DNA from: Rhodopseudomonas palustris
GTDB taxonomy: Bacteria; Pseudomonadota; Alphaproteobacteria; Rhizobiales; Xanthobacteraceae
Length of the DNA: 64,000 nucleotides
Assembly (NCBI GenBank): GCA_016215605.1
Contig: JACRJB010000066.1
Coordinates: 1 to 64,000 of the forward strand
Direction: 5' to 3'
The first letter of the stretch is position 1. The number at the start of each line of letters is the position of its first letter. Both the position numbers and the translations under genes were made by a program. This document shows, piece after piece, positions 1-64,000 of this stretch. The notes under the pieces are model-generated. The model searched no databases and was not told where the DNA came from. It worked only from the letters and a program-made list of their open reading frames with translations.

Positions 1-137
1 CCAAAGCTGCTGGGAGCAACAGCATGAGGGCGCAATGGCGAAGGGACGAAGCGCTATCGTGCAACGCCGACCCGCAGCACGGATAGACCGGCGCCGCCCC
101 CAAATCCAATCAACCACGACACTTCTTCAACAGCCTG

Positions 138-1205
138 CTAGGCGACCTTCGCCGGCTCGACGCTGCGGAATTCCGGATCGGTCTCGCAGATCACGCGGTT
201 GCGGCCGTTGCGCTTGGCCGAATACAGGCAGGCGTCGGCGCGTTCGATCAGCGCGTCGGCGTCGTCGTCGGGCTTCAGCGTCGAGACGCCGGCCGACAGC
301 GTCACCCGGCCGAGGATCTCGCCGGTCGATTTCTTCTTCAATTCCTTCGACATCACCACGCGGCGGATGTCGTCGGCGACCAGCAGCGCCTGGCGCAGCG
401 GCGTGTTCGGCAGCACCACGGCGAACTCCTCGCCGCCGTAACGCGCCGGAATGTCCTTGGTCTTGATGCTCTGCTTCAACGTCATGCCGACCAGCCGCAG
501 CACCTGATCGCCCGTGAGGTGGCCGTAATTGTCGTTGAACGACTTGAAGTGATCGATGTCCATCATCAGCAGCGACAGCGGCAGCCGGCTGACCGCGGCG
601 CTGCGCACCGCTTCGTTGACGACGCGGTCGAAATGCTTGCGGTTGCCGAGGCCGGTCAGCGGATCGGTCAGGCTCTCGGCGCGGATCGCCTCGAGGCTGG
701 CCTGCAGATTGGTGATTTCCTGCTTGGAGGACGACAGCCGGTGCTCGAGGGCGTTGTTGGCCTGCTGCATCTCGCGGGTCGAGGCGACCAGCCGCTCGAC
801 GATCGCCTTGATCTGATCGTGGTCGGTGGTGATCGACAGTTTCTGGCTCGCGCCCTTCAGGTTGTCGCCGAAGGTCGCGGTGGTGCCGAGCGTTTCGGCG
901 AGCAGCGACATCATGTCGTCGATCTCGCTGACGACGCGCGCGCCGATCCGGTCGATCCGCTCGTGGGTGCGGCCGTGCGACAGATAGCAGTCGTGGAGTT
1001 GTTCGAGGTCGGCGTCGGACAGCCGGCCGTTCTGCGCCAGCGCGTCGTTGATCGCCTTGTTCAGGTCGGCGTTGAAGCCGGTGGCGTAGACGTACCAGAT
1101 CTCGTAGTTGCGCGGCATCGCGGCTTGCCGCAGCGCCCGGATCTGGTTCAACGCGAGCTCGGCATAGGCCATGCTGCGGTCGTGTTCTTCCTGGATAGCA
1201 GCCAC
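138..1205 (-). CDS. Diguanylate cyclase (GGDEF protein)
   Basis: Predicted to make cyclic di-GMP from two GTP in the cytoplasm. The 355-residue product has no membrane segment. About 175 N-terminal residues form a mostly helical sensory or dimerisation region ending in a coiled coil (roughly 130-175). A GGDEF domain follows (about 178-340) with DPLTGLGNR at its start and the active-site motif RYGGEEFAVVLP, where GGEEF is residues 257-261. The position where an inhibitory I-site RxxD would lie reads KTKD, so canonical product inhibition is probably absent. The N-terminal ligand is unknown. It stands alone, on the same strand as the downstream-lying helicase gene but separated from it by about 100 bases. 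Confidence 0.93.
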   Translation of the reverse strand: MAAIQEEHDRSMAYAELALNQIRALRQAAMPRNYEIWYVYATGFNADLNKAINDALAQNGRLSDADLEQLHDCYLSHGRTHERIDRIGARVVSEIDDMMSLLAETLGTTATFGDNLKGASQKLSITTDHDQIKAIVERLVASTREMQQANNALEHRLSSSKQEITNLQASLEAIRAESLTDPLTGLGNRKHFDRVVNEAVRSAAVSRLPLSLLMMDIDHFKSFNDNYGHLTGDQVLRLVGMTLKQSIKTKDIPARYGGEEFAVVLPNTPLRQALLVADDIRRVVMSKELKKKSTGEILGRVTLSAGVSTLKPDDDADALIERADACLYSAKRNGRNRVICETDPEFRSVEPAKVA

Positions 1206-1311
1206 CGCGCCCCCCGTCTTGGGGGCCAGCCCCCAACCTCCATCTCGGGTTGTAAGGCTACGTTGTGAGGGTGAATGCCCGGTAAACTTCCGCAGTCAAT
1301 TGGAACCGGGA

Positions 1312-2883
1312 TCAGCCGCGGGCGCGCACCGGCCGCAGCAGGAAGGCCGGCAGGTGCGAGTGGTCGGCGGGCTCCGACACGCTGTCGCGCTCGCGTTCGC
1401 GGGCCGGCGGCGCCGAGCCGAACGAGGCGTGGGCGCTCGGTGCGGCGGCGGGGGCAGGGCGCGGCTCACGGCGCGGCTTGCGGGCCTCGCGCGGCTCACG
1501 GACCTCACGCGGCTCGCGGGCTTCCCGCGGCTCGCGCCGGGGTTCACGGGCTTCGCGTTCGAGCGGCTGACGGTCTTCGCCGCGCGGCGCACGGGCCTCG
1601 CGCGGTTCGCCGCGGGACTCGCCACGCGGCGCGCGGGCCTCGCGCGGCTCACCCCGGCCTTCGCCACGCGGTTCGCGATGGCGGGACCGCGACGAGCGCT
1701 GCGACGGACGGGCGGTGCGCTCGGTCTCGCCGTCCTCGACGACGACGTCGTCGCCGGCCGGGCCGGCTTCGGCGCGCGGGATGTCCTTGCCGATCAGCTT
1801 TTCGATCGCGGCGATCGATTTCTGGTCGGACGGCGCGACGATCGAGATCGCGGTGCCGAGACGACCGGCGCGGCCGGTGCGGCCGACGCGATGGACGTAG
1901 TCGTCGGGATGATGCGGCACGTCGAAATTGAAGACGTGGCTGACTTCCGGAATGTCGAGGCCGCGGGCGGCGACGTCGGAGGCGACCAGGATCGGCAGCT
2001 CGCCCTTGCGGAACTGATCCAGCGCCGCGGTGCGGGCGCTCTGATCCATGTCGCCGTGTAGCGCGCCGACGCTGAAGCCGTGCTTCTGCAGCGATTTCGC
2101 CAGCAGCGCCACTTCGCGCTTGCGGTTGCAGAAGATGATCGCGTTCTGCAGGTCGGTGGCGGCGCGGATCAGCCGGCGCAGCGTCTCGCGCTTCTCGTGC
2201 GGCTCGCGTCCGCACGGCACCTGCGACTGGGTCACGGTGACGGCGGTCGACGCCGGCTTGCTGACTTCGATCTTTTCGGGATTGTGCAGGAAGGTTTCGG
2301 TGACGCGGCGGATTTCCGGCGGCATCGTCGCGGTGAAGAACAGCGTCTGGCGGGTGAACGGCACCAGCTTGCAGACCCGCTCGATGTCCGGAATGAAGCC
2401 CATGTCGAGCATCCGGTCGGCTTCGTCGATGATCAGCATCTCGACGCCGGTGAGCAGCAGGCCGCCGCGTTCGGTGTGGTCGAGCAGCCGGCCCGGGGTG
2501 GCGATCAGCACGTCGACGCCGCGGGTGAGCTTGAGGTCCTGGTCGCCGAACGAGACGCCGCCGATCAGCAACGCGACGTTGAGCTTCTGGCCGGCGCCGT
2601 ATTTGTCGAACTGCTCCTTGACCTGGGCGGCGAGCTCGCGGGTCGGCTCCAGGATCAGGGTGCGCGGCATCCGCGCCCGGGCGCGGCCCTTTTCCAGCAT
2701 CGTCAGCATCGGCAGCACGAAGGCTGCGGTCTTGCCGGTGCCGGTCTGGGCGATGCCGAGGACGTCTCGCCGGGCGAGAACGTGGGGAATCGCCTGTTCC
2801 TGAATGGGGGTGGGGGTCGTGTAACCGCTGGCCGCGACAGCGGCGAGGACCTTGTCTGAAAGGCCGAGATTGGAAAAGGACAT
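1312..2883 (-). CDS. rhlE: DEAD-box ATP-dependent RNA helicase, RhlE type
   Basis: ATP-dependent unwinding of RNA duplexes, probably in ribosome assembly or RNA decay. The 523-residue protein has the full helicase core: Q motif FSNLGLSDKV near the N-terminus, Walker A AQTGTGKT, PTRELA, DEAD at residues 153-156, the motif III variant TAT, and HRVGRTGRAG in motif VI. After about residue 385 comes a low-complexity tail rich in Arg, Glu and Pro (REPREA and APRGE units), which is likely an RNA-binding extension. Such basic tails are usual in RhlE proteins, but this one is long and unusually regular. The ATG start is followed immediately by the Q motif. The 275 bases upstream hold no gene and could be a long leader. 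Confidence 0.95.
   Translation of the reverse strand: MSFSNLGLSDKVLAAVAASGYTTPTPIQEQAIPHVLARRDVLGIAQTGTGKTAAFVLPMLTMLEKGRARARMPRTLILEPTRELAAQVKEQFDKYGAGQKLNVALLIGGVSFGDQDLKLTRGVDVLIATPGRLLDHTERGGLLLTGVEMLIIDEADRMLDMGFIPDIERVCKLVPFTRQTLFFTATMPPEIRRVTETFLHNPEKIEVSKPASTAVTVTQSQVPCGREPHEKRETLRRLIRAATDLQNAIIFCNRKREVALLAKSLQKHGFSVGALHGDMDQSARTAALDQFRKGELPILVASDVAARGLDIPEVSHVFNFDVPHHPDDYVHRVGRTGRAGRLGTAISIVAPSDQKSIAAIEKLIGKDIPRAEAGPAGDDVVVEDGETERTARPSQRSSRSRHREPRGEGRGEPREARAPRGESRGEPREARAPRGEDRQPLEREAREPRREPREAREPREVREPREARKPRREPRPAPAAAPSAHASFGSAPPARERERDSVSEPADHSHLPAFLLRPVRARG
1470..1660 (-). repeat. Tandem degenerate repeat coding the helicase RE/PRE tail
   Basis: Irregular tandem units of about 12-30 bases built from gcgggcctcgcgcggctcac-like words encode REPREA, APRGE and EPREV units of the helicase C-terminus. 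The units stay in frame, so length changes by slippage would alter tail length without breaking the protein. Confidence 0.7.
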
Positions 2884-3159
2884 TGAGCCTCTGTTATCGG
2901 CGCAACCTGTCCCGGACCGAATCTCGATTCGGGATCACGCCATTGGTCGAAACCGCCGCCTGGAATCTGAAAATAGGCTGTCGCGCCCAACCCCGGAGCG
3001 GCATGCATGGTTGCACGGGGAAGTCTGATCGCAGACAGACGGCACAACGGGCATCGCGCTTCGATACCGGGCCGCTTCGAGCCGGAACATAGGCCGGAAT
3101 CGGGCAAAGTCAATGCGGCCGCGCATGAAACCGCTGAAAGAGCTTAATGTTTCTGCATT

Positions 3160-4143
3160 TCAGGGGCGCGGCGCCCGGCGCCGGCGGAGCGTTTCGATCG
3201 GGGATTCGCCGAACGCCTCCCGGTAATCCTGGGTGAACCGGCTGGGATTGGCGAAGCCACAGCGCAGGGCCACGCCGACCACCGTGGTGGCGGCGCCGCT
3301 CTCCAGCAACGACTTGGCGTGCTTGAGCTTGACGCGCTTGGCGTAGGACGACGGCGAGTAGCCGCGATGCTTGATGAAGGCGCGCGTCAGCGTCGAGGCA
3401 CTGACGCCCGCGGCCCGCGCCATGTCGTCGATGCCGATGTCGGTCTCGCAGTGGCTCTCGGCGAAATGTTCGGCGACGCGCACCACCGACGGCACGAGGA
3501 CGGCGTCACCGTCGCCGAGCAGGCGGCGCAGATTGTGCGAGGTGCAGTACAACAGCTGCGACACGCAGGCGAGCTCGATCTGTTCCAGCGTCGCCTTCGG
3601 CCACACCGAAAACGCCGGATCGAGCCGTCCGGCGAGCAGGAGGACGAGTTCGCGCAGGCCGGTGTAGTGCGGATCGTCCGTGACGATTTCGGGATCGAAC
3701 AGCAGCGGCGCGCGCGGCGCGAAGCCGGTCAGCCCGATCAGCGTCCGCTCCAGCATCGCCACCGGCACCAGCAGGATCAGCTCTTCGCAATCGGCGCCGA
3801 GGTCGATGACCGCGGGTCGCCCGGTGGAGCAGACGAAAGCCTCCCCGGGGCGGATCTGAACGCGACGCCGATCATGCGTCAGCGTGGCATGGCCGCGCAG
3901 GCAGAAATGCACGTGCGCGCGCCTGCTGCGCGGGGTCGACACCGTGATCGGCGCCGAATTGGACGCGAAGAACAGCAACAGGTTCGGCAGTTCGGCGATG
4001 TTCGCACGCGTGAAGAAGCTGTCGGGCTGCACGGTCGAGACGTCGAGGCCGAAGCGGCCGCGCATCGTCTCGCGCGTCAAGTCCAGATCGCTGGTGCGTA
4101 GCACCGAAAAGTCTCTCAGCGGTTCGGTCGACTCGTCAGGCAT
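3160..4143 (-). CDS. AraC-family transcriptional regulator
   Basis: A cytoplasmic DNA-binding regulator of 327 residues. The N-terminal two thirds resemble the AraC-binding-like sensor domain of the XylS/FeaR group. The C-terminal ~100 residues form the double helix-turn-helix, with MARAAGVSASTLTRAF as the first and VALRCGFANPSRFTQDYREAFGESP (quoted in part: CGFANPSRFTQDY) as the second. Its gene points away from the chemotaxis receptor across about 470 bases. No target is evident, and neither neighbour is an obvious catabolic gene, so the effector is unknown. Confidence 0.9.
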   Translation of the reverse strand: MPDESTEPLRDFSVLRTSDLDLTRETMRGRFGLDVSTVQPDSFFTRANIAELPNLLLFFASNSAPITVSTPRSRRAHVHFCLRGHATLTHDRRRVQIRPGEAFVCSTGRPAVIDLGADCEELILLVPVAMLERTLIGLTGFAPRAPLLFDPEIVTDDPHYTGLRELVLLLAGRLDPAFSVWPKATLEQIELACVSQLLYCTSHNLRRLLGDGDAVLVPSVVRVAEHFAESHCETDIGIDDMARAAGVSASTLTRAFIKHRGYSPSSYAKRVKLKHAKSLLESGAATTVVGVALRCGFANPSRFTQDYREAFGESPIETLRRRRAPRP

Positions 4144-4616
4144 GTCGACTGCGTTCGAGCCGTCGAAGCGTTGCGTACAACGATTGCACCGAGCCTGTTA
4201 GTTGGGCGGCAATGTTCTTTTTGGCTTGCGCGGGATCAATCGCGCCGCGTGGTTCGTCCATTGTGACTTAAACCGTACACACGTTGGATTATGCGTTTTC
4301 CATCAGAATGATCCTGCCGATCGGGAATCATGATCAGGGGATGCAGAATGCCGAATATGACCTGATCGACGTCGCCTGCAATGCCGATTGGGCAATGCAG
4401 GTCTTCCGCCGAGACGCCGCCGGCGCATTGCCACCAATGCGCGTGATGCCCGCACGGTTCGCCAAATGGACGGTGCTGGTCGAGGCGCGTCGGCGATCGG
4501 TCGAAGCGCAGGATTCCGAGGCCCACGACAATGGCGACGGCTGCCAAGCCGTCCGCGGACGTTCATCGGTCGGCGCCCGAGAACCGGGGTCGGCCAGTTA
4601 TTCGAAGGGGCACGCC
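4144..4616. other. Divergent intergenic region, no gene seen
   Basis: About 470 bases between the divergent AraC and chemotaxis receptor genes. The receptor frame stays open upstream to an ATG at 4284, but the codons before 4617 give an atypical, non-membrane sequence, so I treat this stretch as promoter and leader DNA. No palindrome stands out. Confidence 0.5.
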
Positions 4617-6302
4617 GTGAAATTTTCAAACATCAAGATCCTCTACAAAATTCTCGCCTGCTTGGCGCTGCTCAGCGTCGTGGTCGCGGGCGGCATCTGG
4701 TACGCGACCGCGAAGATGAGCGAGATCGACCGGCTGTATTCGGACATGCTGGAGAAAGACGTTCAGGGCGTGAAGGCCAACATCCGCGCCGCCGCGCGCA
4801 TTTACAATTTCGGCCGCCTGTCGTGGCGGATCATTGCCGAGACCGACCCCGCGTCGAGAAAGGCGATCGACGCTGAGATCGCGACCAACACCAAGGAGTT
4901 CGGCGAGCAGATCGTGCTGGCGAAGAAGTTTCTGCCCGGCTCCGCCGCCGATTTCGACACGATGGCGCGGATGTTCGACGACGTCATGACGCAGAAATAT
5001 CCGCGCGTGGATCAGGCAATGGCGAGCGCCAACACCCAAGAGGCGATCCGGCTGTCATACGAGATGGCGAAAGACACCAAGGCGATCCGCGACATCATGG
5101 CCGCCGTGTCGGCGCGTGTCGACAAGGATCTGAGCACTCGTTCCGACGCGGCTTCCGCCGATGTCGTCAGCACCATCCGTCTCACGATCCTGATGGTCGG
5201 CGGTGCGTTCCTCGCGGTGCTGGCCCTCGCTTTCGTCATCGTGCAGTTCGGCGTCGCCCGGCCGATCGGCCGACTGGTCGGCGATCTGCAGGCGATGGCG
5301 CGCGGCGAGACGGTCGAGGTGTCCGGCACCGAGCGCGGCGACGAGATCGGCCAGACCGCCAATGCCGTTGAAGGCATCAAGTTGATGCTCGACAAGAAGG
5401 CGCGGCAGGAGGCCGAAGACAAGGCGGCGCAGGACCGCCAGATGGCGGCGCAGCGCAAGCAGGACATGGCCAGGCTGGCCCACGACTTCGAAGCCGCGGT
5501 CGGCGAAGTGATCCAGACAGTGTCGTCGGCGTCGACCGAACTGGAAGCGTCGGCGACGACGCTGACCTCGAACGCGCGCCACTCGCAGGAAGTGACGACC
5601 ACGGTCGCCGCGGCCTCCGAACAGGCCTCCGCCAACGTGCAGTCGGTGGCGTCCGCGACCGAGGAAATGGCGTCGTCGGTCACCGAGATCAGCCGGCAGG
5701 TGCAGGAGTCGGCGCGGATCGCTCAGGAAGCGGTGGTGCAGGCGCAGACCACCAACGAGCGCGTCGGCGAATTGTCTCAGGCCGCGGCGCGGATCGGCGA
5801 CGTGGTCGAACTGATCAACACCATCGCCGGCCAGACCAATCTGCTGGCGCTCAACGCCACCATCGAAGCGGCGCGCGCCGGCGAGGCCGGACGTGGCTTC
5901 GCGGTGGTCGCCTCCGAAGTGAAAGCGCTGGCCGAGCAGACCGCCAAGGCGACCGGCGAGATCAGCCAGCAGATCAGCGGCATCCAGGCGGCGACCGGAC
6001 AGTCGGTGACGGCGATCCGCGAGATCGGCGCGACGATTTCCAAGATGTCGGAGATCGCCTCGACCATCGCCTCGGCGGTGGAAGAGCAGGGCGCTGCGAC
6101 GCAGGAGATCTCGCGCAACGTGCAGCAGGCGGCGATGGGCACGCAGCAGGTCTCGGCCAGCGTCGTCGATGTCCAGCGCGGCGCCACCGAAACCGGATCG
6201 GCATCGACCCAGGTGCTGTCGGCGGCGCAGTCGCTCGCCAACGACAGCAACCGCCTCAAGCTCGAAGTCGGCAAGTTCCTCGAGACAGTCCGCGCAGCGT
6301 GA
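4617..6302 (+). CDS. Methyl-accepting chemotaxis protein with four-helix-bundle sensor
   Basis: An inner-membrane chemoreceptor that signals to CheA/CheW. The GTG at 4617 follows a GAAGGGG ribosome site and gives a 561-residue protein starting [16 protein letters not shown]. It has TM1 at about 10-30, a ~150-residue periplasmic helical bundle, TM2 near 190-215, a HAMP domain beginning at [11 protein letters not shown], then a long coiled-coil signalling domain. The tip hairpin reads [21 protein letters not shown], shortened here to [16 protein letters not shown]. The protein ends in ETVRAA with no CheR-binding pentapeptide. The cytoplasmic domain is strikingly like that of the second receptor at 52579-54270, so the two are paralogues. 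The ligand is unknown. Confidence 0.92.
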
Positions 6303-6310
6303 GCGCGGAC

Positions 6311-6339
6311 GTGGCGCGGATTCCCCAGATCCGCGCCAC
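6311..6339 (+). terminator. Stem-loop after chemotaxis receptor gene
   Basis: A perfect 11-base-pair inverted repeat, GTGGCGCGGAT with ATCCGCGCCAC, around a 7-base loop begins 9 bases past the receptor stop. There is no T-run, so it may be an atypical terminator or an RNA 3' end stabiliser. Confidence 0.55.
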
Positions 6340-6613
6340 CCCCTGACCGGATCGCCGGCGATGCGCTGTTGTCGATCGAACCGTGCTCGGGTTCTGATCG
6401 ACGATGGTGCGGCCGCCGCGATCCGGTCGACTTTTGTTGGGACCGTTCGACTGCGATCGCCGGCGCGGACGGGACTAACGGCGATCGGCGCCCGCTCCGA
6501 TGTGCCGATCAGCAGCAGGCCCGACAACCGCGTGATGCGGACGGCGGCGGCGCCGCGAAACGACACGACGATCACCGCCCGACGTCAGGGCCGGCGGCCC
6601 GCCTCGACCATCC
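6340..6613. other. Convergent intergenic region, no gene seen
   Basis: About 270 bases between the convergent receptor and autotransporter genes. Reading frames across it look like GC-driven shadows. No further structure recognised. Confidence 0.45.
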
Positions 6614-9600
6614 TCACCAAGAATATCTCGCCACGCCCTTGGCGGCGAGGCTGCGCGTGACGTCCGAGAGTTCGCCCTCGAGCGTCGCGGCGAGGGCGAT
6701 GCCGTTGGAGAACGTCATTTCGGTTGCGGCGCTGGCGAGTGCGGCGTCGCCGGCCGGGGAGGCGCCGTTGACCACGAAGGACGCGCCGGGCAGCGCCTGG
6801 AAGGTCGCGGGGATCGCGCGGCCGGTGTTGAAATTGTGTGCCCAGGCGGCACGGCCGCGCAGCGTCAGGACCGCGTCGGCGACCGCCCATGTCCTGTCGA
6901 CGCGCAGGCCGAGCTCCGAACGCGACGCGGTCACACTGGCGGCGTCGTAGGCCAGTGCGAAGATGCCGCTGCCGCCGAGCGTCCGCTCGGCATAGGCCGG
7001 TGCATCGTAGCTGGTGAACTGACCTGCGACGTAGGGGGTGAGGCCGGCCCACGCGGTGGCGTAACGGCTGCCGACCTCGGCGCGGCCCGACCACGCATTG
7101 ACGTTGAACCGGGCCTGCATTCGCTCGAGGCCGAGCGCCCGTTCGGTGGTGACGTCCTGCCAGCCATAGGCGGCGGCCGCCGTGACGTAGGCCGATCCGA
7201 CTTCATGGCGCAGGAAGGCGCCGGCCTGGAACAGATCGGACCGGCCGCTGCCGGCGCCGTTGACTCCGAAGCTGGTGCCGCCGCCGGCGAGGGCGAAGCC
7301 CGCCAGCGTCGTCGGCGAGAACCGATAGTCCGCACCGGCCGCGCCCGCGGCCATCCGGGTCGTCGTGGTGCTGGAGCCGAGCGCGGCGTTGCCGTCGGTG
7401 GTCTGGGTGCCGCCGAAGCCGGCCGTCCAGGAGCGCCAATGCGGCTCGAACCGCGCCACAGGCGACGGCGCCGCCTTGCTGATGAGGCCGTCGGTCATCA
7501 GGGCCTGGGCGCTCCGTTCGGATGCCGAGCGACCGCGGCCGGTCGCCGAACCGGCCGGAGCCTCCGCGGCAAACGCCGATCGCGCAATGTCGGTCGCCAC
7601 GCCGCCACCGCGGTTGCCGACGAACGGATCGGTGAGCAGGCCGAGGAACAGGTTCATCGCCTCGAATGTCGATTGCTGCGCGCCGGTGCCGGTCTCGCCG
7701 GAGACTGCGGTGAGCCCGGCCGGATCGAGCGCGCCGAACAATAGCGGGATGCTGCCGGCGCGGCCGAAGTAATTGCTCAGCGCATTGGCGACATTGGTGC
7801 GGTTGGTGTCGAGATTGCTGTTCGGCGTCCCCGACGGCGTCGACGAGGTCGGCGTGTAGTCGAGCGTCAGGTCGAGATAGGCATTGATCGCGGTGTAGCT
7901 CAGGCTGGACCTGAAGTTGCCCGGGAGGTTGCTGGCGACCACCGCGCCGAAGCTGCCGACGATGCCGCCGCTTGCGGTGAGGATGGTGTATCGCCGAACC
8001 ACCTGACTGCCGGGGGCGAAGGTCGCCGCCACCGTGGCGCCGCCGAGCGTGGCGGTGCCGCTGACATTGGTGCGGTCGGAATTGCTGCCGTCGATTTCGA
8101 CCATGTAGGTCGCGGCCGCGGTGAACAGCAGATTGCCGTTGACGTTGAGCGTGCCGATCGAATTGCCCGGCGCCAGCTTGCCGCCGTTCAGCGTGGTGCT
8201 GCCGACGGTGCCGTTGCCGCCGAGGGTGGCGCCGGCGTTCACCGTCACGGCCGAGTTGGCGATCGACCCGTTCACCGACAGCGTGCCGCTATTGAGCGTA
8301 GTGGCGCCGCCGTAGCTGCTGATGCCGGTGAGGTTCAGCCGACCGCTGCCGGTCTTGGCGAGGCCGCCGCTGCCGGAGATGCTGCCGGAGAACAGCGTCG
8401 AGGAATTGTCGGCACCGGTGGTCAGCGTGGCGCTGCCGAGCAGAACACTGCCGGCGCCGGCCAGCGACCCGATCGAGGCGGCGAAGCTGGCGAGATCCAG
8501 CGTGGCGCCCGCCGCGATCATGTAGGCGCTGGCCGCTGCGAACGCGCCGGAGGCGCCCTGGCGCAGGGTGCCGGCGGCGACATTGGTCGCGCCGGTGTAG
8601 GTGTTGAGGCCGGACAGCAGCAGCGTGCCGGCGCCGGCCTTGGTCAGGCCGCCGCTGCCGCTCAGCGCCTGCGTCAGCGTGAAGACATTGGCGGGATCGG
8701 CGATGTCGAAGCTGCCGCCGGCGGCGCCCCAGCTGATCGCGCGCGTGGTCGAGGTGAAGCCGGTGCCGGTGATCTGCAGGGTGCCGCCGTTGAACGTCAG
8801 CCCGCCGGCGACGTCGCCGAGATTGGCTTCCGAGCCGACGCTCAGCGTGCCGGCCCGCAGCGTGTTGCCGCCCGAATAGGTGTTGGTGCCGGTCAGCGTC
8901 GTGGTGCCGGACCCGGCCTGCACGACCTTGCCGCGATCGGTGTTGTCGTCGGAGATCACGCCGCCGAAGCTGTACGCGTTGGAGCGGTTGAAGATCAGCG
9001 TGCCGCCGTTGCGGACGTCGCCGACGATCGAACCGGTGGTGCCGCCGTCGCCGATTTGTAGCGCCCAGCACGCGCAGATCGCGGTGCCGCCGCTGTAGGT
9101 GTTGTTGCCGGTCAGCGTGAAGGTGCCGCTGGTGCCCGAGGTGCCGACCCACAGCGCCACGGTGCCGGCGACGCCATCGGCGATGCTGCCCGAGAAACTG
9201 GTGCTGACGCTGCTGCCGCCGACCACCAGGATCGCCGTGCTGGCGCCGGAGTTGGTGACGGCGCCGGCGCCGCTCAGCGAGCCGATGAACTGGAAGCTGT
9301 CGTTGAGGTCGAGCCTGGCGCCGGCCGCGACGGTGAAGTCGCTGGCGCTGCTGAAAGCGCCGGCCGGGTCGGCCTGCAGCGTGCCGTTGAGGATGCGGGT
9401 CGCGCCGCTGTAGCTGTGGGAGCCGGATAGTGTCAGCGTGCCGCTGCCGGCCTGTTCGACCGCGCCGGTGCCGGAGATCGCTCCGCCGAAATTGATCGCG
9501 TCGGAGCGGTTGAAGATGAGCGTGCCGTTGTTGGCGACGTCGCCGAGGATCGATCCGGTGGTGCCGCCATTGCCGATCTGCAGGCTGCCGGCCGAGATCG

Positions 9601-10294
9601 TGGTGCCGCCGGTGTAGCTGTTGGCGCCGGTGAGCGTCAGCGTGCCGGTGCCGGTCTTGACCAGCGATGCGCCGGTGCCGCCGCTCGCGCCGCCATCGGC
9701 GATCACGCCGCTGACCGTCGTCGACAGATTGTTGCCGCCGACCGTCAGCGCGTTGGCGCCGAGCGAGAACGTGCCGTTGCCGGCGATCGAGCCGGCACTG
9801 AGTTTGTGGTCGCTATTCGGTCCGGTGCTGCCCGAGACATCGAACACGGCCCCGACCGCATTGTTGATCAGTTGCGCGGTGCCGGCCGTCGACGTGCCGG
9901 TGAACGACATCGTCGTGGCGTTGGTGATGGCGAGGCTTCCGCCAAGGATCACGATGCCGGCGCCGGTGAATTGCTGCGGGAGGGTGACATCGAAGGTGTA
10001 GGCCGAGGCCCCGGCATTGAACGTCCAGCCGCTGAAGCTGCCCCCGGTGGCGAGGCTCAACGCGGTCGTGGCCGACGCGCCGAACAACGCGGTGCCGGTC
10101 GGCACGGCGTTCGGGTTCCAGTTGCCGGCGTCGAAGAAATTGCCCGAACCGGGGTTGGCGAGCCATGTCGCGTTCTGCGCCGCCGCCGGCAGTGCCGTCA
10201 GCCAGGGGGCGAGGCACAGCGTCGACGCGGCCATCAGGCGGGCGATCCGGCGGCCCGCCGTTGCGCGTCGACGATCGGGAATTCGCACAGCCAC
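6614..10294 (-). CDS. Autotransporter outer-membrane beta-barrel protein with PATR repeats
   Basis: A type Va secreted surface protein of up to 1226 residues, probably an adhesin or biofilm factor. A signal peptide ends near LPAAAQNA at about residue 40. The passenger (about 41-850) is built of autotransporter-associated beta-strand repeats of the form GTGTLTLTGANSYTGGTT, predicted to fold as a right-handed beta-helix. A linker rich in Ser, Thr and Asn precedes the beta-barrel (about 945-1226), which ends GVARYSW with the aromatic last residue typical of barrels recognised by Bam. The start is uncertain: GTG at 10294 or 10288, with an ATG at 10234. The passenger is free of cysteine except for a CAC at residues 407-409, where sister repeats read SAG. 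No secreted protease motif seen. Confidence 0.92.
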   Translation of the reverse strand: MAVRIPDRRRATAGRRIARLMAASTLCLAPWLTALPAAAQNATWLANPGSGNFFDAGNWNPNAVPTGTALFGASATTALSLATGGSFSGWTFNAGASAYTFDVTLPQQFTGAGIVILGGSLAITNATTMSFTGTSTAGTAQLINNAVGAVFDVSGSTGPNSDHKLSAGSIAGNGTFSLGANALTVGGNNLSTTVSGVIADGGASGGTGASLVKTGTGTLTLTGANSYTGGTTISAGSLQIGNGGTTGSILGDVANNGTLIFNRSDAINFGGAISGTGAVEQAGSGTLTLSGSHSYSGATRILNGTLQADPAGAFSSASDFTVAAGARLDLNDSFQFIGSLSGAGAVTNSGASTAILVVGGSSVSTSFSGSIADGVAGTVALWVGTSGTSGTFTLTGNNTYSGGTAICACWALQIGDGGTTGSIVGDVRNGGTLIFNRSNAYSFGGVISDDNTDRGKVVQAGSGTTTLTGTNTYSGGNTLRAGTLSVGSEANLGDVAGGLTFNGGTLQITGTGFTSTTRAISWGAAGGSFDIADPANVFTLTQALSGSGGLTKAGAGTLLLSGLNTYTGATNVAAGTLRQGASGAFAAASAYMIAAGATLDLASFAASIGSLAGAGSVLLGSATLTTGADNSSTLFSGSISGSGGLAKTGSGRLNLTGISSYGGATTLNSGTLSVNGSIANSAVTVNAGATLGGNGTVGSTTLNGGKLAPGNSIGTLNVNGNLLFTAAATYMVEIDGSNSDRTNVSGTATLGGATVAATFAPGSQVVRRYTILTASGGIVGSFGAVVASNLPGNFRSSLSYTAINAYLDLTLDYTPTSSTPSGTPNSNLDTNRTNVANALSNYFGRAGSIPLLFGALDPAGLTAVSGETGTGAQQSTFEAMNLFLGLLTDPFVGNRGGGVATDIARSAFAAEAPAGSATGRGRSASERSAQALMTDGLISKAAPSPVARFEPHWRSWTAGFGGTQTTDGNAALGSSTTTTRMAAGAAGADYRFSPTTLAGFALAGGGTSFGVNGAGSGRSDLFQAGAFLRHEVGSAYVTAAAAYGWQDVTTERALGLERMQARFNVNAWSGRAEVGSRYATAWAGLTPYVAGQFTSYDAPAYAERTLGGSGIFALAYDAASVTASRSELGLRVDRTWAVADAVLTLRGRAAWAHNFNTGRAIPATFQALPGASFVVNGASPAGDAALASAATEMTFSNGIALAATLEGELSDVTRSLAAKGVARYSW

Positions 10295-10659
10295 CCGCCA
10301 CCCCGTTTCGATACGCCGTTGTGCGTTTCGTTTGCCGCGCCCCGAACATTCGCTGGCCGAAGGCCCGAGGCGGCAAGATCAGGTTTCCACACGGGGAGGG
10401 TGTGTGTCCTGATATGGCGCGGGTGGATTTCTGAAGCTTTTCTGAAATCTGCCGAAACACGCGCCGCGCAAGGCTTTCGGTGCGGTGCAACGGGAGCTTG
10501 CAGTCTGCGGCGAAGGGTCCGGGCCCGGTCGACGGATCATCGACGGCATGGTCGACGCCGGGTCGCCGGGGCGATCGAAGCCGGGGAAATGAACCGTCTT
10601 TGAGGCTCCGGCGTCTATCGCCTAGAGTGGCGCCGACGGCGACACCGCGGGGCAATGGA
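10295..10659. other. Divergent intergenic region between autotransporter and caspase-like genes
   Basis: About 365 bases that must hold both promoters. The caspase frame remains open upstream to 10480, but the signal peptide begins at 10660. I see no operator-like palindrome. Confidence 0.45.
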
Positions 10660-12165
10660 ATGAACAGACTGACGATCAGAACCGCAGCCGCGCTCGTGCT
10701 GTCGGCCGCGCTGCTTGCGGTCGCCGCGCCGGCCGACGCCGCCAAGCGCGTCGCGCTGGTGGTCGGCAACAACGACTATCGCAACGTGCCGAAGCTGCAG
10801 AAGGCGGTGAACGACGCCCGCACCATGGGCGACGCGCTGCGCACGCTCGGCTTCCAGGTGATGGTCGCGGAAAACCAGAGCCGCGTCGCGTTCAGCCAGA
10901 GCCTGTTGGCATTCGACAATGCGATCGAGCCCGGCGACACCGCGTTCTTCTTCTATGCCGGCCACGGCTTCGAGATTTCCGGCCAGAACTTCCTGCTGCC
11001 GACCGACGTGCCGGCGGCGACCGAAGGGCAGGAGGAACTGGTCCGCGACGCCTCGGTGCTCGCCGACCGCATCGTCGAGCGGCTGCAGAACCGCGGCGCG
11101 CGCACCGCGATCCTGGTGTTCGACGCCTGCCGCAACAATCCGTTCGAGCGCCGCGGCGTCCGCGCGCTCAACGGCCGCGGCGGGCTGGCGCCGATGACGA
11201 CGCTGCCCGAGGGCGTGTTCTCGGTGTTCTCCGCCGGGCCGCGGCAGACCGCGCTCGACCGGCTGTCCGACGCCGACGCCAATCCGAATTCGGTGTTCAC
11301 CCGGGTGTTCGCCAAGCAACTGCTCGATCCCGGCGAGAATCTGGTGCAGGTGGCGCAGCGCACGCGGCGCGTCGTCAGCGAACTCGCCGACACCGTCGGC
11401 CATCGCCAGGTGCCGGTGTATTTCGACCAGATGGTCGACGACGTGTTCCTGAACGGCGCGGCCAAGCCGGGCGCGGCTGCCGCGTCCGCGACGCCGGCCG
11501 AGCCGCCGCAGAAGGTCGCCGCGCTGCCGCCGGTGGCGCCGCTGAAGCCGCCGACCTCGGAGAGTCTCAACGCACCGATCGCCAGCTTCTCGCGCCACAA
11601 TGGCGGCTGGACCGTGGTGTTCTCGATCGCCGATCCGACGCTCGGGATCTCGTGGCGGCTCGGCGACAGCGGCGAGTTTCGCGAGACCGGCTTCATGGAC
11701 ACGCTCGATCCGCGCACCCGCAAGCGGATGCCGAACCCGTCGATCCAGCTGCCGTCCGACGCCGCGGCCACGACCATCGAGGTGCGCTATGTCGATGCGC
11801 TCGGCGAGACGCAGGGGCCGTTCCCGATCCGGTTCGAGCCGGAGGCGGCGCTGCTGCGCGACCAGCGCAAGATCCTCGACATGACCGCGACGAGCTGGCT
11901 GTCGTTTCGCGAGTTCAACGGCCTGTTGGTCTACTACACGCATCTGATGTCGTATCGCTGCGCGATCCGCGAGGCGCGGATCGGCATCGACAGCGCGGTG
12001 CCCGACAAGGTGCTGAAGATGCCGGCCTGCGACATGCGCGACCCGGTCGCGATCCCGCACGAAGCGACGCCGTATCTGAAGCTCGCACCGGGCGTGAAGT
12101 CGGTATCGGTCGAACTGACCTATCGCGACGGCAGCGTGTCGGAGATCAAGACGTTCCGGCGGTGA
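10660..12165 (+). CDS. Secreted caspase-like (peptidase C14) protein
   Basis: A predicted exported cysteine-protease-fold protein of 501 residues. The ATG at 10660 was chosen because it directly precedes a clean signal peptide (MNRLTIRTAAALVLSAALL, cleavage near ADA-AK). A caspase p20-like domain (about 28-235) starts RVALVVGNNDY and carries the dyad His102 in FFYAGHG and Cys157 in VFDACRNNPF. A proline/alanine linker near 270-300 leads to a ~200-residue C-terminal domain I do not recognise. The family (bacterial caspase homologues, metacaspase-like) cleaves after Arg/Lys or acts as a scaffold. No substrate is indicated. The divergent autotransporter is the only adjacent candidate partner, which is an inference from position alone. 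Confidence 0.9.
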   Translation: MNRLTIRTAAALVLSAALLAVAAPADAAKRVALVVGNNDYRNVPKLQKAVNDARTMGDALRTLGFQVMVAENQSRVAFSQSLLAFDNAIEPGDTAFFFYAGHGFEISGQNFLLPTDVPAATEGQEELVRDASVLADRIVERLQNRGARTAILVFDACRNNPFERRGVRALNGRGGLAPMTTLPEGVFSVFSAGPRQTALDRLSDADANPNSVFTRVFAKQLLDPGENLVQVAQRTRRVVSELADTVGHRQVPVYFDQMVDDVFLNGAAKPGAAAASATPAEPPQKVAALPPVAPLKPPTSESLNAPIASFSRHNGGWTVVFSIADPTLGISWRLGDSGEFRETGFMDTLDPRTRKRMPNPSIQLPSDAAATTIEVRYVDALGETQGPFPIRFEPEAALLRDQRKILDMTATSWLSFREFNGLLVYYTHLMSYRCAIREARIGIDSAVPDKVLKMPACDMRDPVAIPHEATPYLKLAPGVKSVSVELTYRDGSVSEIKTFRR

Positions 12166-12255
12166 CGAACGTCGGCTTCGTTCAGGGGGCGGCGTCGACG
12201 CGATGCTGCGGGTATGCCTGAAGCCGCAATGTCATCGCGCTCACCCGGCGACCGA

Positions 12256-13089
12256 TCAGTCTGCCTTCGACTCGATCAGTTCACGCACGCGCTCGGCGAC
12301 CTGCGGCGTGGCCGGATTGTAGACGATCATGCCGAGGTCGGGACGTCCCTCGACCGTGAAGGACGAGAACTCCATCTCGAGACGACCCGCCTCGGGATGC
12401 TTGATGCACTTGACGCCTTCGCCGTGCGCGACCACGTCGTTGTTGCGCCACAGCGCTGCGAATTCGGAGCTGAGCTGGCACAGCTCATCGACCAACCGGG
12501 ACACGTCTTCGGTCGCGACGGCACCGGCGCGCGCGACATCGGCACGGAATGCGCCGACCACGAAGCGGGCCACGCTGCTCCAATCCTCCTGCCGGGCGCG
12601 CTTGCGGGCATTGCCGAACAGCAGGCGCAGGATGTTGCGCTGCTCGCGCGGCAGCTTGCCGTAGTCCGTGAGCAGCGCCGCGGCGGCCTTGTTCCAGCCG
12701 ACAACGTCCCAGGTCGCGGTCTTGATGATCGCCGGGCTGAGCGGCATCGCATCGAGCACGCGTTGCAGTCGCGGCGTGATGCCGTCGGCGGGCGTGTAGC
12801 GCACCTCGGGCGGCCGGCCGAGGCCGAGCATGAACAGGTGCTCCCGCTCCGGTTCCGTCAGCAACAACCCTTTGGCGATGCGATCGAGCACCGCCGCCGA
12901 TGGCGCGCCGCCGCGGCCCTGTTCGAGCCAGGTGTACCAGGTTGCGCTGATATTGGCGCGCTGGGCGACTTCCTCCCGCCGCAACCCGGGCGTTCGCCGC
13001 CGCCCGGCGGCAAACCCGAAAACCGCGGGATCGAGCCGGGTGCGGCGATTGCGCAGATAGGATCCGAGCGCGTTGTGATCACTGGCCAC
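12256..13089 (-). CDS. XRE-family regulator with MmyB-like ligand-binding domain
   Basis: A transcriptional regulator of 277 residues. The N-terminal helix-turn-helix (about 8-75) includes the family hallmark RTPGLRREEVA followed by ISATWYTWLEQGR. The C-terminal ~170 residues match the MmyB-like ligand-binding domain (WDVVGWNKAA, RNILRLLF, and FSSFTVEGRPDLGMIVYNP in part). Family members commonly control a divergently placed oxidoreductase gene, and here an SDR-like gene lies divergent across only about 100 bases, so regulation of that gene is likely. Confidence 0.92.
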   Translation of the reverse strand: MASDHNALGSYLRNRRTRLDPAVFGFAAGRRRTPGLRREEVAQRANISATWYTWLEQGRGGAPSAAVLDRIAKGLLLTEPEREHLFMLGLGRPPEVRYTPADGITPRLQRVLDAMPLSPAIIKTATWDVVGWNKAAAALLTDYGKLPREQRNILRLLFGNARKRARQEDWSSVARFVVGAFRADVARAGAVATEDVSRLVDELCQLSSEFAALWRNNDVVAHGEGVKCIKHPEAGRLEMEFSSFTVEGRPDLGMIVYNPATPQVAERVRELIESKAD

Positions 13090-13187
13090 GTGCGACCCTG
13101 TTGAGATTTATACCAGGATAATGTCACGACTTTAACGGGATGATGCATACCGCCAATGTCGCCGCCGAACAAACCCGGAGGTGATCG

Positions 13188-14093
13188 ATGCGTGTGTTCC
13201 TGACTGGTGCGACCGGCTTCATCGGTTCGCGCGTCCTGAAAGAATTGCTTGCTGCCGGCCATCAGGTGCTCGGGCTGACCCGATCCGACGCCGGCGAGCA
13301 ATGGCTGGTGCAGGCTGGAGCCAGCGCCCATCGCGGCACGCTGGAGGATCCCGGCAGCGTCGCGCGCGGGGCCGCGCTCGCGGACGCCGTCATCCACACC
13401 GCGTTCGACCACGACTTCTCGCGGTTCGCGGAGAACTGCGCAAAGGACGCGCGCGTCATCGCCGCGATGGCCGAGGTGCTGGCGGGCTCGAACAAGCCGC
13501 TGATCATCAGCTCCGCGACCGGCATGGGGAGCAGAGGGGCGGGCCAGCTCGCGGTCGAGGATGTGGTGGATTGGGCGCACGCGCTGCCACGTCTCGCCAG
13601 CGAACGCGCCGGCGCCGAGGCTGCCGAGAGGGGCGTCTCGGTCGCCGTGATGCGGCTGCCGCAGGTGCACGACACCGAGCGACAAGGCCTGATCTCGCCG
13701 CTGATCCAGATCGCTCGCGCCAAGGGCGTGTCGGCCTATGTGGGCGACGGGACTAATCGCTGGCCGGCTGTCCACATCGACGATGCGGCGCGGCTGTACC
13801 GACTGGCGCTCGATCATCACAAGGCGGGCGCCCGCTATCATGCGGTCGCCGAGCAAGGCGTCGGCATGCGCCGGATCGCCGAGGCCATCGGCGCCGGGCT
13901 CGGCGTGCCGGTCGTCGCGCTGACGCCGGACCAGGCCGCCGATCACTTCGGTTGGATGGCGCCGTTCATGGCGCTCGACATGCAAGCGTCGAGCGCCTGG
14001 ACCCGCAGCCGGCTGAACTGGACGCCGGTCGGCCCCGATCTGATCTTCGACCTCGCGGCGATGGACTACGCGAAGCTCGGCGTTGCGAGCTGA
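13188..14093 (+). CDS. NAD(P)-binding SDR-like oxidoreductase/epimerase (atypical SDR)
   Basis: A cytoplasmic 301-residue Rossmann-fold protein. The N-terminal nucleotide-binding motif is GATGFIG (residues about 7-13). The family position of the SDR Tyr/Lys pair is not clear: the segment SSATGMGSRGAG lacks a YxxxK, which fits the atypical SDR group. It resembles proteins annotated as NAD-dependent epimerase/dehydratase. The start ATG follows a GGAGGTG ribosome site. It is divergent from the MmyB-type XRE regulator, a common pairing. The substrate is not predictable. Confidence 0.88.
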   Translation: MRVFLTGATGFIGSRVLKELLAAGHQVLGLTRSDAGEQWLVQAGASAHRGTLEDPGSVARGAALADAVIHTAFDHDFSRFAENCAKDARVIAAMAEVLAGSNKPLIISSATGMGSRGAGQLAVEDVVDWAHALPRLASERAGAEAAERGVSVAVMRLPQVHDTERQGLISPLIQIARAKGVSAYVGDGTNRWPAVHIDDAARLYRLALDHHKAGARYHAVAEQGVGMRRIAEAIGAGLGVPVVALTPDQAADHFGWMAPFMALDMQASSAWTRSRLNWTPVGPDLIFDLAAMDYAKLGVAS

Positions 14094-14120
14094 GGGCGGC
14101 GAGGGGCCGGCCTCGGGGGC

Positions 14121-14162
14121 TCAGACCTTGCGCGAGATCAGGATCAGCAGCGCATAGGGCGT
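14121..14162 (-). pseudogene. Possible C-terminal remnant of the small membrane protein found at 19670
   Basis: On the minus strand the bases end in codons for LLILISRKV and a stop. The last eight residues, LILISRKV, are identical to the end of the small membrane protein at 19670-19858, and the DNA is similar too. No start or upstream membrane segment remains before the neighbouring gene. This is probably a decayed duplicate, though chance similarity of a short tail is possible. Confidence 0.35.
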
Positions 14163-14187
14163 GTGCGGGGCGGGTGCGTCCGCCTGG

Positions 14188-14661
14188 TCAGCGCAGCGAA
14201 TGGCTGATCCGGGTGACGATGGCGTCCCATTTGCGCTTTTCGCCGGCCGGGTAGTTCATCAGCACGCAGTTCATGGCGCCGGTCGCGCGGTTGCAGCGAT
14301 TGTACCAGATGCGGCCGTCGCGAACGCTGGAGACGACGAAGAACCGCGGCGTGACGCGGCGATAGATGATGCCGGACGGTGGGTTTTGCGCCGCGAGAAA
14401 GCCGGCCGGGGTCAGGCCGCGTTCGTTCGGGATGGTTTGCACCGAGAGATCGGCGCGGCCGTCCGCGGTGACGAAGCGGCGGCCGACGCCGTATTGCGCG
14501 GGCGTCGACTCGCCATCGAAGATCGCCGCCGGAACATCGGCCGCAGCGCCGGTGTCCGGGATCACGTAGCGCTGCCAATTGGCAGCCGTCTGGGCTTGCG
14601 CCGCGGCAGCGAGTGTCGCGACACCGATCGCGGTCAGGATCGCCAGCGAGCGCGCAGCCAT
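14188..14661 (-). CDS. Small secreted protein of unknown function
   Basis: A 157-residue protein with a clear signal peptide (MAARSLAILTAIGVATLAAA, cleavage after AQA near 23). The ATG at 14661 was preferred over an earlier in-frame start at 14709 because it sits right at the signal peptide. The mature part is mixed alpha/beta and holds two close cysteines (NRC and MNC, about 10 residues apart), which may form a disulfide in the periplasm. I do not recognise the family with certainty. It lies alone between a convergent SDR gene and the aldolase gene. Confidence 0.75.
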   Translation of the reverse strand: MAARSLAILTAIGVATLAAAAQAQTAANWQRYVIPDTGAAADVPAAIFDGESTPAQYGVGRRFVTADGRADLSVQTIPNERGLTPAGFLAAQNPPSGIIYRRVTPRFFVVSSVRDGRIWYNRCNRATGAMNCVLMNYPAGEKRKWDAIVTRISHSLR

Positions 14662-14722
14662 TGTCGTTCTCCACTTGCGGATCGACGATGAACGCGAGCA
14701 GGGCGGCAAAGTTGCATCGGTG

Positions 14723-15625
14723 TCAAGCCGCGGCTTTGCCCTTCAACTGACTGATCGTTTCCAGGATCACCGCGCTGACGCGCGCGCGTTCCTCGCCTTC
14801 CAGCGGCAGGCGCGGCGCGCGCACCCATTCCGGCGCGCCATAGACGTAGTGCTCGGCCAGCTTGATGTACTGCACCAGCTTGACGTGCGTATCGAGATGG
14901 AAGGCCGGCGTGAGGAGACGATACAGCGGGCGGGCCTCGTCGAACCGGCCGGCGCGGCAGAGGTTGAACAGCCGCACGCATTCGGCGGTCCAGGCATTGG
15001 TCATGCCCGACACCCAGCCGGTGACGCCGAGCACCGCGCTCTCCAGGATCAGGTCGTCGACGCCGCAGAACACCGCGAAGCGGTCGCCGCATGTATTGTA
15101 GACGTCGGTGACGCGGCGGATGTCGCCGCTTTCTTCCTTGATGCAGACGATCTGCGGCGTGTCCGCGAGCTGCTCGAGGATGTCGGGCGTGCAATCGACG
15201 CCGTAGGCGATCGGGTTGTTGTAGATCATGATCGGCAGCGAAGACGCCGCCGCGAGATCCTTGTACCAGCGCACCGTCTCGCGCTTGTCGCTCTTGTAGG
15301 CGATCGAGGGGAAGGCCATCAGCCCCTCGGCCCCGAGCTTCTCATAGGCGCGGGCCGCTTCGGCGGCCGAGCGCGACGAGACTTCGGCCAGACCACTCAG
15401 CATCGGCACGCGTCCGGCGACGGCTTCCTTGCCGGCGCTCAGCACCTGCGCCCGCTCGTCCATCGACAGCGAGGCGTTTTCGCCGAGCATCGGCAGCAGA
15501 ATGACGCCCGAGACGCCGTTGGTGATCAGCCGGTCGAGACTGTGCTGCAGCGCGGGAAGGTCGAGCGCGCCGTCCTGCTTCAGCTTGGTGGTCACCGCCG
15601 GAAAAACGCCGCTCCATCGTGTCAT
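14723..15625 (-). CDS. DHDPS/N-acetylneuraminate lyase family aldolase
   Basis: A 300-residue class I aldolase of the DapA/NanA superfamily. It forms a Schiff base with a keto acid: the lysine is in CIKEESGD and the partner tyrosine in MIYNNP; GENASLS matches the GTTGE-type substrate loop, here with LGEN. It is unlikely to be the biosynthetic DapA because it is divergent from a GntR regulator and a TRAP transporter, so catabolic cleavage or dehydration of an imported keto or sugar acid is more likely. Both genes flank the two palindromic operators at 15640 and 15755. The exact substrate (for example a hydroxyproline-derived or sugar-acid intermediate) cannot be read from sequence. Confidence 0.9.
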   Translation of the reverse strand: MTRWSGVFPAVTTKLKQDGALDLPALQHSLDRLITNGVSGVILLPMLGENASLSMDERAQVLSAGKEAVAGRVPMLSGLAEVSSRSAAEAARAYEKLGAEGLMAFPSIAYKSDKRETVRWYKDLAAASSLPIMIYNNPIAYGVDCTPDILEQLADTPQIVCIKEESGDIRRVTDVYNTCGDRFAVFCGVDDLILESAVLGVTGWVSGMTNAWTAECVRLFNLCRAGRFDEARPLYRLLTPAFHLDTHVKLVQYIKLAEHYVYGAPEWVRAPRLPLEGEERARVSAVILETISQLKGKAAA

Positions 15626-15639
15626 GGCTTACCCCTAGG

Positions 15640-15658
15640 ATTGAATACAATATTCGAT
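15640..15658. promoter_or_regulatory. Candidate GntR operator, copy 1
   Basis: ATTGAATA-CAA-TATTCGAT: an 8-base inverted repeat with one mismatch and a 3-base spacer, 15 bases upstream of the aldolase start. It matches copy 2, implying one regulator binds both. Confidence 0.75.
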
Positions 15659-15754
15659 TATCATTCTGCCGTTGCCGAGTTCAAGAGGTCGAGTGGCGCA
15701 TTTTCAGGCATGTGCAGGCCAAATTCTTCGCTTGCAGGATGGGCACCAATCATC

Positions 15755-15773
15755 ATTGAATATCGTATTCAAT
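15755..15773. promoter_or_regulatory. Candidate GntR operator, copy 2
   Basis: ATTGAATA-TCG-TATTCAAT: a perfect 8-base inverted repeat with a 3-base spacer, ending 14 bases before the GntR start. FadR-type GntR proteins bind short palindromes of this kind, so autoregulation and control of the aldolase are likely. Confidence 0.8.
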
Positions 15774-15787
15774 TTTGGAGGCCGGCT

Positions 15788-16453
15788 GTGACCAAGCTGG
15801 GACGGCAATCTCTGACCGATCAAATCGTCAGCGCGGTGCGCCAGAGGATCGTGTCCGGCGATCTACCGGAAGGCACGCCGCTCCGGCAGGAAAAGCTCGC
15901 GGCCGAGCTCGGCGTGTCCCGCGTTCCGTTGCGCGAGGCGATCCGGCAGCTCGAGGCCGAAGGCCTCGTCGTGTCCGAGGTCCACAAGGGCACGGTGGTG
16001 TCCTCGCTGTCGCTCGCCGAACTGCAGGAGATCTTCGAGATCCGCATCCAGTTGGAGACCTGGCTGTTCGCGCTGGCGATCCCGCGGATGACCGAAGCGG
16101 ATTTCGCGCTCGCCGAGACCGTGATTGCGGAGAGTGCCGCGAGCGGAGTCGACAAATGGGGCGAGTTCAACTGGCGTTTCCATTCCGCGCTGTATTCCGC
16201 CGCCGGACGCACCATCGCGCTGAAGCTGCTGAAGGGCGTTCACGACAACGCCAACCGCTACATCAACCTGCAACTCGCCGTGGTGGCCGACGTCGAACAC
16301 GAGTCGGTGGATCACCGCAATCTGCTGGCGTTCGCGCGGCTGCGCGATGTCGACGGCGGCGTGAAGCTGCTGCGCAAGCACATCGAAACCGTGGCTGACA
16401 ACCTGGTGCGGTCGATCGGCGAGAGCCGGAAAGCAACACCGCACGTCGCCTGA
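15788..16453 (+). CDS. GntR/FadR-family regulator with FCD domain
   Basis: A 221-residue regulator. The GTG at 15788 follows TTGGAGG and begins directly at the winged-helix domain (TKLGRQSLTDQIV; recognition region ELGVSRVPLREAIRQLE, about 40-58). The C-terminal FCD domain (about 80-210) supplies the ligand pocket, with histidines in FNWRFHSALY and LRKHIE as likely metal ligands. The long open frame upstream to 14579 is antisense to the aldolase gene and not coding. It is followed by a three-gene TRAP operon 27 bases downstream, so it very probably controls uptake and catabolism of the same acid. Confidence 0.92.
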   Translation: MTKLGRQSLTDQIVSAVRQRIVSGDLPEGTPLRQEKLAAELGVSRVPLREAIRQLEAEGLVVSEVHKGTVVSSLSLAELQEIFEIRIQLETWLFALAIPRMTEADFALAETVIAESAASGVDKWGEFNWRFHSALYSAAGRTIALKLLKGVHDNANRYINLQLAVVADVEHESVDHRNLLAFARLRDVDGGVKLLRKHIETVADNLVRSIGESRKATPHVA

Positions 16454-16480
16454 CAGGCACCGGAGAGACGGAGGCGCGAC

Positions 16481-17026
16481 GTGAGACTGGGCTTCAAGAT
16501 CATCGCAGCCATGAACACGTCGCTCCGCCATCTGGTCGGCGCCATGCTGGGCGTCATGGTGGTGACGGTGGCGGCGCAGATCTGCGTCCGTTTCGTGTTG
16601 CCGAAATTCGGGATCATCGCGGCGGCGCCATGGACCGAAGAGCTGGCGCGCTACCTGATGGTCTGGTGCGTGTTCCTCGGCGCCGCGGTGGCGGCCCGCT
16701 CGGGTGCGCTGATCGCGATGGACAGCGTCGCGGACGCGCTGCCGCCCGCGTTGGGAGACGCGATCCGGACCGTCGGCCTGCTGCTGACCATCGCGTTTTT
16801 CGCGCTGCTGGTCTGGCTCGGCGGCCGCTGGGTGCAGTTCGGCACCATGGAAACGTCGACCGTGATGGCGCTGCCGATGGCCTGGGTCTACGCAGCGATG
16901 CCGGTCGGTTCGCTGGTGGCGATCATCAACATCCTGGCTCTGCTGGTCGAGCGCCACTTCCAGCGCCGTTCCGAACGCCGCGCCGCCCAGCTCGCCGCCG
17001 AAGAAGCGGCGGCGTCGATCGTCTGA
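16481..17026 (+). CDS. TRAP transporter small permease (DctQ type)
   Basis: A 181-residue inner-membrane protein with four predicted helices (about 18-40, 60-80, 98-118, 135-158). The stretch WTEELARYLMVWCVFLGAA is the DctQ hallmark. It pairs with the large permease encoded 14 bases downstream. The start is GTG at 16481 after a GGAGGCG site. Cysteines and the highly charged C-terminus are unremarkable. Confidence 0.92.
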   Translation: MRLGFKIIAAMNTSLRHLVGAMLGVMVVTVAAQICVRFVLPKFGIIAAAPWTEELARYLMVWCVFLGAAVAARSGALIAMDSVADALPPALGDAIRTVGLLLTIAFFALLVWLGGRWVQFGTMETSTVMALPMAWVYAAMPVGSLVAIINILALLVERHFQRRSERRAAQLAAEEAAASIV

Positions 17027-17040
17027 GGAGAGACCGCGAG

Positions 17041-18309
17041 ATGGCGCTGCTATTCGGCACGATGGCTCTGACGCTGGCGCTGACGGTCCCGATCTTCGCG
17101 GTGATGGGCCTGTCGTCCGTGGTGGCGCTGATGGAGCGGGGCATCAACCTGATCGCCGTGCCGCAGAACGTGTTCGAAGCGCTGGATTCCTTCGCGCTGC
17201 TGGCGATCCCGTTCTACGTGCTGGCCGGCAACATCATGAAGGCCGGCGGCATTTCCAACCGGCTGATCGGCCTCGCCAGCGCGCTGCTCGGCTGGATCCG
17301 CGGCGGGGTGGGGGCGGCGGCCATTCTCACCTGCATGTTCTTCTCCACCATCTCCGGCTCGTCCTCCGCCACCACCGCGGCGGTGGGTGCGACGATGATC
17401 CCGGCGATGGTGAAGAAGGGCTATCCCAAGCCGTTCGCCGCCGCGACGGTGGCGGTGGGCGGCGAGCTCGGCGCGATCATCCCGCCGTCGCTGCCGATGG
17501 TGATCTACGGCCTGGTCGCCAACGTCTCGATCGGCGGGCTGTTCATCGCCGGCATCCTGCCGGGCATCTTCATTGGCCTGTCGCTGATCCTCACCATCTG
17601 CATCTTCGCCAAGCGCAACGATTTCGACCGCACCAAGCCGGTGTCGCTGCGCGCCTGGGCGCAGGACGTGGCGACCACCGGCCGCGAATCCTTCCTCGCG
17701 CTGCTGATGCCGGTGATCATCCTCGGCGGCATCTATTCGGGCGTGTTCACCGCGACCGAAGCGTCGGTGGTGGCGGTGATCTACGGCTTCGTGGTGGGCT
17801 GCTTCGTGTATCGCGAGATCAGCCTCGCCGACGTCGTGAAGATCCTCAACGACAGCGCGGTGATGACCGGCATGGTGATGCTGATCGTCGCGTTCGCGGC
17901 GCTGTTCGGCCACGCCATGACCATCAACAAGATCCCGCACTATTTCGCGGAGCTGGTCGGGCAGGTGGCCTCCGGCCCGATCATGTTCATGCTGCTGGTG
18001 AACGTGCTGCTGTTCGTGGTCGGCACCTTCATGGAAGCGCTCGCCACCATCCTCATCCTCGGTCCGATACTGGCGCCGCTGGCGCTCAAATACGGCATCG
18101 ACCCGATCCACTTCGGCCTGGTGATGATCGTCAACATCGCCATCGGCATGGTGACGCCGCCAGTCGCCGTCAACCTCAACGTCGCGTCGGAAATCTCCGG
18201 CGTCAGCATGGACGCGATGACCAAGCCGGTCCTCGTCTTCCTCGCCGTGCTGACGATCGACGTCCTCATCATCAGCTACGTGCCCGCTCTGTCGCTGGCG
18301 CTGCTGTGA
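17041..18309 (+). CDS. TRAP transporter large permease (DctM type)
   Basis: A 422-residue membrane subunit that carries out Na+ or H+ coupled uptake of an organic acid delivered by the binding protein. It shows DctM hallmarks: FALLAIPFYVLAGNIM near the start, GELGAIIPPSLPMVIYG in the middle, FTATEASVVAVIYG and VTPPVAVNLNVASEISG near the end. About 12 membrane helices are expected. ATG at 17041 follows GAGGAGAG. The earlier open frame belongs to a different register overlapping the small permease gene. Confidence 0.95.
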   Translation: MALLFGTMALTLALTVPIFAVMGLSSVVALMERGINLIAVPQNVFEALDSFALLAIPFYVLAGNIMKAGGISNRLIGLASALLGWIRGGVGAAAILTCMFFSTISGSSSATTAAVGATMIPAMVKKGYPKPFAAATVAVGGELGAIIPPSLPMVIYGLVANVSIGGLFIAGILPGIFIGLSLILTICIFAKRNDFDRTKPVSLRAWAQDVATTGRESFLALLMPVIILGGIYSGVFTATEASVVAVIYGFVVGCFVYREISLADVVKILNDSAVMTGMVMLIVAFAALFGHAMTINKIPHYFAELVGQVASGPIMFMLLVNVLLFVVGTFMEALATILILGPILAPLALKYGIDPIHFGLVMIVNIAIGMVTPPVAVNLNVASEISGVSMDAMTKPVLVFLAVLTIDVLIISYVPALSLALL

Positions 18310-18340
18310 GCTTCCCCGACCAGAGAAAGAAGGACCGACC

Positions 18341-19321
18341 ATGCTGAGAACCGCACGTTATCTTTTGTCCTCTGCCCTGATCCTCGCCAGTACGCTCGCC
18401 GCCGGCGCGCAGACGCTGGAGCTGAACGCCGGCCACGTGCTGAGCACCGCCAGCCATTATCACGCCGCCGCCGCCAAGCTGGCGGAACTGGTGGCGGAGA
18501 AATCCAAGGGGCAGATCAAGATCAGCGTGTTCCCGGCGGCTCAGCTCGGCGGCGAGGTCAAGATGATCCAGTCGGTGCGCACCGGCACCCAGGACATCGT
18601 CGTCACCGGCGAGGCGCCGCTGGAGAACACGGTCAAGGACTACACGGTGTTCTCCTTCCCGTATCTGTTCTCGTCGGTCGACGAGGCCAACAAGACGCTG
18701 CAATCCTCGATCGGCAAGGAGATGCTCGGCCTGCTGCCGCAATACGGCATGGTCGGCCTCGGCTTCATCTCCGCGCTCGAACGTAACACCTTCACTAACG
18801 GCCGCGTGATCAAGACGGCCGCCGATATGCAGGGCCTCAAGATCCGCGTCATCCCCGGCCCGGGCTACATCACCGCCTACAAGACGCTCGGCGCGCAGCC
18901 GACGCCGATGGCCTATACCGAACTCTACATGGCGCTGCAGAACGGGGCGGTGGATGCGGCGGAGAATTCGCCCGATCTGTTCCTGCAAGATCGCTTCGTC
19001 GAGGTGTCGAAGACCTTCTCGCTGACCAAGATCATGTACATGCCGGCGCTGATCATCATCTCCAAGTCGCGCTGGGACGGCCTCACCCCGGAGCAGCAGA
19101 AGATCTTCCGCGAGGCCGCGGCCGAAGCCGTGACCTTCGCGATCGCCCACTACAAGAAGGATTATCAGGAGGCGCTGGAGACGATCCGGAAGAGCGGCAA
19201 GGTGCAGCTGGTCGAGCCCGACCTGGCGTCGTTCCGCGCCACCGCGCCGGACGTCTACGCCGCGCTGCTGAAGGAGTTTCCGCAGGCCAAGCCGTGGCTC
19301 GACAAGATCAAGGCTCAGTGA
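18341..19321 (+). CDS. TRAP transporter substrate-binding protein (DctP type)
   Basis: A periplasmic 326-residue solute receptor with a signal peptide (MLRTARYLLSSALILAS, cleavage near AGA). DctP features include the arginine in GLKIRVIPG that binds a ligand carboxylate and the downstream ALQNGAVDAAENSPD segment. Together with the preceding permeases it forms a complete TRAP system. The conserved Arg supports a monocarboxylate or dicarboxylate ligand, consistent with the divergent keto-acid aldolase. Ribosome site AAAGAAGGA lies before the ATG. Confidence 0.94.
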   Translation: MLRTARYLLSSALILASTLAAGAQTLELNAGHVLSTASHYHAAAAKLAELVAEKSKGQIKISVFPAAQLGGEVKMIQSVRTGTQDIVVTGEAPLENTVKDYTVFSFPYLFSSVDEANKTLQSSIGKEMLGLLPQYGMVGLGFISALERNTFTNGRVIKTAADMQGLKIRVIPGPGYITAYKTLGAQPTPMAYTELYMALQNGAVDAAENSPDLFLQDRFVEVSKTFSLTKIMYMPALIIISKSRWDGLTPEQQKIFREAAAEAVTFAIAHYKKDYQEALETIRKSGKVQLVEPDLASFRATAPDVYAALLKEFPQAKPWLDKIKAQ

Positions 19322-19669
19322 AGCGAGGGCGAGCGGATCTCGCTGGCGGACGACCTAACGTTCGCTAACTCCCGGAGCAGTTCTGTGTCCGATGGAATCG
19401 GCACTGATGTTCCAGGGGCGCTCACCACAGGCACAACCTCATGGTGAGGAGGCGCGCAGCGCTGTCTCGAACCATGCGCTGCGGGCACGCGTGGCTGCAT
19501 CCTTCGAGACGCCCGGCTTCGCCGGGCTCCTCAGGATGAGGACTCAATGCCTCTGGAAAGGCCATATCGCTTCAATCAGTCCATGAGCGCTCTGGCGGTC
19601 GCTCCGGTTGGAGCGGTCGCATTGCGGGTGACACGCTGAGCGTCACCGCGGGCGGCTCCACGCCCGACG
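19322..19669. other. Intergenic region with palindromic repeats
   Basis: About 350 bases downstream of the TRAP operon. It contains the composite palindromic repeat listed separately, and a second GC-rich inverted section around 19590-19665 (gcggtcgctcc with ggagcggtcgc). No gene is supported. Confidence 0.55.
19437..19542. repeat. Composite intergenic palindromic repeat, copy A
   Basis: Two related hairpin units. One runs from cctcatggtgaggag to tctcgaaccatg, the other from atccttcgagacgc to ctcctcaggatgagga around a GC-rich loop. The same pair occurs in opposite orientation at 49354-49454. Such elements are abundant between genes in Bradyrhizobium and Rhodopseudomonas genomes. Confidence 0.8.
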
Positions 19670-19858
19670 TCAAACCTTTCGCGAGATCAAGATCAGCATC
19701 AGCCCGCCGAACGCGGTCGAGGCGCCGTACCACATCCATTGCGACTGGTTGATCATGAAGCTCTGCTCCGGCCACTGGATCCAGCCGGCGCCCTGGCCGG
19801 TCCAGACCAGGCCCATCAACACAGCGAGACTACCAATAACAAGGAACAGGGTGCGCAT
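19670..19858 (-). CDS. Small two-helix membrane protein
   Basis: A 62-residue protein from ATG 19858 (a GTG five codons earlier at 19873 is an alternative). It has two hydrophobic segments, about 3-20 (LFLVIGSLAVLMGLVW) and 45-58 (STAFGGLMLILIS), joined by an aromatic, tryptophan-rich loop, and ends in ISRKV. I do not recognise a function. A possible decayed copy of its C-terminus lies at 14121. It is divergent from the higBA pair. Confidence 0.65.
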   Translation of the reverse strand: MRTLFLVIGSLAVLMGLVWTGQGAGWIQWPEQSFMINQSQWMWYGASTAFGGLMLILISRKV

Positions 19859-19976
19859 GAGGGAATTACGCACCTCTTTCGGCTTGGATTCAAGCGGTAT
19901 GACGAAGCGTCAATGCGACAGGAGCCGGATCGGCTGGACGCTGGCGCTTCACCGTTTTCCGTAGTATGATCTTGCC

Positions 19977-20264
19977 ATGATCCGGTCTTGGCGCAACGCT
20001 GCGACCCGGAAGTTGTGGGATGGCAGCCGATCCGACCAGTTTCGCGGTCTCGACGTGGAGGCAGCGATCGATCTTCTGTTGGCTCTAAATGCTGCCAAAT
20101 CGCTCCAAGACCTCAGTCCGTTGCGCAGTGTCGGGTTGCACAAGCTGAAGGGCGAGCGAAGCAAACAATGGGCAATGACCGTCAATGATCGGTGGCGAGT
20201 TTGCTTCGAGTTTCGCAAGGGCGACGCGTTCGAAGTCGAGATTGTCGACTATCACAAAGGGTAA
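19977..20264 (+). CDS. higB: HigB-type toxin (RelE superfamily)
   Basis: A 95-residue ribosome-dependent mRNA endonuclease toxin of the HigB/RelE fold. The C-terminal half shows family hallmarks: LHKLKGERSKQWAMTVNDRW and RVCFEFRKGDAFEVEIVDYH (each quoted in part). Basic residues in this region line the RNA-cutting site. It precedes the antitoxin, the toxin-first order that distinguishes higBA, with 14 bases between the two genes. The pair is chromosomal and lacks nearby mobility genes. Confidence 0.92.
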   Translation: MIRSWRNAATRKLWDGSRSDQFRGLDVEAAIDLLLALNAAKSLQDLSPLRSVGLHKLKGERSKQWAMTVNDRWRVCFEFRKGDAFEVEIVDYHKG

Positions 20265-20278
20265 GAAGAGGATCGCGA

Positions 20279-20566
20279 ATGGCTCCCGTGTCTCATCCAG
20301 GCCGATTGCTGAAACGTGAGTTGGCTGCGCGCAAGCTCAGCGCCAATCGCCTCGCGCTGGACATCGGCGTTCCGTCGGGCCGGATCACCGACATCCTGAA
20401 TGCGCGGCGATCCATCACTGCGGATACCGCTGTGCGGTTGGGGCGCTATTTCGCAAATAGTCCGCAGTTCTGGCTCGATCTGCAGAGCCAGTACGACATT
20501 GCAATCATCGAACGCGACAAAGGCGCGGAGATCGACCGGCAGGTGAGGCCGGCCAACGCCGCTTGA
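20279..20566 (+). CDS. higA: HigA-type antitoxin (XRE helix-turn-helix)
   Basis: A 95-residue DNA-binding antitoxin that should neutralise HigB and repress the operon. ATG at 20279 was chosen because it follows AAGAAGAGGA and gives the typical HigA start HPGRLLKREL. The helix-turn-helix covers about 18-70 (LALDIGVPSGRITDILN), followed by the family motif ADTAVRLGRYF and PQFWLDLQ. The stop lies only 13 bases from the convergent parE stop. Confidence 0.93.
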   Translation: MAPVSHPGRLLKRELAARKLSANRLALDIGVPSGRITDILNARRSITADTAVRLGRYFANSPQFWLDLQSQYDIAIIERDKGAEIDRQVRPANAA

Positions 20567-20579
20567 GCGCAGCCGCGCC

Positions 20580-22611
<2,032 letters not shown>

Positions 22612-22634
<23 letters not shown>

Positions 22635-23172
22635 GAGTCCTGAAGTCTGTCCTGAGATCTTGCCGGCGCCCGGCGCCGTGCGAATCGCTGGGTGTCACTA
22701 TGCCATGGAAGGCTTGCGGATGTGACGCCGGGTGGGGTCCCGCCGGATGCGGGCCGTGGCGCCGGTCGATCGGATGCGGCCCGACACGACGGGCGGAGGC
22801 CGCCTCGATGCGCGCGTTCCGGACCACGATGACGCCGAACAACACCACGGCAGCCGTCACGATCAGCGCGCCCACCACCGGAACCGGCATATAGGCCGGC
22901 CCCTGGGTAATGGAAAGGGCGATGCCGACCGGGAACAGCACCGCGCCGGTCATGTGCAGCCAGCCCTGGACCGTGGCGAGGCGGGTCGAGCCGGCGGCCG
23001 GGACCACACGATAATACAGGCCGAACAGGAACAGCATGACGCCGCCGACCAGGTTCAGGTGGGCATGAGCGGGGCCGAGGGTGAAATCATGGGCGATGCC
23101 CATGACGACGCCGGCCAGCATGCCGACCAGAAACAATGCGACGCTGGCGCACATCATGATCGAACCGATCAT
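22612..23172 (-). CDS. Small integral membrane protein with GPAHAHLNLVG motif
   Basis: A 186-residue protein with four predicted helices in its first 120 residues and a histidine/proline-rich, probably cytoplasmic tail. The motif GPAHAHLNLVGGVMLFLFG resembles single helices of heme-copper oxidase subunit I and small proteins annotated as oxidase-like, but no complete heme or copper ligand set is visible. Its last codons overlap the start of parE by 23 bases on the same strand, so the two may be translationally coupled or the tail may be extended past an ancestral stop. The function is unknown. Confidence 0.7.
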
Positions 23173-23494
23173 CCTTTAAATCCTTGACTGAATTGGGGGT
23201 GGGCGATCCGGGAGCGGCGGCTCGGTGGCCAGTCCAGCTACCGAAATACCTGCGTTAGCCGCGTGCGCTGCGAAAAGGTTCAATCGCAGGTCGGGGATCG
23301 GCGGCGGATCGCGGCTGCCCTGCGCCGCCCGCGGCGGTAAACCGGCCGCTCGGCCGCATTCCGGCCATCGCGGTCTGGTCCCGGTCGCGCACCCGGCCGG
23401 CGCTTCGCCCGGCCGCATGTCGCTTCGGTTCAAGACCGTGTATGCGACACCCATATGAATGGCGGGGGCCGGCACGCCGGCCGACCGAGGAACA
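23173..23494. other. Divergent intergenic region, no gene seen
   Basis: About 320 GC-rich bases between the small membrane protein and the DedA gene. Several overlapping frames are open but none has coding character or a ribosome site. It should contain both promoters. Confidence 0.45.
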
Positions 23495-24025
23495 ATGGAA
23501 GAAGCTTTTCGCGGCCTCATCGATTTCGTGCGCGAGCACCAGGCCTGGGCCGCGCCGGTGGTGCTGGCGCTGGCGTTCGGGGAATCGCTGGCCTTCATCT
23601 CGCTGCTGGTCCCGGCCTGGGGCGCGCTGGTGGCGATCGGCGCGCTGGTCGGCGCCAGCGGCATCAGTTTCTGGCCGGTCTGGCTGGCGGGCGCGCTCGG
23701 CGCGTCGCTGGGCGACTGGCTGTCGTACTGGTTCGGCTATCGCTACAAGGACAGCGTGTCGCAGATCTGGCCGCTGTCGAAATTTCCGGGGCTGCTGCTG
23801 CGCGGCGAGGACTTCGTGCGCAAATGGGGCGTGCCGAGCATCTTCATCGGCCGGTTCTTCGGGCCGCTGCGGGCCTCGGTCCCACTCGCCGCCGGTATTT
23901 TCGAGATGCCGTATTGGAGCTTCCAGGTCGCCAACGTGCTGTCGGCGCTGGTGTGGTCGGCCGTTCTGCTGCTGTTCGGCGACGGGCTGTCGATCGCGGC
24001 GAACTGGCTGTTGCGGTCGATTTGA
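23495..24025 (+). CDS. DedA/VTT-family inner-membrane protein
   Basis: A 176-residue DedA-family protein, a group implicated in flipping of polyprenyl-phosphate or phospholipid head groups. ATG at 23495 follows CGAGGAAC. Family features: GESLAFISLLVPAW in the first membrane re-entrant region, GDWLSYWFGY after the third segment, and FIGRFFGPLRASVPLAAG, which contains the conserved F-x-R-x3-P/G arginine. Four to five hydrophobic segments are seen. It is shorter than typical E. coli DedA proteins at the C-terminus. It stands alone. Confidence 0.9.
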   Translation: MEEAFRGLIDFVREHQAWAAPVVLALAFGESLAFISLLVPAWGALVAIGALVGASGISFWPVWLAGALGASLGDWLSYWFGYRYKDSVSQIWPLSKFPGLLLRGEDFVRKWGVPSIFIGRFFGPLRASVPLAAGIFEMPYWSFQVANVLSALVWSAVLLLFGDGLSIAANWLLRSI

Positions 24026-24183
24026 CGCGGCCGGCGTTGGGAATACCGCGCGGCCCGCGGTGTTGGCGTCGGTGGGCCCGCGATGCGCCGCCCGTGCGAT
24101 CAAACTGTCGTTATGCCGCAATCCAGTCACCCGCCGCGGCGTAGAGTGCCGCCGCCCGAAACCAACATCATCGAGGACACGCC

Positions 24184-25173
24184 ATGGACCTGACCCGACG
24201 TCACGCCCTGACTGCCGCCGCCGCGCTCGCCGCCGCGCCGTTGCTGCGCAGCGCTCCCGCCGAAGCGGCGGCGCCGCTCGCCGACAAGCAAGCGCCGAGC
24301 TTCTACCGCTACAAGGTCGGCGACGCGCAGGTGAACGTGATCTCCGACGGCGTGAACACCTTTCCGCTCGGCGACAGCTTCGTGCTCAACGCCAAGAAGG
24401 ACGAGGTCAACAAGGCGCTCGAAGCCGCCTTCCTGCCCAAGGACAAGATCTCGATCAATTTCGCGCCCCTGGTGATCAACACCTCCGGCAAGCTGGTGGT
24501 GGTCGACACCGGCAACGGCCCCGGCGCGTTCGCGTCGAGCAAGGGCAATGTCGGCCAGTTCGCCGGCAACATGGCGGCCGCCGGTTTCGACCCCAAGGCG
24601 GTCGACATGGTGGTGATCTCGCATTTCCACGCCGACCACATCAACGGCCTGCTCACCGCCGACAACCAGCCGGCGTTCCCGAACGCCGAGGTGCTGGTGC
24701 CGGCGGCGGAGTGGAAGTACTTCATGGACGACGGCGAGATGAGCCGCGCTCCCAACGAGCGGATGCAGGGCGTGTTCAAAAACGCCCGCCGGGTGTTCGA
24801 GGCCGGGCTCGCCAAGAAGGTCACGCCGTACGAGTGGGGCAAGGACGTCGCGCCCGGCCTGCTCGCGGTCGAGGCGACCGGCCACACCCCGGGCCACACC
24901 TCGTTCGTGCTGTCGTCCGGCGCCGACAAGGTGTTCATCCAGTCCGACATCACCAACCTGCCGGCGCTGTTCGTCGCCAATCCGGGCTGGCACCTGATGT
25001 TCGACCAGGATCCGGCGCAGGCCGAGACCACCCGCCGCAAGGTCTACGACATGCTGGTCGCCGACAAGATGCGGGTGCAGGGCTTCCACTATCCGTTCCC
25101 GGCCAACGGCTACGTGCAGAAGGACGGCAGCGGCTATCGCCTGGTGCCGGCGCCGTGGAGCCCGGTGATCTGA
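24184..25173 (+). CDS. Exported metallo-beta-lactamase-fold hydrolase
   Basis: A 329-residue zinc-dependent hydrolase. The N-terminus MDLTRRHALTAAAALAAAP is Tat-like (TRRHAL) with a cleavage site near AEA-AAP. The zinc-binding motif HFHADH is at residues 147-152, followed by GHTPGHTSFVL with the third histidine and a downstream FHYPFP histidine. The overall look matches MBL-fold lactonase/quorum-quenching-like or unassigned periplasmic MBL proteins. The substrate is not known. A palindromic repeat follows its stop. Confidence 0.9.
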   Translation: MDLTRRHALTAAAALAAAPLLRSAPAEAAAPLADKQAPSFYRYKVGDAQVNVISDGVNTFPLGDSFVLNAKKDEVNKALEAAFLPKDKISINFAPLVINTSGKLVVVDTGNGPGAFASSKGNVGQFAGNMAAAGFDPKAVDMVVISHFHADHINGLLTADNQPAFPNAEVLVPAAEWKYFMDDGEMSRAPNERMQGVFKNARRVFEAGLAKKVTPYEWGKDVAPGLLAVEATGHTPGHTSFVLSSGADKVFIQSDITNLPALFVANPGWHLMFDQDPAQAETTRRKVYDMLVADKMRVQGFHYPFPANGYVQKDGSGYRLVPAPWSPVI

Positions 25174-25189
25174 GACACGGGACTAACTA

Positions 25190-25321
25190 ACCTCTCCCCG
25201 CGTGCGGGGACAGACCGGCGCAGCCGGGCGGGTGAGGGGGCGCCTCCGCGCGGTCGAGAGTTCGCGACTCGCGGCCTGCCCCTCACCCCAACCCTCTCCC
25301 CGCAAGAGCGGGGCGAGGGAG
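25190..25321. repeat. Intergenic palindromic repeat (CTCTCCCCGC type)
   Basis: An imperfect long palindrome whose ends are cctctccccgcgtgcgggg and the mirrored ctctccccgcaagagcgggg unit, with gggtgagggggcgcc and cctgcccctcacccc arms inside. This is a common repeat type between genes in Bradyrhizobium-like genomes. It separates convergent genes and could act as a bidirectional terminator. Confidence 0.75.
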
Positions 25322-25368
25322 CTCGCTGCCGGTGGCGCTGAGGTCGAGCCTCGACATTGAGATCGAGC

Positions 25369-26304
25369 TTACACATTCGCCGTCAGCGATGAGGTGGCAC
25401 GACACTTCGCCACAAACTCGCTCACGCGCATTCGCACATCCGCGAGATGCGTGAACAGGCTGACGTGTTCGCCGGCTTCGATTGCCAGCAGCTCGCCGCG
25501 CGGCGCTTGGTCGGCGACACGGCGCGCGTGGGCGAACGGCACCACGTTGTCGCCGGTTCCGTGGATCGCCAGCAGCGGCGCTTCGAGCGTCGAAACGTCG
25601 ATCGCGTCCATCTCCGCGAAGTAGGCCGTGTCGGTCAGCGTGCCGGGCAGCCGTTCCGCGAGCCGCGTGAACACGCTGGCTTGCAGCTCTGCCAGCATCG
25701 CGCCGGCGACGGGATCCGCCAGCGTCCGCGCGCGCAGCTCCGGATCGCGGATCGAGCGGCTCGCCGCCTTGTCCGGTTGGCGTGCGGTGCTCCAGCGTAG
25801 CAGCGCCACCAGTCCCGGCACCCGGGCGATCCATCGCATCATCGGCAGCCGCGCGCGCACCTGCGGCGGAACTTCGAGCGTGCCGGTGCAGCACGAGATC
25901 AGCACCACACCGGCGCAGCGCGTCGGGTGGCGCAGCGCGAAGTGCAGCGCCGACGGCCCGCCGGCAGAGACCGCGATCGCGATCGCTTCGCCGATGCCGA
26001 GCGTGTCGAGCAGCGTGGCATACAGATCGGCCTGCTGCTCGGGCACTACGCCGCTCGGCTGCGGCGTGCCGAGATAGCCGGGCCGCGACACCGCCAGCAC
26101 TCGCAACGGCGGATCGTCGCCGAGTGCGGCGCGGGCCAGCAGCAGGCTCTGGTCGCAGCCGCCCATGCCGCCGTGCAGGGCCAGCACGGTAGGCCCGGCG
26201 CCGCGGTCGATCAGTTCGATCGGGCCGCGGCTGGTGGAAACAACGACGGGAGCGGGGAGGGACGCGCGCAAAGCCGCGCGGCCCCCGAACAAGGGAGCAG
26301 ACAT
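25369..26304 (-). CDS. Alpha/beta hydrolase
   Basis: A 311-residue alpha/beta hydrolase of the general esterase/lipase type. ALHGGMGGCDQS gives the oxyanion-hole HG, and the nucleophile elbow reads AVSAGGPSA with Ser in SxGG form. The acid and base lie near the end in AIHGTGDNVVPFAHA and AGEHVSLF, giving a plausible Ser-Asp-His triad. No signal peptide. It is 30 bases downstream of the DUF2087 gene on the same strand, so the two are probably co-transcribed. Substrate unknown. Confidence 0.9.
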   Translation of the reverse strand: MSAPLFGGRAALRASLPAPVVVSTSRGPIELIDRGAGPTVLALHGGMGGCDQSLLLARAALGDDPPLRVLAVSRPGYLGTPQPSGVVPEQQADLYATLLDTLGIGEAIAIAVSAGGPSALHFALRHPTRCAGVVLISCCTGTLEVPPQVRARLPMMRWIARVPGLVALLRWSTARQPDKAASRSIRDPELRARTLADPVAGAMLAELQASVFTRLAERLPGTLTDTAYFAEMDAIDVSTLEAPLLAIHGTGDNVVPFAHARRVADQAPRGELLAIEAGEHVSLFTHLADVRMRVSEFVAKCRATSSLTANV

Positions 26305-26334
26305 GATTGCCTCTTCAGAAAACGATGAGCGGCG

Positions 26335-26880
26335 TCAGGCGGCGAGGCGCGGGGCGAGATGGCGGATCAGCGCCAGAGCCTCGGGCGGCGGCGGTTGCTC
26401 GATCCGGCGATAGGCGCGGCCGTCCGGCGTGCGTGCCATCAGGCCGTGGTCGCACAGCGCGCGGCGCAGCAGCGCGTGGTCGCCGAAGCTGTGATGGCCG
26501 GCGAGCAGTGCGTTGATCTGCTTTTCGCTCAGCTCGCTGCCGCGCGGAATCCGCGACCACAGCACCCACAGCCCGAGCTCGGCATGGCTTGCCTTGGACG
26601 GCCAGCGCAGCAGGCTGCCGCCGGCGTCGAAATGCCGGGCGACGCGCTCGACGCGCTGATGGTCGATCGCCGGCGCCGGCTCCGGCGCGCAGGCGAGGCG
26701 GTCGCCGGCGTCGTGCTGGGCGCGGAAATGCTGGAAATTGCGAAAGCCCGCCGAGCGCGCCAGCAGGTTCAGCATCTCGACATGGCCGAGCTTGCGGTCC
26801 AGTGCGCCAAGCTCGCGATTGAGAGCCCGCGCCAGCGCGGACACGTCCTGCGCGGTGTAGGGGAAAACGGTTCGGGTCAT
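26335..26880 (-). CDS. DUF2087-domain protein
   Basis: A 181-residue cytoplasmic protein. The N-terminal ~55 residues contain GHVEMLNLLARSAGFRNFQH, a conserved helical motif often fused to DUF2087. The C-terminal half (about 85-165) matches DUF2087: RVARHFDAGGSLLRWPSK, then NALLAGHHSFGDHALLRRAL and DGRAYRR. Such proteins are annotated as possible transcriptional regulators, but the function is not established. It is the first gene of a short operon with the alpha/beta hydrolase. Confidence 0.82.
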   Translation of the reverse strand: MTRTVFPYTAQDVSALARALNRELGALDRKLGHVEMLNLLARSAGFRNFQHFRAQHDAGDRLACAPEPAPAIDHQRVERVARHFDAGGSLLRWPSKASHAELGLWVLWSRIPRGSELSEKQINALLAGHHSFGDHALLRRALCDHGLMARTPDGRAYRRIEQPPPPEALALIRHLAPRLAA

Positions 26881-27150
26881 GACCTCATCCTCGATCGTGC
26901 CGATCGGACAAGTCGATGGTCGCTGACTTTCGACGCGGCACGGGACAAGTGTCTGCCGATCAAAGGGCCGTTGGCAGGTTTAGCTCCCCTCGCGGGGCAG
27001 CGACGCCTTGGTGAACTGCCGACCAGTGCGCGGGGAAATACATCCGTCGCCGGAACTTTGCAAGCAGGGCGTGTGCTGCCGGGGCGGCCCGCGACGGCGC
27101 CGCGTCCGGCGGCGCATCGGCGAGGGCGCCATTGCCGCCCCGTCGCCTCG

Positions 27151-28212
27151 TCAAGCCGAAGCGTCGTCGATGTCGTCGAACTCGGCGGCCCCCAACCTGA
27201 GATTGCTGTCGCCGTTGATGGGAAGCCGCGTGGACTGACGCGGCGTCACCCCGAAGCGCTTCCGGTAGCAGGTCGAGAAGTAGGACTGGCCGGTGAAGCC
27301 GCATTCGTAGCCGACCTGGCCGAGATTGATGGAAGCGGCGGAGCGGTGTCCCGTGATCATCTGGCGGGCGCGCTGCAGCCTCAGTTCGAGCAGCCGCTGG
27401 CCGAACGACGTTCCGTGATAATGGAAGATCTTGTGCAGGTAGCGGACCGAAATCTTGTGTTCCCGCGCGGCCTGATCGGGCGACAGATCATGAACGTGCA
27501 GGTTGCGCTGCAGATAGTTGTCGATCCGGCTGTACAGCGACGAGGCGAGCGTCTGCCGGATGAACGCGCCGTCCTGCGGCGACTCGCGCAGGTCGAGCAT
27601 CAGGCAGATCAGGTCGATCACCGATTGCTGCAGCCGGTCGGCATGGTCGCCGGGCGGCAGGTTGAGTAATTGTGTGCCGAGCGTCGCGACAACCGGAACG
27701 AGTTGGGAGTTCGCAATGTTCATCGCGGCGCACAGGCCGTCGATGCCCTTGACGCGGTCGATCAGCAGGCGGCGGTCGATCTTGATGGTGATGTTTTCCG
27801 ACCCGTCGGGAACGTCGACGATGTAATTTTCAGCAGAGTTGAGGAGAAACACGGCGCCCGGCATCGCCAGCCCGGTCCGTCCCCGCTGCTCGAACTCCAG
27901 GCCCTTTCGGGTCGGAAACAGAAACACGAAGTCCTCGGACTGGTCGATTTTCGCGGATTCCTTGCGCCGGATCACGCGTTGCGCGTCCGCCTTGAAGTTC
28001 GACACCCCCATCGATCCGAACTGCACGTCGATCAGTTCGCCGACGACGCGATCGTCGTTCCGGGCCTGAATATCAAGGCGATAATAGACTTCCGCCATGG
28101 CCTGACGCCACGCGGCGATGCTCGCGGACCCGGATAGCGTGGCGGTCGAGTAGTGGTTCTTCTGACTTATCACGGCGACCTCGATAGTGCGGAGTTCTCG
28201 GAACAAACGCAA
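27151..28212 (-). CDS. AraC-family regulator divergent from the amide-uptake/DMFase operon
   Basis: A 353-residue regulator. The N-terminal domain belongs to the AraC-binding-like group (about 20-215, GAVFLLNSAENYIVDVP). The C-terminal helix-turn-helix pair includes DLSPDQAAREHKISVRYLHK and VGYECGFTGQSYFSTCYRKR (close to the FeaR/XylS type). It is divergent from the transporter operon across about 165 bases, which makes it the likely activator of that operon in response to the imported amide or a breakdown product. The effector is an inference. Confidence 0.9.
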   Translation of the reverse strand: MRLFRELRTIEVAVISQKNHYSTATLSGSASIAAWRQAMAEVYYRLDIQARNDDRVVGELIDVQFGSMGVSNFKADAQRVIRRKESAKIDQSEDFVFLFPTRKGLEFEQRGRTGLAMPGAVFLLNSAENYIVDVPDGSENITIKIDRRLLIDRVKGIDGLCAAMNIANSQLVPVVATLGTQLLNLPPGDHADRLQQSVIDLICLMLDLRESPQDGAFIRQTLASSLYSRIDNYLQRNLHVHDLSPDQAAREHKISVRYLHKIFHYHGTSFGQRLLELRLQRARQMITGHRSAASINLGQVGYECGFTGQSYFSTCYRKRFGVTPRQSTRLPINGDSNLRLGAAEFDDIDDASA

Positions 28213-28378
28213 GAAGTATGCCGGCAGCGAAGATCGGCGGGACCACGCCGTGATTAGCAGTGCGCTGGAATTGTAGAGACAGTGCTTCCCAGTGAAAGAC
28301 CAAAATTTGACCAGTTACCTAGGATGAGACGTCTTTCGGCACACGGGCATCCGGGGGGTGCTCATCAGGAGAAGTCTC

Positions 28379-29674
28379 ATGGTCGGCAAGGTCTCACGTC
28401 GCAAACTGCTTCAACTTGCGTCAGCCGGCACGGCTGCTGCCGCTTTTCCAGCACCTTTCGTCTCCGGCGCGACGCGCGCGGCGTCGGCCGATCCGATCCT
28501 GATCGGCGTTCCGACCGCCCAGACCGCCCAGGCCGGCGTCGCTGATCACCAGGACTATCTGAACGGAACGACCTTGGCCCTGGAAGAAATCAACGCCGCG
28601 GGCGGCGTGCTGGGGCGCCAGCTCAAGGCCGTTGTGGTCGATATCGACCCGCTGTCCCCGGAAAGCGGGCAGGTGGCGATCAACAAGCTGATCGACGCCA
28701 AGGTGCACGCGATGTCCTGCGCCTTCGTGTTCACGCCGATCCCGGTGGCCGACGTCTCGGCCCGCTACAAGGCGCCGTTCCTGTGGGGCCTGACGCAACG
28801 CAACATGACCGATCTCGTCGTCAAGCAGCCCGACAAATACTCGCACGTGTTTCAGACCGATCCGTCCGAAGTTCACTACGGCCACACGTTCCCGGTGTTC
28901 CTGAAGGCGATGAAGGATCAGGGCGTGTGGAAGCCGCTGAACAACGGCGTGCACATCGTCCAGGAGCAGATCGCCTACAACCAGACGATTTCGAAGGCGC
29001 TGCAGGCCTCGCTCCCCAAGAGCGAGTTCAAGCTCGCCGGCATCACCGACATCCAGTATCCGGTCCAGGACTGGGGCACGGTCATTCAGGAAATCAAGAA
29101 GGTCGGGGCCGGGGCGGTGATGATCGACCACTGGGTCGCCGCCGAATACGCCGCCTTCGTCAAGCAGTACAGCGCCGACCCGCTGAAGGGCGCGCTGGTC
29201 TATCTGCAATACGGCCCGTCGCAGCCGGAGTTCCTGGAATTGTCCGGCCCCGCCGCGGAAGGCTTCGTCTGGAGCACCGTGCTCGGCGTCTATGCCGACG
29301 AGAAGGGCAAGGCGTTCCGCGCCAAATACAAGAAGCGTTTCCCGGGCATCATGGGGCTCTGCTACACCGGCAACGGCTACGACACGACCTATTATCTCAA
29401 GGCGGCGTGGGAAGCGGTCGGCGATCCGTCGAACTTCAAGGGCGTCAGCGACTGGATCCGCAAGAACTCCTATCGCGGCGTCTGCGGTTTCATGAGCATG
29501 GACAATCCCTATCAGGAGTGCGCGCACTATCCGGACACGGGCGACGCGATCGGCGCGGCCGAGCTGGAGAAGGGCATGGCCCAGCTGTTCTTCCAGGTTC
29601 AGAACAACGAGCACAAGATCATCTATCCGGACGTGCTCGTCGAGAACAAGCTGCAGAAGGCGCCGTGGTGGTGA
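28379..29674 (+). CDS. ABC transporter substrate-binding protein, urea/amide type (Tat-exported)
   Basis: The periplasmic receptor of the importer, 431 residues, in the Liv/AmiC/FmdD type I binding-protein family. ATG at 28379 follows CAGGAGAAG; an upstream GTG at 28358 is less likely. The N-terminus has a Tat signal, SRRKLLQLASAG, with cleavage near SGATRAA-SAD. Features of the family: GVPTAQTAQAG near the start, AGGVLGRQLKAVVVD and DPLSPESGQVAINKLI. The family binds urea, short-chain amides or branched amino acids. Because a DMFase is encoded in the same operon, a small N-substituted amide is the likely ligand. Confidence 0.92.
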   Translation: MVGKVSRRKLLQLASAGTAAAAFPAPFVSGATRAASADPILIGVPTAQTAQAGVADHQDYLNGTTLALEEINAAGGVLGRQLKAVVVDIDPLSPESGQVAINKLIDAKVHAMSCAFVFTPIPVADVSARYKAPFLWGLTQRNMTDLVVKQPDKYSHVFQTDPSEVHYGHTFPVFLKAMKDQGVWKPLNNGVHIVQEQIAYNQTISKALQASLPKSEFKLAGITDIQYPVQDWGTVIQEIKKVGAGAVMIDHWVAAEYAAFVKQYSADPLKGALVYLQYGPSQPEFLELSGPAAEGFVWSTVLGVYADEKGKAFRAKYKKRFPGIMGLCYTGNGYDTTYYLKAAWEAVGDPSNFKGVSDWIRKNSYRGVCGFMSMDNPYQECAHYPDTGDAIGAAELEKGMAQLFFQVQNNEHKIIYPDVLVENKLQKAPWW

Positions 29675-29684
29675 CGCCGGGTCG

Positions 29685-30428
29685 ATGACGATGACTGCAT
29701 CGGCGATCTTTGCCTGCGATCAGATCGGCCTCGATCTCGGCGGGCGGTCGATCCTGCGCGGCATTTCGCTCAGCGTGAAGCCGGGCGAGGTGCTGGGGAT
29801 CATCGGGCCGAACGGCGCCGGCAAGACCAGCCTGTTCGAGGTGTTGTCGGGACGCATCTCGCCGAAGAGCGGAACGGTCGCCTATGGCGGCCGCGAGATC
29901 ACCGGCCTGCCGCTACACCGGCGGGCGCGGCTCGGCATCGGCCGCACCTACCAGACCCCGATCGTACCGGAAGACATGACCGTCGCCCAGGTGCTGAAGG
30001 CGGCGCGGCAGGCGTATCGGCCGTATCTGACGCCCGACGACGCCGAATGGGGCGCGGGGCTGGTCGGCTTCCGGATTCCGGGCAGCATGATGGCGGACCG
30101 GCTCGACACCCTGAACCGCCGCAAGCTGCTGATCGCGTGCCTGCTGATGCGGCGGCCGTCGGTGCTGCTGATGGACGAGCCGGCCGCGGGACTGATCAAC
30201 TCCGAGATCGACGAACTCGACGACATCATGCGGGTGCTCGCCAAGGAGCTGAACATCGCGATCGTGCTGATCGAGCACCGGATGGAGCTGCTCGACACGA
30301 TCGCCGATCGGGTGCTGGTGATGGATGCCGGCGAGACCATCGCCGAGGGGCTGCTGTCCGAGATCCTGGAGAACCCGCGGGTCAAGGCGGCGTATTTCGA
30401 GACCGAAGCGGGCGGGGGGCTGCACTGA
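29685..30428 (+). CDS. ABC transporter ATPase, LivG type, with degenerate signature motif
   Basis: A 247-residue ATPase. Walker A GPNGAGKT, Q-loop RTYQTP, Walker B VLLMDEPAAGL and the switch histidine in LIEHRMELL are present. Where LivG proteins have LSYGE or LSGGE, this one reads LDTLN (residues 140-144), followed by RRKLLIACLL, with no gap in the alignment to Walker B. The signature contributes to the opposite nucleotide site, so the ATPase dimer is predicted to be asymmetric, with one weak site. The gene starts 10 bases after the binding-protein gene and its stop overlaps the next start. Confidence 0.92.
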   Translation: MTMTASAIFACDQIGLDLGGRSILRGISLSVKPGEVLGIIGPNGAGKTSLFEVLSGRISPKSGTVAYGGREITGLPLHRRARLGIGRTYQTPIVPEDMTVAQVLKAARQAYRPYLTPDDAEWGAGLVGFRIPGSMMADRLDTLNRRKLLIACLLMRRPSVLLMDEPAAGLINSEIDELDDIMRVLAKELNIAIVLIEHRMELLDTIADRVLVMDAGETIAEGLLSEILENPRVKAAYFETEAGGGLH

Positions 30429-31168
30429 TGGCCGCTCCCGAAACCGGCGCGGCGCGTCCCGCCGTGCTCGACGTCAAGGGATTGTCGGCGGGCTGGGGGC
30501 CGATGCGCGTGATCCACGACCTCGACCTCACCGTGTTCGCCGGCGAGCGGATCGGCCTCGTCGGGCTCAACGGCCACGGCAAGTCGACATTGTTTCAAGC
30601 GATCGCCGGACTGACAGGCTGGCAACGCGGCTCGATCAAGCTGAACGGCTACGAGGTCGGCCGCACCCGCAGCCAGGGGCCGGGGCGCTACACGCACCTC
30701 ATCGTCCGGCGCGGACTGGCGCTGATTCCGCAGGGCGACGAGATCTTCCACGGCCTGACCGTGGAAGAGCATCTCGACAGCGGCGCCTTCACCAAGCGGG
30801 CCTGGGCCGAGCGCGGCATCCGCAAGAAGCGCATCCTGCAGATCTTCCCGCCGCTGGAGAAGCTGATGAAAACCGCGGTCGGGCGGCTGTCGGGCGGCGA
30901 GCGCCGGATGGTGTCGATCGGCCGCGGGCTGATGTCCGACGCCGAATTGTTCCTGGTCGACGAGCCCTCGCTCGGGCTGGCGCCGAAGATCGGCCGCTCG
31001 GTGGTCGACGCCTTGATGGCGGTCGAGCTCGGCGGTTCGGCGATGGTGATCGCCGAACAGAACGTCGCGCTGCTCGAAGGCAGCGTCGACCGCATCATCG
31101 GAATGCACGCCGGCAAGCTGAAGGGCGAGGCTTCGGCATCCAAGGCCATGTCGACGGAGCGCACCTGA
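30428..31168 (+). CDS. ABC transporter ATPase, LivF type
   Basis: The partner ATPase, 246 residues. ATG at 30428 shares a base with the previous stop (TGATG). It has a canonical Walker A (GLNGHGKST), signature LSGGERRMVSIGRGL, Walker B LFLVDEPSLGLAP and the switch segment VIAEQNV. A short 12-residue N-terminal extension and a Ser/Lys-rich C-terminus are the only oddities. It also ends in a TGATG overlap with the next gene. It should supply the intact signature for the composite site of the dimer. Confidence 0.93.
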   Translation: MAAPETGAARPAVLDVKGLSAGWGPMRVIHDLDLTVFAGERIGLVGLNGHGKSTLFQAIAGLTGWQRGSIKLNGYEVGRTRSQGPGRYTHLIVRRGLALIPQGDEIFHGLTVEEHLDSGAFTKRAWAERGIRKKRILQIFPPLEKLMKTAVGRLSGGERRMVSIGRGLMSDAELFLVDEPSLGLAPKIGRSVVDALMAVELGGSAMVIAEQNVALLEGSVDRIIGMHAGKLKGEASASKAMSTERT

Positions 31169-32049
31169 TGAACTGGGGTTTCATCGTCACCAACGCGATC
31201 ACACTGGCCTGCATCTACGGCACGCTGGCGATCGGGATTTCGGTCACCTGGTCGAGCCTCGGCCTCGTCAACATGGCCTACGGCTTCATCTTCGCGCTGT
31301 CCGGCTACGGCGCGTGGCTGGCGAGCGTGTATATCGGCCCGTATCCGGTCGTGGTGATGGCGGCCGGGATCCTGACCGGCGCGTTCGGCGGGCTGATCGT
31401 CTGTCTGCTCGCCTTCATTCCGATCCACGACAAGCCGAACTTTCCGCTGCGCGCGCTGATCGCCACGCTCGCCATCAGCCTGGTCGGCAATCAGATCCTG
31501 CTGTGGTGGTTCGGACCCCGCGCGAAGTCGCTGCCGCGGCTGTTCGGCAATTGGAACGCCGACATTTTGGGCGTGGTCGTCACCTCGGACAAGCTCGGCG
31601 CCTCGCTGTCGGCGATCCTGCTGCTGACCCTGATCCTGATGTGGATGCGCTCGAGCCGCCGCGGCCTCGAGATCCGGGCGATGATGATGAATCCGCACGC
31701 GGCCTCGATCGTCGGCATCGGCGTCCGCCGCACCAGCATCTATGTGATGGCCCTGACCGGATCGCTCGCTGGCCTCGCGGCGGTGCTGCTGGCGCAGACC
31801 TATTACGTCGCGCCGTTCAGCGGCATCACGCCGATGATCAAGGGGCTCAGCATCGCGCTGGTCGGCGGCCTCGGCAGCATTCCCGGGGCGACCATCGGCG
31901 CCATCATGCTGGGCGTGAACGAGTCGCTGACCTCGACCTTCCTCGGCGGTCAGTACGTCCTGATCACGCAGTTCCTGCTCATCATCGTCGTGCTCCTGAT
32001 CCGCCCGCGCGGGATCTCCGGAATTCTCGACAAGGCGCGCGAGGCATAA
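31168..32049 (+). CDS. ABC transporter permease, LivH type
   Basis: One of the two membrane subunits of the importer, 293 residues with about eight helices. LivH hallmarks: LGLVNMAYGFIFALSGYGAW near the start and LVGGLGSIPGATIGAIMLGV near the end, with EIRAMMMNPHAASIVGI as the coupling loop. ATG at 31168 overlaps the previous stop. The next permease starts 3 bases after its stop, so all transporter subunits are tightly coupled. Confidence 0.93.
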   Translation: MNWGFIVTNAITLACIYGTLAIGISVTWSSLGLVNMAYGFIFALSGYGAWLASVYIGPYPVVVMAAGILTGAFGGLIVCLLAFIPIHDKPNFPLRALIATLAISLVGNQILLWWFGPRAKSLPRLFGNWNADILGVVVTSDKLGASLSAILLLTLILMWMRSSRRGLEIRAMMMNPHAASIVGIGVRRTSIYVMALTGSLAGLAAVLLAQTYYVAPFSGITPMIKGLSIALVGGLGSIPGATIGAIMLGVNESLTSTFLGGQYVLITQFLLIIVVLLIRPRGISGILDKAREA

Positions 32050-32052
32050 GCG

Positions 32053-33702
32053 ATGTCCGACACGACTGCTCCGATCTGGATCGATCCGACCGACTCGCAG
32101 CATCCGGAAACCCCGGCGCGCGAGGTGCCGACCAACCCGTATTTGCCGCATCAGGTGACCTGGGACGAGACCACGCGGTTCCGGCCGAAGATGTATCTGG
32201 TCGGCCGGCTGCGCTACTACTACAAATGGCCCGGCCACGGCGGCGCGCTGTGGACGCGGACGCGCTACTGGCCGACGCGGCGCCGGGTGCTCAACATCCA
32301 CGGCGAGTACAATCCGAAGACGATGCGTCGCGAGAAGACGATCGTCGACAAGCGGCCGATCTGGTGGATGCTGGCGCTCGCGGCGTTCTTCCTGATGCCG
32401 CTGTTCGTGCCGGTGAGTTCCTACAACACGGTGATGTCGGCGGCCTCGGTGTTCGCGATTTACGCGGCCATCAATCTGTGCTGGATGCTGGTGGTCGGCA
32501 CGGCGGGCATCTTCTCGCTGGCGACCTACGCCGTGGTCGGGGCCGCCGCCTACGGCACCACCTATATGGCGATCACGCTGGGCCTGCCATGGTGGGTGCT
32601 GCCGTTCGCGGGGATGCTGATCGGTCTGGCGTTCGGCGTGCTGATCGCTCTGCCGGCGATGCGGCTCGACGGGTTCTACTACGCGCTGCTGACGCTGGGC
32701 GTGGTCGAGCTGTGCCGGGTCTATGTGGTGCAGTCGCGGCAGTTCGGCTCGGCGACCGGCGGCCTCTACGGCGCGCCGAGCTATCTGCCGGCGTGGCTGT
32801 CGCAATCCAACCGGCTGCTGCTCGGCTACTACGTTGCGGTCCTGCTGATGATCCTGGCGCTCGCGCTGTATCGCTTCGTCGACGGCAAGCGGCTCGGCCG
32901 GCTGCTGCGGATGGCGCAGGAGAAGAAGGAAGGCTTCGCGCAGGCCTGCGGCGTCGATTTCATCCGCGCCCGCATCATGGTGTTTCTGATCTCGTCGGCG
33001 GCGCTCGGCTTCATCGGCGGCTTCTACGCGACCCATTTCGGCGGTGCCTCGCCGAACCTGTTCTCGTTCGACACGCTGCTGCTGTCGCTGGCGATGCTGG
33101 TGATCGGCGGCATCGGACGCGCCGAGGGCGCGGTCGCCGGCACGCTGATCGTGGTGTTCATCGACCGGGTGCTGATCGATCTCGGTCCGCTGCGCTTCGT
33201 CCTGATCGGCGCGATCATGCTCGGCGTCGTGCTGTTCCTGCGCGGCGGCATCTTCGGCATCAAGTCGCAGTTCCGCGCCTGGCGCGACAAGAAGAAGAGC
33301 GAGAGGCGCTCAACCCGAGCTGAGAAAGGGGGCGAGATGTTGCCCGAAGAAGCCACCGAAGTCGAAGACAAGGATCAGGTGTATTTCCGCCGCTTCGACA
33401 AGATGCAGCGCGACTTCCTCAAGCGCCTGGTGTCGGACGCGGTGATCGCCGAGCACAAGTCCAAGCCGCTCGGTCAGCACAGCGAAGCGCTGGAACGCCT
33501 GCTGATCTATTTCCGCCGCCAGGGCCAGATCGACAAATACGCCATCATGGTGCTGGAGGAGTTCAAGGCCTACCGCATCGTCGCGCTGTCGGGCCACCGC
33601 GGCACCGCGCCGCGCATGGTCGAGGACCGCAACTACGAGACGCCCGACGAAGCCTATCACGCGCTGTTCCTGCGTCGCGTCCAGGACCTGCTCGAAACCT
33701 AA
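32053..33702 (+). CDS. ABC permease (LivM type) fused in frame to DMFase small-subunit domain
   Basis: A 549-residue open frame with three parts. Residues 1-100 form an unusual cytoplasmic extension rich in Trp, Tyr and Arg (YYYKWPGHGGALWTRTRYW). About 102-415 is a LivM permease (GIFSLATYAVVGAAAYG, RLDGFYYALLTLGVVEL, GGFYATHFGGASP, GGIGRAEGAVAGT). From residue 429 the sequence is soluble and helical and matches the DMFase small subunit: YFRRQGQIDKYAI, EFKAYRIVALSGHRG, and TPDEAYHALFLRRVQDL in part. An ATG with a strong ribosome site marks the junction at 33337. In another register the junction reads EALNPS then TGA at 33321, the sort of end a free permease would have, so a one-base deletion (or a sequence error) could have created the fusion. 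Confidence 0.85.
   Translation: MSDTTAPIWIDPTDSQHPETPAREVPTNPYLPHQVTWDETTRFRPKMYLVGRLRYYYKWPGHGGALWTRTRYWPTRRRVLNIHGEYNPKTMRREKTIVDKRPIWWMLALAAFFLMPLFVPVSSYNTVMSAASVFAIYAAINLCWMLVVGTAGIFSLATYAVVGAAAYGTTYMAITLGLPWWVLPFAGMLIGLAFGVLIALPAMRLDGFYYALLTLGVVELCRVYVVQSRQFGSATGGLYGAPSYLPAWLSQSNRLLLGYYVAVLLMILALALYRFVDGKRLGRLLRMAQEKKEGFAQACGVDFIRARIMVFLISSAALGFIGGFYATHFGGASPNLFSFDTLLLSLAMLVIGGIGRAEGAVAGTLIVVFIDRVLIDLGPLRFVLIGAIMLGVVLFLRGGIFGIKSQFRAWRDKKKSERRSTRAEKGGEMLPEEATEVEDKDQVYFRRFDKMQRDFLKRLVSDAVIAEHKSKPLGQHSEALERLLIYFRRQGQIDKYAIMVLEEFKAYRIVALSGHRGTAPRMVEDRNYETPDEAYHALFLRRVQDLLET
33325..33339 (+). promoter_or_regulatory. Internal ribosome site and ATG at the permease/DMFase junction
   Basis: AAAGGGGG then CGAG then ATG, in frame with the permease. 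It would allow the small subunit to be made alone as a 121-residue protein even though no stop separates it from the permease. Confidence 0.65.
33337..33702 (+). CDS. N,N-dimethylformamidase small (alpha) subunit, as internal start product or fused domain
   Basis: A 121-residue product if translation begins at the internal ATG. The known DMFase small subunit is about 130 residues and I recall its conserved core as YFRxQ, KYxI, ExxAYRI and EEAxHAxFLRRIxD. All are present here: YFRRQ, KYAI, EEFKAYRI and DEAYHALFLRRVQD. In the enzyme the small subunit packs on the large subunit encoded 36 bases downstream. Subunit assignment rests on this motif match and the neighbour, not on a search. Overlaps the fused frame that starts at 32053. 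Confidence 0.6.
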   Translation: MLPEEATEVEDKDQVYFRRFDKMQRDFLKRLVSDAVIAEHKSKPLGQHSEALERLLIYFRRQGQIDKYAIMVLEEFKAYRIVALSGHRGTAPRMVEDRNYETPDEAYHALFLRRVQDLLET

Positions 33703-33738
33703 CACCGCTCAGTTCAGTCGCCGGAGAAGCCCACCACC

Positions 33739-36057
33739 ATGGCCGAGAAGAAGATATTCGGATACGCGGACAAGATTTCGGTCAAGCCCGGCGACGACAT
33801 TTCGTTCTACGTGCACGCCGACGGCACCGACATCGTCGACGCGCAGTTGGTGCGCCTGATCCACGGCGACGCGCATCCGGCCGGTCCCGGCTACAAGGAG
33901 GAGGAGATCGCCAACGAGGCCAACGGCGTCTGGCGCGTCCGCAAGCAGTTCACCCAGGTCGGCTCGTTTCTCACCGTGGCCGACCCGGAGCAGCGATTGG
34001 CGCTGAACGGCAGCTTCAGCCTGTGCACCTTCGTGCATCCGAACAGTCCGGGCGGCGGCCGGCGGCAGTGTCTGCTCGGCAAGTGGGACGCGTTCGGCAA
34101 TCGCGGCTACGGATTGTGGCTCAACCCGGACGGCTTCCTCGAATTCGGCTTTGGCGACGGGCACGAGGTGGACTATCTCGATGCCGAAGTGCCGGTGCTC
34201 AAGAACAATTGGTACTTCGTCGCGGCGACGTTCGACGCCAAGACCGGCGTCGCGACGCTGTATCAGGAGGGCGTGGCGACCCGCTACAACTCGCTGCTCA
34301 GCAAGGTCGCCAATGTCGACTTCCGCTCGCATGTGCGCGAGACGCTGCGCTTCCGGCCGGTCAACCCGCCGGAGATTCCGTTTCTGCTCGCCGGCGCGCG
34401 CGATCACCACACGCTGCGCGGCGACTTCGTCACGCAGTGCCTCAACGGCAAGCTCGACCGGCCCGCGGTGTTCGATCGCGTGCTGACGCGCGACGAACTC
34501 GACCGCTATCGCGACAGCGGACTGGCGCCGCAGAACGGGCTGGTGGCGTATTGGGACACGGCGGAGGGCTATTCCGCGCAGGGCATAGGCGATCGGGTGA
34601 TTGATGCCGGGCCTTATGGTTTGCACGCCGAGGGCTACAATCGCCCGGTCCGGGCCCAGACGGGGTTCAACTGGCAGGGCAAGGACGATTGCTTCCGGCT
34701 GGCGCCCGAGCAATACGGCGGCATCGAGTTTCACGACGATGCCATCATCGATTGCAAATGGGAGTTGACGCGCACGATCAAGGTGCCCGACCTCAAGAGC
34801 GGCGCCTACGCCTTCCGCCTGCGGACCGGCGACGCCAAGGGGATGCGCGAGGAATACATCGTGTTCTTCGTCCGCCCGGTCAAGCCGAAGGCGCCGATCC
34901 TGTTCCTGGTGCCGACCGGAAGCTATCTGGCCTATGCCAACGAGCATCTGAGCTTCGACGCCGAGATCATGCAGCCGCTCGCGGGGCAGTCGCCGATTCT
35001 GTCCGAGGTCGACATCGAGCTGTACCAGACCGCGGAGTTCGGCCTGTCGCTGTACGACCATCACGCCGACGGGGCAGGGGTCTGCTACAGCACCTATCGC
35101 CGGCCGATCCTGAACATGCGCCCGAAGGCCCGGATGTCGTCGATGGGCGTGACCTGGCAGTTTCCGGCGGATCTGTCGATCATCGCCTGGCTCGAGCATC
35201 AGGGCTACGACTATGAGATCACCACCGACGAGGATCTGCATCGCGACGGCGTCGGGGCGCTGAAGCCCTACAGCGTGGTGCTGAGCGGGACGCATCCGGA
35301 ATACGTGTCCGAGGCGATGCTGGACGCCACCGAGGATTACATCGCCTCAGGCGGCCGCTTCATCTATCTCGGCGGCAACGGCTTCTATTGGAATGTCGGT
35401 TACCACGGCGACGATCCGTGGTGCATGGAGGTGCGCAAGCTGAATTCGGGCATGCGAGCATGGCAGGCGCGGCCCGGCGAGTATTATCTGGCGACGACCG
35501 GGCAGAAGAGCGGGCTGTGGAAGGACCTCGGCCGCCCGCCGCAGAAGGTGTTCGGCGTCGGCTTCATCTCGGAAGGGTTCGACTCGGCGCGGCCGTTCCG
35601 CCGGATGCCGGATAGCTGGCATCGCCGCGCCTCCTGGATGATGGAGGGCATCGAGGGCGAGATCATCGGCGATTTCGGCCTCGCGCAGGGCGCCGCCGGC
35701 GGCATCGAGATCGACCGCTACGACCTGACGCTCGGCACCCCGCCGCACTCGCTGATCGTCGCGTCGTCCGGCGGACACAGCGACAATTATCAGACCGTGG
35801 TGGAGGAGGTGCTCTATCCCTATCCGGGCCTGTCCGGATCGCACGATTATCGGGTGCGCGCCGACATGGTGTATTTCACCGCGCCGAACGACGGCGCGGT
35901 GTTCTCCACCGGCTCGATCGCGTTCAGCCAGTCGCTGCCGTACAAGAATTTCGACAACAACGTGTCGCGCCTGCTCGGCAACATCGTCACGGCGTTCAGC
36001 AAGCCCGGCAAGCTGCCCGGCTGGGCGTGGTCGGCCGAGGAGAAGCAGTGGCGCTGA
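33739..36057 (+). CDS. dmfA2: N,N-dimethylformamidase large (beta) subunit-like amidohydrolase
   Basis: The iron-dependent amidohydrolase subunit, 772 residues (family about 760). DMFase hydrolyses N,N-dimethylformamide to dimethylamine and formate. The N-terminal ~300 residues include a LamG/ConA-like lectin fold (SFSLCTFVHP, GYGLWLNPDGFLEFGFGDG, NNWYFVAATFDAKTG). The C-terminal region carries candidate iron-site residues. I recall the iron in Paracoccus DMFase being held by two tyrosines and one glutamate. Here Tyr399 (SYLAYANEH), Tyr439 (LSLYDHHADG) and Glu521 in GTHPEY, with His519, fall at nearly the same numbers. The motif YLGGNGFYW follows. The true substrate may be DMF or a related amide. 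A terminator follows at 36083. Confidence 0.88.
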   Translation: MAEKKIFGYADKISVKPGDDISFYVHADGTDIVDAQLVRLIHGDAHPAGPGYKEEEIANEANGVWRVRKQFTQVGSFLTVADPEQRLALNGSFSLCTFVHPNSPGGGRRQCLLGKWDAFGNRGYGLWLNPDGFLEFGFGDGHEVDYLDAEVPVLKNNWYFVAATFDAKTGVATLYQEGVATRYNSLLSKVANVDFRSHVRETLRFRPVNPPEIPFLLAGARDHHTLRGDFVTQCLNGKLDRPAVFDRVLTRDELDRYRDSGLAPQNGLVAYWDTAEGYSAQGIGDRVIDAGPYGLHAEGYNRPVRAQTGFNWQGKDDCFRLAPEQYGGIEFHDDAIIDCKWELTRTIKVPDLKSGAYAFRLRTGDAKGMREEYIVFFVRPVKPKAPILFLVPTGSYLAYANEHLSFDAEIMQPLAGQSPILSEVDIELYQTAEFGLSLYDHHADGAGVCYSTYRRPILNMRPKARMSSMGVTWQFPADLSIIAWLEHQGYDYEITTDEDLHRDGVGALKPYSVVLSGTHPEYVSEAMLDATEDYIASGGRFIYLGGNGFYWNVGYHGDDPWCMEVRKLNSGMRAWQARPGEYYLATTGQKSGLWKDLGRPPQKVFGVGFISEGFDSARPFRRMPDSWHRRASWMMEGIEGEIIGDFGLAQGAAGGIEIDRYDLTLGTPPHSLIVASSGGHSDNYQTVVEEVLYPYPGLSGSHDYRVRADMVYFTAPNDGAVFSTGSIAFSQSLPYKNFDNNVSRLLGNIVTAFSKPGKLPGWAWSAEEKQWR

Positions 36058-36082
36058 GATCGCCGCGATCGAAGACCTGAAG

Positions 36083-36116
36083 AGCGCGGCCCGCTATCCG
36101 GCGTGGCCGCGCTTTT
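36083..36116 (+). terminator. Probable rho-independent terminator of the DMFase operon
   Basis: AGCGCGGCC pairs with GGCCGCGCT (9 base pairs, 13-base loop) and is followed directly by TTT, 26 bases after the DMFase stop. Confidence 0.65.
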
Positions 36117-36356
36117 CGCATGGCTGTACCTTGGCGGGATGCTTGACGCTGCTGCGATCTGAATCTATCAACCGTTCCATGATCAACGCCGCGACCATCG
36201 TCAAAGCCACCCGCCGCCGCATCCCCGCGGTAGGAGCGGCTGTTCGCGATTGACAGCGTTGCCCCTGCCGCCGGTTTCGGTCCGCGGCAGGTCGATCATC
36301 TCCCCCTCCAGACGCGACCAGATCCCGGCGGCTCCGCCTTCAACCAGGAGCCAGCC
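36117..36356. other. Intergenic region upstream of the PaiB-like gene
   Basis: About 240 bases after the terminator. No gene is supported. It should contain the promoter for the PaiB-like gene, whose ATG at 36357 follows AGGAGCCAGC. Confidence 0.4.
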
Positions 36357-37022
36357 ATGTACGTGCCGCCCGCCTTCAAGCCCGATCGATCCGCCTGCCT
36401 TGCCTTTGCGGCGGCGCGCGGCTTCGGTCTCGTCTGTGCCCATGACGGCCGCAAGCCGGTGGCGTCGCCGCTGCCGTTCGCGATCGACTATGCCAGCGAC
36501 GGCACGCCGCTGCTGTCGTTTCATGTCGCGCGCGGCAATCCCTTGTTGGCGCTCGCCGACAGCCGGACGCCGTGGCTGATGGCGGTGACCGGCCCGGGCG
36601 CCTATGTGTCGGCCGACTGGTACGCCTCGCCCGATCAGGTGCCGACCTGGCTGTATCAGAGCGTGCATCTGACCGGGCCGGCGGCGCTGATGTCGGAGGC
36701 CGAACTCGACGGCCATCTTGACGAGGTCAGCGCGGTCTTCGAAACCACGCTGGCGCCGAAGCGGCCGTGGACGGCGGCGAAGATGACGGCCGGACGACGC
36801 AGCGCGATGAAGAAGGCGATCGTCGGGGTGATGATGCGGGTGGACGCTGTCGAAGGCAGCTTCAAGCTGAACCAGAACAAATCCGACGCCGACCATGTCG
36901 CGGTGGCGACCGCGCTGGCGCGGCAGGGCGATCCGGCGGCGCAAGCGATCGCCGCGCAGATGATCGCGCTCCGGCCGCAGTTGGACTACATAGACGCGAC
37001 GGCGTTCGCGCCCGCAGAGTGA
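36357..37022 (+). CDS. FMN-binding PaiB-family protein
   Basis: A 221-residue protein of the PaiB/FMN-binding split-barrel family, named for a Bacillus negative regulator of sporulation and protease genes. The start [10 protein letters not shown] is the family hallmark. [10 protein letters not shown] and [14 protein letters not shown] lie in the flavin-binding barrel, and [19 protein letters not shown] and [14 protein letters not shown] in the C-terminal half. Most family members are uncharacterised oxidoreductase-like proteins. It lies 11 bases upstream of argC on the same strand, which suggests co-transcription but no evident link in function. Confidence 0.92.
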
Positions 37023-37033
37023 AGGAACCCGAG

Positions 37034-38023
37034 ATGACCCTGACGGACACCACGACCACCAAAGCCGCTGCCACCGGCAAGCCGGCCGTGTTCATCGACG
37101 GCGCCGCCGGCACCACCGGGCTCGGCATCCGCGAACGGCTGGCCCGTCACGGTCAGGTCACGGTGAAGGACATCGCCGACGACAAGCGCAAGGACGTCGC
37201 CGCCAAGCGGGCGCTGATGGCCGAGGTCGATCTGGTCATCCTGTGCCTGCCGGACGATGCCGCGAAGGAGACCGTGGCGCTGATCGACGGCATGGGCGGC
37301 GAGGCGCCCAAGGTGCTGGACGCCTCGACGGCGTTCCGGGTCGCGCCGGACTGGGTCTATGGCTTCGCCGAACTGGCGCCCGACCAGGCCGACAAGATTC
37401 GCAGCGCGCGAAAGGTTTCCAATCCGGGATGCTATCCGACCGGCGGGGTCGCGCTGCTGCGGCCGCTGGTCGACGCCGGTCTGATCCCGGCCGACTACCC
37501 GATCTCGATCAACGCCGTCAGCGGCTATTCGGGCGGCGGCAAGGCGATGATCGCGGCCTACGAGGCCGGCACGGCGCCGGCGTTCGAACTCTACGGCCTC
37601 GGCTTCGCGCACAAGCATCTGCCGGAAACGCAGCTGTATGCGAAGCTGACGCGGCGGCCGATCTTCGTCCCGTCGGTCGGCAATTTCCGGCAGGGCATGC
37701 TGGTGTCGGTGCCGCTGCATCTGGACACGCTGCCGGGCAAGCCGGCGGTGGCCGATCTGCAGGCGGCGCTGGAGCGGCGCTACGCCGGCAGCGCCGATGT
37801 GTCGGTGCTGCCGCAGGGCAGCGAGCCGCTGACCCAGGGCCGGATCGAGCCGGAGGCGCTGAACGAGACCAACAGGCTCGAACTCGCCGTGTTCGGCAGC
37901 GAGGCGCATCGCCAGGCGGTGCTGGTGGCGCGGCTCGACAATCTCGGCAAGGGCGCCTCGGGTGCCGCGGTGCAGAACATGCGGCTGATGCTCGGGCTGC
38001 CGGAAACGCCGGGCGTCGACTGA
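37034..38023 (+). CDS. argC: N-acetyl-gamma-glutamyl-phosphate reductase, type 2
   Basis: Third enzyme of arginine biosynthesis, reducing N-acetylglutamyl phosphate to the semialdehyde with NADPH. The 329-residue length and [18 protein letters not shown] start fit the shorter type 2 ArgC. The catalytic cysteine is Cys133 in [11 protein letters not shown], and the later FAHKHLPE supplies the conserved histidine. ATG at 37034 follows GGAACCCGAG. A Thr-rich ~15-residue N-terminal extension is present. It overlaps nothing, but the methyltransferase gene follows after 10 bases. Confidence 0.95.
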
Positions 38024-38033
38024 GAGACCGGCC

Positions 38034-38642
38034 ATGACCACCGCCTTCGATCCGGAGACGCTCGCATTCTATCAGGGCAACGCCGCGGACTACGCGGCGT
38101 GGAGCAAGCACCGCCACGTCCGGCTGAACGGCTTCCTCGCGGCGCTGCCGCAGGGCGCGTCGATCCTCGAACTCGGCTGCGGCGCCGGCGCCGACAGTGC
38201 GCATATGCTGGCGCAGGGCTTCGACGTCCGTCCGACCGACGGCTCGCCGCAGATGGCGGCGCAGGCGGCGCAGAAGCTCGGCCGCGCCGTCGAGACGCTG
38301 CTGTTTCATCAGCTCGACGCCGAGGCGCTGTATGACGGCGTCTGGGCTAATGCCTGCCTGCTGCACGTGCCGCGCGATCAGCTCGGCGACGTGCTGGCGC
38401 GGATCCGGCGGGCGCTGAAGCCCGGCGGCCTGTTCTACGCCAGCTACAAGGCCGGCGACGGCGAGGGGCGCGACAAGCTTTCGCGCTACTACAACTACCC
38501 GTCGGAGGCCTGGCTGCGCGATCGCTACGCCGAAGCCGGCGCGTGGGCGTCGCTGGCGATCGACGCCAACGAGGACAGGGGCTTCGACGACGAACTGGTG
38601 AGCATCCTGCACGTCACGGCCCGGAGGCCGACGTCGACCTGA
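38034..38642 (+). CDS. Class I SAM-dependent methyltransferase
   Basis: A 202-residue methyltransferase of the UbiE/Tam type. SAM-binding motif I reads ILELGCGAGADSAHM (about 43-57), the acidic residue of motif II lies in RPTDGSPQM, and motif post-I to IV is WANACLLHVPRDQL. The helix FYASYKAGDGEGRDKLSRYYNYP fits family members that act on small metabolites or tellurite. No specific substrate can be given. It is probably co-transcribed with argC. Confidence 0.9.
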   Translation: MTTAFDPETLAFYQGNAADYAAWSKHRHVRLNGFLAALPQGASILELGCGAGADSAHMLAQGFDVRPTDGSPQMAAQAAQKLGRAVETLLFHQLDAEALYDGVWANACLLHVPRDQLGDVLARIRRALKPGGLFYASYKAGDGEGRDKLSRYYNYPSEAWLRDRYAEAGAWASLAIDANEDRGFDDELVSILHVTARRPTST

Positions 38643-38676
38643 CGGGGTAGGCCGTCGGCGCAGGCCGGATCTGCGG

Positions 38677-41094
38677 TCAGGCGACGATGCGGCGATCGTT
38701 GTGGTTCAGCAGCAGCCGCGCATCCGGAGCGCTGCCGGATGTGCCCGATACCCGGCCTTGGATCTCGGTGCAGCCGGCGGCGCGCAACAGGTCGAGCCGA
38801 TCCGACGTGTCCAGGTCGGAGGTCGCGGTGACGCTTCCGATCCATCGCCCGAGCCGCGTGATCGACGCCAGCGCGGCGAGCGCGTCGTCCTGAGTGCCGA
38901 CGGCCTCGATGAAACGGGGATCGATCTTGACGCGATCGAACAACACGCCTTCCACCGCGCTGAGCGCCGAATAGCTGGCCCCGAAATGGTCCAGCGACAG
39001 GCTGATGCCGAGCCCGCGCAAGGCGTGGAGCGTGGCGAACACGCTTTCGCCTTCCTCCATCACGGTGGATTCGGCGATCTCCAGTTCCAGCCGATGCGGC
39101 GCCAGTCCGGAGGTCAGCAGCGCGGTGGCGACGGCGGGCACCAGGCGCGAATGCCGCAATTGCGACCGCGACAGACCGACCGACACACGCACGTCGGCAG
39201 GCCAGCGCACCGCTTCCGCGCAGGCCGCCTTCATCATCCAGTCGCCGATCGGGACGATCAGGCCGCAATCTTCGGCGAGGGGCATGAACTCGTCGGGCAG
39301 CGTCTGGCCGCGCGTCGGGTGCTGCCAGCGCAGCATCGCTTCGAAGGCGATGATCTCGCCGCTGTCGAGATCCCGGATCGGCCGATAATGCAGGACGAAT
39401 TCGCGGCGGGTCAGCGCCGTGCGCATCTCCGACGCCAGCGTGTTGCGGGCCTGGGTCGCCGCCTCCATCTCCGCCTCGAAGAAGCAGTAGTCGCCGCGCC
39501 CCTCGCTCTTGGCACGATACAGAGCGAGGTCCGCCTTCTGGATCACGGCGTCCGCGTCGTCGCCATCTCGCGGCGCCAGGGCGATGCCGACGCTGGCGCC
39601 GATGCTGATCTGATGGCCGTGAATGTCGAACGGCGCGCCGATCGCCTCGACGATCCGGGCCGCCAGGGCGGCGGCTTCAGCGGTGGGCTGCCCGCGGGAG
39701 ATCTGCACGACGGCGAATTCGTCGCCCCCGAGTCTCGCTACCGTGTCGCCCTCGCTGATACATTGCGTCAGCCGCCACGACACCTCGATCAGCAGCGCGT
39801 CACCCACCGGATGACCGAGCGCGTCGTTGACCTCCTTGAAGCGGTCGAGATCGAGATAGAGCACCGCGACGGTGGTCTCCGCGCGTAGCGCGCTCTCGAG
39901 CGTGTCGCAGAACGTGGCCCGGTTGGGCAGGTTGGTGAGCGCATCGTGACGGGCGAGGCGGGCGATCTGCTCCTGCGCCCGTCGCGCGTCGGTGATGTCT
40001 TCGATCGTCGACACCCAGCCGCCGTCCGGCAGCGGCTGACGCGTGACCCGCAGAACTCTACCGGGAAGCATTGTGGTGTCGATCTGGGTGACCGGACGTC
40101 CGCCGCGCATTTCAGTGAGAACGCCGTCGAACTGCGGACGCGGGTCGGCGTCGAACTCGCCCCGGGCCCGGCGCCGCTCGTACATTTCCAGCAGCGTCAT
40201 GTTCTTGAGTTCGTCGACGCCGATGCCCATCAGTTCGGCATAGCGGCGGTTGAAGACCCGCGCGCGGCCCGACGCATCGAACACGCAAAGCGACTGCGGC
40301 ATGTTCTCGATCGCGATGTCGAGCAGCACCTTCTGACGCGCGATCAGCCGGTGCGACCTGCGGTCGGCGAGGGCGAACAGCAGACAGCCGCCGAGCAGCG
40401 CCGCGGTCGCGCCGGCCGTCAGCACCGCCAGAGCCGGCACGGACAGCACGGCCTCGTTGCTCCTCGACGCGGCGCTGACCGACGCGGCATCGCCGGTCAC
40501 GACGTTCATCGCGGCGAGCGCGACCATGTGCGACACCAGGATCGCGATCGAGAACAACACCGCCGCTCCCAGCGTGTCCTTCAGCGTGTCGTCGCGGTTG
40601 GCGTAGATCGCCGCCGGCACGGAGAAGCCGGCCGCCACGGCGATCGAGATGAACACCATCGCGGGCGATCGCACGACCAGAACCGGCGCCTCCATGGCCA
40701 TGATGTCGCAATACAGCATCGCGGTGAAGCTGAGCCCGACCACCGCTCCGCCGATGCAGTAATACAGCCTTGAGTTCCCCATTCGAGCGATCGCGGCGCC
40801 GGTTCCGATGAACGCGATTGCAAGCAGCAGGGAGATCAATTTGAGATTGAGGTTATAGCTCGCGCCATGAGCCGGGTAGTACGAGAGCATCGCGATGTAG
40901 TGCGTCGCCCATGCGCCGAAGCCGCTCGCCGTCCCGACCAGAACCAGCCACAATACCTGCTTCCGCCCTCTGGCCGCGCGCGATCGATGGAACAGGCTGA
41001 CGCCGACGATGCACACCAGCAGCGAGGTCGCGGCCGCCACAGCCAGGAGGCGAAGGTCGCTCTCGATCATGATCATGCGGTAGAGGTCGGACAT
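38677..41094 (-). CDS. MHYT-PAS-GGDEF-EAL protein, EAL domain degenerate
   Basis: An inner-membrane c-di-GMP signalling protein of 805 residues. Seven N-terminal helices form an MHYT sensor (about 1-235; THYIAM, and later CDIMAM and SHMVALAAM, the repeated Met/His pairs thought to bind copper). A PAS domain follows (about 262-370), then GGDEF with the intact motif LGGDEF (residues 456-460). The I-site position reads SEGD, so product inhibition is doubtful. The C-terminal EAL domain is decayed: EAL is EAM (585-587), the Asn of the VNLS motif is Gly (VSVGLS), DDFG is DHFG, and the distal AEGVE region is TATSDLDT. It should be a cyclase with a regulatory pseudo-EAL. Confidence 0.93.
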   Translation of the reverse strand: MSDLYRMIMIESDLRLLAVAAATSLLVCIVGVSLFHRSRAARGRKQVLWLVLVGTASGFGAWATHYIAMLSYYPAHGASYNLNLKLISLLLAIAFIGTGAAIARMGNSRLYYCIGGAVVGLSFTAMLYCDIMAMEAPVLVVRSPAMVFISIAVAAGFSVPAAIYANRDDTLKDTLGAAVLFSIAILVSHMVALAAMNVVTGDAASVSAASRSNEAVLSVPALAVLTAGATAALLGGCLLFALADRRSHRLIARQKVLLDIAIENMPQSLCVFDASGRARVFNRRYAELMGIGVDELKNMTLLEMYERRRARGEFDADPRPQFDGVLTEMRGGRPVTQIDTTMLPGRVLRVTRQPLPDGGWVSTIEDITDARRAQEQIARLARHDALTNLPNRATFCDTLESALRAETTVAVLYLDLDRFKEVNDALGHPVGDALLIEVSWRLTQCISEGDTVARLGGDEFAVVQISRGQPTAEAAALAARIVEAIGAPFDIHGHQISIGASVGIALAPRDGDDADAVIQKADLALYRAKSEGRGDYCFFEAEMEAATQARNTLASEMRTALTRREFVLHYRPIRDLDSGEIIAFEAMLRWQHPTRGQTLPDEFMPLAEDCGLIVPIGDWMMKAACAEAVRWPADVRVSVGLSRSQLRHSRLVPAVATALLTSGLAPHRLELEIAESTVMEEGESVFATLHALRGLGISLSLDHFGASYSALSAVEGVLFDRVKIDPRFIEAVGTQDDALAALASITRLGRWIGSVTATSDLDTSDRLDLLRAAGCTEIQGRVSGTSGSAPDARLLLNHNDRRIVA

Positions 41095-41491
41095 CGACAG
41101 CTGGTTCCGGTTTCAAAGTATACTCATCACCGCAAGCTCTGACTGTTAGGTAAAGCCGCGACGCCGGTTTGCGACGAATGGCGGATTTCTTGTGACAACC
41201 TCGCTTTATGACGTAGTTTTCGGCGCGCATACGGCCGCTGCCGCAGCTTCTACGCGAGTGACTTCGCTGTGCGGCACTATCGCTGATCGCGTTTCGAAGT
41301 AGTTCTGTTCCCTCCGCGCCGTCGATGAACGGCAGGCCACTGCCGTCGGCTCGCGAATCGACGGAGGCGAGGTTCCCGGGGGCCCGCTGCTGACTGCCGC
41401 CGAGCGGGTAGGGCCTCGCGTCACGGCTGTTCTCAGGTTCCACGTCCTGTGCTTAACTCGCCGGGTTCCTGGCGACGGAAGTGGAAGCGGC
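41095..41491. other. Divergent intergenic region, no gene seen
   Basis: About 400 bases between the MHYT gene and the small membrane protein. It is locally less GC-rich near 41120-41220, which may mark promoters. No gene, palindrome or RNA structure recognised. Confidence 0.45.
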
Positions 41492-41854
41492 ATGACGGCG
41501 ACGCCTGTCCTGGTGATCCTGAGCGCGGCGAGCGCGCTCGGACTGTATCTCGGCCTGTTGTATCTGCGCGGCGAACGCAAGCAGGGGCTGGTGGCGCTGC
41601 ATCTCTTGCTCGGATTCGGCGGGCTGGAGACGCTGGTGATGCTGCTGCACGGCACGCCGGACGGCGCCTCGCCGTCGGGCAGCCTGTCGTTCGGCAAGGT
41701 TGCCGCCGGCCTGTTCGCGGTGTCGGCGTTCTCCGGCTTCATCGCCGCGCTGGCGCGGCGCTCGCCGGTCGGCGCCAACGTGCTGCTCGGCACCCATGTC
41801 ACGGTCGGACTGGCCGGCTTTGCGCTGTTCCTCGCCTGGGTGTCCGGCACCTGA
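41492..41854 (+). CDS. Small integral membrane protein, four helices
   Basis: A 120-residue hydrophobic protein with predicted helices at about 5-25, 32-50, 68-85 and 98-118. ATG at 41492 follows GGAAGTGGAAGC. It contains a conserved-looking histidine in ALHLLLGFGG and another in LLGTHVTVG. I do not recognise the family. It is convergent with the Rid-family gene, whose stop lies 8 bases away. Confidence 0.7.
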   Translation: MTATPVLVILSAASALGLYLGLLYLRGERKQGLVALHLLLGFGGLETLVMLLHGTPDGASPSGSLSFGKVAAGLFAVSAFSGFIAALARRSPVGANVLLGTHVTVGLAGFALFLAWVSGT

Positions 41855-41862
41855 GCCGGCGG

Positions 41863-42261
41863 TCAGGCCGCCTGCGGGATCCGAGCGATCACCTTGATCT
41901 CGAAGTCGAAGCCGGCGAGCCAGGTGACCCCGACCGCGGTCCAGTTCGGATAGGGCTTGGCCGGAAACGCGCGACTCTTCGCAGCCATCACGACGTCGAA
42001 CTGGGCGGCGGGATCGGTGTGGAAGCTGGTGACGTCGACGATGTCGTCGAAGCTGCACCCGGCGGCCTTCAGCACGGCGGCGAGATTGTCGAAGGCGAGC
42101 TGCACCTGCTTGTCGAATTGCGGCTCGGGGGAGCCATCCTCGCGGCTGCCGACTTGACCCGACACGAACAGCAGATCGCCGGAGCGGATCGCCGCCGAAT
42201 AGCCGTTGATGTCGTACAGGGCCTGCCGGCCGGCGGGAAAGATCGCGTCACGCTTGTGCAT
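41863..42261 (-). CDS. Rid-family (YjgF/YER057c/UK114) protein lacking the deaminase arginine
   Basis: A 132-residue protein of the RidA superfamily, whose best-known members hydrolyse 2-iminopropanoate-type intermediates. ATG at 42261 was preferred to a start at 42330 because it begins at the Rid fold and follows AGGAAACCAGGA. GDLLFVSGQVG and QVQLAFDNLAAVLKAAG are family motifs. The arginine of RidA (in PARxxVEV) is replaced: the segment reads PNWTAVGV. It therefore belongs to another Rid subfamily and probably does not have the classic imine deaminase activity. Function unknown. Confidence 0.85.
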   Translation of the reverse strand: MHKRDAIFPAGRQALYDINGYSAAIRSGDLLFVSGQVGSREDGSPEPQFDKQVQLAFDNLAAVLKAAGCSFDDIVDVTSFHTDPAAQFDVVMAAKSRAFPAKPYPNWTAVGVTWLAGFDFEIKVIARIPQAA

Positions 42262-42420
42262 TCCTGGTTTCCTGTTTCGAACCAGGAGCAGGTGTGCCGA
42301 ACCGGAAGTGTTTCCATGGGGGTGTGACAACTTACCCCGGTCAGCATTGGCGGGCGCAGCCTGCGTGGCAGGCCGCCTGAAGCTGTCGGTGGGGCGTGTC
42401 CTATTCCTACAGATGCCGTC

Positions 42421-44223
42421 TTACGACCGGACCTTGACGTAGCTGCCCGGCGCGTCCTCGATCGGCTGATACATCTCGTTGCCGATGGCGCGGGCAGGGA
42501 CCTGTTCGGGGTCGAACTGCTCGACCCAGGCGCGCCAGTCGGGCCACCACGAGCCTTTGTGTTCCTGCGCGCCTTTGAGCCATTCGGCGACCGAGCCGAC
42601 ATGGATGTTGTCGTTGGTCCAGTACTGATATTTGTTCGCCGCCGGCGGATTGATCACGCCGGCGATGTGGCCCGAGCCGGACAGGACGTATTTGACCGGG
42701 CCGCCGAAGAATTGCGAGCCGTACAGCACCGATTCCGCCGGCGCGATGTGGTCCTCGCGGGTGGCGAGGTTGTAGATCGGCACCTTGACCTTGGCGAGAT
42801 CCAGCGGCGTGCCGTCGAGCACCATGCTGCCGGCCGACAGCTTGTTGTCGAGATAGCAGTTGCGCAGATAGTAGGAGTGATTGGCGGCGGGCATCCGCGT
42901 CGCGTCGGAATTCCAGTGCAGCAGGTCGAACGCCGACGGCGGCTGGCCCTTGAGATAGTTGCTGACGACGTAGGACCAGATCAGGTCGTTCGGCCGCAGC
43001 ATGTTGAACGCCATCGCCATTCGCGCGCCTTCGAGCACGCCGGTCGTGCGCATGTCGCGCTCCAGCGCCGAGATCTGGCCCTCGTCGACGAACACCATCA
43101 GGTCGCCGGCGTGGGTGAAGTCGACCTGCGTGGTCAGGAACGTCGCCGAGGTGACGCGCTGGCGGCGCCGTTCGGCCAGCCAGGCCAGCGTCGAGGCGAG
43201 CAGGGTGCCGCCGACGCAATAGCCGATGGTGTGCACCTTCATCTCGCCGGTGATCTTCTCGATCACGTCCATCGCGGTCAGCGGGCCGAGCTTCATGTAG
43301 TCGGCGAAGCTCTTGTCGGCGAGGCTCTTGTCCGGATTGACCCAGGAGATCACGAACACGGTGAGGCCCTGGTCGACGCAGAACTTGATGAAGGATTTTT
43401 CCGGCTTGAGGTCGAGGATGTAGAACTTGTTGATCCACGGCGGCACGATCAGCAGCGGCGTGCGCAGCACCGTCTCGGTCGCCGGCTGATACTGGATCAG
43501 CTGCATGATTTCGTTCTGATAGATCACCTTGCCCGGCGTCGTCGCCATGTTGACGCCGACCTCGAGATTGGCCGGATCGGACTGGCGGATCTTGAGATGG
43601 CCCTTGCCGGCGGCGATGTCCTCGGCGAGCATCTTCATGCCGCGCACCAGATTGTCGCCGTTGTTCTCCAGCGTCACCCGCGTCAGCTCCGGGCTGGTCG
43701 GCACGAAGTTCGACGGCGCCAGCGCGTTGGTGATCTGCTGGATGTAGAACGCCGCCTTCTTGCGGGTGTGCGGGTCGAGCCCGTCGGCCTTCTCGACCAG
43801 TTCATTGGCCCACTGCGAGGTCAGCAGATAGGCCTGCATGATGAATTCGTAGAACTGGTTCTTGCGCCAGTCCGGATCGGCGAAACGTTTGTCGCGCGGG
43901 GAGGGCTCGATCGTCGGCTCGACCTTCTCGCCGGCGAGCTTCTTCGAGGCGGCGCCCCACAGATCGAGATACGACTTGCCGAGCCTCGCCTGCAGCTCGG
44001 CGGCGCGGGTCTGGTCCGACATCCAGTAGTCGGCGACGCTGGTCAGCGTCTTGACGATTTCGGTGAGTTCGGCCGGCGGCTTGGCCCCGTCCAGCGGCTC
44101 GCGCGGCTTCAGCATCGTCGCCAGCGCCTGGCTGCCGGACTCCATGGCCTGAGCCAGATTCCGTGCGAACGCCTCGGGATCGAACTTCTTCGCCGTCGTG
44201 GTTTCTGGTAGCATGTCGGTCAT
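42421..44223 (-). CDS. phaC: Class I poly(3-hydroxyalkanoate) synthase
   Basis: Polymerises 3-hydroxyacyl-CoA into storage polyester granules. The 600-residue product (ATG at 44223; an alternative TTG at 44238) has the PhaC N-terminal domain followed by an alpha/beta hydrolase core. The lipase-box-like nucleophile is Cys in HTIGYCVGGTLL (residue 336 from this start). The partner histidine lies in LSGSGHIAGVINPP. The class I length of about 600 and PWINKFYILDLKPEKSF fit a short-chain PHB synthase. No phaR, phasin or phaAB lies beside it. Confidence 0.95.
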   Translation of the reverse strand: MTDMLPETTTAKKFDPEAFARNLAQAMESGSQALATMLKPREPLDGAKPPAELTEIVKTLTSVADYWMSDQTRAAELQARLGKSYLDLWGAASKKLAGEKVEPTIEPSPRDKRFADPDWRKNQFYEFIMQAYLLTSQWANELVEKADGLDPHTRKKAAFYIQQITNALAPSNFVPTSPELTRVTLENNGDNLVRGMKMLAEDIAAGKGHLKIRQSDPANLEVGVNMATTPGKVIYQNEIMQLIQYQPATETVLRTPLLIVPPWINKFYILDLKPEKSFIKFCVDQGLTVFVISWVNPDKSLADKSFADYMKLGPLTAMDVIEKITGEMKVHTIGYCVGGTLLASTLAWLAERRRQRVTSATFLTTQVDFTHAGDLMVFVDEGQISALERDMRTTGVLEGARMAMAFNMLRPNDLIWSYVVSNYLKGQPPSAFDLLHWNSDATRMPAANHSYYLRNCYLDNKLSAGSMVLDGTPLDLAKVKVPIYNLATREDHIAPAESVLYGSQFFGGPVKYVLSGSGHIAGVINPPAANKYQYWTNDNIHVGSVAEWLKGAQEHKGSWWPDWRAWVEQFDPEQVPARAIGNEMYQPIEDAPGSYVKVRS

Positions 44224-44535
44224 TGCTGGACGCTTCAACCCTGTTCGAATGTCTTATACGATTTTGTCGTTGTCGCGCTGATGATGGCATAGTTCGGTAA
44301 ATGGCGCTGAACTGGATGTGCTGCAGTGCGACAATTTGCGCTTGATTTAGCCACATTGGCACCCCACTGACTCGGCCCTGGTCGCTTAGGGTTCGTGGTC
44401 GCGGCGGGGCTGCCCTTGGGTTAAGGTTTTGCGGCCGCCCGGGTTCGGGTGTGTGACGACAATTGCTTCGGCGCGCCCGGTCGCTGCCGCAAGCCGAGGA
44501 ACAGCGTGTTGCGGGTAATGCGAGAGACGAGAGCG

Positions 44536-44856
44536 ATGCGCGGACGGACAGCCAGCCAGGATCGACGAGGCCGGGGCGCAGCCCTGGCCGCGGCCGTGCT
44601 GTTGCTCGGGCTCGGCCTCGGCCTCGGCGGCTGCTCGATCTCGCTGTCCGACATGCCGATGATGGGCGCCGCCGACAATGTCGAGAAGCCGAAGGAGCCC
44701 GAGGCGTTCCCGGCGGTCAACGACCTGCCGGCCAACCGCGGTGAGGCGGTGCTGGCGCCGGCCGAGCGCAGCAAGATCGAGCAGGAGCTGATCGCCGCCC
44801 GCGAGCGTCAGGCCAATGCCAACGCGAGCGCCGCCAAGCCGGCCGCCGCCAAATAG
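44536..44856 (+). CDS. Small predicted lipoprotein
   Basis: A 106-residue protein with a lipoprotein signal: basic start, hydrophobic stretch LAAAVLLLGLGLGLGG, and lipobox ending in Cys33 (LGGC-SIS). The start is uncertain: ATG at 44536 or 44518. The mature part is short, with EAVLAPAERSKIEQELIAARERQ forming a likely helix and an Ala/Lys-rich end. It should be anchored in the inner or outer membrane. I do not recognise it. Similar small lipoproteins are common in this order. Confidence 0.75.
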   Translation: MRGRTASQDRRGRGAALAAAVLLLGLGLGLGGCSISLSDMPMMGAADNVEKPKEPEAFPAVNDLPANRGEAVLAPAERSKIEQELIAARERQANANASAAKPAAAK

Positions 44857-45046
44857 CCGTCAGCGTCGCCGGTGCACGAACGGCGGCGGTGTCGGGTCAC
44901 CGTTCGCAGGCCGGCGCAGCACAAACACCGTCCTCGACCTGATCCGCCGCAAAATCGTGCCAATGGGAGCGTTTCTGCGCCTGAATCGGATTCCCCTCCG
45001 ATCAAGAACGCGGTAACGATCCTGCCGCACCCCGGAGTCGAGGACC

Positions 45047-46267
45047 ATGGAAGAATTTTACCGCATCCGCCGTTTGCCGCCTTACGTGTTCGAACAGGTC
45101 AACCGGGCCAAGGCGGCCGCGCGGAATGCCGGGGCCGACATCATCGATCTGGGCATGGGCAATCCCGACCTGCCGGCGCCGCCGCATGTGCTGGAGAAGC
45201 TCAAGGAAACCCTCGGCAAGCCGCGCACCGACCGCTACTCGGCGTCGCGCGGCATCACCGGCCTGCGCAAGGCCCAGGCGGCCTATTACGACCGCCGGTT
45301 CGGGGTGAAGCTGAACCCCGACACTCAGGTCGTCGCCACCCTCGGCTCCAAGGAAGGCTTCGCCAACGTCGCCCAGGCGATTACCGCGCCCGGCGACGTC
45401 GTGCTGTGCCCGAATCCGAGCTACCCGATCCACGCCTTCGGCTTCCTGATGGCCGGCGGCGTGATCCGCTCGGTGCCGTCGGAGCCGACCCCGGATTTCT
45501 TCGCCGCGGCCGAGCGCGCCATCATCCACTCGATCCCGAAACCGATCGCGCTGATCGCCTGCTATCCGTCGAACCCGACCGCCTATGTGGCGAGCCTGGA
45601 TTTCTACAAGGATCTGGTGGCGTTCGCGAAGAAGCACGAGATCTACATCCTGTCCGATCTGGCCTACGCCGAAGTGTATTTCGACGACGCCAACCCGCCG
45701 CCGTCGGTGCTGCAGGTGCCGGGCGCGATGGACGTCACCGTCGAGTTCACCTCGATGTCGAAGACGTTCTCGATGGCCGGCTGGCGGATGGGTTTTGCGG
45801 TCGGCAACGAGCGGATCATCGCGGCGCTGGCGCGGGTGAAGTCGTATCTCGACTACGGCGCGTTCACCCCGGTGCAGGTCGCCGCCACCGCGGCGCTGAA
45901 CGGGCCGGACGACTGCATCAAGGAAATGCGCGAGACCTACAAGAAGCGCCGCGACGCGCTGGTCGAGAGCTTCGGCCGGGCCGGCTGGGAGATCCCGCCG
46001 CCGTCGGCCTCGATGTTCGCCTGGGCGCCGCTGCCGCCGGCGTTCCGGGAACTCGGCAGCATGCAGTTCGCGACCCTGATGGTGGAGAAATCCGGCGTCG
46101 TGGTGTCGCCCGGCGTCGCCTTCGGCGAGCACGGCGAGGGCTACGTCCGCATCGCGATGGTGGAAAACGAGCAGCGCATCCGCCAGGCGGCGCGCGGCGT
46201 CCGGCGCTTCCTTGAAAGCGGCGTCGAAACGTTGCACAACGTGGTTCCTCTCGCCACCCGGCGATAG
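45047..46267 (+). CDS. PLP-dependent aminotransferase, AlaC/LL-DAP aminotransferase type
   Basis: A class I/II fold-type I aminotransferase of 406 residues. The PLP lysine is Lys239 in TSMSKTFSMAGWRMGF. Other hallmarks are IIDLGMGNPDLPAP near the start and CYPSNPTAYV. Members of this subgroup catalyse glutamate-pyruvate (alanine) transamination or LL-diaminopimelate transamination. Synteny with the following homoserine dehydrogenase gene argues for a role in aspartate-family or alanine amino-acid metabolism. The ATG follows a GGAGTCGAGGACC leader. A hairpin follows the stop. Confidence 0.93.
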   Translation: MEEFYRIRRLPPYVFEQVNRAKAAARNAGADIIDLGMGNPDLPAPPHVLEKLKETLGKPRTDRYSASRGITGLRKAQAAYYDRRFGVKLNPDTQVVATLGSKEGFANVAQAITAPGDVVLCPNPSYPIHAFGFLMAGGVIRSVPSEPTPDFFAAAERAIIHSIPKPIALIACYPSNPTAYVASLDFYKDLVAFAKKHEIYILSDLAYAEVYFDDANPPPSVLQVPGAMDVTVEFTSMSKTFSMAGWRMGFAVGNERIIAALARVKSYLDYGAFTPVQVAATAALNGPDDCIKEMRETYKKRRDALVESFGRAGWEIPPPSASMFAWAPLPPAFRELGSMQFATLMVEKSGVVVSPGVAFGEHGEGYVRIAMVENEQRIRQAARGVRRFLESGVETLHNVVPLATRR

Positions 46268-46277
46268 GACCCCGGTC

Positions 46278-46309
46278 CCGAAGGCCACCCGGCCTTCGGC
46301 CCCAGGTTT
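46278..46309 (+). terminator. Hairpin between aminotransferase and homoserine dehydrogenase genes
   Basis: CCGAAGGCC pairs with GGCCTTCGG around ACCC (46278-46299), followed after a few bases by GGTTTT. It may attenuate or terminate transcription before the next gene. Confidence 0.5.
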
Positions 46310-46378
46310 TCCGCCTAAGGTCCTTCCCGTTCCAGGTCCTTGCAGTCTCAGCCCTTCCGGCAGCAGGTTCAGCGCGTC

Positions 46379-47701
46379 ATGGTCGCGCCACTCAGAGTGG
46401 GTATTGCGGGTCTCGGCACCGTCGGCGCCGAAGTGGTCCGTGTCATCGAACAGCAGCAGCGCACCCTGGCGGCGCGTTGCGGCCGCCCCGTGCGCGTCGT
46501 CGCGGTCACCGCCCGCTCGAAGACCAAGAAGCGCGGCATCGATCTCAGCGGCATCACTTGGGCGAAGAGCCCGATGGCGATCGCCACCGATCCGAACGTC
46601 GACTGTTTCGTCGAGCTGATCGGCGGCGTCGACGAGCCGGCCGGTCCGGCCATCGAAGCGGCGCTCGCCGCCGGCAAGTCGGTCGTCACCGCCAACAAGG
46701 CGCTGATCGCCAAGCACGGCCTGAAGCTCGCGGCGCTGGCCGAGAAGCACGGCGTCGCGCTCAACTACGAAGCCGCCGTCTGCGCCGCAATCCCGGTGAT
46801 CAAGACGCTGCGCGAAGGCCTCGCCGGCACCGACATCCATCGCATCTACGGCATCCTCAACGGCACCTGTAATTACATCCTGACCCGGATGGAGCAGGAG
46901 GGGCTGTCGTTCGACGAGTGTCTCGCCGACGCGCAGCGGCTCGGCTACGCCGAGGCCAATCCGGCGTTCGACGTCGACGGTCACGACACCGCGCAGAAAC
47001 TGTCGATTCTGGCGAGCCTCGCGTTCGGCACCAAGGTGGCGCAGAGCGCGGTCTATGTCGAAGGCATCACCTCGATCACGCCGGAGGATCTGCGCGCTGC
47101 CGCCGATCTCGGCTATCGCGTCAAGCTGCTCGGCGTCGCGGTGCGCACGCCCAAGGGCATCGAACAGCGCGTGCATCCGACCATGGTGCCGCGCAGTTCG
47201 TCGATCGCCCAGGTGATGGGCGTCACCAACGCGGTGACCATCGACGGCGACGGCATTCCGCCGATCACGCTGGTCGGCGCCGGCGCCGGCGCGGCCGCCA
47301 CGGCGTCCGCCGTGGTCGCCGACATCGCCGACGTCGCGCGCGGCATCTGCGCCGCGCCGTTCGGCCGGCCGGTCGCCAAGCTCGCCGCGATCACCAAGGC
47401 GCCGATGCAGCGCCACGAAGGCGGCTATTATCTGCGGCTGATGGCGCGCGACCACGCCGGCACCGCGGCGACGATCGCCACCAGGCTCGCCGAGCAGGAC
47501 ATCTCGATCGAATCGATCGTGCAGCGCCAGCCCGAGCGGGCGACCGACAGCAACGGCAAGCCGGTCAAGTCCGGGCCGGTGCCCGTCATCCTGATCACTT
47601 ACGCCACCAGCGAGGACGCGGTACGCCGCGCGCTGCAGGCGGTGCAGCGCGACAAGGTGATCAGCGGCCGGCCGCAGGTCATCCGGATCGAAAAGAACTA
47701 G
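46379..47701 (+). CDS. hom: Homoserine dehydrogenase
   Basis: Reduces aspartate semialdehyde to homoserine, the branch point to threonine and methionine. The 440-residue protein starts at ATG 46379 directly before the NAD(P) motif GIAGLGTVGAEVV. The catalytic domain holds GILNGTCNYILT and the ADLGYRVKLLG region. A C-terminal ACT domain (about 355-430, RDHAGTAATIATRLAEQDISI) suggests feedback control by threonine. Located between an aminotransferase and glpX, all in one direction. Confidence 0.96.
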   Translation: MVAPLRVGIAGLGTVGAEVVRVIEQQQRTLAARCGRPVRVVAVTARSKTKKRGIDLSGITWAKSPMAIATDPNVDCFVELIGGVDEPAGPAIEAALAAGKSVVTANKALIAKHGLKLAALAEKHGVALNYEAAVCAAIPVIKTLREGLAGTDIHRIYGILNGTCNYILTRMEQEGLSFDECLADAQRLGYAEANPAFDVDGHDTAQKLSILASLAFGTKVAQSAVYVEGITSITPEDLRAAADLGYRVKLLGVAVRTPKGIEQRVHPTMVPRSSSIAQVMGVTNAVTIDGDGIPPITLVGAGAGAAATASAVVADIADVARGICAAPFGRPVAKLAAITKAPMQRHEGGYYLRLMARDHAGTAATIATRLAEQDISIESIVQRQPERATDSNGKPVKSGPVPVILITYATSEDAVRRALQAVQRDKVISGRPQVIRIEKN

Positions 47702-47766
47702 ACGACATCAGAGACAAAGTGCGCCCGCGCCGCTGGGGGGCGGGCAGAGTTTGAGGAGAGCGCCAT

Positions 47767-48771
47767 ATGTCCACCACCATTTCCGTTCCGCCGCAGCTGT
47801 TGCTGGAGCGCATCCTGACGCTCGAGATCGTGCGTGTGACGGAGCGTGCTGCGGTGTCGGCGGCGCGGCTGCGCGGCCACGGCAACGAAAAGGGCGCCGA
47901 CCAGGCCGCGGTGGACGCGATGCGTCGCGAGCTCAACAAGATGCCGATCGAAGGCACGGTGGTGATCGGCGAGGGCGAGCGCGACGAAGCGCCGATGCTG
48001 TTCATCGGCGAGAAGGTCGGTGCCGGCATCGACGGCGGCCCGAAGGTCGACATCGCGGTCGACCCGCTCGAAGGCACCACGCTGTGCGCCAAGAACATGC
48101 CGGGCTCGATCGCCACCATGGCGATGGCCGAAGGCGGCACGCTGCTGCACGCGCCCGACGTCTACATGCAGAAGATCGCGATCGGCCCGGGCTACGACAA
48201 GGGCCTGATCGACATCGACGCGCCGCCGGAGGAAAACATCCGCCGCCTGGCGCAGGCCAAGGACGTGCCGACGCACGGCATCACCGCGCTGGTGCTGGAT
48301 CGCCCGCGCCACGCCGAACTGATCGCCAAGATCCGCGCCACCGGCGCGGGCGTGCAGCTGATCACCGACGGTGACGTCGCCGGCGTGATCCATTGCGCCG
48401 ACCCGGACAACACCGGCGTCGACATCTACATGGGCACCGGCGGCGCGCCGGAAGGCGTGCTGGCCGCGGCGGCGCTGCGCTGCATCGGCGGCCAGATGCA
48501 GTGCCGGCTGCTGCTCGACACCTATTCGAAGCGCAATCGCGCCGAGTCGATGGGCATCGAGGACCCGAACTTCGTCTACCAGATCGAGGACATGGTGAAG
48601 GGCGACTGTCTGTTCGCCGCCACCGGCGTCACCGACGGCTCGCTGCTCTCCGGCGTGAAGTTCCGCAAGAACGTGATCCAGACCGAGACCGTGGTGATGC
48701 GCTCGGTGACCGGTACCGTCCGCTACATCAAGGCCGACCATCGCCAGTTCGAGAAATTCCACCTGGATTGA
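47767..48771 (+). CDS. glpX: Class II fructose-1,6-bisphosphatase
   Basis: Hydrolyses fructose 1,6-bisphosphate (and often sedoheptulose 1,7-bisphosphate) in gluconeogenesis and the Calvin cycle. The 334-residue protein has GlpX motifs GEGERDEAPML, VDPLEGTTLCAKNMPGS and ITDGDVAGVIHCAD. It is not in a cbb operon here, so it is probably the housekeeping gluconeogenic enzyme. The ribosome site is GAGGAGAGCG. It lies 65 bases after hom with a small GC hairpin between. Confidence 0.96.
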   Translation: MSTTISVPPQLLLERILTLEIVRVTERAAVSAARLRGHGNEKGADQAAVDAMRRELNKMPIEGTVVIGEGERDEAPMLFIGEKVGAGIDGGPKVDIAVDPLEGTTLCAKNMPGSIATMAMAEGGTLLHAPDVYMQKIAIGPGYDKGLIDIDAPPEENIRRLAQAKDVPTHGITALVLDRPRHAELIAKIRATGAGVQLITDGDVAGVIHCADPDNTGVDIYMGTGGAPEGVLAAAALRCIGGQMQCRLLLDTYSKRNRAESMGIEDPNFVYQIEDMVKGDCLFAATGVTDGSLLSGVKFRKNVIQTETVVMRSVTGTVRYIKADHRQFEKFHLD

Positions 48772-48782
48772 GGAGCAGGCCG

Positions 48783-49226
48783 ATGGCCGTCGAGATCCGC
48801 CCCGTCGGCCCCGACGAGCGCGCCGCCTGGGAGCCGCTGTGGGCGGGCTACCTCGATTTCTACAAGGCGACGCTCGCGCCGGGTACCAATGACGTCACCT
48901 GGGCGCGGTTTCACGATGCCGCCGAGCCGATGCATCTGCTCGGCGCCTATGTCGACGGCAAGCTCACCGGCATCGTGCAGTTTATCTATCACCGCTCGTG
49001 CTGGACGGCCGGTGACTACTGTTACCTGCAGGATCTGTTCGTCGCCGACAGCGCGCGTGGGCTCGGCCTCGGCCGCAAGTTGATCGAGGCGGTCTACGCC
49101 CGCGCCAAGGCCGACGGCTGCAGCCGGGTGCACTGGCTGACCCAGCCCGGCAACACCACCGCGCGCCTGCTCTACGACCGCATCGCTGACGATTCCGGCT
49201 TCATGCAGTATCGCAAGCTGTTCTAG
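48783..49226 (+). CDS. GNAT-family N-acetyltransferase
   Basis: A 147-residue acetyltransferase. Acetyl-CoA-binding motif A reads LFVADSARGLGLGRKLIEAV, with the Q/RxxGxG/A core in RGLGLG. CYLQDLFV is the beta-4 strand and VHWLTQPGNTTARLLYDRI the C-terminal helix. ATG at 48783 follows GGAGCAGGCC. It is probably co-transcribed with glpX. The substrate (small amine or protein) is unknown. Confidence 0.92.
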   Translation: MAVEIRPVGPDERAAWEPLWAGYLDFYKATLAPGTNDVTWARFHDAAEPMHLLGAYVDGKLTGIVQFIYHRSCWTAGDYCYLQDLFVADSARGLGLGRKLIEAVYARAKADGCSRVHWLTQPGNTTARLLYDRIADDSGFMQYRKLF

Positions 49227-49229
49227 TTC

Positions 49230-49335
49230 GTCATTCCGGGGCGCGCGCAGCGAAGCTGCGGGCGAACCCGGAATCTGAAGCCTGGTACTTGCCCATCGAG
49301 ATTCCGGGTTCGCGCTTCGCGCGCCCCGGAATGAC
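49230..49335. repeat. Intergenic palindromic repeat (GTCATTCCGGGG type)
   Basis: A long imperfect palindrome from gtcattccggggcgcgcgca to the mirrored gcgcgccccggaatgac, with internal arms gcgaacccggaatctg and gagattccgggttcgc. This repeat class is very common in Bradyrhizobium-type genomes. Confidence 0.85.
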
Positions 49336-49353
49336 AAAAGCAAGGGGCACAGC

Positions 49354-49454
49354 CCTCATCCTGAGGAGCGGCCGGCTTCGGCCGCGTCTCGAAGGATGAG
49401 CAGAACAATCATGGTTCGAGACGCGCGCGTAGACGCGCGCTCCTCACCATGAGG
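49354..49454. repeat. Composite intergenic palindromic repeat, copy B
   Basis: Two hairpin units, cctcatcctgaggagcgg to ctcgaaggatgag and atggttcgagacgcgcgc to ctcctcaccatgagg. It is the same pair as at 19437-19542 in the reverse orientation. Confidence 0.8.
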
Positions 49455-49497
49455 CGGGATGCGTCGCATTCCAAATACGTAGCAAGGGAGAGAAACA

Positions 49498-50226
49498 ATG
49501 GCCGGAAGAGCCGAACCAATCAACGTCCAAGCCCTGATCTTCGACATCTTCGGCACCGTGGTCGACTGGCGCAGCAGCCTGATCGAGGACTTCACGGCGT
49601 GGTCGACGACGCGCGGCATCAGCGGCGACTGGACCGGGCTGGTCGATGCGTGGCGCCAGGCCTATGTGCCGTCGATGGACGATGTGCGCAAGAATCCCGG
49701 GCGCGGCTTCATCAAGCTCGACGATCTGCACCGTCGCTCGCTTGAACAGCTCGCGCCGCAGTTCGGCCTGACGGATCTCACCGAGGACGATCTGCGCTAC
49801 ATCACCACCGGCTGGCATCGGCTGAAGCCGTGGCCCGATTCGGTCGCGGGACTGACCCGGCTGAAGACCAAATACATCATCAGCCCGCTGTCGAACGGCA
49901 ATGTCGGGCTGCTGACCCGGATGGCGAAGAACGCCGGGCTGCCGTGGGACCTGATCCTCGGCGGTGACGTGTTCGGGCACTACAAGCCCGATCCGCAGAC
50001 CTATCTCGGCGCCGCGCGCCTGCTCAACCTGCCGCCCGAGCAGGTGATGATGGTCGCCGCCCACAACAACGACCTCGATGCGGCGCAGAAGCTCGGCCTG
50101 AAGACCGCCTTCGTGCCGCGCGTCACCGAATACGGCCCGCTGCAGAAGATCGACTTCGACGCCACCGGCGACTGGGACGTCGTCGCCGACGATTTCGGCG
50201 CTCTCGCCGACCGGCTGGGGTGCTGA
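49498..50226 (+). CDS. Haloacid dehalogenase, type II
   Basis: A 242-residue HAD-superfamily enzyme of the 2-haloacid dehalogenase group, which hydrolyses L-2-haloacids to D-2-hydroxyacids. The nucleophile Asp lies in LIFDIFGTVVDWR. Motif II is PLSNGNV, the lysine region FGHYKPDPQTYLGAARLL, and motif IV MVAAHNNDLDAAQKLGL. The WRSSL segment is the family's cap-side arginine region. ATG at 49498 follows GGGAGAGAAAC. The physiological substrate in a photosynthetic or soil bacterium may be a chlorinated acid, but proteins of this group can have other functions. Confidence 0.9.
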   Translation: MAGRAEPINVQALIFDIFGTVVDWRSSLIEDFTAWSTTRGISGDWTGLVDAWRQAYVPSMDDVRKNPGRGFIKLDDLHRRSLEQLAPQFGLTDLTEDDLRYITTGWHRLKPWPDSVAGLTRLKTKYIISPLSNGNVGLLTRMAKNAGLPWDLILGGDVFGHYKPDPQTYLGAARLLNLPPEQVMMVAAHNNDLDAAQKLGLKTAFVPRVTEYGPLQKIDFDATGDWDVVADDFGALADRLGC

Positions 50227-50248
50227 TTCCAGGCGCCTGTGTAGTGGC

Positions 50249-50380
50249 GTCCCGGACGCGCTGCAGCGTTGTTCACGCTACTGCGCAGATCCGGGACCCC
50301 GGTTGAGGGCGCTGTACCGGGGACCCGGATCTGCAGCGCATCACGCTGCCAGAGCAGCGCGCTGCGCAGCGTCCGGGGCA
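50249..50380. repeat. Intergenic palindromic repeat (CCGGACGC type)
   Basis: A nested palindrome: gtcccggacgcgctgcagcg against cgctgcgcagcgtccgggg, enclosing gcagatccgggaccccggt against accggggacccggatctgc. Another repeat class typical of this order, unrelated in sequence to the copies at 49230 and 49354. Confidence 0.8.
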
Positions 50381-50439
50381 CAGGCGGCATTCGGCGCGCA
50401 GTTTGCCTCTTGGTCAACTCGTGCTTATCTGCGGAGGCC

Positions 50440-52281
50440 ATGACGCTTCCCGCATCCGCATTGCCGCCCGAACCGGTGTCGGCGTTTCTCGGCGTGAGCC
50501 GCTCCGCCACCGGCAAGCTGTGGCGGGATCGGCTCGACGCGCGCGGCACCGCGAAGGCGCAGGCGATCGCGCAGCGCTATCAATTGCCGGAGATGCTGGC
50601 GCGGGTGATCGCCGGGCGCGGCGTCGAGATCGACGCGGTGCCGGACTTCCTCGATCCGACCATCCGCAAGCTGATGCCCGATCCTTCGACGGTGACGCAG
50701 ATGGAGGCGGGCGCCAGCCGGATCGCGGACGCCGCCACCAAGCGCGAGACAATCGCGATCTTCGGCGATTACGACGTCGACGGCGCGACCTCGGCGGCGC
50801 TGCTGGCCTGGCATCTGCGGCATTGCGGACTCGATCCGCTGATCCACATCCCCGACCGCATCTTCGAAGGCTACGGCCCCAACGTCGACGCCATCCGGAT
50901 GCTGGCCGACAAGGGCGCGACGCTGCTGATCACGGTCGATTGCGGCACCACCAGCCTCGAGCCGCTGGCCGAAGCGCGGCGGCTCGGCATGAGCGTGGTG
51001 GTGATCGACCATCACCAATGCGGCGACGAACTGCCCGAGGTCGAGGCGCTGATCAATCCGAACCGGCCCGACGATCTGTCCGGGCTCGGCCATCTCGCCG
51101 CGGTCGGGCTGGTGATGATGACGCTGGTCGCGGTCAACCGTGAGCTGCGGCATCGCGGTTTCTGGAGCGTGGAGCGGCCGGAGCCGAATCTGCTCGACAT
51201 GCTGCATCACGTCGCGCTCGGCACCGTCGCCGACGTCGCGCCGCTGATCGGGCTGAACCGCGCCTTCGTCGCCAAGGGGCTGATCGCGCTGCGCCGGCGC
51301 GACCATGTCGGCCAGACCGCGCTGATGGACGTGGCGCGGCTCAACGGCCCGCCGGAGGTCTGGCATCTCGGCTTCATGCTCGGGCCGCGGATCAATGCCG
51401 GCGGCCGGATCGGCCGCGCCGATCTCGGCGTGCGGCTGCTGCTCGAAGGTGACGTTTCAGAAGCGGCGCGGATCGCGGCCGAACTCGACCGTCTCAACAC
51501 CGAACGCCGGGTAATCGAACAGCACGCCGAGGCGCAGGCCGAAGCCGAGGCGATCGCGTCGCTCGGGCTGGAAGACAAAGGCGCGGTGATCGTCACCGCG
51601 TCGGAGGGCTGGCACCCCGGCGTGGTCGGGCTCGTCGCCTCGCGGCTGAAGGAGAAGTTCGGCCGGCCCGCGTTCGCGATCGCATTGGAGCCCGGCGGCA
51701 TCGGCACCGGCTCCGGCCGCTCGATCGGCGGCGTCGATCTCGGCCGCGCGGTGCGTGCGGCCGTCAGCGAAGGCATCCTGATGAAAGGCGGCGGCCACGC
51801 GATGGCGGCGGGCGTGACGCTGCGCAAGGAGCGGCTCGCCGAATTCCGCGGCTGGCTGGAAACCGCGCTCGCCGCCGACGTCGGCAGGTCGCGCCACGTC
51901 AACGAGTTGTCGATCGACGGCGCGGTGTCGGCGCGCGGCGTGACGCCGGAATTCGCCGCGACGCTCAATCGCGCCGGGCCGTTCGGCGCCGGCAATCCCG
52001 AGCCGGTGATCGCGCTGCCGGCGCATCAGCTGGTCTACGCTGATGAAGTCGGGCAGGCGCATCTGCGGTTGCGCTTCAAGTCCGGCGACGGCGCCATCGT
52101 CAACGGCATCGCGTTTCGCAGCGTCGGCCAGAAGCTCGGACAGGCGCTGACCGAGAATCGCGGGCAGCAACTCCACGTTGCAGGATCGCTGGCGATCGAT
52201 CGCTGGCAGGGTGCCGAACGCGTGCAGTTTCGCGTGATCGACGTTGCCGTGCCCGATCCCGGACCGGCGATGATCAGGTAG
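50440..52281 (+). CDS. recJ: Single-stranded-DNA-specific exonuclease RecJ
   Basis: A 5'-3' ssDNA exonuclease in RecF-pathway recombination and mismatch repair. ATG at 50440 follows GCGGAGGCC and gives 613 residues. DHH-family motifs: AIFGDYDVDGATSAALL (motif I), TVDCGTTS (motif II), VVVIDHHQ (motif III) and GLGHLAAVG (motif IV). The DHHA1 half carries RINAGGRIGRADLG and KGGGHAMAAGVTLRKE. It follows the haloacid dehalogenase gene across a palindromic repeat. Confidence 0.96.
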   Translation: MTLPASALPPEPVSAFLGVSRSATGKLWRDRLDARGTAKAQAIAQRYQLPEMLARVIAGRGVEIDAVPDFLDPTIRKLMPDPSTVTQMEAGASRIADAATKRETIAIFGDYDVDGATSAALLAWHLRHCGLDPLIHIPDRIFEGYGPNVDAIRMLADKGATLLITVDCGTTSLEPLAEARRLGMSVVVIDHHQCGDELPEVEALINPNRPDDLSGLGHLAAVGLVMMTLVAVNRELRHRGFWSVERPEPNLLDMLHHVALGTVADVAPLIGLNRAFVAKGLIALRRRDHVGQTALMDVARLNGPPEVWHLGFMLGPRINAGGRIGRADLGVRLLLEGDVSEAARIAAELDRLNTERRVIEQHAEAQAEAEAIASLGLEDKGAVIVTASEGWHPGVVGLVASRLKEKFGRPAFAIALEPGGIGTGSGRSIGGVDLGRAVRAAVSEGILMKGGGHAMAAGVTLRKERLAEFRGWLETALAADVGRSRHVNELSIDGAVSARGVTPEFAATLNRAGPFGAGNPEPVIALPAHQLVYADEVGQAHLRLRFKSGDGAIVNGIAFRSVGQKLGQALTENRGQQLHVAGSLAIDRWQGAERVQFRVIDVAVPDPGPAMIR

Positions 52282-52578
52282 TCGCGCGAGCCCGATCAGC
52301 TAAGCAGGATACGTACAAATACTAAGTAGGCCTCCTGGAGCGTCGAAAGTCGCTGACTATCAACGGCCGATTAACTGCCTTGCCTGAATGTCGTTTGCAG
52401 ATCGCTTGCACTAGCTGAGCGAATTGCCTCACCTGGGCGTTGTTCGGCTCCGCATCGGTTCGTCGTGCGTTTCTCTGTCTTGCTCTCTGCCTCAGCTCAT
52501 CAGCCCGTCGCCGGAGGCCCTCCGGCCAGGCACGCCGTGTCCATCGCCGTCACGGCCATCGTGAAAGAACGACCTCCC
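52282..52578. other. Leader region of the second chemotaxis receptor
   Basis: About 300 bases after recJ. The receptor frame is open upstream to 52465, but membrane and sensor sequence starts at 52579. Part of the region (52300-52400) is less GC-rich and may contain the promoter. Confidence 0.4.
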
Positions 52579-54270
52579 ATGTGGAAAGCGCTGCTGAATA
52601 TCAGAACGTCCTACAAGCTTGGCGCCATCTTCGCGCTTCTCGGTCTGGTCGCGATCGCGTCCAACGCGGTGATCGCGCGAAACCTCTCGATCCTCGATCA
52701 TAACAACGAGCGGACGACTCACACTTACAAGGTCATCGACCGCGCCAAGGCGATCGTCGCCGCGATGGTCGACGGCGAAACCGGCGTGCGTGGATTTCTG
52801 GTGAGCGGCGACGACAAATTCCTCGACCCGTACCGCAGCTCGGACAAGGCGTTCAAGGCGGCGTGGAGCGAAATCAAGGCGCTGACGTCCGACAATCCCG
52901 CGCAGCAGAAGCGGCTCGACCAGATCGATGCGGCGGCCACCGAATGGCGGCAGAAGGTCGCCGACCGTGAAATCGCGCTGATGAAGAATCCGCAGACCGT
53001 CGCCGAAGCGCGCGGTCTCGAGGCGTCGGGCGCCGGCAAGGCGACGATGGACGCGATCCGCTCGCTGGTCGACGAGGTCGTCAAGGCCGAGGCCTCGCTG
53101 CTGACGGCGCGCGCCGAAGCGGCGGCCGCCGCGTCGTCGTCGTCGTTCACGGCGATCATCGCCAGCGGGGTGGCGATGGTCGTGGTGATCGTCTGCGGCC
53201 TGCTGTTTCTCGGCCGCGTCGTCACCCGCGGCATCGTCGAGATGACCTCGGCGATGGGGCGGTTGGCGCAGAACGACCTGGCGGTCGCCATTCCGCACGC
53301 CGACCGGCGCGACGAGATCGGCAAGATGGCGATGGCGGTTCAGGTGTTCAAGGACAACGCCATCCGCGTCCGTCAACTCGAAGCCGAGCAGCAGGAAAGC
53401 GACCGGGCACGCGCCGAGCAGCGCAGGCAGGACATGAACAGGCTCGCGACCGGCTTCGAAGCCGCGGTCGGCGAGATCGTCGGCACGGTGTCGTCTGCCT
53501 CCACCGAGCTGGAAGCCTCGGCGCAGACCCTGACGTCGTCGGCGGAGCGCGCCCAGCATCTCAGCTCCAACGTCGCGGCGGCGTCCGAAGAAGCCTCCGC
53601 CAACGTCCAGTCGGTGGCGTCGGCGACCGAAGAGCTCAGCTCGTCGATCAGCGAGATCAGCCGGCAGGTTCAGGAATCGGCGCGGATCGCGGTCGACGCC
53701 GTCAACCAGACGCGCAGCACCAACGAGCGGGTGAGCGAACTGTCCAAGGCCGCGGCGCGGATCGGCGACATCATCGAGCTGATCAACACCATCGCCGGCC
53801 AGACCAATCTGCTGGCGCTCAACGCCACCATCGAGGCGGCGCGTGCCGGCGAGGCGGGGCGCGGCTTCGCGGTCGTCGCGTCCGAGGTCAAGGCGCTGGC
53901 GGAGCAGACCGCCAAGGCCACCGGCGAGATCAGCCAGCAGATCTCCGGCATCCAGACGGCGACCGGCGAATCGGTCGACGCGATCAAGCAGGTCAGCATC
54001 ACCATCGAGCGGCTGTCCGAGATCGCCTCCACGATCGCCGCGGCGGTCGAAGAGCAGGGCGCCGCGACGCAGGAGATCTCCCGCAACGTGCAGCAGGCGG
54101 CGCTCGGCACCCAGCAGGTGTCGTCCAACGTCATCGACGTCCAGCGCGGCGCCACGGAGACCGGTTCGGCCTCGGCGCAAGTGCTGTCGTCGGCGCAGCT
54201 GCTGGCGAAGGACAGCACCCGGCTGAAGCTGGAAGTGTCGAAATTCGTCGACACCGTCAGGGCGGCCTGA
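52579..54270 (+). CDS. Methyl-accepting chemotaxis protein with CHASE3 sensor
   Basis: A 563-residue inner-membrane chemoreceptor. ATG at 52579 begins [20 protein letters not shown], with TM1 at about 14-34. The periplasmic domain matches CHASE3 ([21 protein letters not shown]). TM2 is near 193-215, a HAMP domain follows ([20 protein letters not shown]) and then the long signalling domain with the same hairpin tip as the receptor at 4617. Its C-terminus, FVDTVRAA, also lacks a pentapeptide. A strong terminator follows. Confidence 0.93.
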
Positions 54271-54301
54271 GCAGGCCGCGAACGCCGGCGATTCAAATCA
54301 A

Positions 54302-54336
54302 CAAGCCGCCGGACGCGAGTCCGGCGGCTTCGTTTT
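54302..54336 (+). terminator. Rho-independent terminator
   Basis: AAGCCGCCGGAC pairs perfectly with GTCCGGCGGCTT around GCGA, followed by CGTTTTT, 32 bases after the receptor stop. The strongest terminator in the window. Confidence 0.9.
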
Positions 54337-54359
54337 TGAGCTTCAGGGCCGGCGCGGCG

Positions 54360-54668
54360 TCAGGTGCAGATCTCGCCCTGCATCACCATCTCGCGGAACA
54401 GCTCGACCGCCTTCGGATTGAGCGCGCCCTCGTCGGGCAGCACCAGCGGCAGATCGGGCGGCGCGAGGATGGCGAACTGGCGGCCCCATTCGTAGACCCA
54501 GGCGAGGCCGTCCTGAAACATCAGCTCGTCGTCGAATTTCGGCAGCCGGCCGGAGCGGGCTTCGGCGAAGCCGCGACGGAAGGCGCTGTTCCAGACGATT
54601 TCGTCGAGCGGAGCCTGAAACGTCTCGGCCTGCGGGCGTACTTCGGTCACGGCACGATCCAGCAACAT
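54360..54668 (-). CDS. Conserved hypothetical protein
   Basis: A 102-residue soluble acidic protein with many aromatic residues (LMFQDGLAWVYEWGRQF) and a likely helical C-terminus. I do not recognise the family. The stop lies 24 bases beyond the terminator of the convergent receptor gene, and its start is about 75 bases from the FUSC gene stop. It is probably the last gene of a minus-strand run with the FUSC and transglycosylase genes. Confidence 0.7.
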   Translation of the reverse strand: MLLDRAVTEVRPQAETFQAPLDEIVWNSAFRRGFAEARSGRLPKFDDELMFQDGLAWVYEWGRQFAILAPPDLPLVLPDEGALNPKAVELFREMVMQGEICT

Positions 54669-54744
54669 GTCCAGCGGTGAGGGCGAGGACGGGTATTATC
54701 CCACGGCCCGCAGCGATCGGCACCCGGACTTTCGGTGGATTTGA

Positions 54745-55860
54745 TCAAGGCTGGCGCTTTGCCCGGTCCGGCACCAGCCGCAGCGGCGTCAGCTTGCGGA
54801 TCATCGGCCGCACCAGCCGGCGGAAGCCGGCATTGTGCAGCAGAATGCCGCCGACAAAGCCGACCAGGCAGCCGAGCACGGTGTCGATCAGCCGCGCCTC
54901 GATGATTTCGACGGGGACGCCGTGGCCGAGCGTGGCGGCGTCGGCGAGGAAGATCGTCAGCGGCGTGATGAACATCACCGCAAAGCCGTAGTGCCGGATC
55001 ACCGCGGTCTCGATCACGAAGCTGAGGCCGAGCACCAGCAGCGCGATGCTCCATTTCTCCAGCGGCAAGGCCAGCAGCGCGGCGGCGATCACCAGGCCGA
55101 GCAGGGTACCGAGAATGCGATGGAGCTGCCGGCTCCAGATTGCGCGGACCGACAGGCCCTGGATCACCGCAAGGCAGCTGACCGGCACCCAATAGGGTCG
55201 CTCCAGTTGCAGCGCCTGCGCCAGCGCCAGCGAGACACCGACCGCGCAGCCGATCAGCACCGAGTCGAGCACGACGATGTCGAAATCGGCTTTCGCCAGC
55301 GGTTCGATCGGCAGCGGATCGCGAATCCGCGAGACGTAGAGCGTGTAGACCAGGGCGATCAGCGTCGCGAGCAGGCTGCCCATCGCGAACAGCCCGACCT
55401 TCAGCGGCACCTGCATCAGATCGCTCGGCGTATAAGCGGCGATCGAGGCGGCCATCACGAAGAACAGGCTGCCGGGCGGGCCGACCCGATAGAACCGGCA
55501 CACCATCGTCACCATGATGGCGACGAAGGTGAGCGCCGGCACCAGCAGGAACGGCAGCAGATGCACGATCAGCCCGACCGTATAGCAGGCGAGGAAGCCG
55601 AACGACGCCGCCATCATCGCCGCCATGCGATGATGCAGCGGCGTGCGCGGCAGATACAGAAACGCCATGCCGCCGAGCGAGGACACCAGGCCGTAGTCGA
55701 TGCGATCGAAATAAGCGCCGATCAGCATCGGCAGACCGGCGGCCAGCGCCACCGACGCCGGCATCTGCCAGGGGCGGTCGCTCGGATTGATGGTGACGAG
55801 TGCGCGCCACTCCTCGTGGGCCAGCATCGTCAGCCGGTGCCAGGTCCAGTGATGCTTCAT
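54745..55860 (-). CDS. FUSC-family integral membrane protein
   Basis: A 371-residue protein resembling the aromatic-acid exporter/FUSC group (fusaric-acid resistance-like). Start chosen as ATG 55860 (MKHHWTWHRL), only 16 bases after the transglycosylase stop. Two sets of about five to six helices are visible: MPASVALAAGLPMLIGAYF near the start, and the second half has LERPYWVPVSCLAVIQG, a typical FUSC motif, then RILGTLLGLVIAAAL. It probably exports small organic acids, but the substrate is not known. Confidence 0.85.
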   Translation of the reverse strand: MKHHWTWHRLTMLAHEEWRALVTINPSDRPWQMPASVALAAGLPMLIGAYFDRIDYGLVSSLGGMAFLYLPRTPLHHRMAAMMAASFGFLACYTVGLIVHLLPFLLVPALTFVAIMVTMVCRFYRVGPPGSLFFVMAASIAAYTPSDLMQVPLKVGLFAMGSLLATLIALVYTLYVSRIRDPLPIEPLAKADFDIVVLDSVLIGCAVGVSLALAQALQLERPYWVPVSCLAVIQGLSVRAIWSRQLHRILGTLLGLVIAAALLALPLEKWSIALLVLGLSFVIETAVIRHYGFAVMFITPLTIFLADAATLGHGVPVEIIEARLIDTVLGCLVGFVGGILLHNAGFRRLVRPMIRKLTPLRLVPDRAKRQP

Positions 55861-55876
55861 GCCGCGCTCGAAGGCC

Positions 55877-57103
55877 TCAAGGACCTTGCCGCAGCCGCGC
55901 CAGCAGCTTGAGGCCGCCATAGCCGTCGGCCGGCTGCATCCCGGCGCGCGTCTGATAATCGCGCACCGCCTTCATGGTGTCGTTGCCGACGCGGCCGTCG
56001 GTGCCGCCGGTGTCGAAGCCGGCGCGGGTCAGCCGGGTCTGCATCTCCTGCACCTCGGCCAGCGTCATCGCACGCTCCGAGCCGGGGAACGGCTGCGCGA
56101 ACGGACCGGCGCCGAGGATGCGGTCGCCGAGATGGCAGATCGCCAGCGCGTAGTTCATCGACGGGTTGTAGCTGCGCACAGCGTAGAAATTGGGTCCGAG
56201 CAGGAACTGCGGACCGCCCGCGACCGGCACCCACATCTGCGCCATCGCTTGCGGATCGGGAAACGGTTCGCCGTCGATCCGCGTGACGCCGGAGCGCGAC
56301 CACGCCAGATAGGAGCGGCTGCCGCTGATCGCGCCGCCGGGGCCGCGCACTTCGTAGCCCCAATGCTCGCCGCGATGATACTTGCCGCGATTGACCAGGT
56401 ACTTCGCGGTCGAGCCGAGCGCGTCGTCGGGACGGCCGAACGGCGAGACGCGGCCGTCGCGGTCGTAGTCGATGCCGACATTGAGCCAGACTTCCGGCAT
56501 CCACTGGGTGTGGCCCATCGCGCCGGCCCAGGAGCCGCGCATCTCCTCCGGCGTCGACCAGCCGCGATCGACGATTTTGAGCGCGTTGATCAGCTCGGTT
56601 TCCCAATAGGCGCGGCGGCGCGGCTCGTTCCAGGCGAGCGCGGCGAGCGAGGGAAACACCGGGCGCATATGGTTCTGCTGCACCAAAGGATCGCCATAGG
56701 CGCTCTCGACGCCCCACAGCGCCAGCAGCGTGCCGCGCTCGACGCCGTAGTCGCGCTCGATCCGTGCGAACAGCGCCTCGTTCTTCTTCAGCGCCTCGCG
56801 GCCGTTGATGATGCGCCAGTCGGAGACCCGGCGGTTGATGTACTGCCAGACCTGCTCGTTGAATTCGGGCTGCTTCTGGAAATTCTTGAACACGCTCATG
56901 TCCGGCTCGACCCGGCCCATCACGCGGTCCCAGGTCTGCGGCGAGATCCCCTTGGCGAGCGCGCGGGAACGGAACTGGTCGCGCCAGCCGTCGAACCCGG
57001 CCGGGGCGGCGTGGGCCGCGAGCGGCGCCATCACGGCCGCGCCGAGTGCGGATTGCAGCAGGCGGCGGCGGGTCGGCGTGAAGCGGGAATCGGAGCTGGT
57101 CAT
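55877..57103 (-). CDS. Lytic murein transglycosylase (MltB type) with peptidoglycan-binding domain
   Basis: Cleaves the glycan strands of peptidoglycan. The 408-residue protein has a Tat-like signal peptide (TRRRLLQSALGAAVM, cleavage near AHA-APAG). The SLT/MltB catalytic domain has its glutamate in ALWGVESAYGDP and later WAGAMGHTQWMPE and DGEPFPDPQAMAQ. A C-terminal PG-binding-1 domain (about 345-400, AEVQEMQTRLTRAGFD and DGRVGNDTMKAVRDYQ) anchors it to the wall. Co-directional with the following FUSC gene. Confidence 0.93.
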   Translation of the reverse strand: MTSSDSRFTPTRRRLLQSALGAAVMAPLAAHAAPAGFDGWRDQFRSRALAKGISPQTWDRVMGRVEPDMSVFKNFQKQPEFNEQVWQYINRRVSDWRIINGREALKKNEALFARIERDYGVERGTLLALWGVESAYGDPLVQQNHMRPVFPSLAALAWNEPRRRAYWETELINALKIVDRGWSTPEEMRGSWAGAMGHTQWMPEVWLNVGIDYDRDGRVSPFGRPDDALGSTAKYLVNRGKYHRGEHWGYEVRGPGGAISGSRSYLAWSRSGVTRIDGEPFPDPQAMAQMWVPVAGGPQFLLGPNFYAVRSYNPSMNYALAICHLGDRILGAGPFAQPFPGSERAMTLAEVQEMQTRLTRAGFDTGGTDGRVGNDTMKAVRDYQTRAGMQPADGYGGLKLLARLRQGP

Positions 57104-57192
57104 GGCCGGCAGTGTAGCGGCTCAGGCCGGCCGGGGGCAAAGGCTGCGGTCAAAACCGCCGCCGCGGCGCGCGGCGGGTTCCGCCGGGTCGG

Positions 57193-58815
57193 TCAGGGCG
57201 CCTCGATCGGCTCGCCGCCCTCGCGCTCCTCGGCGGCGCGGGTCGGGCCTTCGGGGGTGGCGTGGACCTCGATGGCGACCGGTTGCCCGTCGGGGGTGAT
57301 CTCCCGGCCGCGGCCGCCGAGCAGCCGTTCATAGGCCGACACCAGCGTGGTGTAGGGATTGACCCAGATCCAGCCGTCCGGGGTGAACACCTGCACGTCG
57401 AAATGCAGATGCCGGGTGGTGCCGTTGGGATGGTCGAGATAATTGCCGACCGCGCCGAAGCGCTCGCCCTCGCTGACGCGGCGGCCGTTGAGCACGCCGT
57501 CGGCGTCGAGCTCGAACGGGTTCATGTGCATGTAGCGGAAGCGGATGTGCTCGCGGCTGGTGTTGACCTGCAGCGTCACCGCCTGCTGCTTCGGCGAGCG
57601 GATCAGCACGCCGTCGCGCACCGCGACCACGCCTTGCTGCTTGACGTCGCAATCGGGCTGGCCCGGCAGGCAGGCGCCGGGGCGGATGTCCTGGCCCTGA
57701 TGGCCGAAGCCGGTGGCGCACTGGCCGACGCCGAAACTGCGGCTCTCGCAGAAATTGTCGCGCCATGGATAGGCATAGGGGCTGTTGCCGCCGACCGCCG
57801 GGCGGTGCGGCACATAGGATTGCGAACGCGCATAGGCCGGCGGCTTCTCGATCGGAAACCGGATCTGCGCATAGACGGTGAAATCCGGCCGGCCCTGCTG
57901 CTTGCGGAAGCCGGAATTGGCGATGATCTCGCCGCTCGGCCGGTAGGTGAAATCGGCGGACGGCGCCGCCGGCCGCTCGGCGACCGCCGGCTGGATGTCA
58001 CGGCGCGGGCGATACGGCCGGCCGCCGGCGATGCGGAGCGCCGCCAGGAAGCGCTCGGCCACCGGGTAGCTCTCGCGGCAGGCGAGGCGCTTCGGTTTCG
58101 GCACCGAGTCGAGGCACTGGATCGACACCACGTAAGCCGCCCCGAACCGGGTGAAGGCGTAGCGCACATAGCCTTCGCGAATGAAGCGTCGCAGGTCCGG
58201 ATATTGCGCGGCCAGCGCCTTGACCGGCTCGCCCTTGCCGCCGGGCGGATCGGCGATGGCGTAGATCAGGTTCGAGCCGGTGATCTGCACCTCGACCGGC
58301 TTGGCGAACACCCGTGGCGGCAGGTCGCCGCCGCCACCGGGCTCGATCGCGAACACCGCGTCGTAGCCCGAGGGGCCGGCGTCGAACATCTCAACCGGCC
58401 GGAAGCCGGACTGGACCCGCGCCAGCAGATCGCCGTCGGGCTCTGCCTTCGGGTCGGCATCGAGCAACGTGGCCGCATCGAACGGCAGCAGCACCGGCAC
58501 CGCGCTGCGGCCGATGCCGGGGAAAAACCGGCCGGAGATGGCGTTGAGCCGGACCAGCGCCGGGATCTGGCGCGGATCATAGGCCGGCAGGCCGCGTCGC
58601 CCGCTGAAGATGAACTCCGCCGCGACCACCGGGGAGGTGTTCAGCTCGGAGCGCAGCTGGTTCAGCGCCGCGCGCCAGTCGACGCGCAGGCTGGTGACCG
58701 CGGCGGTGCTGAACTCGTCGGCGAAGGCCGGAGGGGCGGCGAGTGCGGAGATCAACAGCAGCGGCAACCCGCGCAGCATCCGCCGAAAAGTCTGGCCGAC
58801 CGACCCCGGGTTCAA
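57193..58815 (-). CDS. Secreted M23 (LytM-like) metallopeptidase
   Basis: A peptidoglycan endopeptidase-type protein of 540 residues. A TTG start at 58815 is proposed because AGGAGG lies 9 bases upstream and it reads into a signal peptide (MLRGLPLLLISALAAPPAFA). The C-terminal M23 domain has the metal ligands in GFGHQGQDIRPG (H and D) and RHLHFDVQV (HxH). Both halves are intact, so it should be active. The ~340-residue N-terminal region is unrecognised and contains two conserved-looking cysteines (IQCLDS, LACRES). Confidence 0.85.
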   Translation of the reverse strand: MNPGSVGQTFRRMLRGLPLLLISALAAPPAFADEFSTAAVTSLRVDWRAALNQLRSELNTSPVVAAEFIFSGRRGLPAYDPRQIPALVRLNAISGRFFPGIGRSAVPVLLPFDAATLLDADPKAEPDGDLLARVQSGFRPVEMFDAGPSGYDAVFAIEPGGGGDLPPRVFAKPVEVQITGSNLIYAIADPPGGKGEPVKALAAQYPDLRRFIREGYVRYAFTRFGAAYVVSIQCLDSVPKPKRLACRESYPVAERFLAALRIAGGRPYRPRRDIQPAVAERPAAPSADFTYRPSGEIIANSGFRKQQGRPDFTVYAQIRFPIEKPPAYARSQSYVPHRPAVGGNSPYAYPWRDNFCESRSFGVGQCATGFGHQGQDIRPGACLPGQPDCDVKQQGVVAVRDGVLIRSPKQQAVTLQVNTSREHIRFRYMHMNPFELDADGVLNGRRVSEGERFGAVGNYLDHPNGTTRHLHFDVQVFTPDGWIWVNPYTTLVSAYERLLGGRGREITPDGQPVAIEVHATPEGPTRAAEEREGGEPIEAP

Positions 58816-59030
58816 CGCAACGCGCCTCCTGACAGCCACAGCGTTTTCGAGCGATGTGGCCACCGGCTCGCGTGCAGAAAACGCGTCACACACCCATTCC
58901 AGAGTCCGGCTTCGATTCGATCGGCACCGGACCAGTTCCAGGCGACAAATCTACCGGTGTTTTTCGCCGCGCGCCAAGCCCGGCATGTGCACAGGACCTG
59001 CGCGTTTCGTGTCCAGGAGTCCTGGGCCAC

Positions 59031-59061
59031 GAAAAAAGCCCGCCGGATCGCGGCGGGCTTT
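59031..59061 (-). terminator. Rho-independent terminator of efp
   Basis: On the minus strand, AAAGCCCGCCG pairs with CGGCGGGCTTT around CGATC and is followed by a T-run (TTTTTTC), 31 bases after the efp stop. Confidence 0.88.
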
Positions 59062-59092
59062 GATCGATCTCGGGAACAGCGGTGTCGGCGCC

Positions 59093-59659
59093 TCAGTCCT
59101 TGGCGCGCTCGACGTAGGAGCCGTCTTCGGTCAGCACGACGATGCGCGTGCCGACGCCGACATGCGGCGGCACGGCGGTGCGGACGCCGTTCGACAGCAC
59201 GGCCGGCTTGTAGGACGACGACGCGGTCTGGCCCTTGGTGACCGGCTCGGTCTCGACCACTTCGAGGGTGGCGCGCTGCGGCAAAGTGATGGCGACGGCG
59301 GTGGTGTCGTGCATCGACAGCTTCACCACCATGTTCTCGGCCAGATACGGCGCCGAGTTGCCGACCACGTCCTTGGTGACCTGGACCTGATCGAAGGATT
59401 CCGGCTCCATGAAGTGGAAGCCTTCGCCGTCTTCGTACAGGAAGGTGTAGTTACGCTCTTCGATCGTGACCTTTTCGACCTGGTCGGTGGTCTTGTAACG
59501 CTCCGAGATCTTCACGCCATCGCTGATTCGGCGCATTTCGATCTGGCTGACCGGGGTTCCCTTGCCGGGATGGATGTTTTCGGCAGACAGGACGACGTAA
59601 AGCTTCCCATCTTGCTCGAGGACGTTGCCCTTGCGAATAGAACTGGCGATGACTCTCAA
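59093..59659 (-). CDS. efp: Translation elongation factor P
   Basis: Relieves ribosome stalling at consecutive prolines. The 188-residue protein has the three EF-P beta-barrel domains. The lysine that receives the beta-lysine modification is Lys33 in IHPGKGTP, at the tip of domain I. It is divergent from epmA, whose product attaches lysine to this site, with about 140 bases between the starts, so the modification locus is linked. An intact terminator follows. Confidence 0.97.
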
Positions 59660-59799
59660 AGGAATATTTCCTGTGGTTCAGGTCCGGGCCCGATCCGGGC
59701 GTTGGTATCCCGAGGCCTGCGAAACGGTTTCGGGCCGCAACATACTCATTTGCCCCGCTTATGCCAGCGTTTTGCGCTTTTCCGCGGGGGCTACTTGAG

Positions 59800-60855
59800 A
59801 TGCAGGGGGAGGCTGTCGCGTCGCCGTGGTGGGATCCGGCCAGGTATCTGGACCGAAAGCCGTTTTTGCGGGCGCGCGGCGCCGTGACGACCGCTGCGCG
59901 CGACTGGTTCGCCGCTGCGGACTTCGTCGAGGTGGAGACCGCGATTCTGCAATTGTCGCCCGGCAACGAGACCCATCTGCACGCGCCGCGCACCGAGCTG
60001 CTGGGGCCGGACGGCGAGCGCCGGACGCGTTTCCTGCGCACCTCGCCGGAATTCGCCTGCAAGAAGCTGCTGGCCGCCGGCGAGCAGCGGATCTTCGAAT
60101 TCGCCCGGGTGTTCCGCGACCGCGAGCGCGGCCGGGTGCACCTGCCGGAATTCACGATGCTGGAATGGTACCGTGCCGGCGAGGGCTATGAGACAGTGAT
60201 CGCCGACTGCGTCGCGCTGATCGCGCTGGCGGCGCGGACCACCGGCATCGGCAGCTTTGCATTCCGCGGCCGGACCTGCGATCCGCAGGCCGAGCCCGAG
60301 ATGCTGACGGTGGCGGCGGCGTTCGAGCGCTTCGCCGCGATCGATCTGCTGGCGACCATCATGGATGGCGAGGGCGATCGCGACGCGCTGGCGCGCGCGG
60401 CTGTCGCGAAGGTGCGCGTCGCCGATGACGACAATTGGTCGGACATCTTCAGCAAGGTGCTGGTCGAGCATGTCGAGCCGCGGCTCGGCGAGGGGAGGCT
60501 GACGGTGCTGTGCGAATATCCCTCGCCGGAGGCGGCGCTGGCGCGGACCAAAGCCGGCGATCCGCGCGTCGCCGAGCGGTTCGAGGTCTATGCCTGCGGC
60601 GTCGAACTTGCCAACGGCTTCGGCGAACTCACCGATGCCGACGAGCAGCGCACGCGCTTCACCGCGGCGATGGACGAGAAGCAGCGCCGCTACGGCGAAC
60701 GCTATCCGCTCGACGAGGATTTCCTCGCCGCGGTGGGGCAAATGCCCGAGGCGAGCGGCGTGGCGCTCGGCTTCGACCGGCTGGTGATGCTGGCGGCGGG
60801 CGCGACCAGGATCGATCAGGTGGTGTGGACGCCGCCGGCAGGCGAGGCGTCATGA
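59800..60855 (+). CDS. epmA: EF-P lysine ligase (EpmA/GenX/PoxA)
   Basis: Attaches lysine (beta-lysine after EpmB action) to EF-P. The 351-residue protein resembles the catalytic core of class II lysyl-tRNA synthetase with no anticodon domain. Class II motif 2 reads FRTSPEFACKKLLAAG with FARVFRDRERGRVHLPEFTMLEWY, and motif 3 SGVALGFDRLVMLA. ATG at 59800 is the likely start (an in-frame ATG at 59761 exists). It overlaps epmB by 4 bases (ATGA), so the two are co-translated. Confidence 0.95.
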   Translation: MQGEAVASPWWDPARYLDRKPFLRARGAVTTAARDWFAAADFVEVETAILQLSPGNETHLHAPRTELLGPDGERRTRFLRTSPEFACKKLLAAGEQRIFEFARVFRDRERGRVHLPEFTMLEWYRAGEGYETVIADCVALIALAARTTGIGSFAFRGRTCDPQAEPEMLTVAAAFERFAAIDLLATIMDGEGDRDALARAAVAKVRVADDDNWSDIFSKVLVEHVEPRLGEGRLTVLCEYPSPEAALARTKAGDPRVAERFEVYACGVELANGFGELTDADEQRTRFTAAMDEKQRRYGERYPLDEDFLAAVGQMPEASGVALGFDRLVMLAAGATRIDQVVWTPPAGEAS

Positions 60856-61940
60856 GCAGGGTCACCCGGTTGCAGACGCCCGCCGCGGCGACGCTGCGCC
60901 AGCCCGCCGAGTTGATCGCGCAGGGTCTGGTGCCGGCCGAGGCGCGCGACGAACTCGATCAGGTCGCGGCGCGCTACGCGATCGCGGTGACGCCCGAGGT
61001 CGCGGTGCTGATCGATCGCGACGATCCGGACGATCCGATCGCGCGGCAATACATTCCGCGCGCCGAGGAACTGGCGACGCTGCCGATCGAGCGCGACGAT
61101 CCGATCGGCGACGGCGCGCATTCGCCGGTCGAAGGCATCGTGCATCGCCACCACGACCGCGTGCTGCTGAAGCTGGTGCATGTCTGCGCGGTGTATTGCC
61201 GGTTCTGTTTCCGTCGCGAAATGATCGGCCCCGGTAAGGACAACGCGCTGTCGCGCGAGGCGACGGCGGCGGCGCTCGATTACATCCGCGCGCATCCGGA
61301 AATCTGGGAGGTGATCTTCACCGGCGGCGATCCGTTGATGCTGTCGCCGCGACGGCTCGCCGAGGTGATGGCCGAACTCGCGACCATCGCGCACGTCAAG
61401 ATCGTCCGCTTCCACACCCGGCTGCCGGTCGCCGATCCGGCGCGGATCACGCCCGAACTGGTGCGCGCGCTGCGGGCCCCTGGGACAACTACGTGGGTGG
61501 CGCTGCACGCCAATCATCCGCGCGAACTCACCGCGGCCGCGCGCGCCGCGTGCGCGCGATTGATCGACGCGGGGATTCCGATGGTCAGCCAGTCGGTGTT
61601 GCTGCGCGGCGTCAATGACGATTCGGCCACGCTCGAGGCGCTGATGCGTGCGTTCGTCGAATGTCGGATCAAGCCGTATTATCTGCATCACGGCGACCTC
61701 GCGCCGGGCACGGCGCATCTGCGCACCACGCTCGCCGAAGGGCAGGCGCTAATGCGCGCGCTGCGCGGCCGCGTGTCGGGCCTGTGCCAGCCGGAATATG
61801 TGCTCGACATTCCGGGCGGCTACGGCAAGGCGCCGATCGGCCCCAATTATTTGACCGAGGATGATGGAACGGGACCGGATTCGCGTTATCGTGTCAGCGA
61901 TTATTGCGGAGACGTCCATCTCTACCCGCCGGAGTCGTGA
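60852..61940 (+). CDS. epmB: Lysine 2,3-aminomutase-like radical SAM enzyme (EpmB type)
   Basis: Converts (S)-alpha-lysine to beta-lysine for EF-P modification. The 362-residue protein has the radical SAM cluster Cys112, Cys116 and Cys119 in CAVYCRFC, then FTGGDPLML. The PLP lysine is in the C-terminal PGGYGKAPIGPNY. The ATGA overlap with epmA and the nearby efp make the EF-P role much more likely than lysine catabolism. A small membrane protein gene overlaps its stop. Confidence 0.94.
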   Translation: MSRVTRLQTPAAATLRQPAELIAQGLVPAEARDELDQVAARYAIAVTPEVAVLIDRDDPDDPIARQYIPRAEELATLPIERDDPIGDGAHSPVEGIVHRHHDRVLLKLVHVCAVYCRFCFRREMIGPGKDNALSREATAAALDYIRAHPEIWEVIFTGGDPLMLSPRRLAEVMAELATIAHVKIVRFHTRLPVADPARITPELVRALRAPGTTTWVALHANHPRELTAAARAACARLIDAGIPMVSQSVLLRGVNDDSATLEALMRAFVECRIKPYYLHHGDLAPGTAHLRTTLAEGQALMRALRGRVSGLCQPEYVLDIPGGYGKAPIGPNYLTEDDGTGPDSRYRVSDYCGDVHLYPPES

Positions 61941-62137
61941 TGAGCGACCGCGGGCCGCAACCCGAGGACGGCAACCGCAATGGCGACAATGCGTTGTTGC
62001 TCGGAGTCTTCGTCGTCCTGGTCGCGGCGGGAATCTGGTTGGTGACGACGATGGCGGATGTGCGCAAGGTGCAGGACTGCGCCGCGCAGGGCCGCCGTAA
62101 CTGCGAGGCGATCGTGCTGCCGGAACACAGCCGATGA
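61940..62137 (+). CDS. Small single-pass membrane protein
   Basis: A 65-residue protein overlapping the epmB stop (TGATG). It has an acidic, Asn/Asp-rich N-terminus, one helix (LLLGVFVVLVAAGIWLVTT, about 20-38) and a short end with a CxxxGRRNC pair, likely a periplasmic disulfide. I do not recognise the family, but small proteins of this kind are conserved in the order. Its translational coupling to epmB suggests co-expression. Confidence 0.7.
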   Translation: MSDRGPQPEDGNRNGDNALLLGVFVVLVAAGIWLVTTMADVRKVQDCAAQGRRNCEAIVLPEHSR

Positions 62138-62163
62138 CCGCCTGTTTCGGAAGGAGGCGTTCC

Positions 62164-62469
62164 ATGAAGAAGCTGATCATCGCCACGACGGTTTTGACAC
62201 TGGCCGGCGGCGCATTCGCGTTCGCGCAGAGCGGTTCGGGTGGGGGATCGCGTGCGGGCGGCGCCGGTAGCGGTGCAGGGGGCCTCGGCGGTCCGGCCAA
62301 TCCGTCGGTGCCGCCGGCGTTGACGCCGGATCAGCGCGTCACCGGGCAGGCGCCGGTCGGCCATCGCCAGCCGCGCCGCTCCGACGGGGTGGACGGCGAC
62401 ATCAATCAGGTCGATCCGGCCGACGCGGCGCTCGACCGCAAGATCAAGAGCATCTGCCGCGGCTGTTGA
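62164..62469 (+). CDS. Small secreted Gly-rich protein
   Basis: A 101-residue protein with a signal peptide (MKKLIIATTVLTLAGGAFAF, cleavage near AFA-QSG) and strong AAGGAGG ribosome site. The mature part is Gly/Ser-rich, then Pro-rich, and ends with the dipeptide-spaced KIKSICRGC. Two C-terminal cysteines may form a disulfide. No function recognised. Confidence 0.75.
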   Translation: MKKLIIATTVLTLAGGAFAFAQSGSGGGSRAGGAGSGAGGLGGPANPSVPPALTPDQRVTGQAPVGHRQPRRSDGVDGDINQVDPADAALDRKIKSICRGC

Positions 62470-62476
62470 GCCGCGG
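62457..62476. terminator. Hairpin spanning the stop of the Gly-rich protein gene
   Basis: CCGCGGCT pairs perfectly with AGCCGCGG around GTTG, overlapping the stop codon. No T-run, so only a possible bidirectional terminator between convergent genes. Confidence 0.4.
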
Positions 62477-62494
62477 CGACGCCCGTTCGTCTCG

Positions 62495-63070
62495 TCAGGC
62501 CTTGTTGCGGGCGGCGAGCGCCATCGCGATCAGCGACGTGCCGCCGAACACCAGGTTGATGCCGACCAATAGGCCGATCGCCCAGGTTGCGGTGGTCGGC
62601 CAGCCCGAGATGATGATGAACGCCACCAGGATGTCGAGGACGCCGGCGGCGAGCATCCAGCTCCAGCGCTCCGACAGCCGGCCGCGATGCTGGAGCGCGT
62701 ACATGATCGTCGCCACACCTTCGGCGAGGAAGTAGACGCCGATCACGAAGGTCAGGGTGAGGGTGCCCTGCACCGGCATCGCGATCAGAATGATGCCGGC
62801 GATGATGGCGAGGATCGCGGACGCCAGCGACCACCAGAACCCCGGCGCCTGACGTGCCCAGAAGCTGAAGGCGAGGCCGGCGATGCCGCTGACCAGGAAC
62901 ATCCAGCCGAGCAGGATGGTGATCGCGAGGCTGGCGAGCAGCGGCAGCAGGATCGCCGCGAAGCCGAAGACCAGAAGCAGGACGCCTTCGATTAGATAGG
63001 CCTTCCAGTGTTTGCGGATGGTCGCCTCGACCGCGGCCTGAAGCCGCTCCGGACCGTCTGAGAGTGTCAT
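62495..63070 (-). CDS. HdeD-family membrane protein
   Basis: A 191-residue inner-membrane protein with six predicted helices, of the HdeD/acid-resistance type (DUF308). ATG at 63070 follows AGGAGATTCTC. Paired helix repeats are seen, such as GIAGLAFSFWARQ and GVATIMYALQHRGRLSERWSWMLAAG, which carries the family's W-x-W-x-L-x-G. E. coli HdeD supports acid survival at high density, but the role here is not known. Confidence 0.9.
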   Translation of the reverse strand: MTLSDGPERLQAAVEATIRKHWKAYLIEGVLLLVFGFAAILLPLLASLAITILLGWMFLVSGIAGLAFSFWARQAPGFWWSLASAILAIIAGIILIAMPVQGTLTLTFVIGVYFLAEGVATIMYALQHRGRLSERWSWMLAAGVLDILVAFIIISGWPTTATWAIGLLVGINLVFGGTSLIAMALAARNKA

Positions 63071-63171
63071 GAGAATCTCCTGTGCCGTGGACACGGCGGA
63101 ACCTTATCCTGCGCAACGTGCCGCGGCGCAAAATGTTCGGCGGTATTTTACGCCGCAGAGTCTACCGGGGT

Positions 63172-63948
63172 TTAACCGTCGATGATCGCGACGGCGCGGG
63201 TCCAGCCCGCCGATGCGCGTTCGATCTTGACCGGAAAGCACGACACCACGAAGCCGGATGACGGCAGCGCTTCGAGGTTGTGCAACTTTTCGAGATGGCA
63301 ATAGCCGATGTGCCGGCCGGCCTTGTGGCCTTCCCAGATCAGGCTGGCGTCGTGGGTGTCGGCATATTTCTGTGCGGTGAACACGAACGGCGCGTCCCAG
63401 CTCCAGCCGTCGGTGCCGGTCAGCCGCACGCCGCGTTCGAGCAGATACATCGTCGCTTCGTATCCCATGCCGCAGCCCGAGGCGACATAATCGGGCCGGC
63501 CGTATCTGGCGCCGGCGCTGGTGTTGACGACGACGATCTCGAGCGGCGACAACGTGTGGCCGATGCGCTTCAGCTCGGCCTCGACATCGGCGGCGGTGAC
63601 GACATAGCCGTCGGCGAAATGCCGGAAGTCGAGCTTCACGCCCGGCTGCAGGCACCATTCCAGCGGCACCTCGTCGATCGTCCAGGCGCGCTCGCCGCGG
63701 TTCATGGTCGGGTGGAAATGCCACGGCGCGTCGAGATGGGTGCCGTTGTGGGTCGAGAGCTGCACCGCTTCGACCGCCCAGCCCTGGCCGTCGGGCAAGT
63801 CCTCGGCCTTCAGCCCGGCAAAGAACGGCAGCATCTGCGGCAGGCTCTGCTGATGGTCGATATAGCTGATGCGCGGGCCGGTGCCGGGCGGATCGGCCGC
63901 CACATCGTTCTGCAACGGCACCGAAATGTCGATCAGCCTGCGCACCAT
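63172..63948 (-). CDS. Cyclase-family (kynurenine formamidase-like) metal-dependent hydrolase
   Basis: A 258-residue hydrolase of the cyclase family, which includes bacterial kynurenine formamidase and isatin hydrolase. ATG at 63948 follows CGGGAGGTCGCC. The metal-binding motif HNGTHLDAPWH gives His67, His71, Asp73 and His77. Downstream, VVVNTSAGARYGRPDY matches the family's second conserved segment. The substrate, an amide or lactone of an aromatic acid, is not predictable. It lies near the window end with no operon partner visible. Confidence 0.9.
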   Translation of the reverse strand: MVRRLIDISVPLQNDVAADPPGTGPRISYIDHQQSLPQMLPFFAGLKAEDLPDGQGWAVEAVQLSTHNGTHLDAPWHFHPTMNRGERAWTIDEVPLEWCLQPGVKLDFRHFADGYVVTAADVEAELKRIGHTLSPLEIVVVNTSAGARYGRPDYVASGCGMGYEATMYLLERGVRLTGTDGWSWDAPFVFTAQKYADTHDASLIWEGHKAGRHIGYCHLEKLHNLEALPSSGFVVSCFPVKIERASAGWTRAVAIIDG

Positions 63949-64000
63949 GGCGACCTCCCGTGAGTGTTGTTGAAACGGACTATACATGGTCGCCGTGGCG

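Follow-up and report, generated by a model that had tools for sequence, protein, structure and literature searches.

A LivM-Like Permease with a Fused Dimethylformamidase Small Subunit in a Predicted Amide Import Operon of Rhodopseudomonas palustris

Introduction

Enzymes joined to the transporter of their substrate are known from SulP-carbonic anhydrase proteins and peptidase-containing ABC exporters. In Methylophilus, the FmdDEF amide/urea importer beside formamidase FmdA is a dedicated ABC importer for an amide hydrolase, of an unrelated hydrolase family and not known to be fused. Direct hand-over from an importer to an enzyme is hard to test because the contacts are usually transient. In the N,N-dimethylformamidase (DMFase) of Paracoccus, the large subunit alone is inactive, and the entrance is built by the large and small subunits together (PMC7686228).

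Here we analyze a 64,000-nucleotide stretch of Rhodopseudomonas palustris DNA (GenBank assembly GCA_016215605.1, contig JACRJB010000066.1, positions 1 to 64,000; the window), in which a Liv-type ABC importer is encoded together with a DMFase-family enzyme, whose small subunit forms the tail of an importer permease. Among the matches listed in the open-licence PMC literature, we found no account of such a fusion.

Results

The original prediction, made from the letters alone, had placed an AraC regulator divergent from importer genes and a DMFase, with gaps of 10, -1, -1, 3, and 36 bases within the run and one terminator at its end. The open reading frames and domain matches bear out this layout, and the gaps follow from the coordinates (Table 1). 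The terminator-like hairpin predicted at the end has a folding energy of -32.6 kcal/mol (z = -3.54), which none of 200 shuffles equaled, and its 3' arm ends in UUUU. A simple terminator scan, which demands five T in the tail where there are four, did not list it. The regulator frame is listed with a TTG start, and the real start may sit further inside. The sigma-70 promoter scan listed no sigma-70-like site in the divergent intergenic region (in total, one site versus 1.4 expected). In the 20 flanking genes scanned, which include those for a porin, a glutathione transferase, an AMP-ligase, a chemoreceptor, two-component systems, and a PQQ dehydrogenase, among others, no consistent pathway was seen.

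Table 1. Predicted features of the importer-hydrolase locus (window coordinates)
Feature	Position	Strand	Evidence or remark
AraC/FeaR-like regulator, divergent	27151..28212	-	AraC_binding_2, HTH_18; FeaR profile match below cut-off
Intergenic region between the divergent genes, presumed to hold the regulator and promoter site	28213..28357		Between two start codons
Periplasmic binding protein	28358..29674	+	Peripla_BP_6
ABC ATPase 1, LivG-like, degenerate signature	29685..30428	+	ABC_tran
ABC ATPase 2, LivF-like, canonical LSGGE signature	30428..31168	+	ABC_tran
LivH-like permease	31168..32049	+	BPD_transp_2
LivM-like permease fused to DMFase small subunit, 549 aa	32053..33702	+	BPD_transp_2; match to 6lvb_B
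Proposed Shine-Dalgarno-like run and internal ATG (AAA GGG GGC GAG ATG)	33325..33339	+
DMFase-family large (catalytic) subunit, 772 aa	33739..36057	+	PF20254 (DMFA2_C), Laminin_G_3, 6lvb_A
Terminator-like hairpin	36078..36118	+	Folding energy versus shuffles

The Liv/HAAT importer set is complete, with a binding protein, two permeases, and two ATPases encoded in one run. The binding protein has the motif SRRKLLQ, which, read by eye, we take to be a Tat-like signal. Its scores against the NCBIfam LivK and UrtA models are far under the cut-offs, and the LivM and UrtC models likewise matched far under theirs. Its closest solved chain is 3h5l_A (E = 2e-42). This structure was rejected as a guide to the substrate, since its title says no more than that it is a putative branched-chain amino acid transporter. 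Instead of the two canonical ATPase signatures of Liv/HAAT importers, the locus has one: ATPase 1 has LDTLNRRK where LSGGQ is expected, and its signature is degenerate in 42 of 42 orthologues, while LSGGE of ATPase 2 is kept in all 42.

The large subunit aligns with that of the Paracoccus DMFase (6lvb_A) over residues 5 to 760 (E = 1e-185) and matches DMFA2_C (1.6e-89), and the DMFase membership originally proposed thus agrees with the profile search. In the alignment to 6lvb_A, residues Y399, Y439 (Paracoccus Y440), H519, P520, and E521 are in place, among them the HPE motif at 519 to 521 and the two tyrosines that had been pointed out before. The predicted active site contains the 2-Tyr-1-Glu iron site together with His519, Asn547, and Glu657. 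It is intact in 37 of 37 fully scorable operons with a single large subunit, and each of the nine operons with two large subunits has one intact and one degraded site.

The small subunit had been expected as a separate gene upstream. This was wrong; its ~120 residues form the C-terminal end of the second permease open reading frame. The protein has an N-terminal extension of ~100 residues, a LivM-like permease (~101 to 400), a basic linker (~401 to 431; KSQFRAWRDKKKSERRSTRAEK), and the small subunit (~432 to 549). The region from ~429 to 549 matches 6lvb_B with an E value of 1e-10, a Foldseek probability of 1.00, and a TM score of 0.79. As judged from these matches, the second permease is importer half-channel and entrance subunit of an amide hydrolase in one protein. 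Since the gene is fused, and the free chain typical of DMFases is only proposed here, we file the enzyme as a variant and not as a plain DMFase member. The basic character of the linker fits a cytoplasmic tail. The AlphaFold model of the fusion protein is modest (mean pLDDT of 65.5, pTM of 0.49), with a poorly defined linker. The small subunit gave no Pfam match at 1e-3 and no meaningful NCBIfam match, so annotation hides the fusion; in plasmid records, the fused frame is named merely as a branched-chain amino acid permease.

Near the junction, an open reading frame in another frame ends at 33323, which would fit an assembly or sequencing frameshift joining two genes. We rejected this explanation, to which we give a negligible probability, because the same open frame and linker recur in many assemblies and because every hit of the permease-only survey described below is fused. 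In 37 of 38 loci, the permease reads into the small subunit in one frame, and the 38th (L061) stops at the contig end. The fusion was also found in two single-contig genomes (G108 and G043) and in complete plasmids. From Alpha- and Gammaproteobacteria, 52 distinct fused frames were gathered (73 minus those with identical junction regions), a set that holds only frames open through the junction, so that unfused cases are uncountable in it. A check free of this bias was a survey of 397 genomes of the order with a permease-only profile, built from the fused permeases with the small domain omitted. It returned 16 orthologues at an E value of 1e-60, and all 16 are fused; 14 of them were fetched and checked, two being cut by contig ends yet fused where visible, and the other two are those of the window and of genome G026. 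Of the matches in 38 genomes, those with open frames of at least 400 were fetched, and these, apart from the ones of the window and genome G198, contained no LivM-like permease.

Within the fusion protein, conservation is highest in the linker. Over 46 distinct frames, its pN/pS is 0.158, compared with 0.323 for the small subunit, 0.373 for the transmembrane core, and 0.546 for the N-terminal extension. Four to five linker codons overlap the supposed ribosome site, which would add to their constraint. One frame (L054), with an apparent frameshift near the N terminus, was excluded from alignment A1.

A quick tree built from 93 large subunits places those linked to a fusion, together with their tandem copies, in a single group of 48 (SH-aLRT of 97). 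When seven plasmid rows were included, Caballeronia insecticola fell on a long branch inside the fusion group (51 fusion/tandem rows plus this one; SH-aLRT of 95). Its locus, on a plasmid, encodes the small subunit in a gene of its own, and no importer permease is annotated in the vicinity. Either the fusion was lost in Caballeronia or the tree is wrong, and the fusion is not indispensable. A single origin of the fusion is supported by the first tree and weakened by Caballeronia, both being quick trees with long branches. Large subunits of the type found in an unfused Liv-DMFase operon of the same genome (L063) form a separate group of 11 (SH-aLRT of 100), with Asp in place of N547 in 11 of 11.

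Family membership and intact catalytic residues would suit an ordinary DMF degradation operon equipped with an importer. However, F693, a pocket-narrowing residue, is replaced in all 41 large subunits adjoining the fusion (Tyr in 39 and His in 2), and DMF is a membrane-permeant solvent, which counts against it as importer cargo. The two known DMF degrader loci, on pAMI2 and pLVM1, are arranged as LuxR-small-large and lie outside the fusion group; their small subunits match our small-subunit profile with E values of 6e-22 and 1e-20, respectively. As no transporter is annotated in the fetched stretch of either locus, we regard the DMF operon as improbable, and DMF is probably not the substrate.

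We compared the junction in the 52 frames after dropping five that are truncated downstream (L051, L054, L057, L077, and L168). All 35 operons in which the small subunit has no separate gene carry a start codon at the junction (33 ATG and 2 TTG), while the ATG is kept in 5 of the 12 operons with such a gene; here, no separate gene means none in the same operon, as the genome of the window has a distant small-subunit homologue elsewhere. The Lys codon before the start is AAA in 32 of 35 versus 2 of 12. The exceptions among the 35 are two TTG starts and three AAG codons. Among the 14 Lys columns that are conserved, the junction codon ranks first for AAA (30 of 32), and two further columns also favor AAA (0.75 and 0.72). 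Compared with synonymous recoding, the Shine-Dalgarno strength reached p values under 0.05 in only 3 of 34 loci (median of 0.28; 0.117 in the window). The pattern is carried by codon choice and start-codon presence, not by the Shine-Dalgarno energy of single loci. Gains of a free gene amount to two independent contrasts, which is far short of significance: for AAA plus ATG both went as expected, and for ATG alone an average of 1.5 did, with no difference seen in the remainder. In the window, the internal ATG at 33337 has a predicted free product of 121 residues. These patterns suggest that one frame may yield the small subunit in two forms, membrane-bound and free.

The same junction data, with a start in 35 of 35 and a purine-rich codon before it in 32, could mean that the two frames are joined as a convenience of translation: the working form would be the short small subunit, made from the internal start or by proteolysis at the basic linker, and the soluble enzyme would merely share the operon. 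A free small subunit is indeed encoded by the unfused sister operon, by Caballeronia, and by the two known DMF degrader loci. However, the linker is the part most constrained at the protein level, three operons with a separate small-subunit gene (L165, L166, and L171, from the permease-only survey) retain the fusion, and none of the 16 orthologous permeases is without the domain. We think this reading somewhat unlikely.

We also consider it unlikely that the small domain is a regulatory tail, comparable to the regulatory domains of other ABC importers, gating transport by sensing the hydrolase, assembled or unassembled, or its ligand, with no hand-over of substrate. It sits on the permease C terminus; the importer is atypical in that the ATPase 1 signature is degenerate throughout; and the persistence of catalytically degraded large copies would be in keeping with a partner that regulates or acts as a scaffold. 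The domain is, however, homologous along most of its length to the small subunit of the working enzyme, and 35 of 47 operons show no other small-subunit gene in the operon.

Discussion

The reading that we consider probable is that the hydrolase docks on the Liv-type importer through the small subunit on the LivM C terminus, in an asymmetric complex, with a free small subunit supplied by the internal start. The binding protein would catch a small polar N-substituted amide, which would be imported with ATP and cleaved at its point of entry. Since LivH and LivM differ, each importer would bring one fused small subunit, and since the enzyme is α2β2, its dimer would need a second, free one, which in most operons could be made from the fused frame at the internal start. 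From the sequence-level basis, namely the fusion, its conservation, the family membership, the intact active site, and the start-codon pattern at the junction, we infer the cytoplasmic side, docking, substrate hand-over, internal initiation, stoichiometry, and substrate class. A genome-built transport metabolon, an obligately asymmetric complex in which substrate would pass from the channel to the active site, is a tentative extension that we hold possible. Of its small subunits, one would be fused and one free; of its large subunits, in tandem lineages, one would be live and one dead; and of its ATP sites, one would be canonical and one degenerate.

The original prediction saw in the shared transcript a dedicated uptake-plus-hydrolysis system. 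Importer and hydrolase do lie in one predicted operon that is kept across relatives, and such a role is the best reading of the locus, with an N-substituted amide perhaps serving as C1 or nitrogen source. What had been missed is that the coupling predicted from the sequence is physical besides transcriptional, by in-frame fusion. The locus offers an importer-enzyme contact that is welded and kept over a range of Proteobacteria. Natural controls are available in unfused sister operons (one of them in this genome), in operons that have or lack a free small subunit, and in those with a dead large copy.

Compared with the Paracoccus DMFase (6lvb; PMC7686228), the large subunit is homologous from end to end, with the tested catalytic residues Y399, Y439/440, H519, E521, N547, and E657 shared and Paracoccus F693 being Tyr here. 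The small subunits are homologous with the same fold match, but that of Paracoccus is a free chain of 132 residues and that of R. palustris a permease tail. The Paracoccus small subunit inserts its N-terminal helix as a wedge between the two large subunits, and a fused N terminus might hinder such assembly. The dmfR-dmfA1-dmfA2 locus of Paracoccus aminophilus (pAMI2) and the pLVM1 locus of Methylobacterium sp. DM1 share the small-large order with the window but have a LuxR regulator and unfused genes, with no importer annotated in the fetched stretch. The L063 operon on contig C27 of the same genome likewise combines Liv permeases, ATPases, and a DMFase-family pair in one run; it differs in having a separate small-subunit gene after the ATPases and another gene order. 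SulP-type fusions and peptidase-containing exporters are not ABC importers, and what they carry is a complete enzyme domain, not the entrance subunit of a multi-subunit enzyme.

A permease fused to the DMFase small subunit

In the window's ORF listing, the operon region holds seven ORFs in the order and with the gaps of the original prediction, and it ends at a strong hairpin, with UUUU closing the 3' arm, where a terminator had been proposed. Profile scans assigned the regulator, importer components and large subunit, the last bearing out its predicted N,N-dimethylformamidase (DMFase) membership. The large subunit aligns with the solved Paracoccus DMFase across residues 5-760, and a per-residue reading of the alignment shows that Y399, Y439 (Paracoccus Y440), H519, E521, N547, and E657, which are iron ligands or catalytic residues in the Paracoccus enzyme (PMC7686228), are all conserved; the first four had been named from sequence alone. 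The small subunit, whose motifs had been noted upstream, has no separate gene in this operon and forms the C terminus of the second permease ORF. The importer-DMFase reading stood in outline, and its main point, the permease-small subunit fusion, had been missed.

The C-terminal part of the fusion matches the Paracoccus small subunit 6lvb_B by phmmer (E value, 1e-10) and the small-subunit family profile at 1.7e-13. In a modest predicted structure (pLDDT 65.5), this domain matches 6lvv_B and 6lvb_B (probability 1.00, TM 0.78-0.79), and the membrane part has BtuC-like permeases as its next matches. Pfam and NCBIfam report a permease alone on the fusion ORF, and free small subunits gave no Pfam match at 1e-3 and no meaningful NCBIfam match.

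Features of the window and related loci
Feature	Sequence	Coordinates	Description
Regulator	Window		Divergent, AraC-type (profile scan)
Binding protein	Window		Peripla_BP_6 (profile scan)
ABC ATPases (two) and Liv-type permeases (two)	Window		Profile scan
ATPase 1	Window	29685-30428	Degenerate ABC signature
Fusion ORF	Window	32053-33702	549 aa; LivM-like permease, last ~120 residues DMFase small subunit
N-terminal extension of fused permease	Window	32053-32352	~100 residues; motif VGRLRYYYKWPGHG...DKRPIWW, kept in most fusions
Large subunit	Window		DMFase C-terminal domain (profile scan)
COG3860 cis-regulatory RNA	Window	26972-27025 (-)	Rfam RF02940, 76 bits; just upstream of DUF2087 gene
DUF2087 gene	Window	26335-26880	
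Metallo-beta-lactamase-fold protein	Window	24184-25173	Nearest model AidB quorum-quenching lactonase, score below cut-off
Second importer-linked DMFase-family operon (L063)	Own genome, contig C27	5697-11965	Unfused
Free small and large subunits (L156)	Caballeronia insecticola plasmid p2	7606-10298	Amidase, aldolase, and other genes adjoin
Rhodopsin-DMFase cluster (L125)	G456, 1.4-Mb genome	746-9705	Rhodopsin, flotillin, sodium symporter, DMFase small, DMFase large, consecutive
Archaeal DMFase small subunit (L157)	Halalkalicoccus jeotgali plasmid	7416-7958	180 residues; profile E value, 1e-28

Distribution and selection

Searching the GTDB genome contigs with the whole fusion returned 38 loci, 37 of which have permease followed by small subunit in a single frame; the 38th ends at a contig edge. 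Because this query contains both parts, the survey was redone with each separately. The small subunit alone matched 15 of 198 genomes of the family, fused in 7 (9 loci) and free in the others; its profile matched 38 of 385 genomes of the class (2 seen fused) and 7 of 398 of the phylum (3 fused). The permease alone gave 16 matches at 1e-60 in 397 genomes of the order and was fused in every one, 14 of them newly fetched and checked and the remaining two being the window and genome G026. Plasmids of Agrobacterium and Aminobacter also carry the fusion, annotated there as permease only.

Across 46 distinct frames, the linker had the lowest pN/pS, at 0.158, and four to five of its codons double as the supposed ribosome site; the small subunit came next (0.323), then the membrane core (0.373) and the N-terminal extension (0.546). 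A quick tree built on 93 large subunits placed the fusion-linked sequences and their tandem copies together in a group of 48 (SH-aLRT 97), apart from a group of 11 (SH-aLRT 100) made up of importer operons with a separate small-subunit gene, among them the second DMFase locus of the window's genome (L063). Judged from these sequences, the fusion is old and under selection.

A start codon at the junction

The window junction reads AAA GGG GGC GAG ATG. Among 47 distinct fusion operons with a visible downstream part, the 35 lacking a separate small-subunit gene all have a start codon at the junction (33 ATG, 2 TTG), and the Lys codon is AAA in 32. The 12 with a separate gene keep ATG in 5, have TTG in 1 and no start codon in 6, and use AAA in 2. 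In an earlier set, no other of the 14 conserved Lys columns was as rich in AAA as the junction Lys (30/32): two reached 0.75 and 0.72, and the others 0.27 at most. Two results count against an internal start: in Shine-Dalgarno energy, only 3 of 34 loci reached p < 0.05 against synonymous recoding, and free-gene gains on the tree provide only two independent contrasts. Both contrasts run in the expected direction for AAA plus ATG; for ATG alone, 1.5 do on average, the remainder showing no difference. Aminobacter MDW-2, with two large subunits and no free small-subunit gene in the operon, retains AAAGGAGGCGAAATG and is a telling case. Dual translation of the fusion frame is possible.

Asymmetric large subunits and ATPases

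In all nine distinct operons with two large subunits, one copy is intact and the other is missing two or three of the six active-site residues. The degraded copy is the first in seven operons (F or L at 399, R519, A657) and the second in L050 (C439 and A657) and MDW-2 (A521 and A657). The active site is intact in 37/37 fully scorable single-large operons, as are the visible residues of 2 more partly visible ones. In ATPase 1, L[DEK]T..RRK replaces the LSGGQ signature in 42/42 orthologues (one with the first residue unread), and ATPase 2 keeps LSGGE in 42/42. The commonest signatures of 33 other fetched ATPases keep LSxG, with LSHGE the most frequent (12/33).

Related loci and naming

In the group of the second, unfused operon, Asp replaces the oxyanion Asn547 in 11/11. 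The rhodopsin-DMFase cluster looks like the FArhodopsin cluster of PMC10308929, whose "inner membrane translocator" is perhaps a DMFase small subunit misnamed via the fused permease. The Halalkalicoccus small subunit is likewise annotated "inner-membrane translocator" although it has no permease domain by Pfam scan, a misnomer for which the fusion would account.

Substrate and regulation

Dependence on a binding protein suggests that the importer takes up a scarce, polar, poorly permeant substrate; DMF is a permeant solvent. Porin or porin-like genes adjoin or lie inside the operon in two relatives (L029, and L114 by eye, without a Pfam match), and an FmdA_AmdA amidase is encoded on another contig of the window's genome. 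An AraC regulator is found in Rhodopseudomonas, Tardiphaga, several Bradyrhizobium, Methylobacterium, and others; Methylocella and Hyphomicrobium have a histidine kinase and a LuxR-type response regulator, adjoining a second binding protein. This variation of regulator type by lineage suggests substrate sensing, with no one compound indicated.

Proposed mechanism and comparison with known systems

The hydrolase is probably held at the importer through the small subunit fused to the LivM permease. We infer the steps from the sequence facts. The Paracoccus large subunit alone is inactive, and the active-site entrance is made jointly by the large and small subunits (PMC7686228); a small subunit fixed to the permease would therefore bring the enzyme and its entrance to the membrane. 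From its basic character and its position after the last membrane helix, the tail should lie in the cytoplasm. In lineages with two large-subunit genes, one copy may have been allowed to lose its active site.

The phylogeny counts slightly against tethering to the permease. When seven plasmid rows were included, the fusion group took in every one of the 51 fusion and tandem rows and also the unfused Caballeronia insecticola (SH-aLRT 95), which sits on a long branch. Its free small subunit is clear (profile E value, 2e-40), and no permease is annotated within 8 kb. The fusion may have been lost there along with the importer, or the placement may be wrong; either way, the enzyme can do without the permease. 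Two enzymes of known DMF degraders fall just outside the fusion group, with no transporter annotated beside them in the fetched stretches, whose gene tables are incomplete.

The Paracoccus enzyme is alpha2beta2, whereas LivH and LivM differ and one importer would thus supply a single fused small subunit; the second place would be filled by a free small subunit, from the internal start or a separate gene. F693, which narrows the Paracoccus pocket (PMC7686228), is Tyr in the window enzyme. No description of such a fusion was found in the open-licence literature among the matches listed. The fusion of a permease with a hydrolase subunit, with possible dual translation, is on this literature a new variant assembled from two known families.
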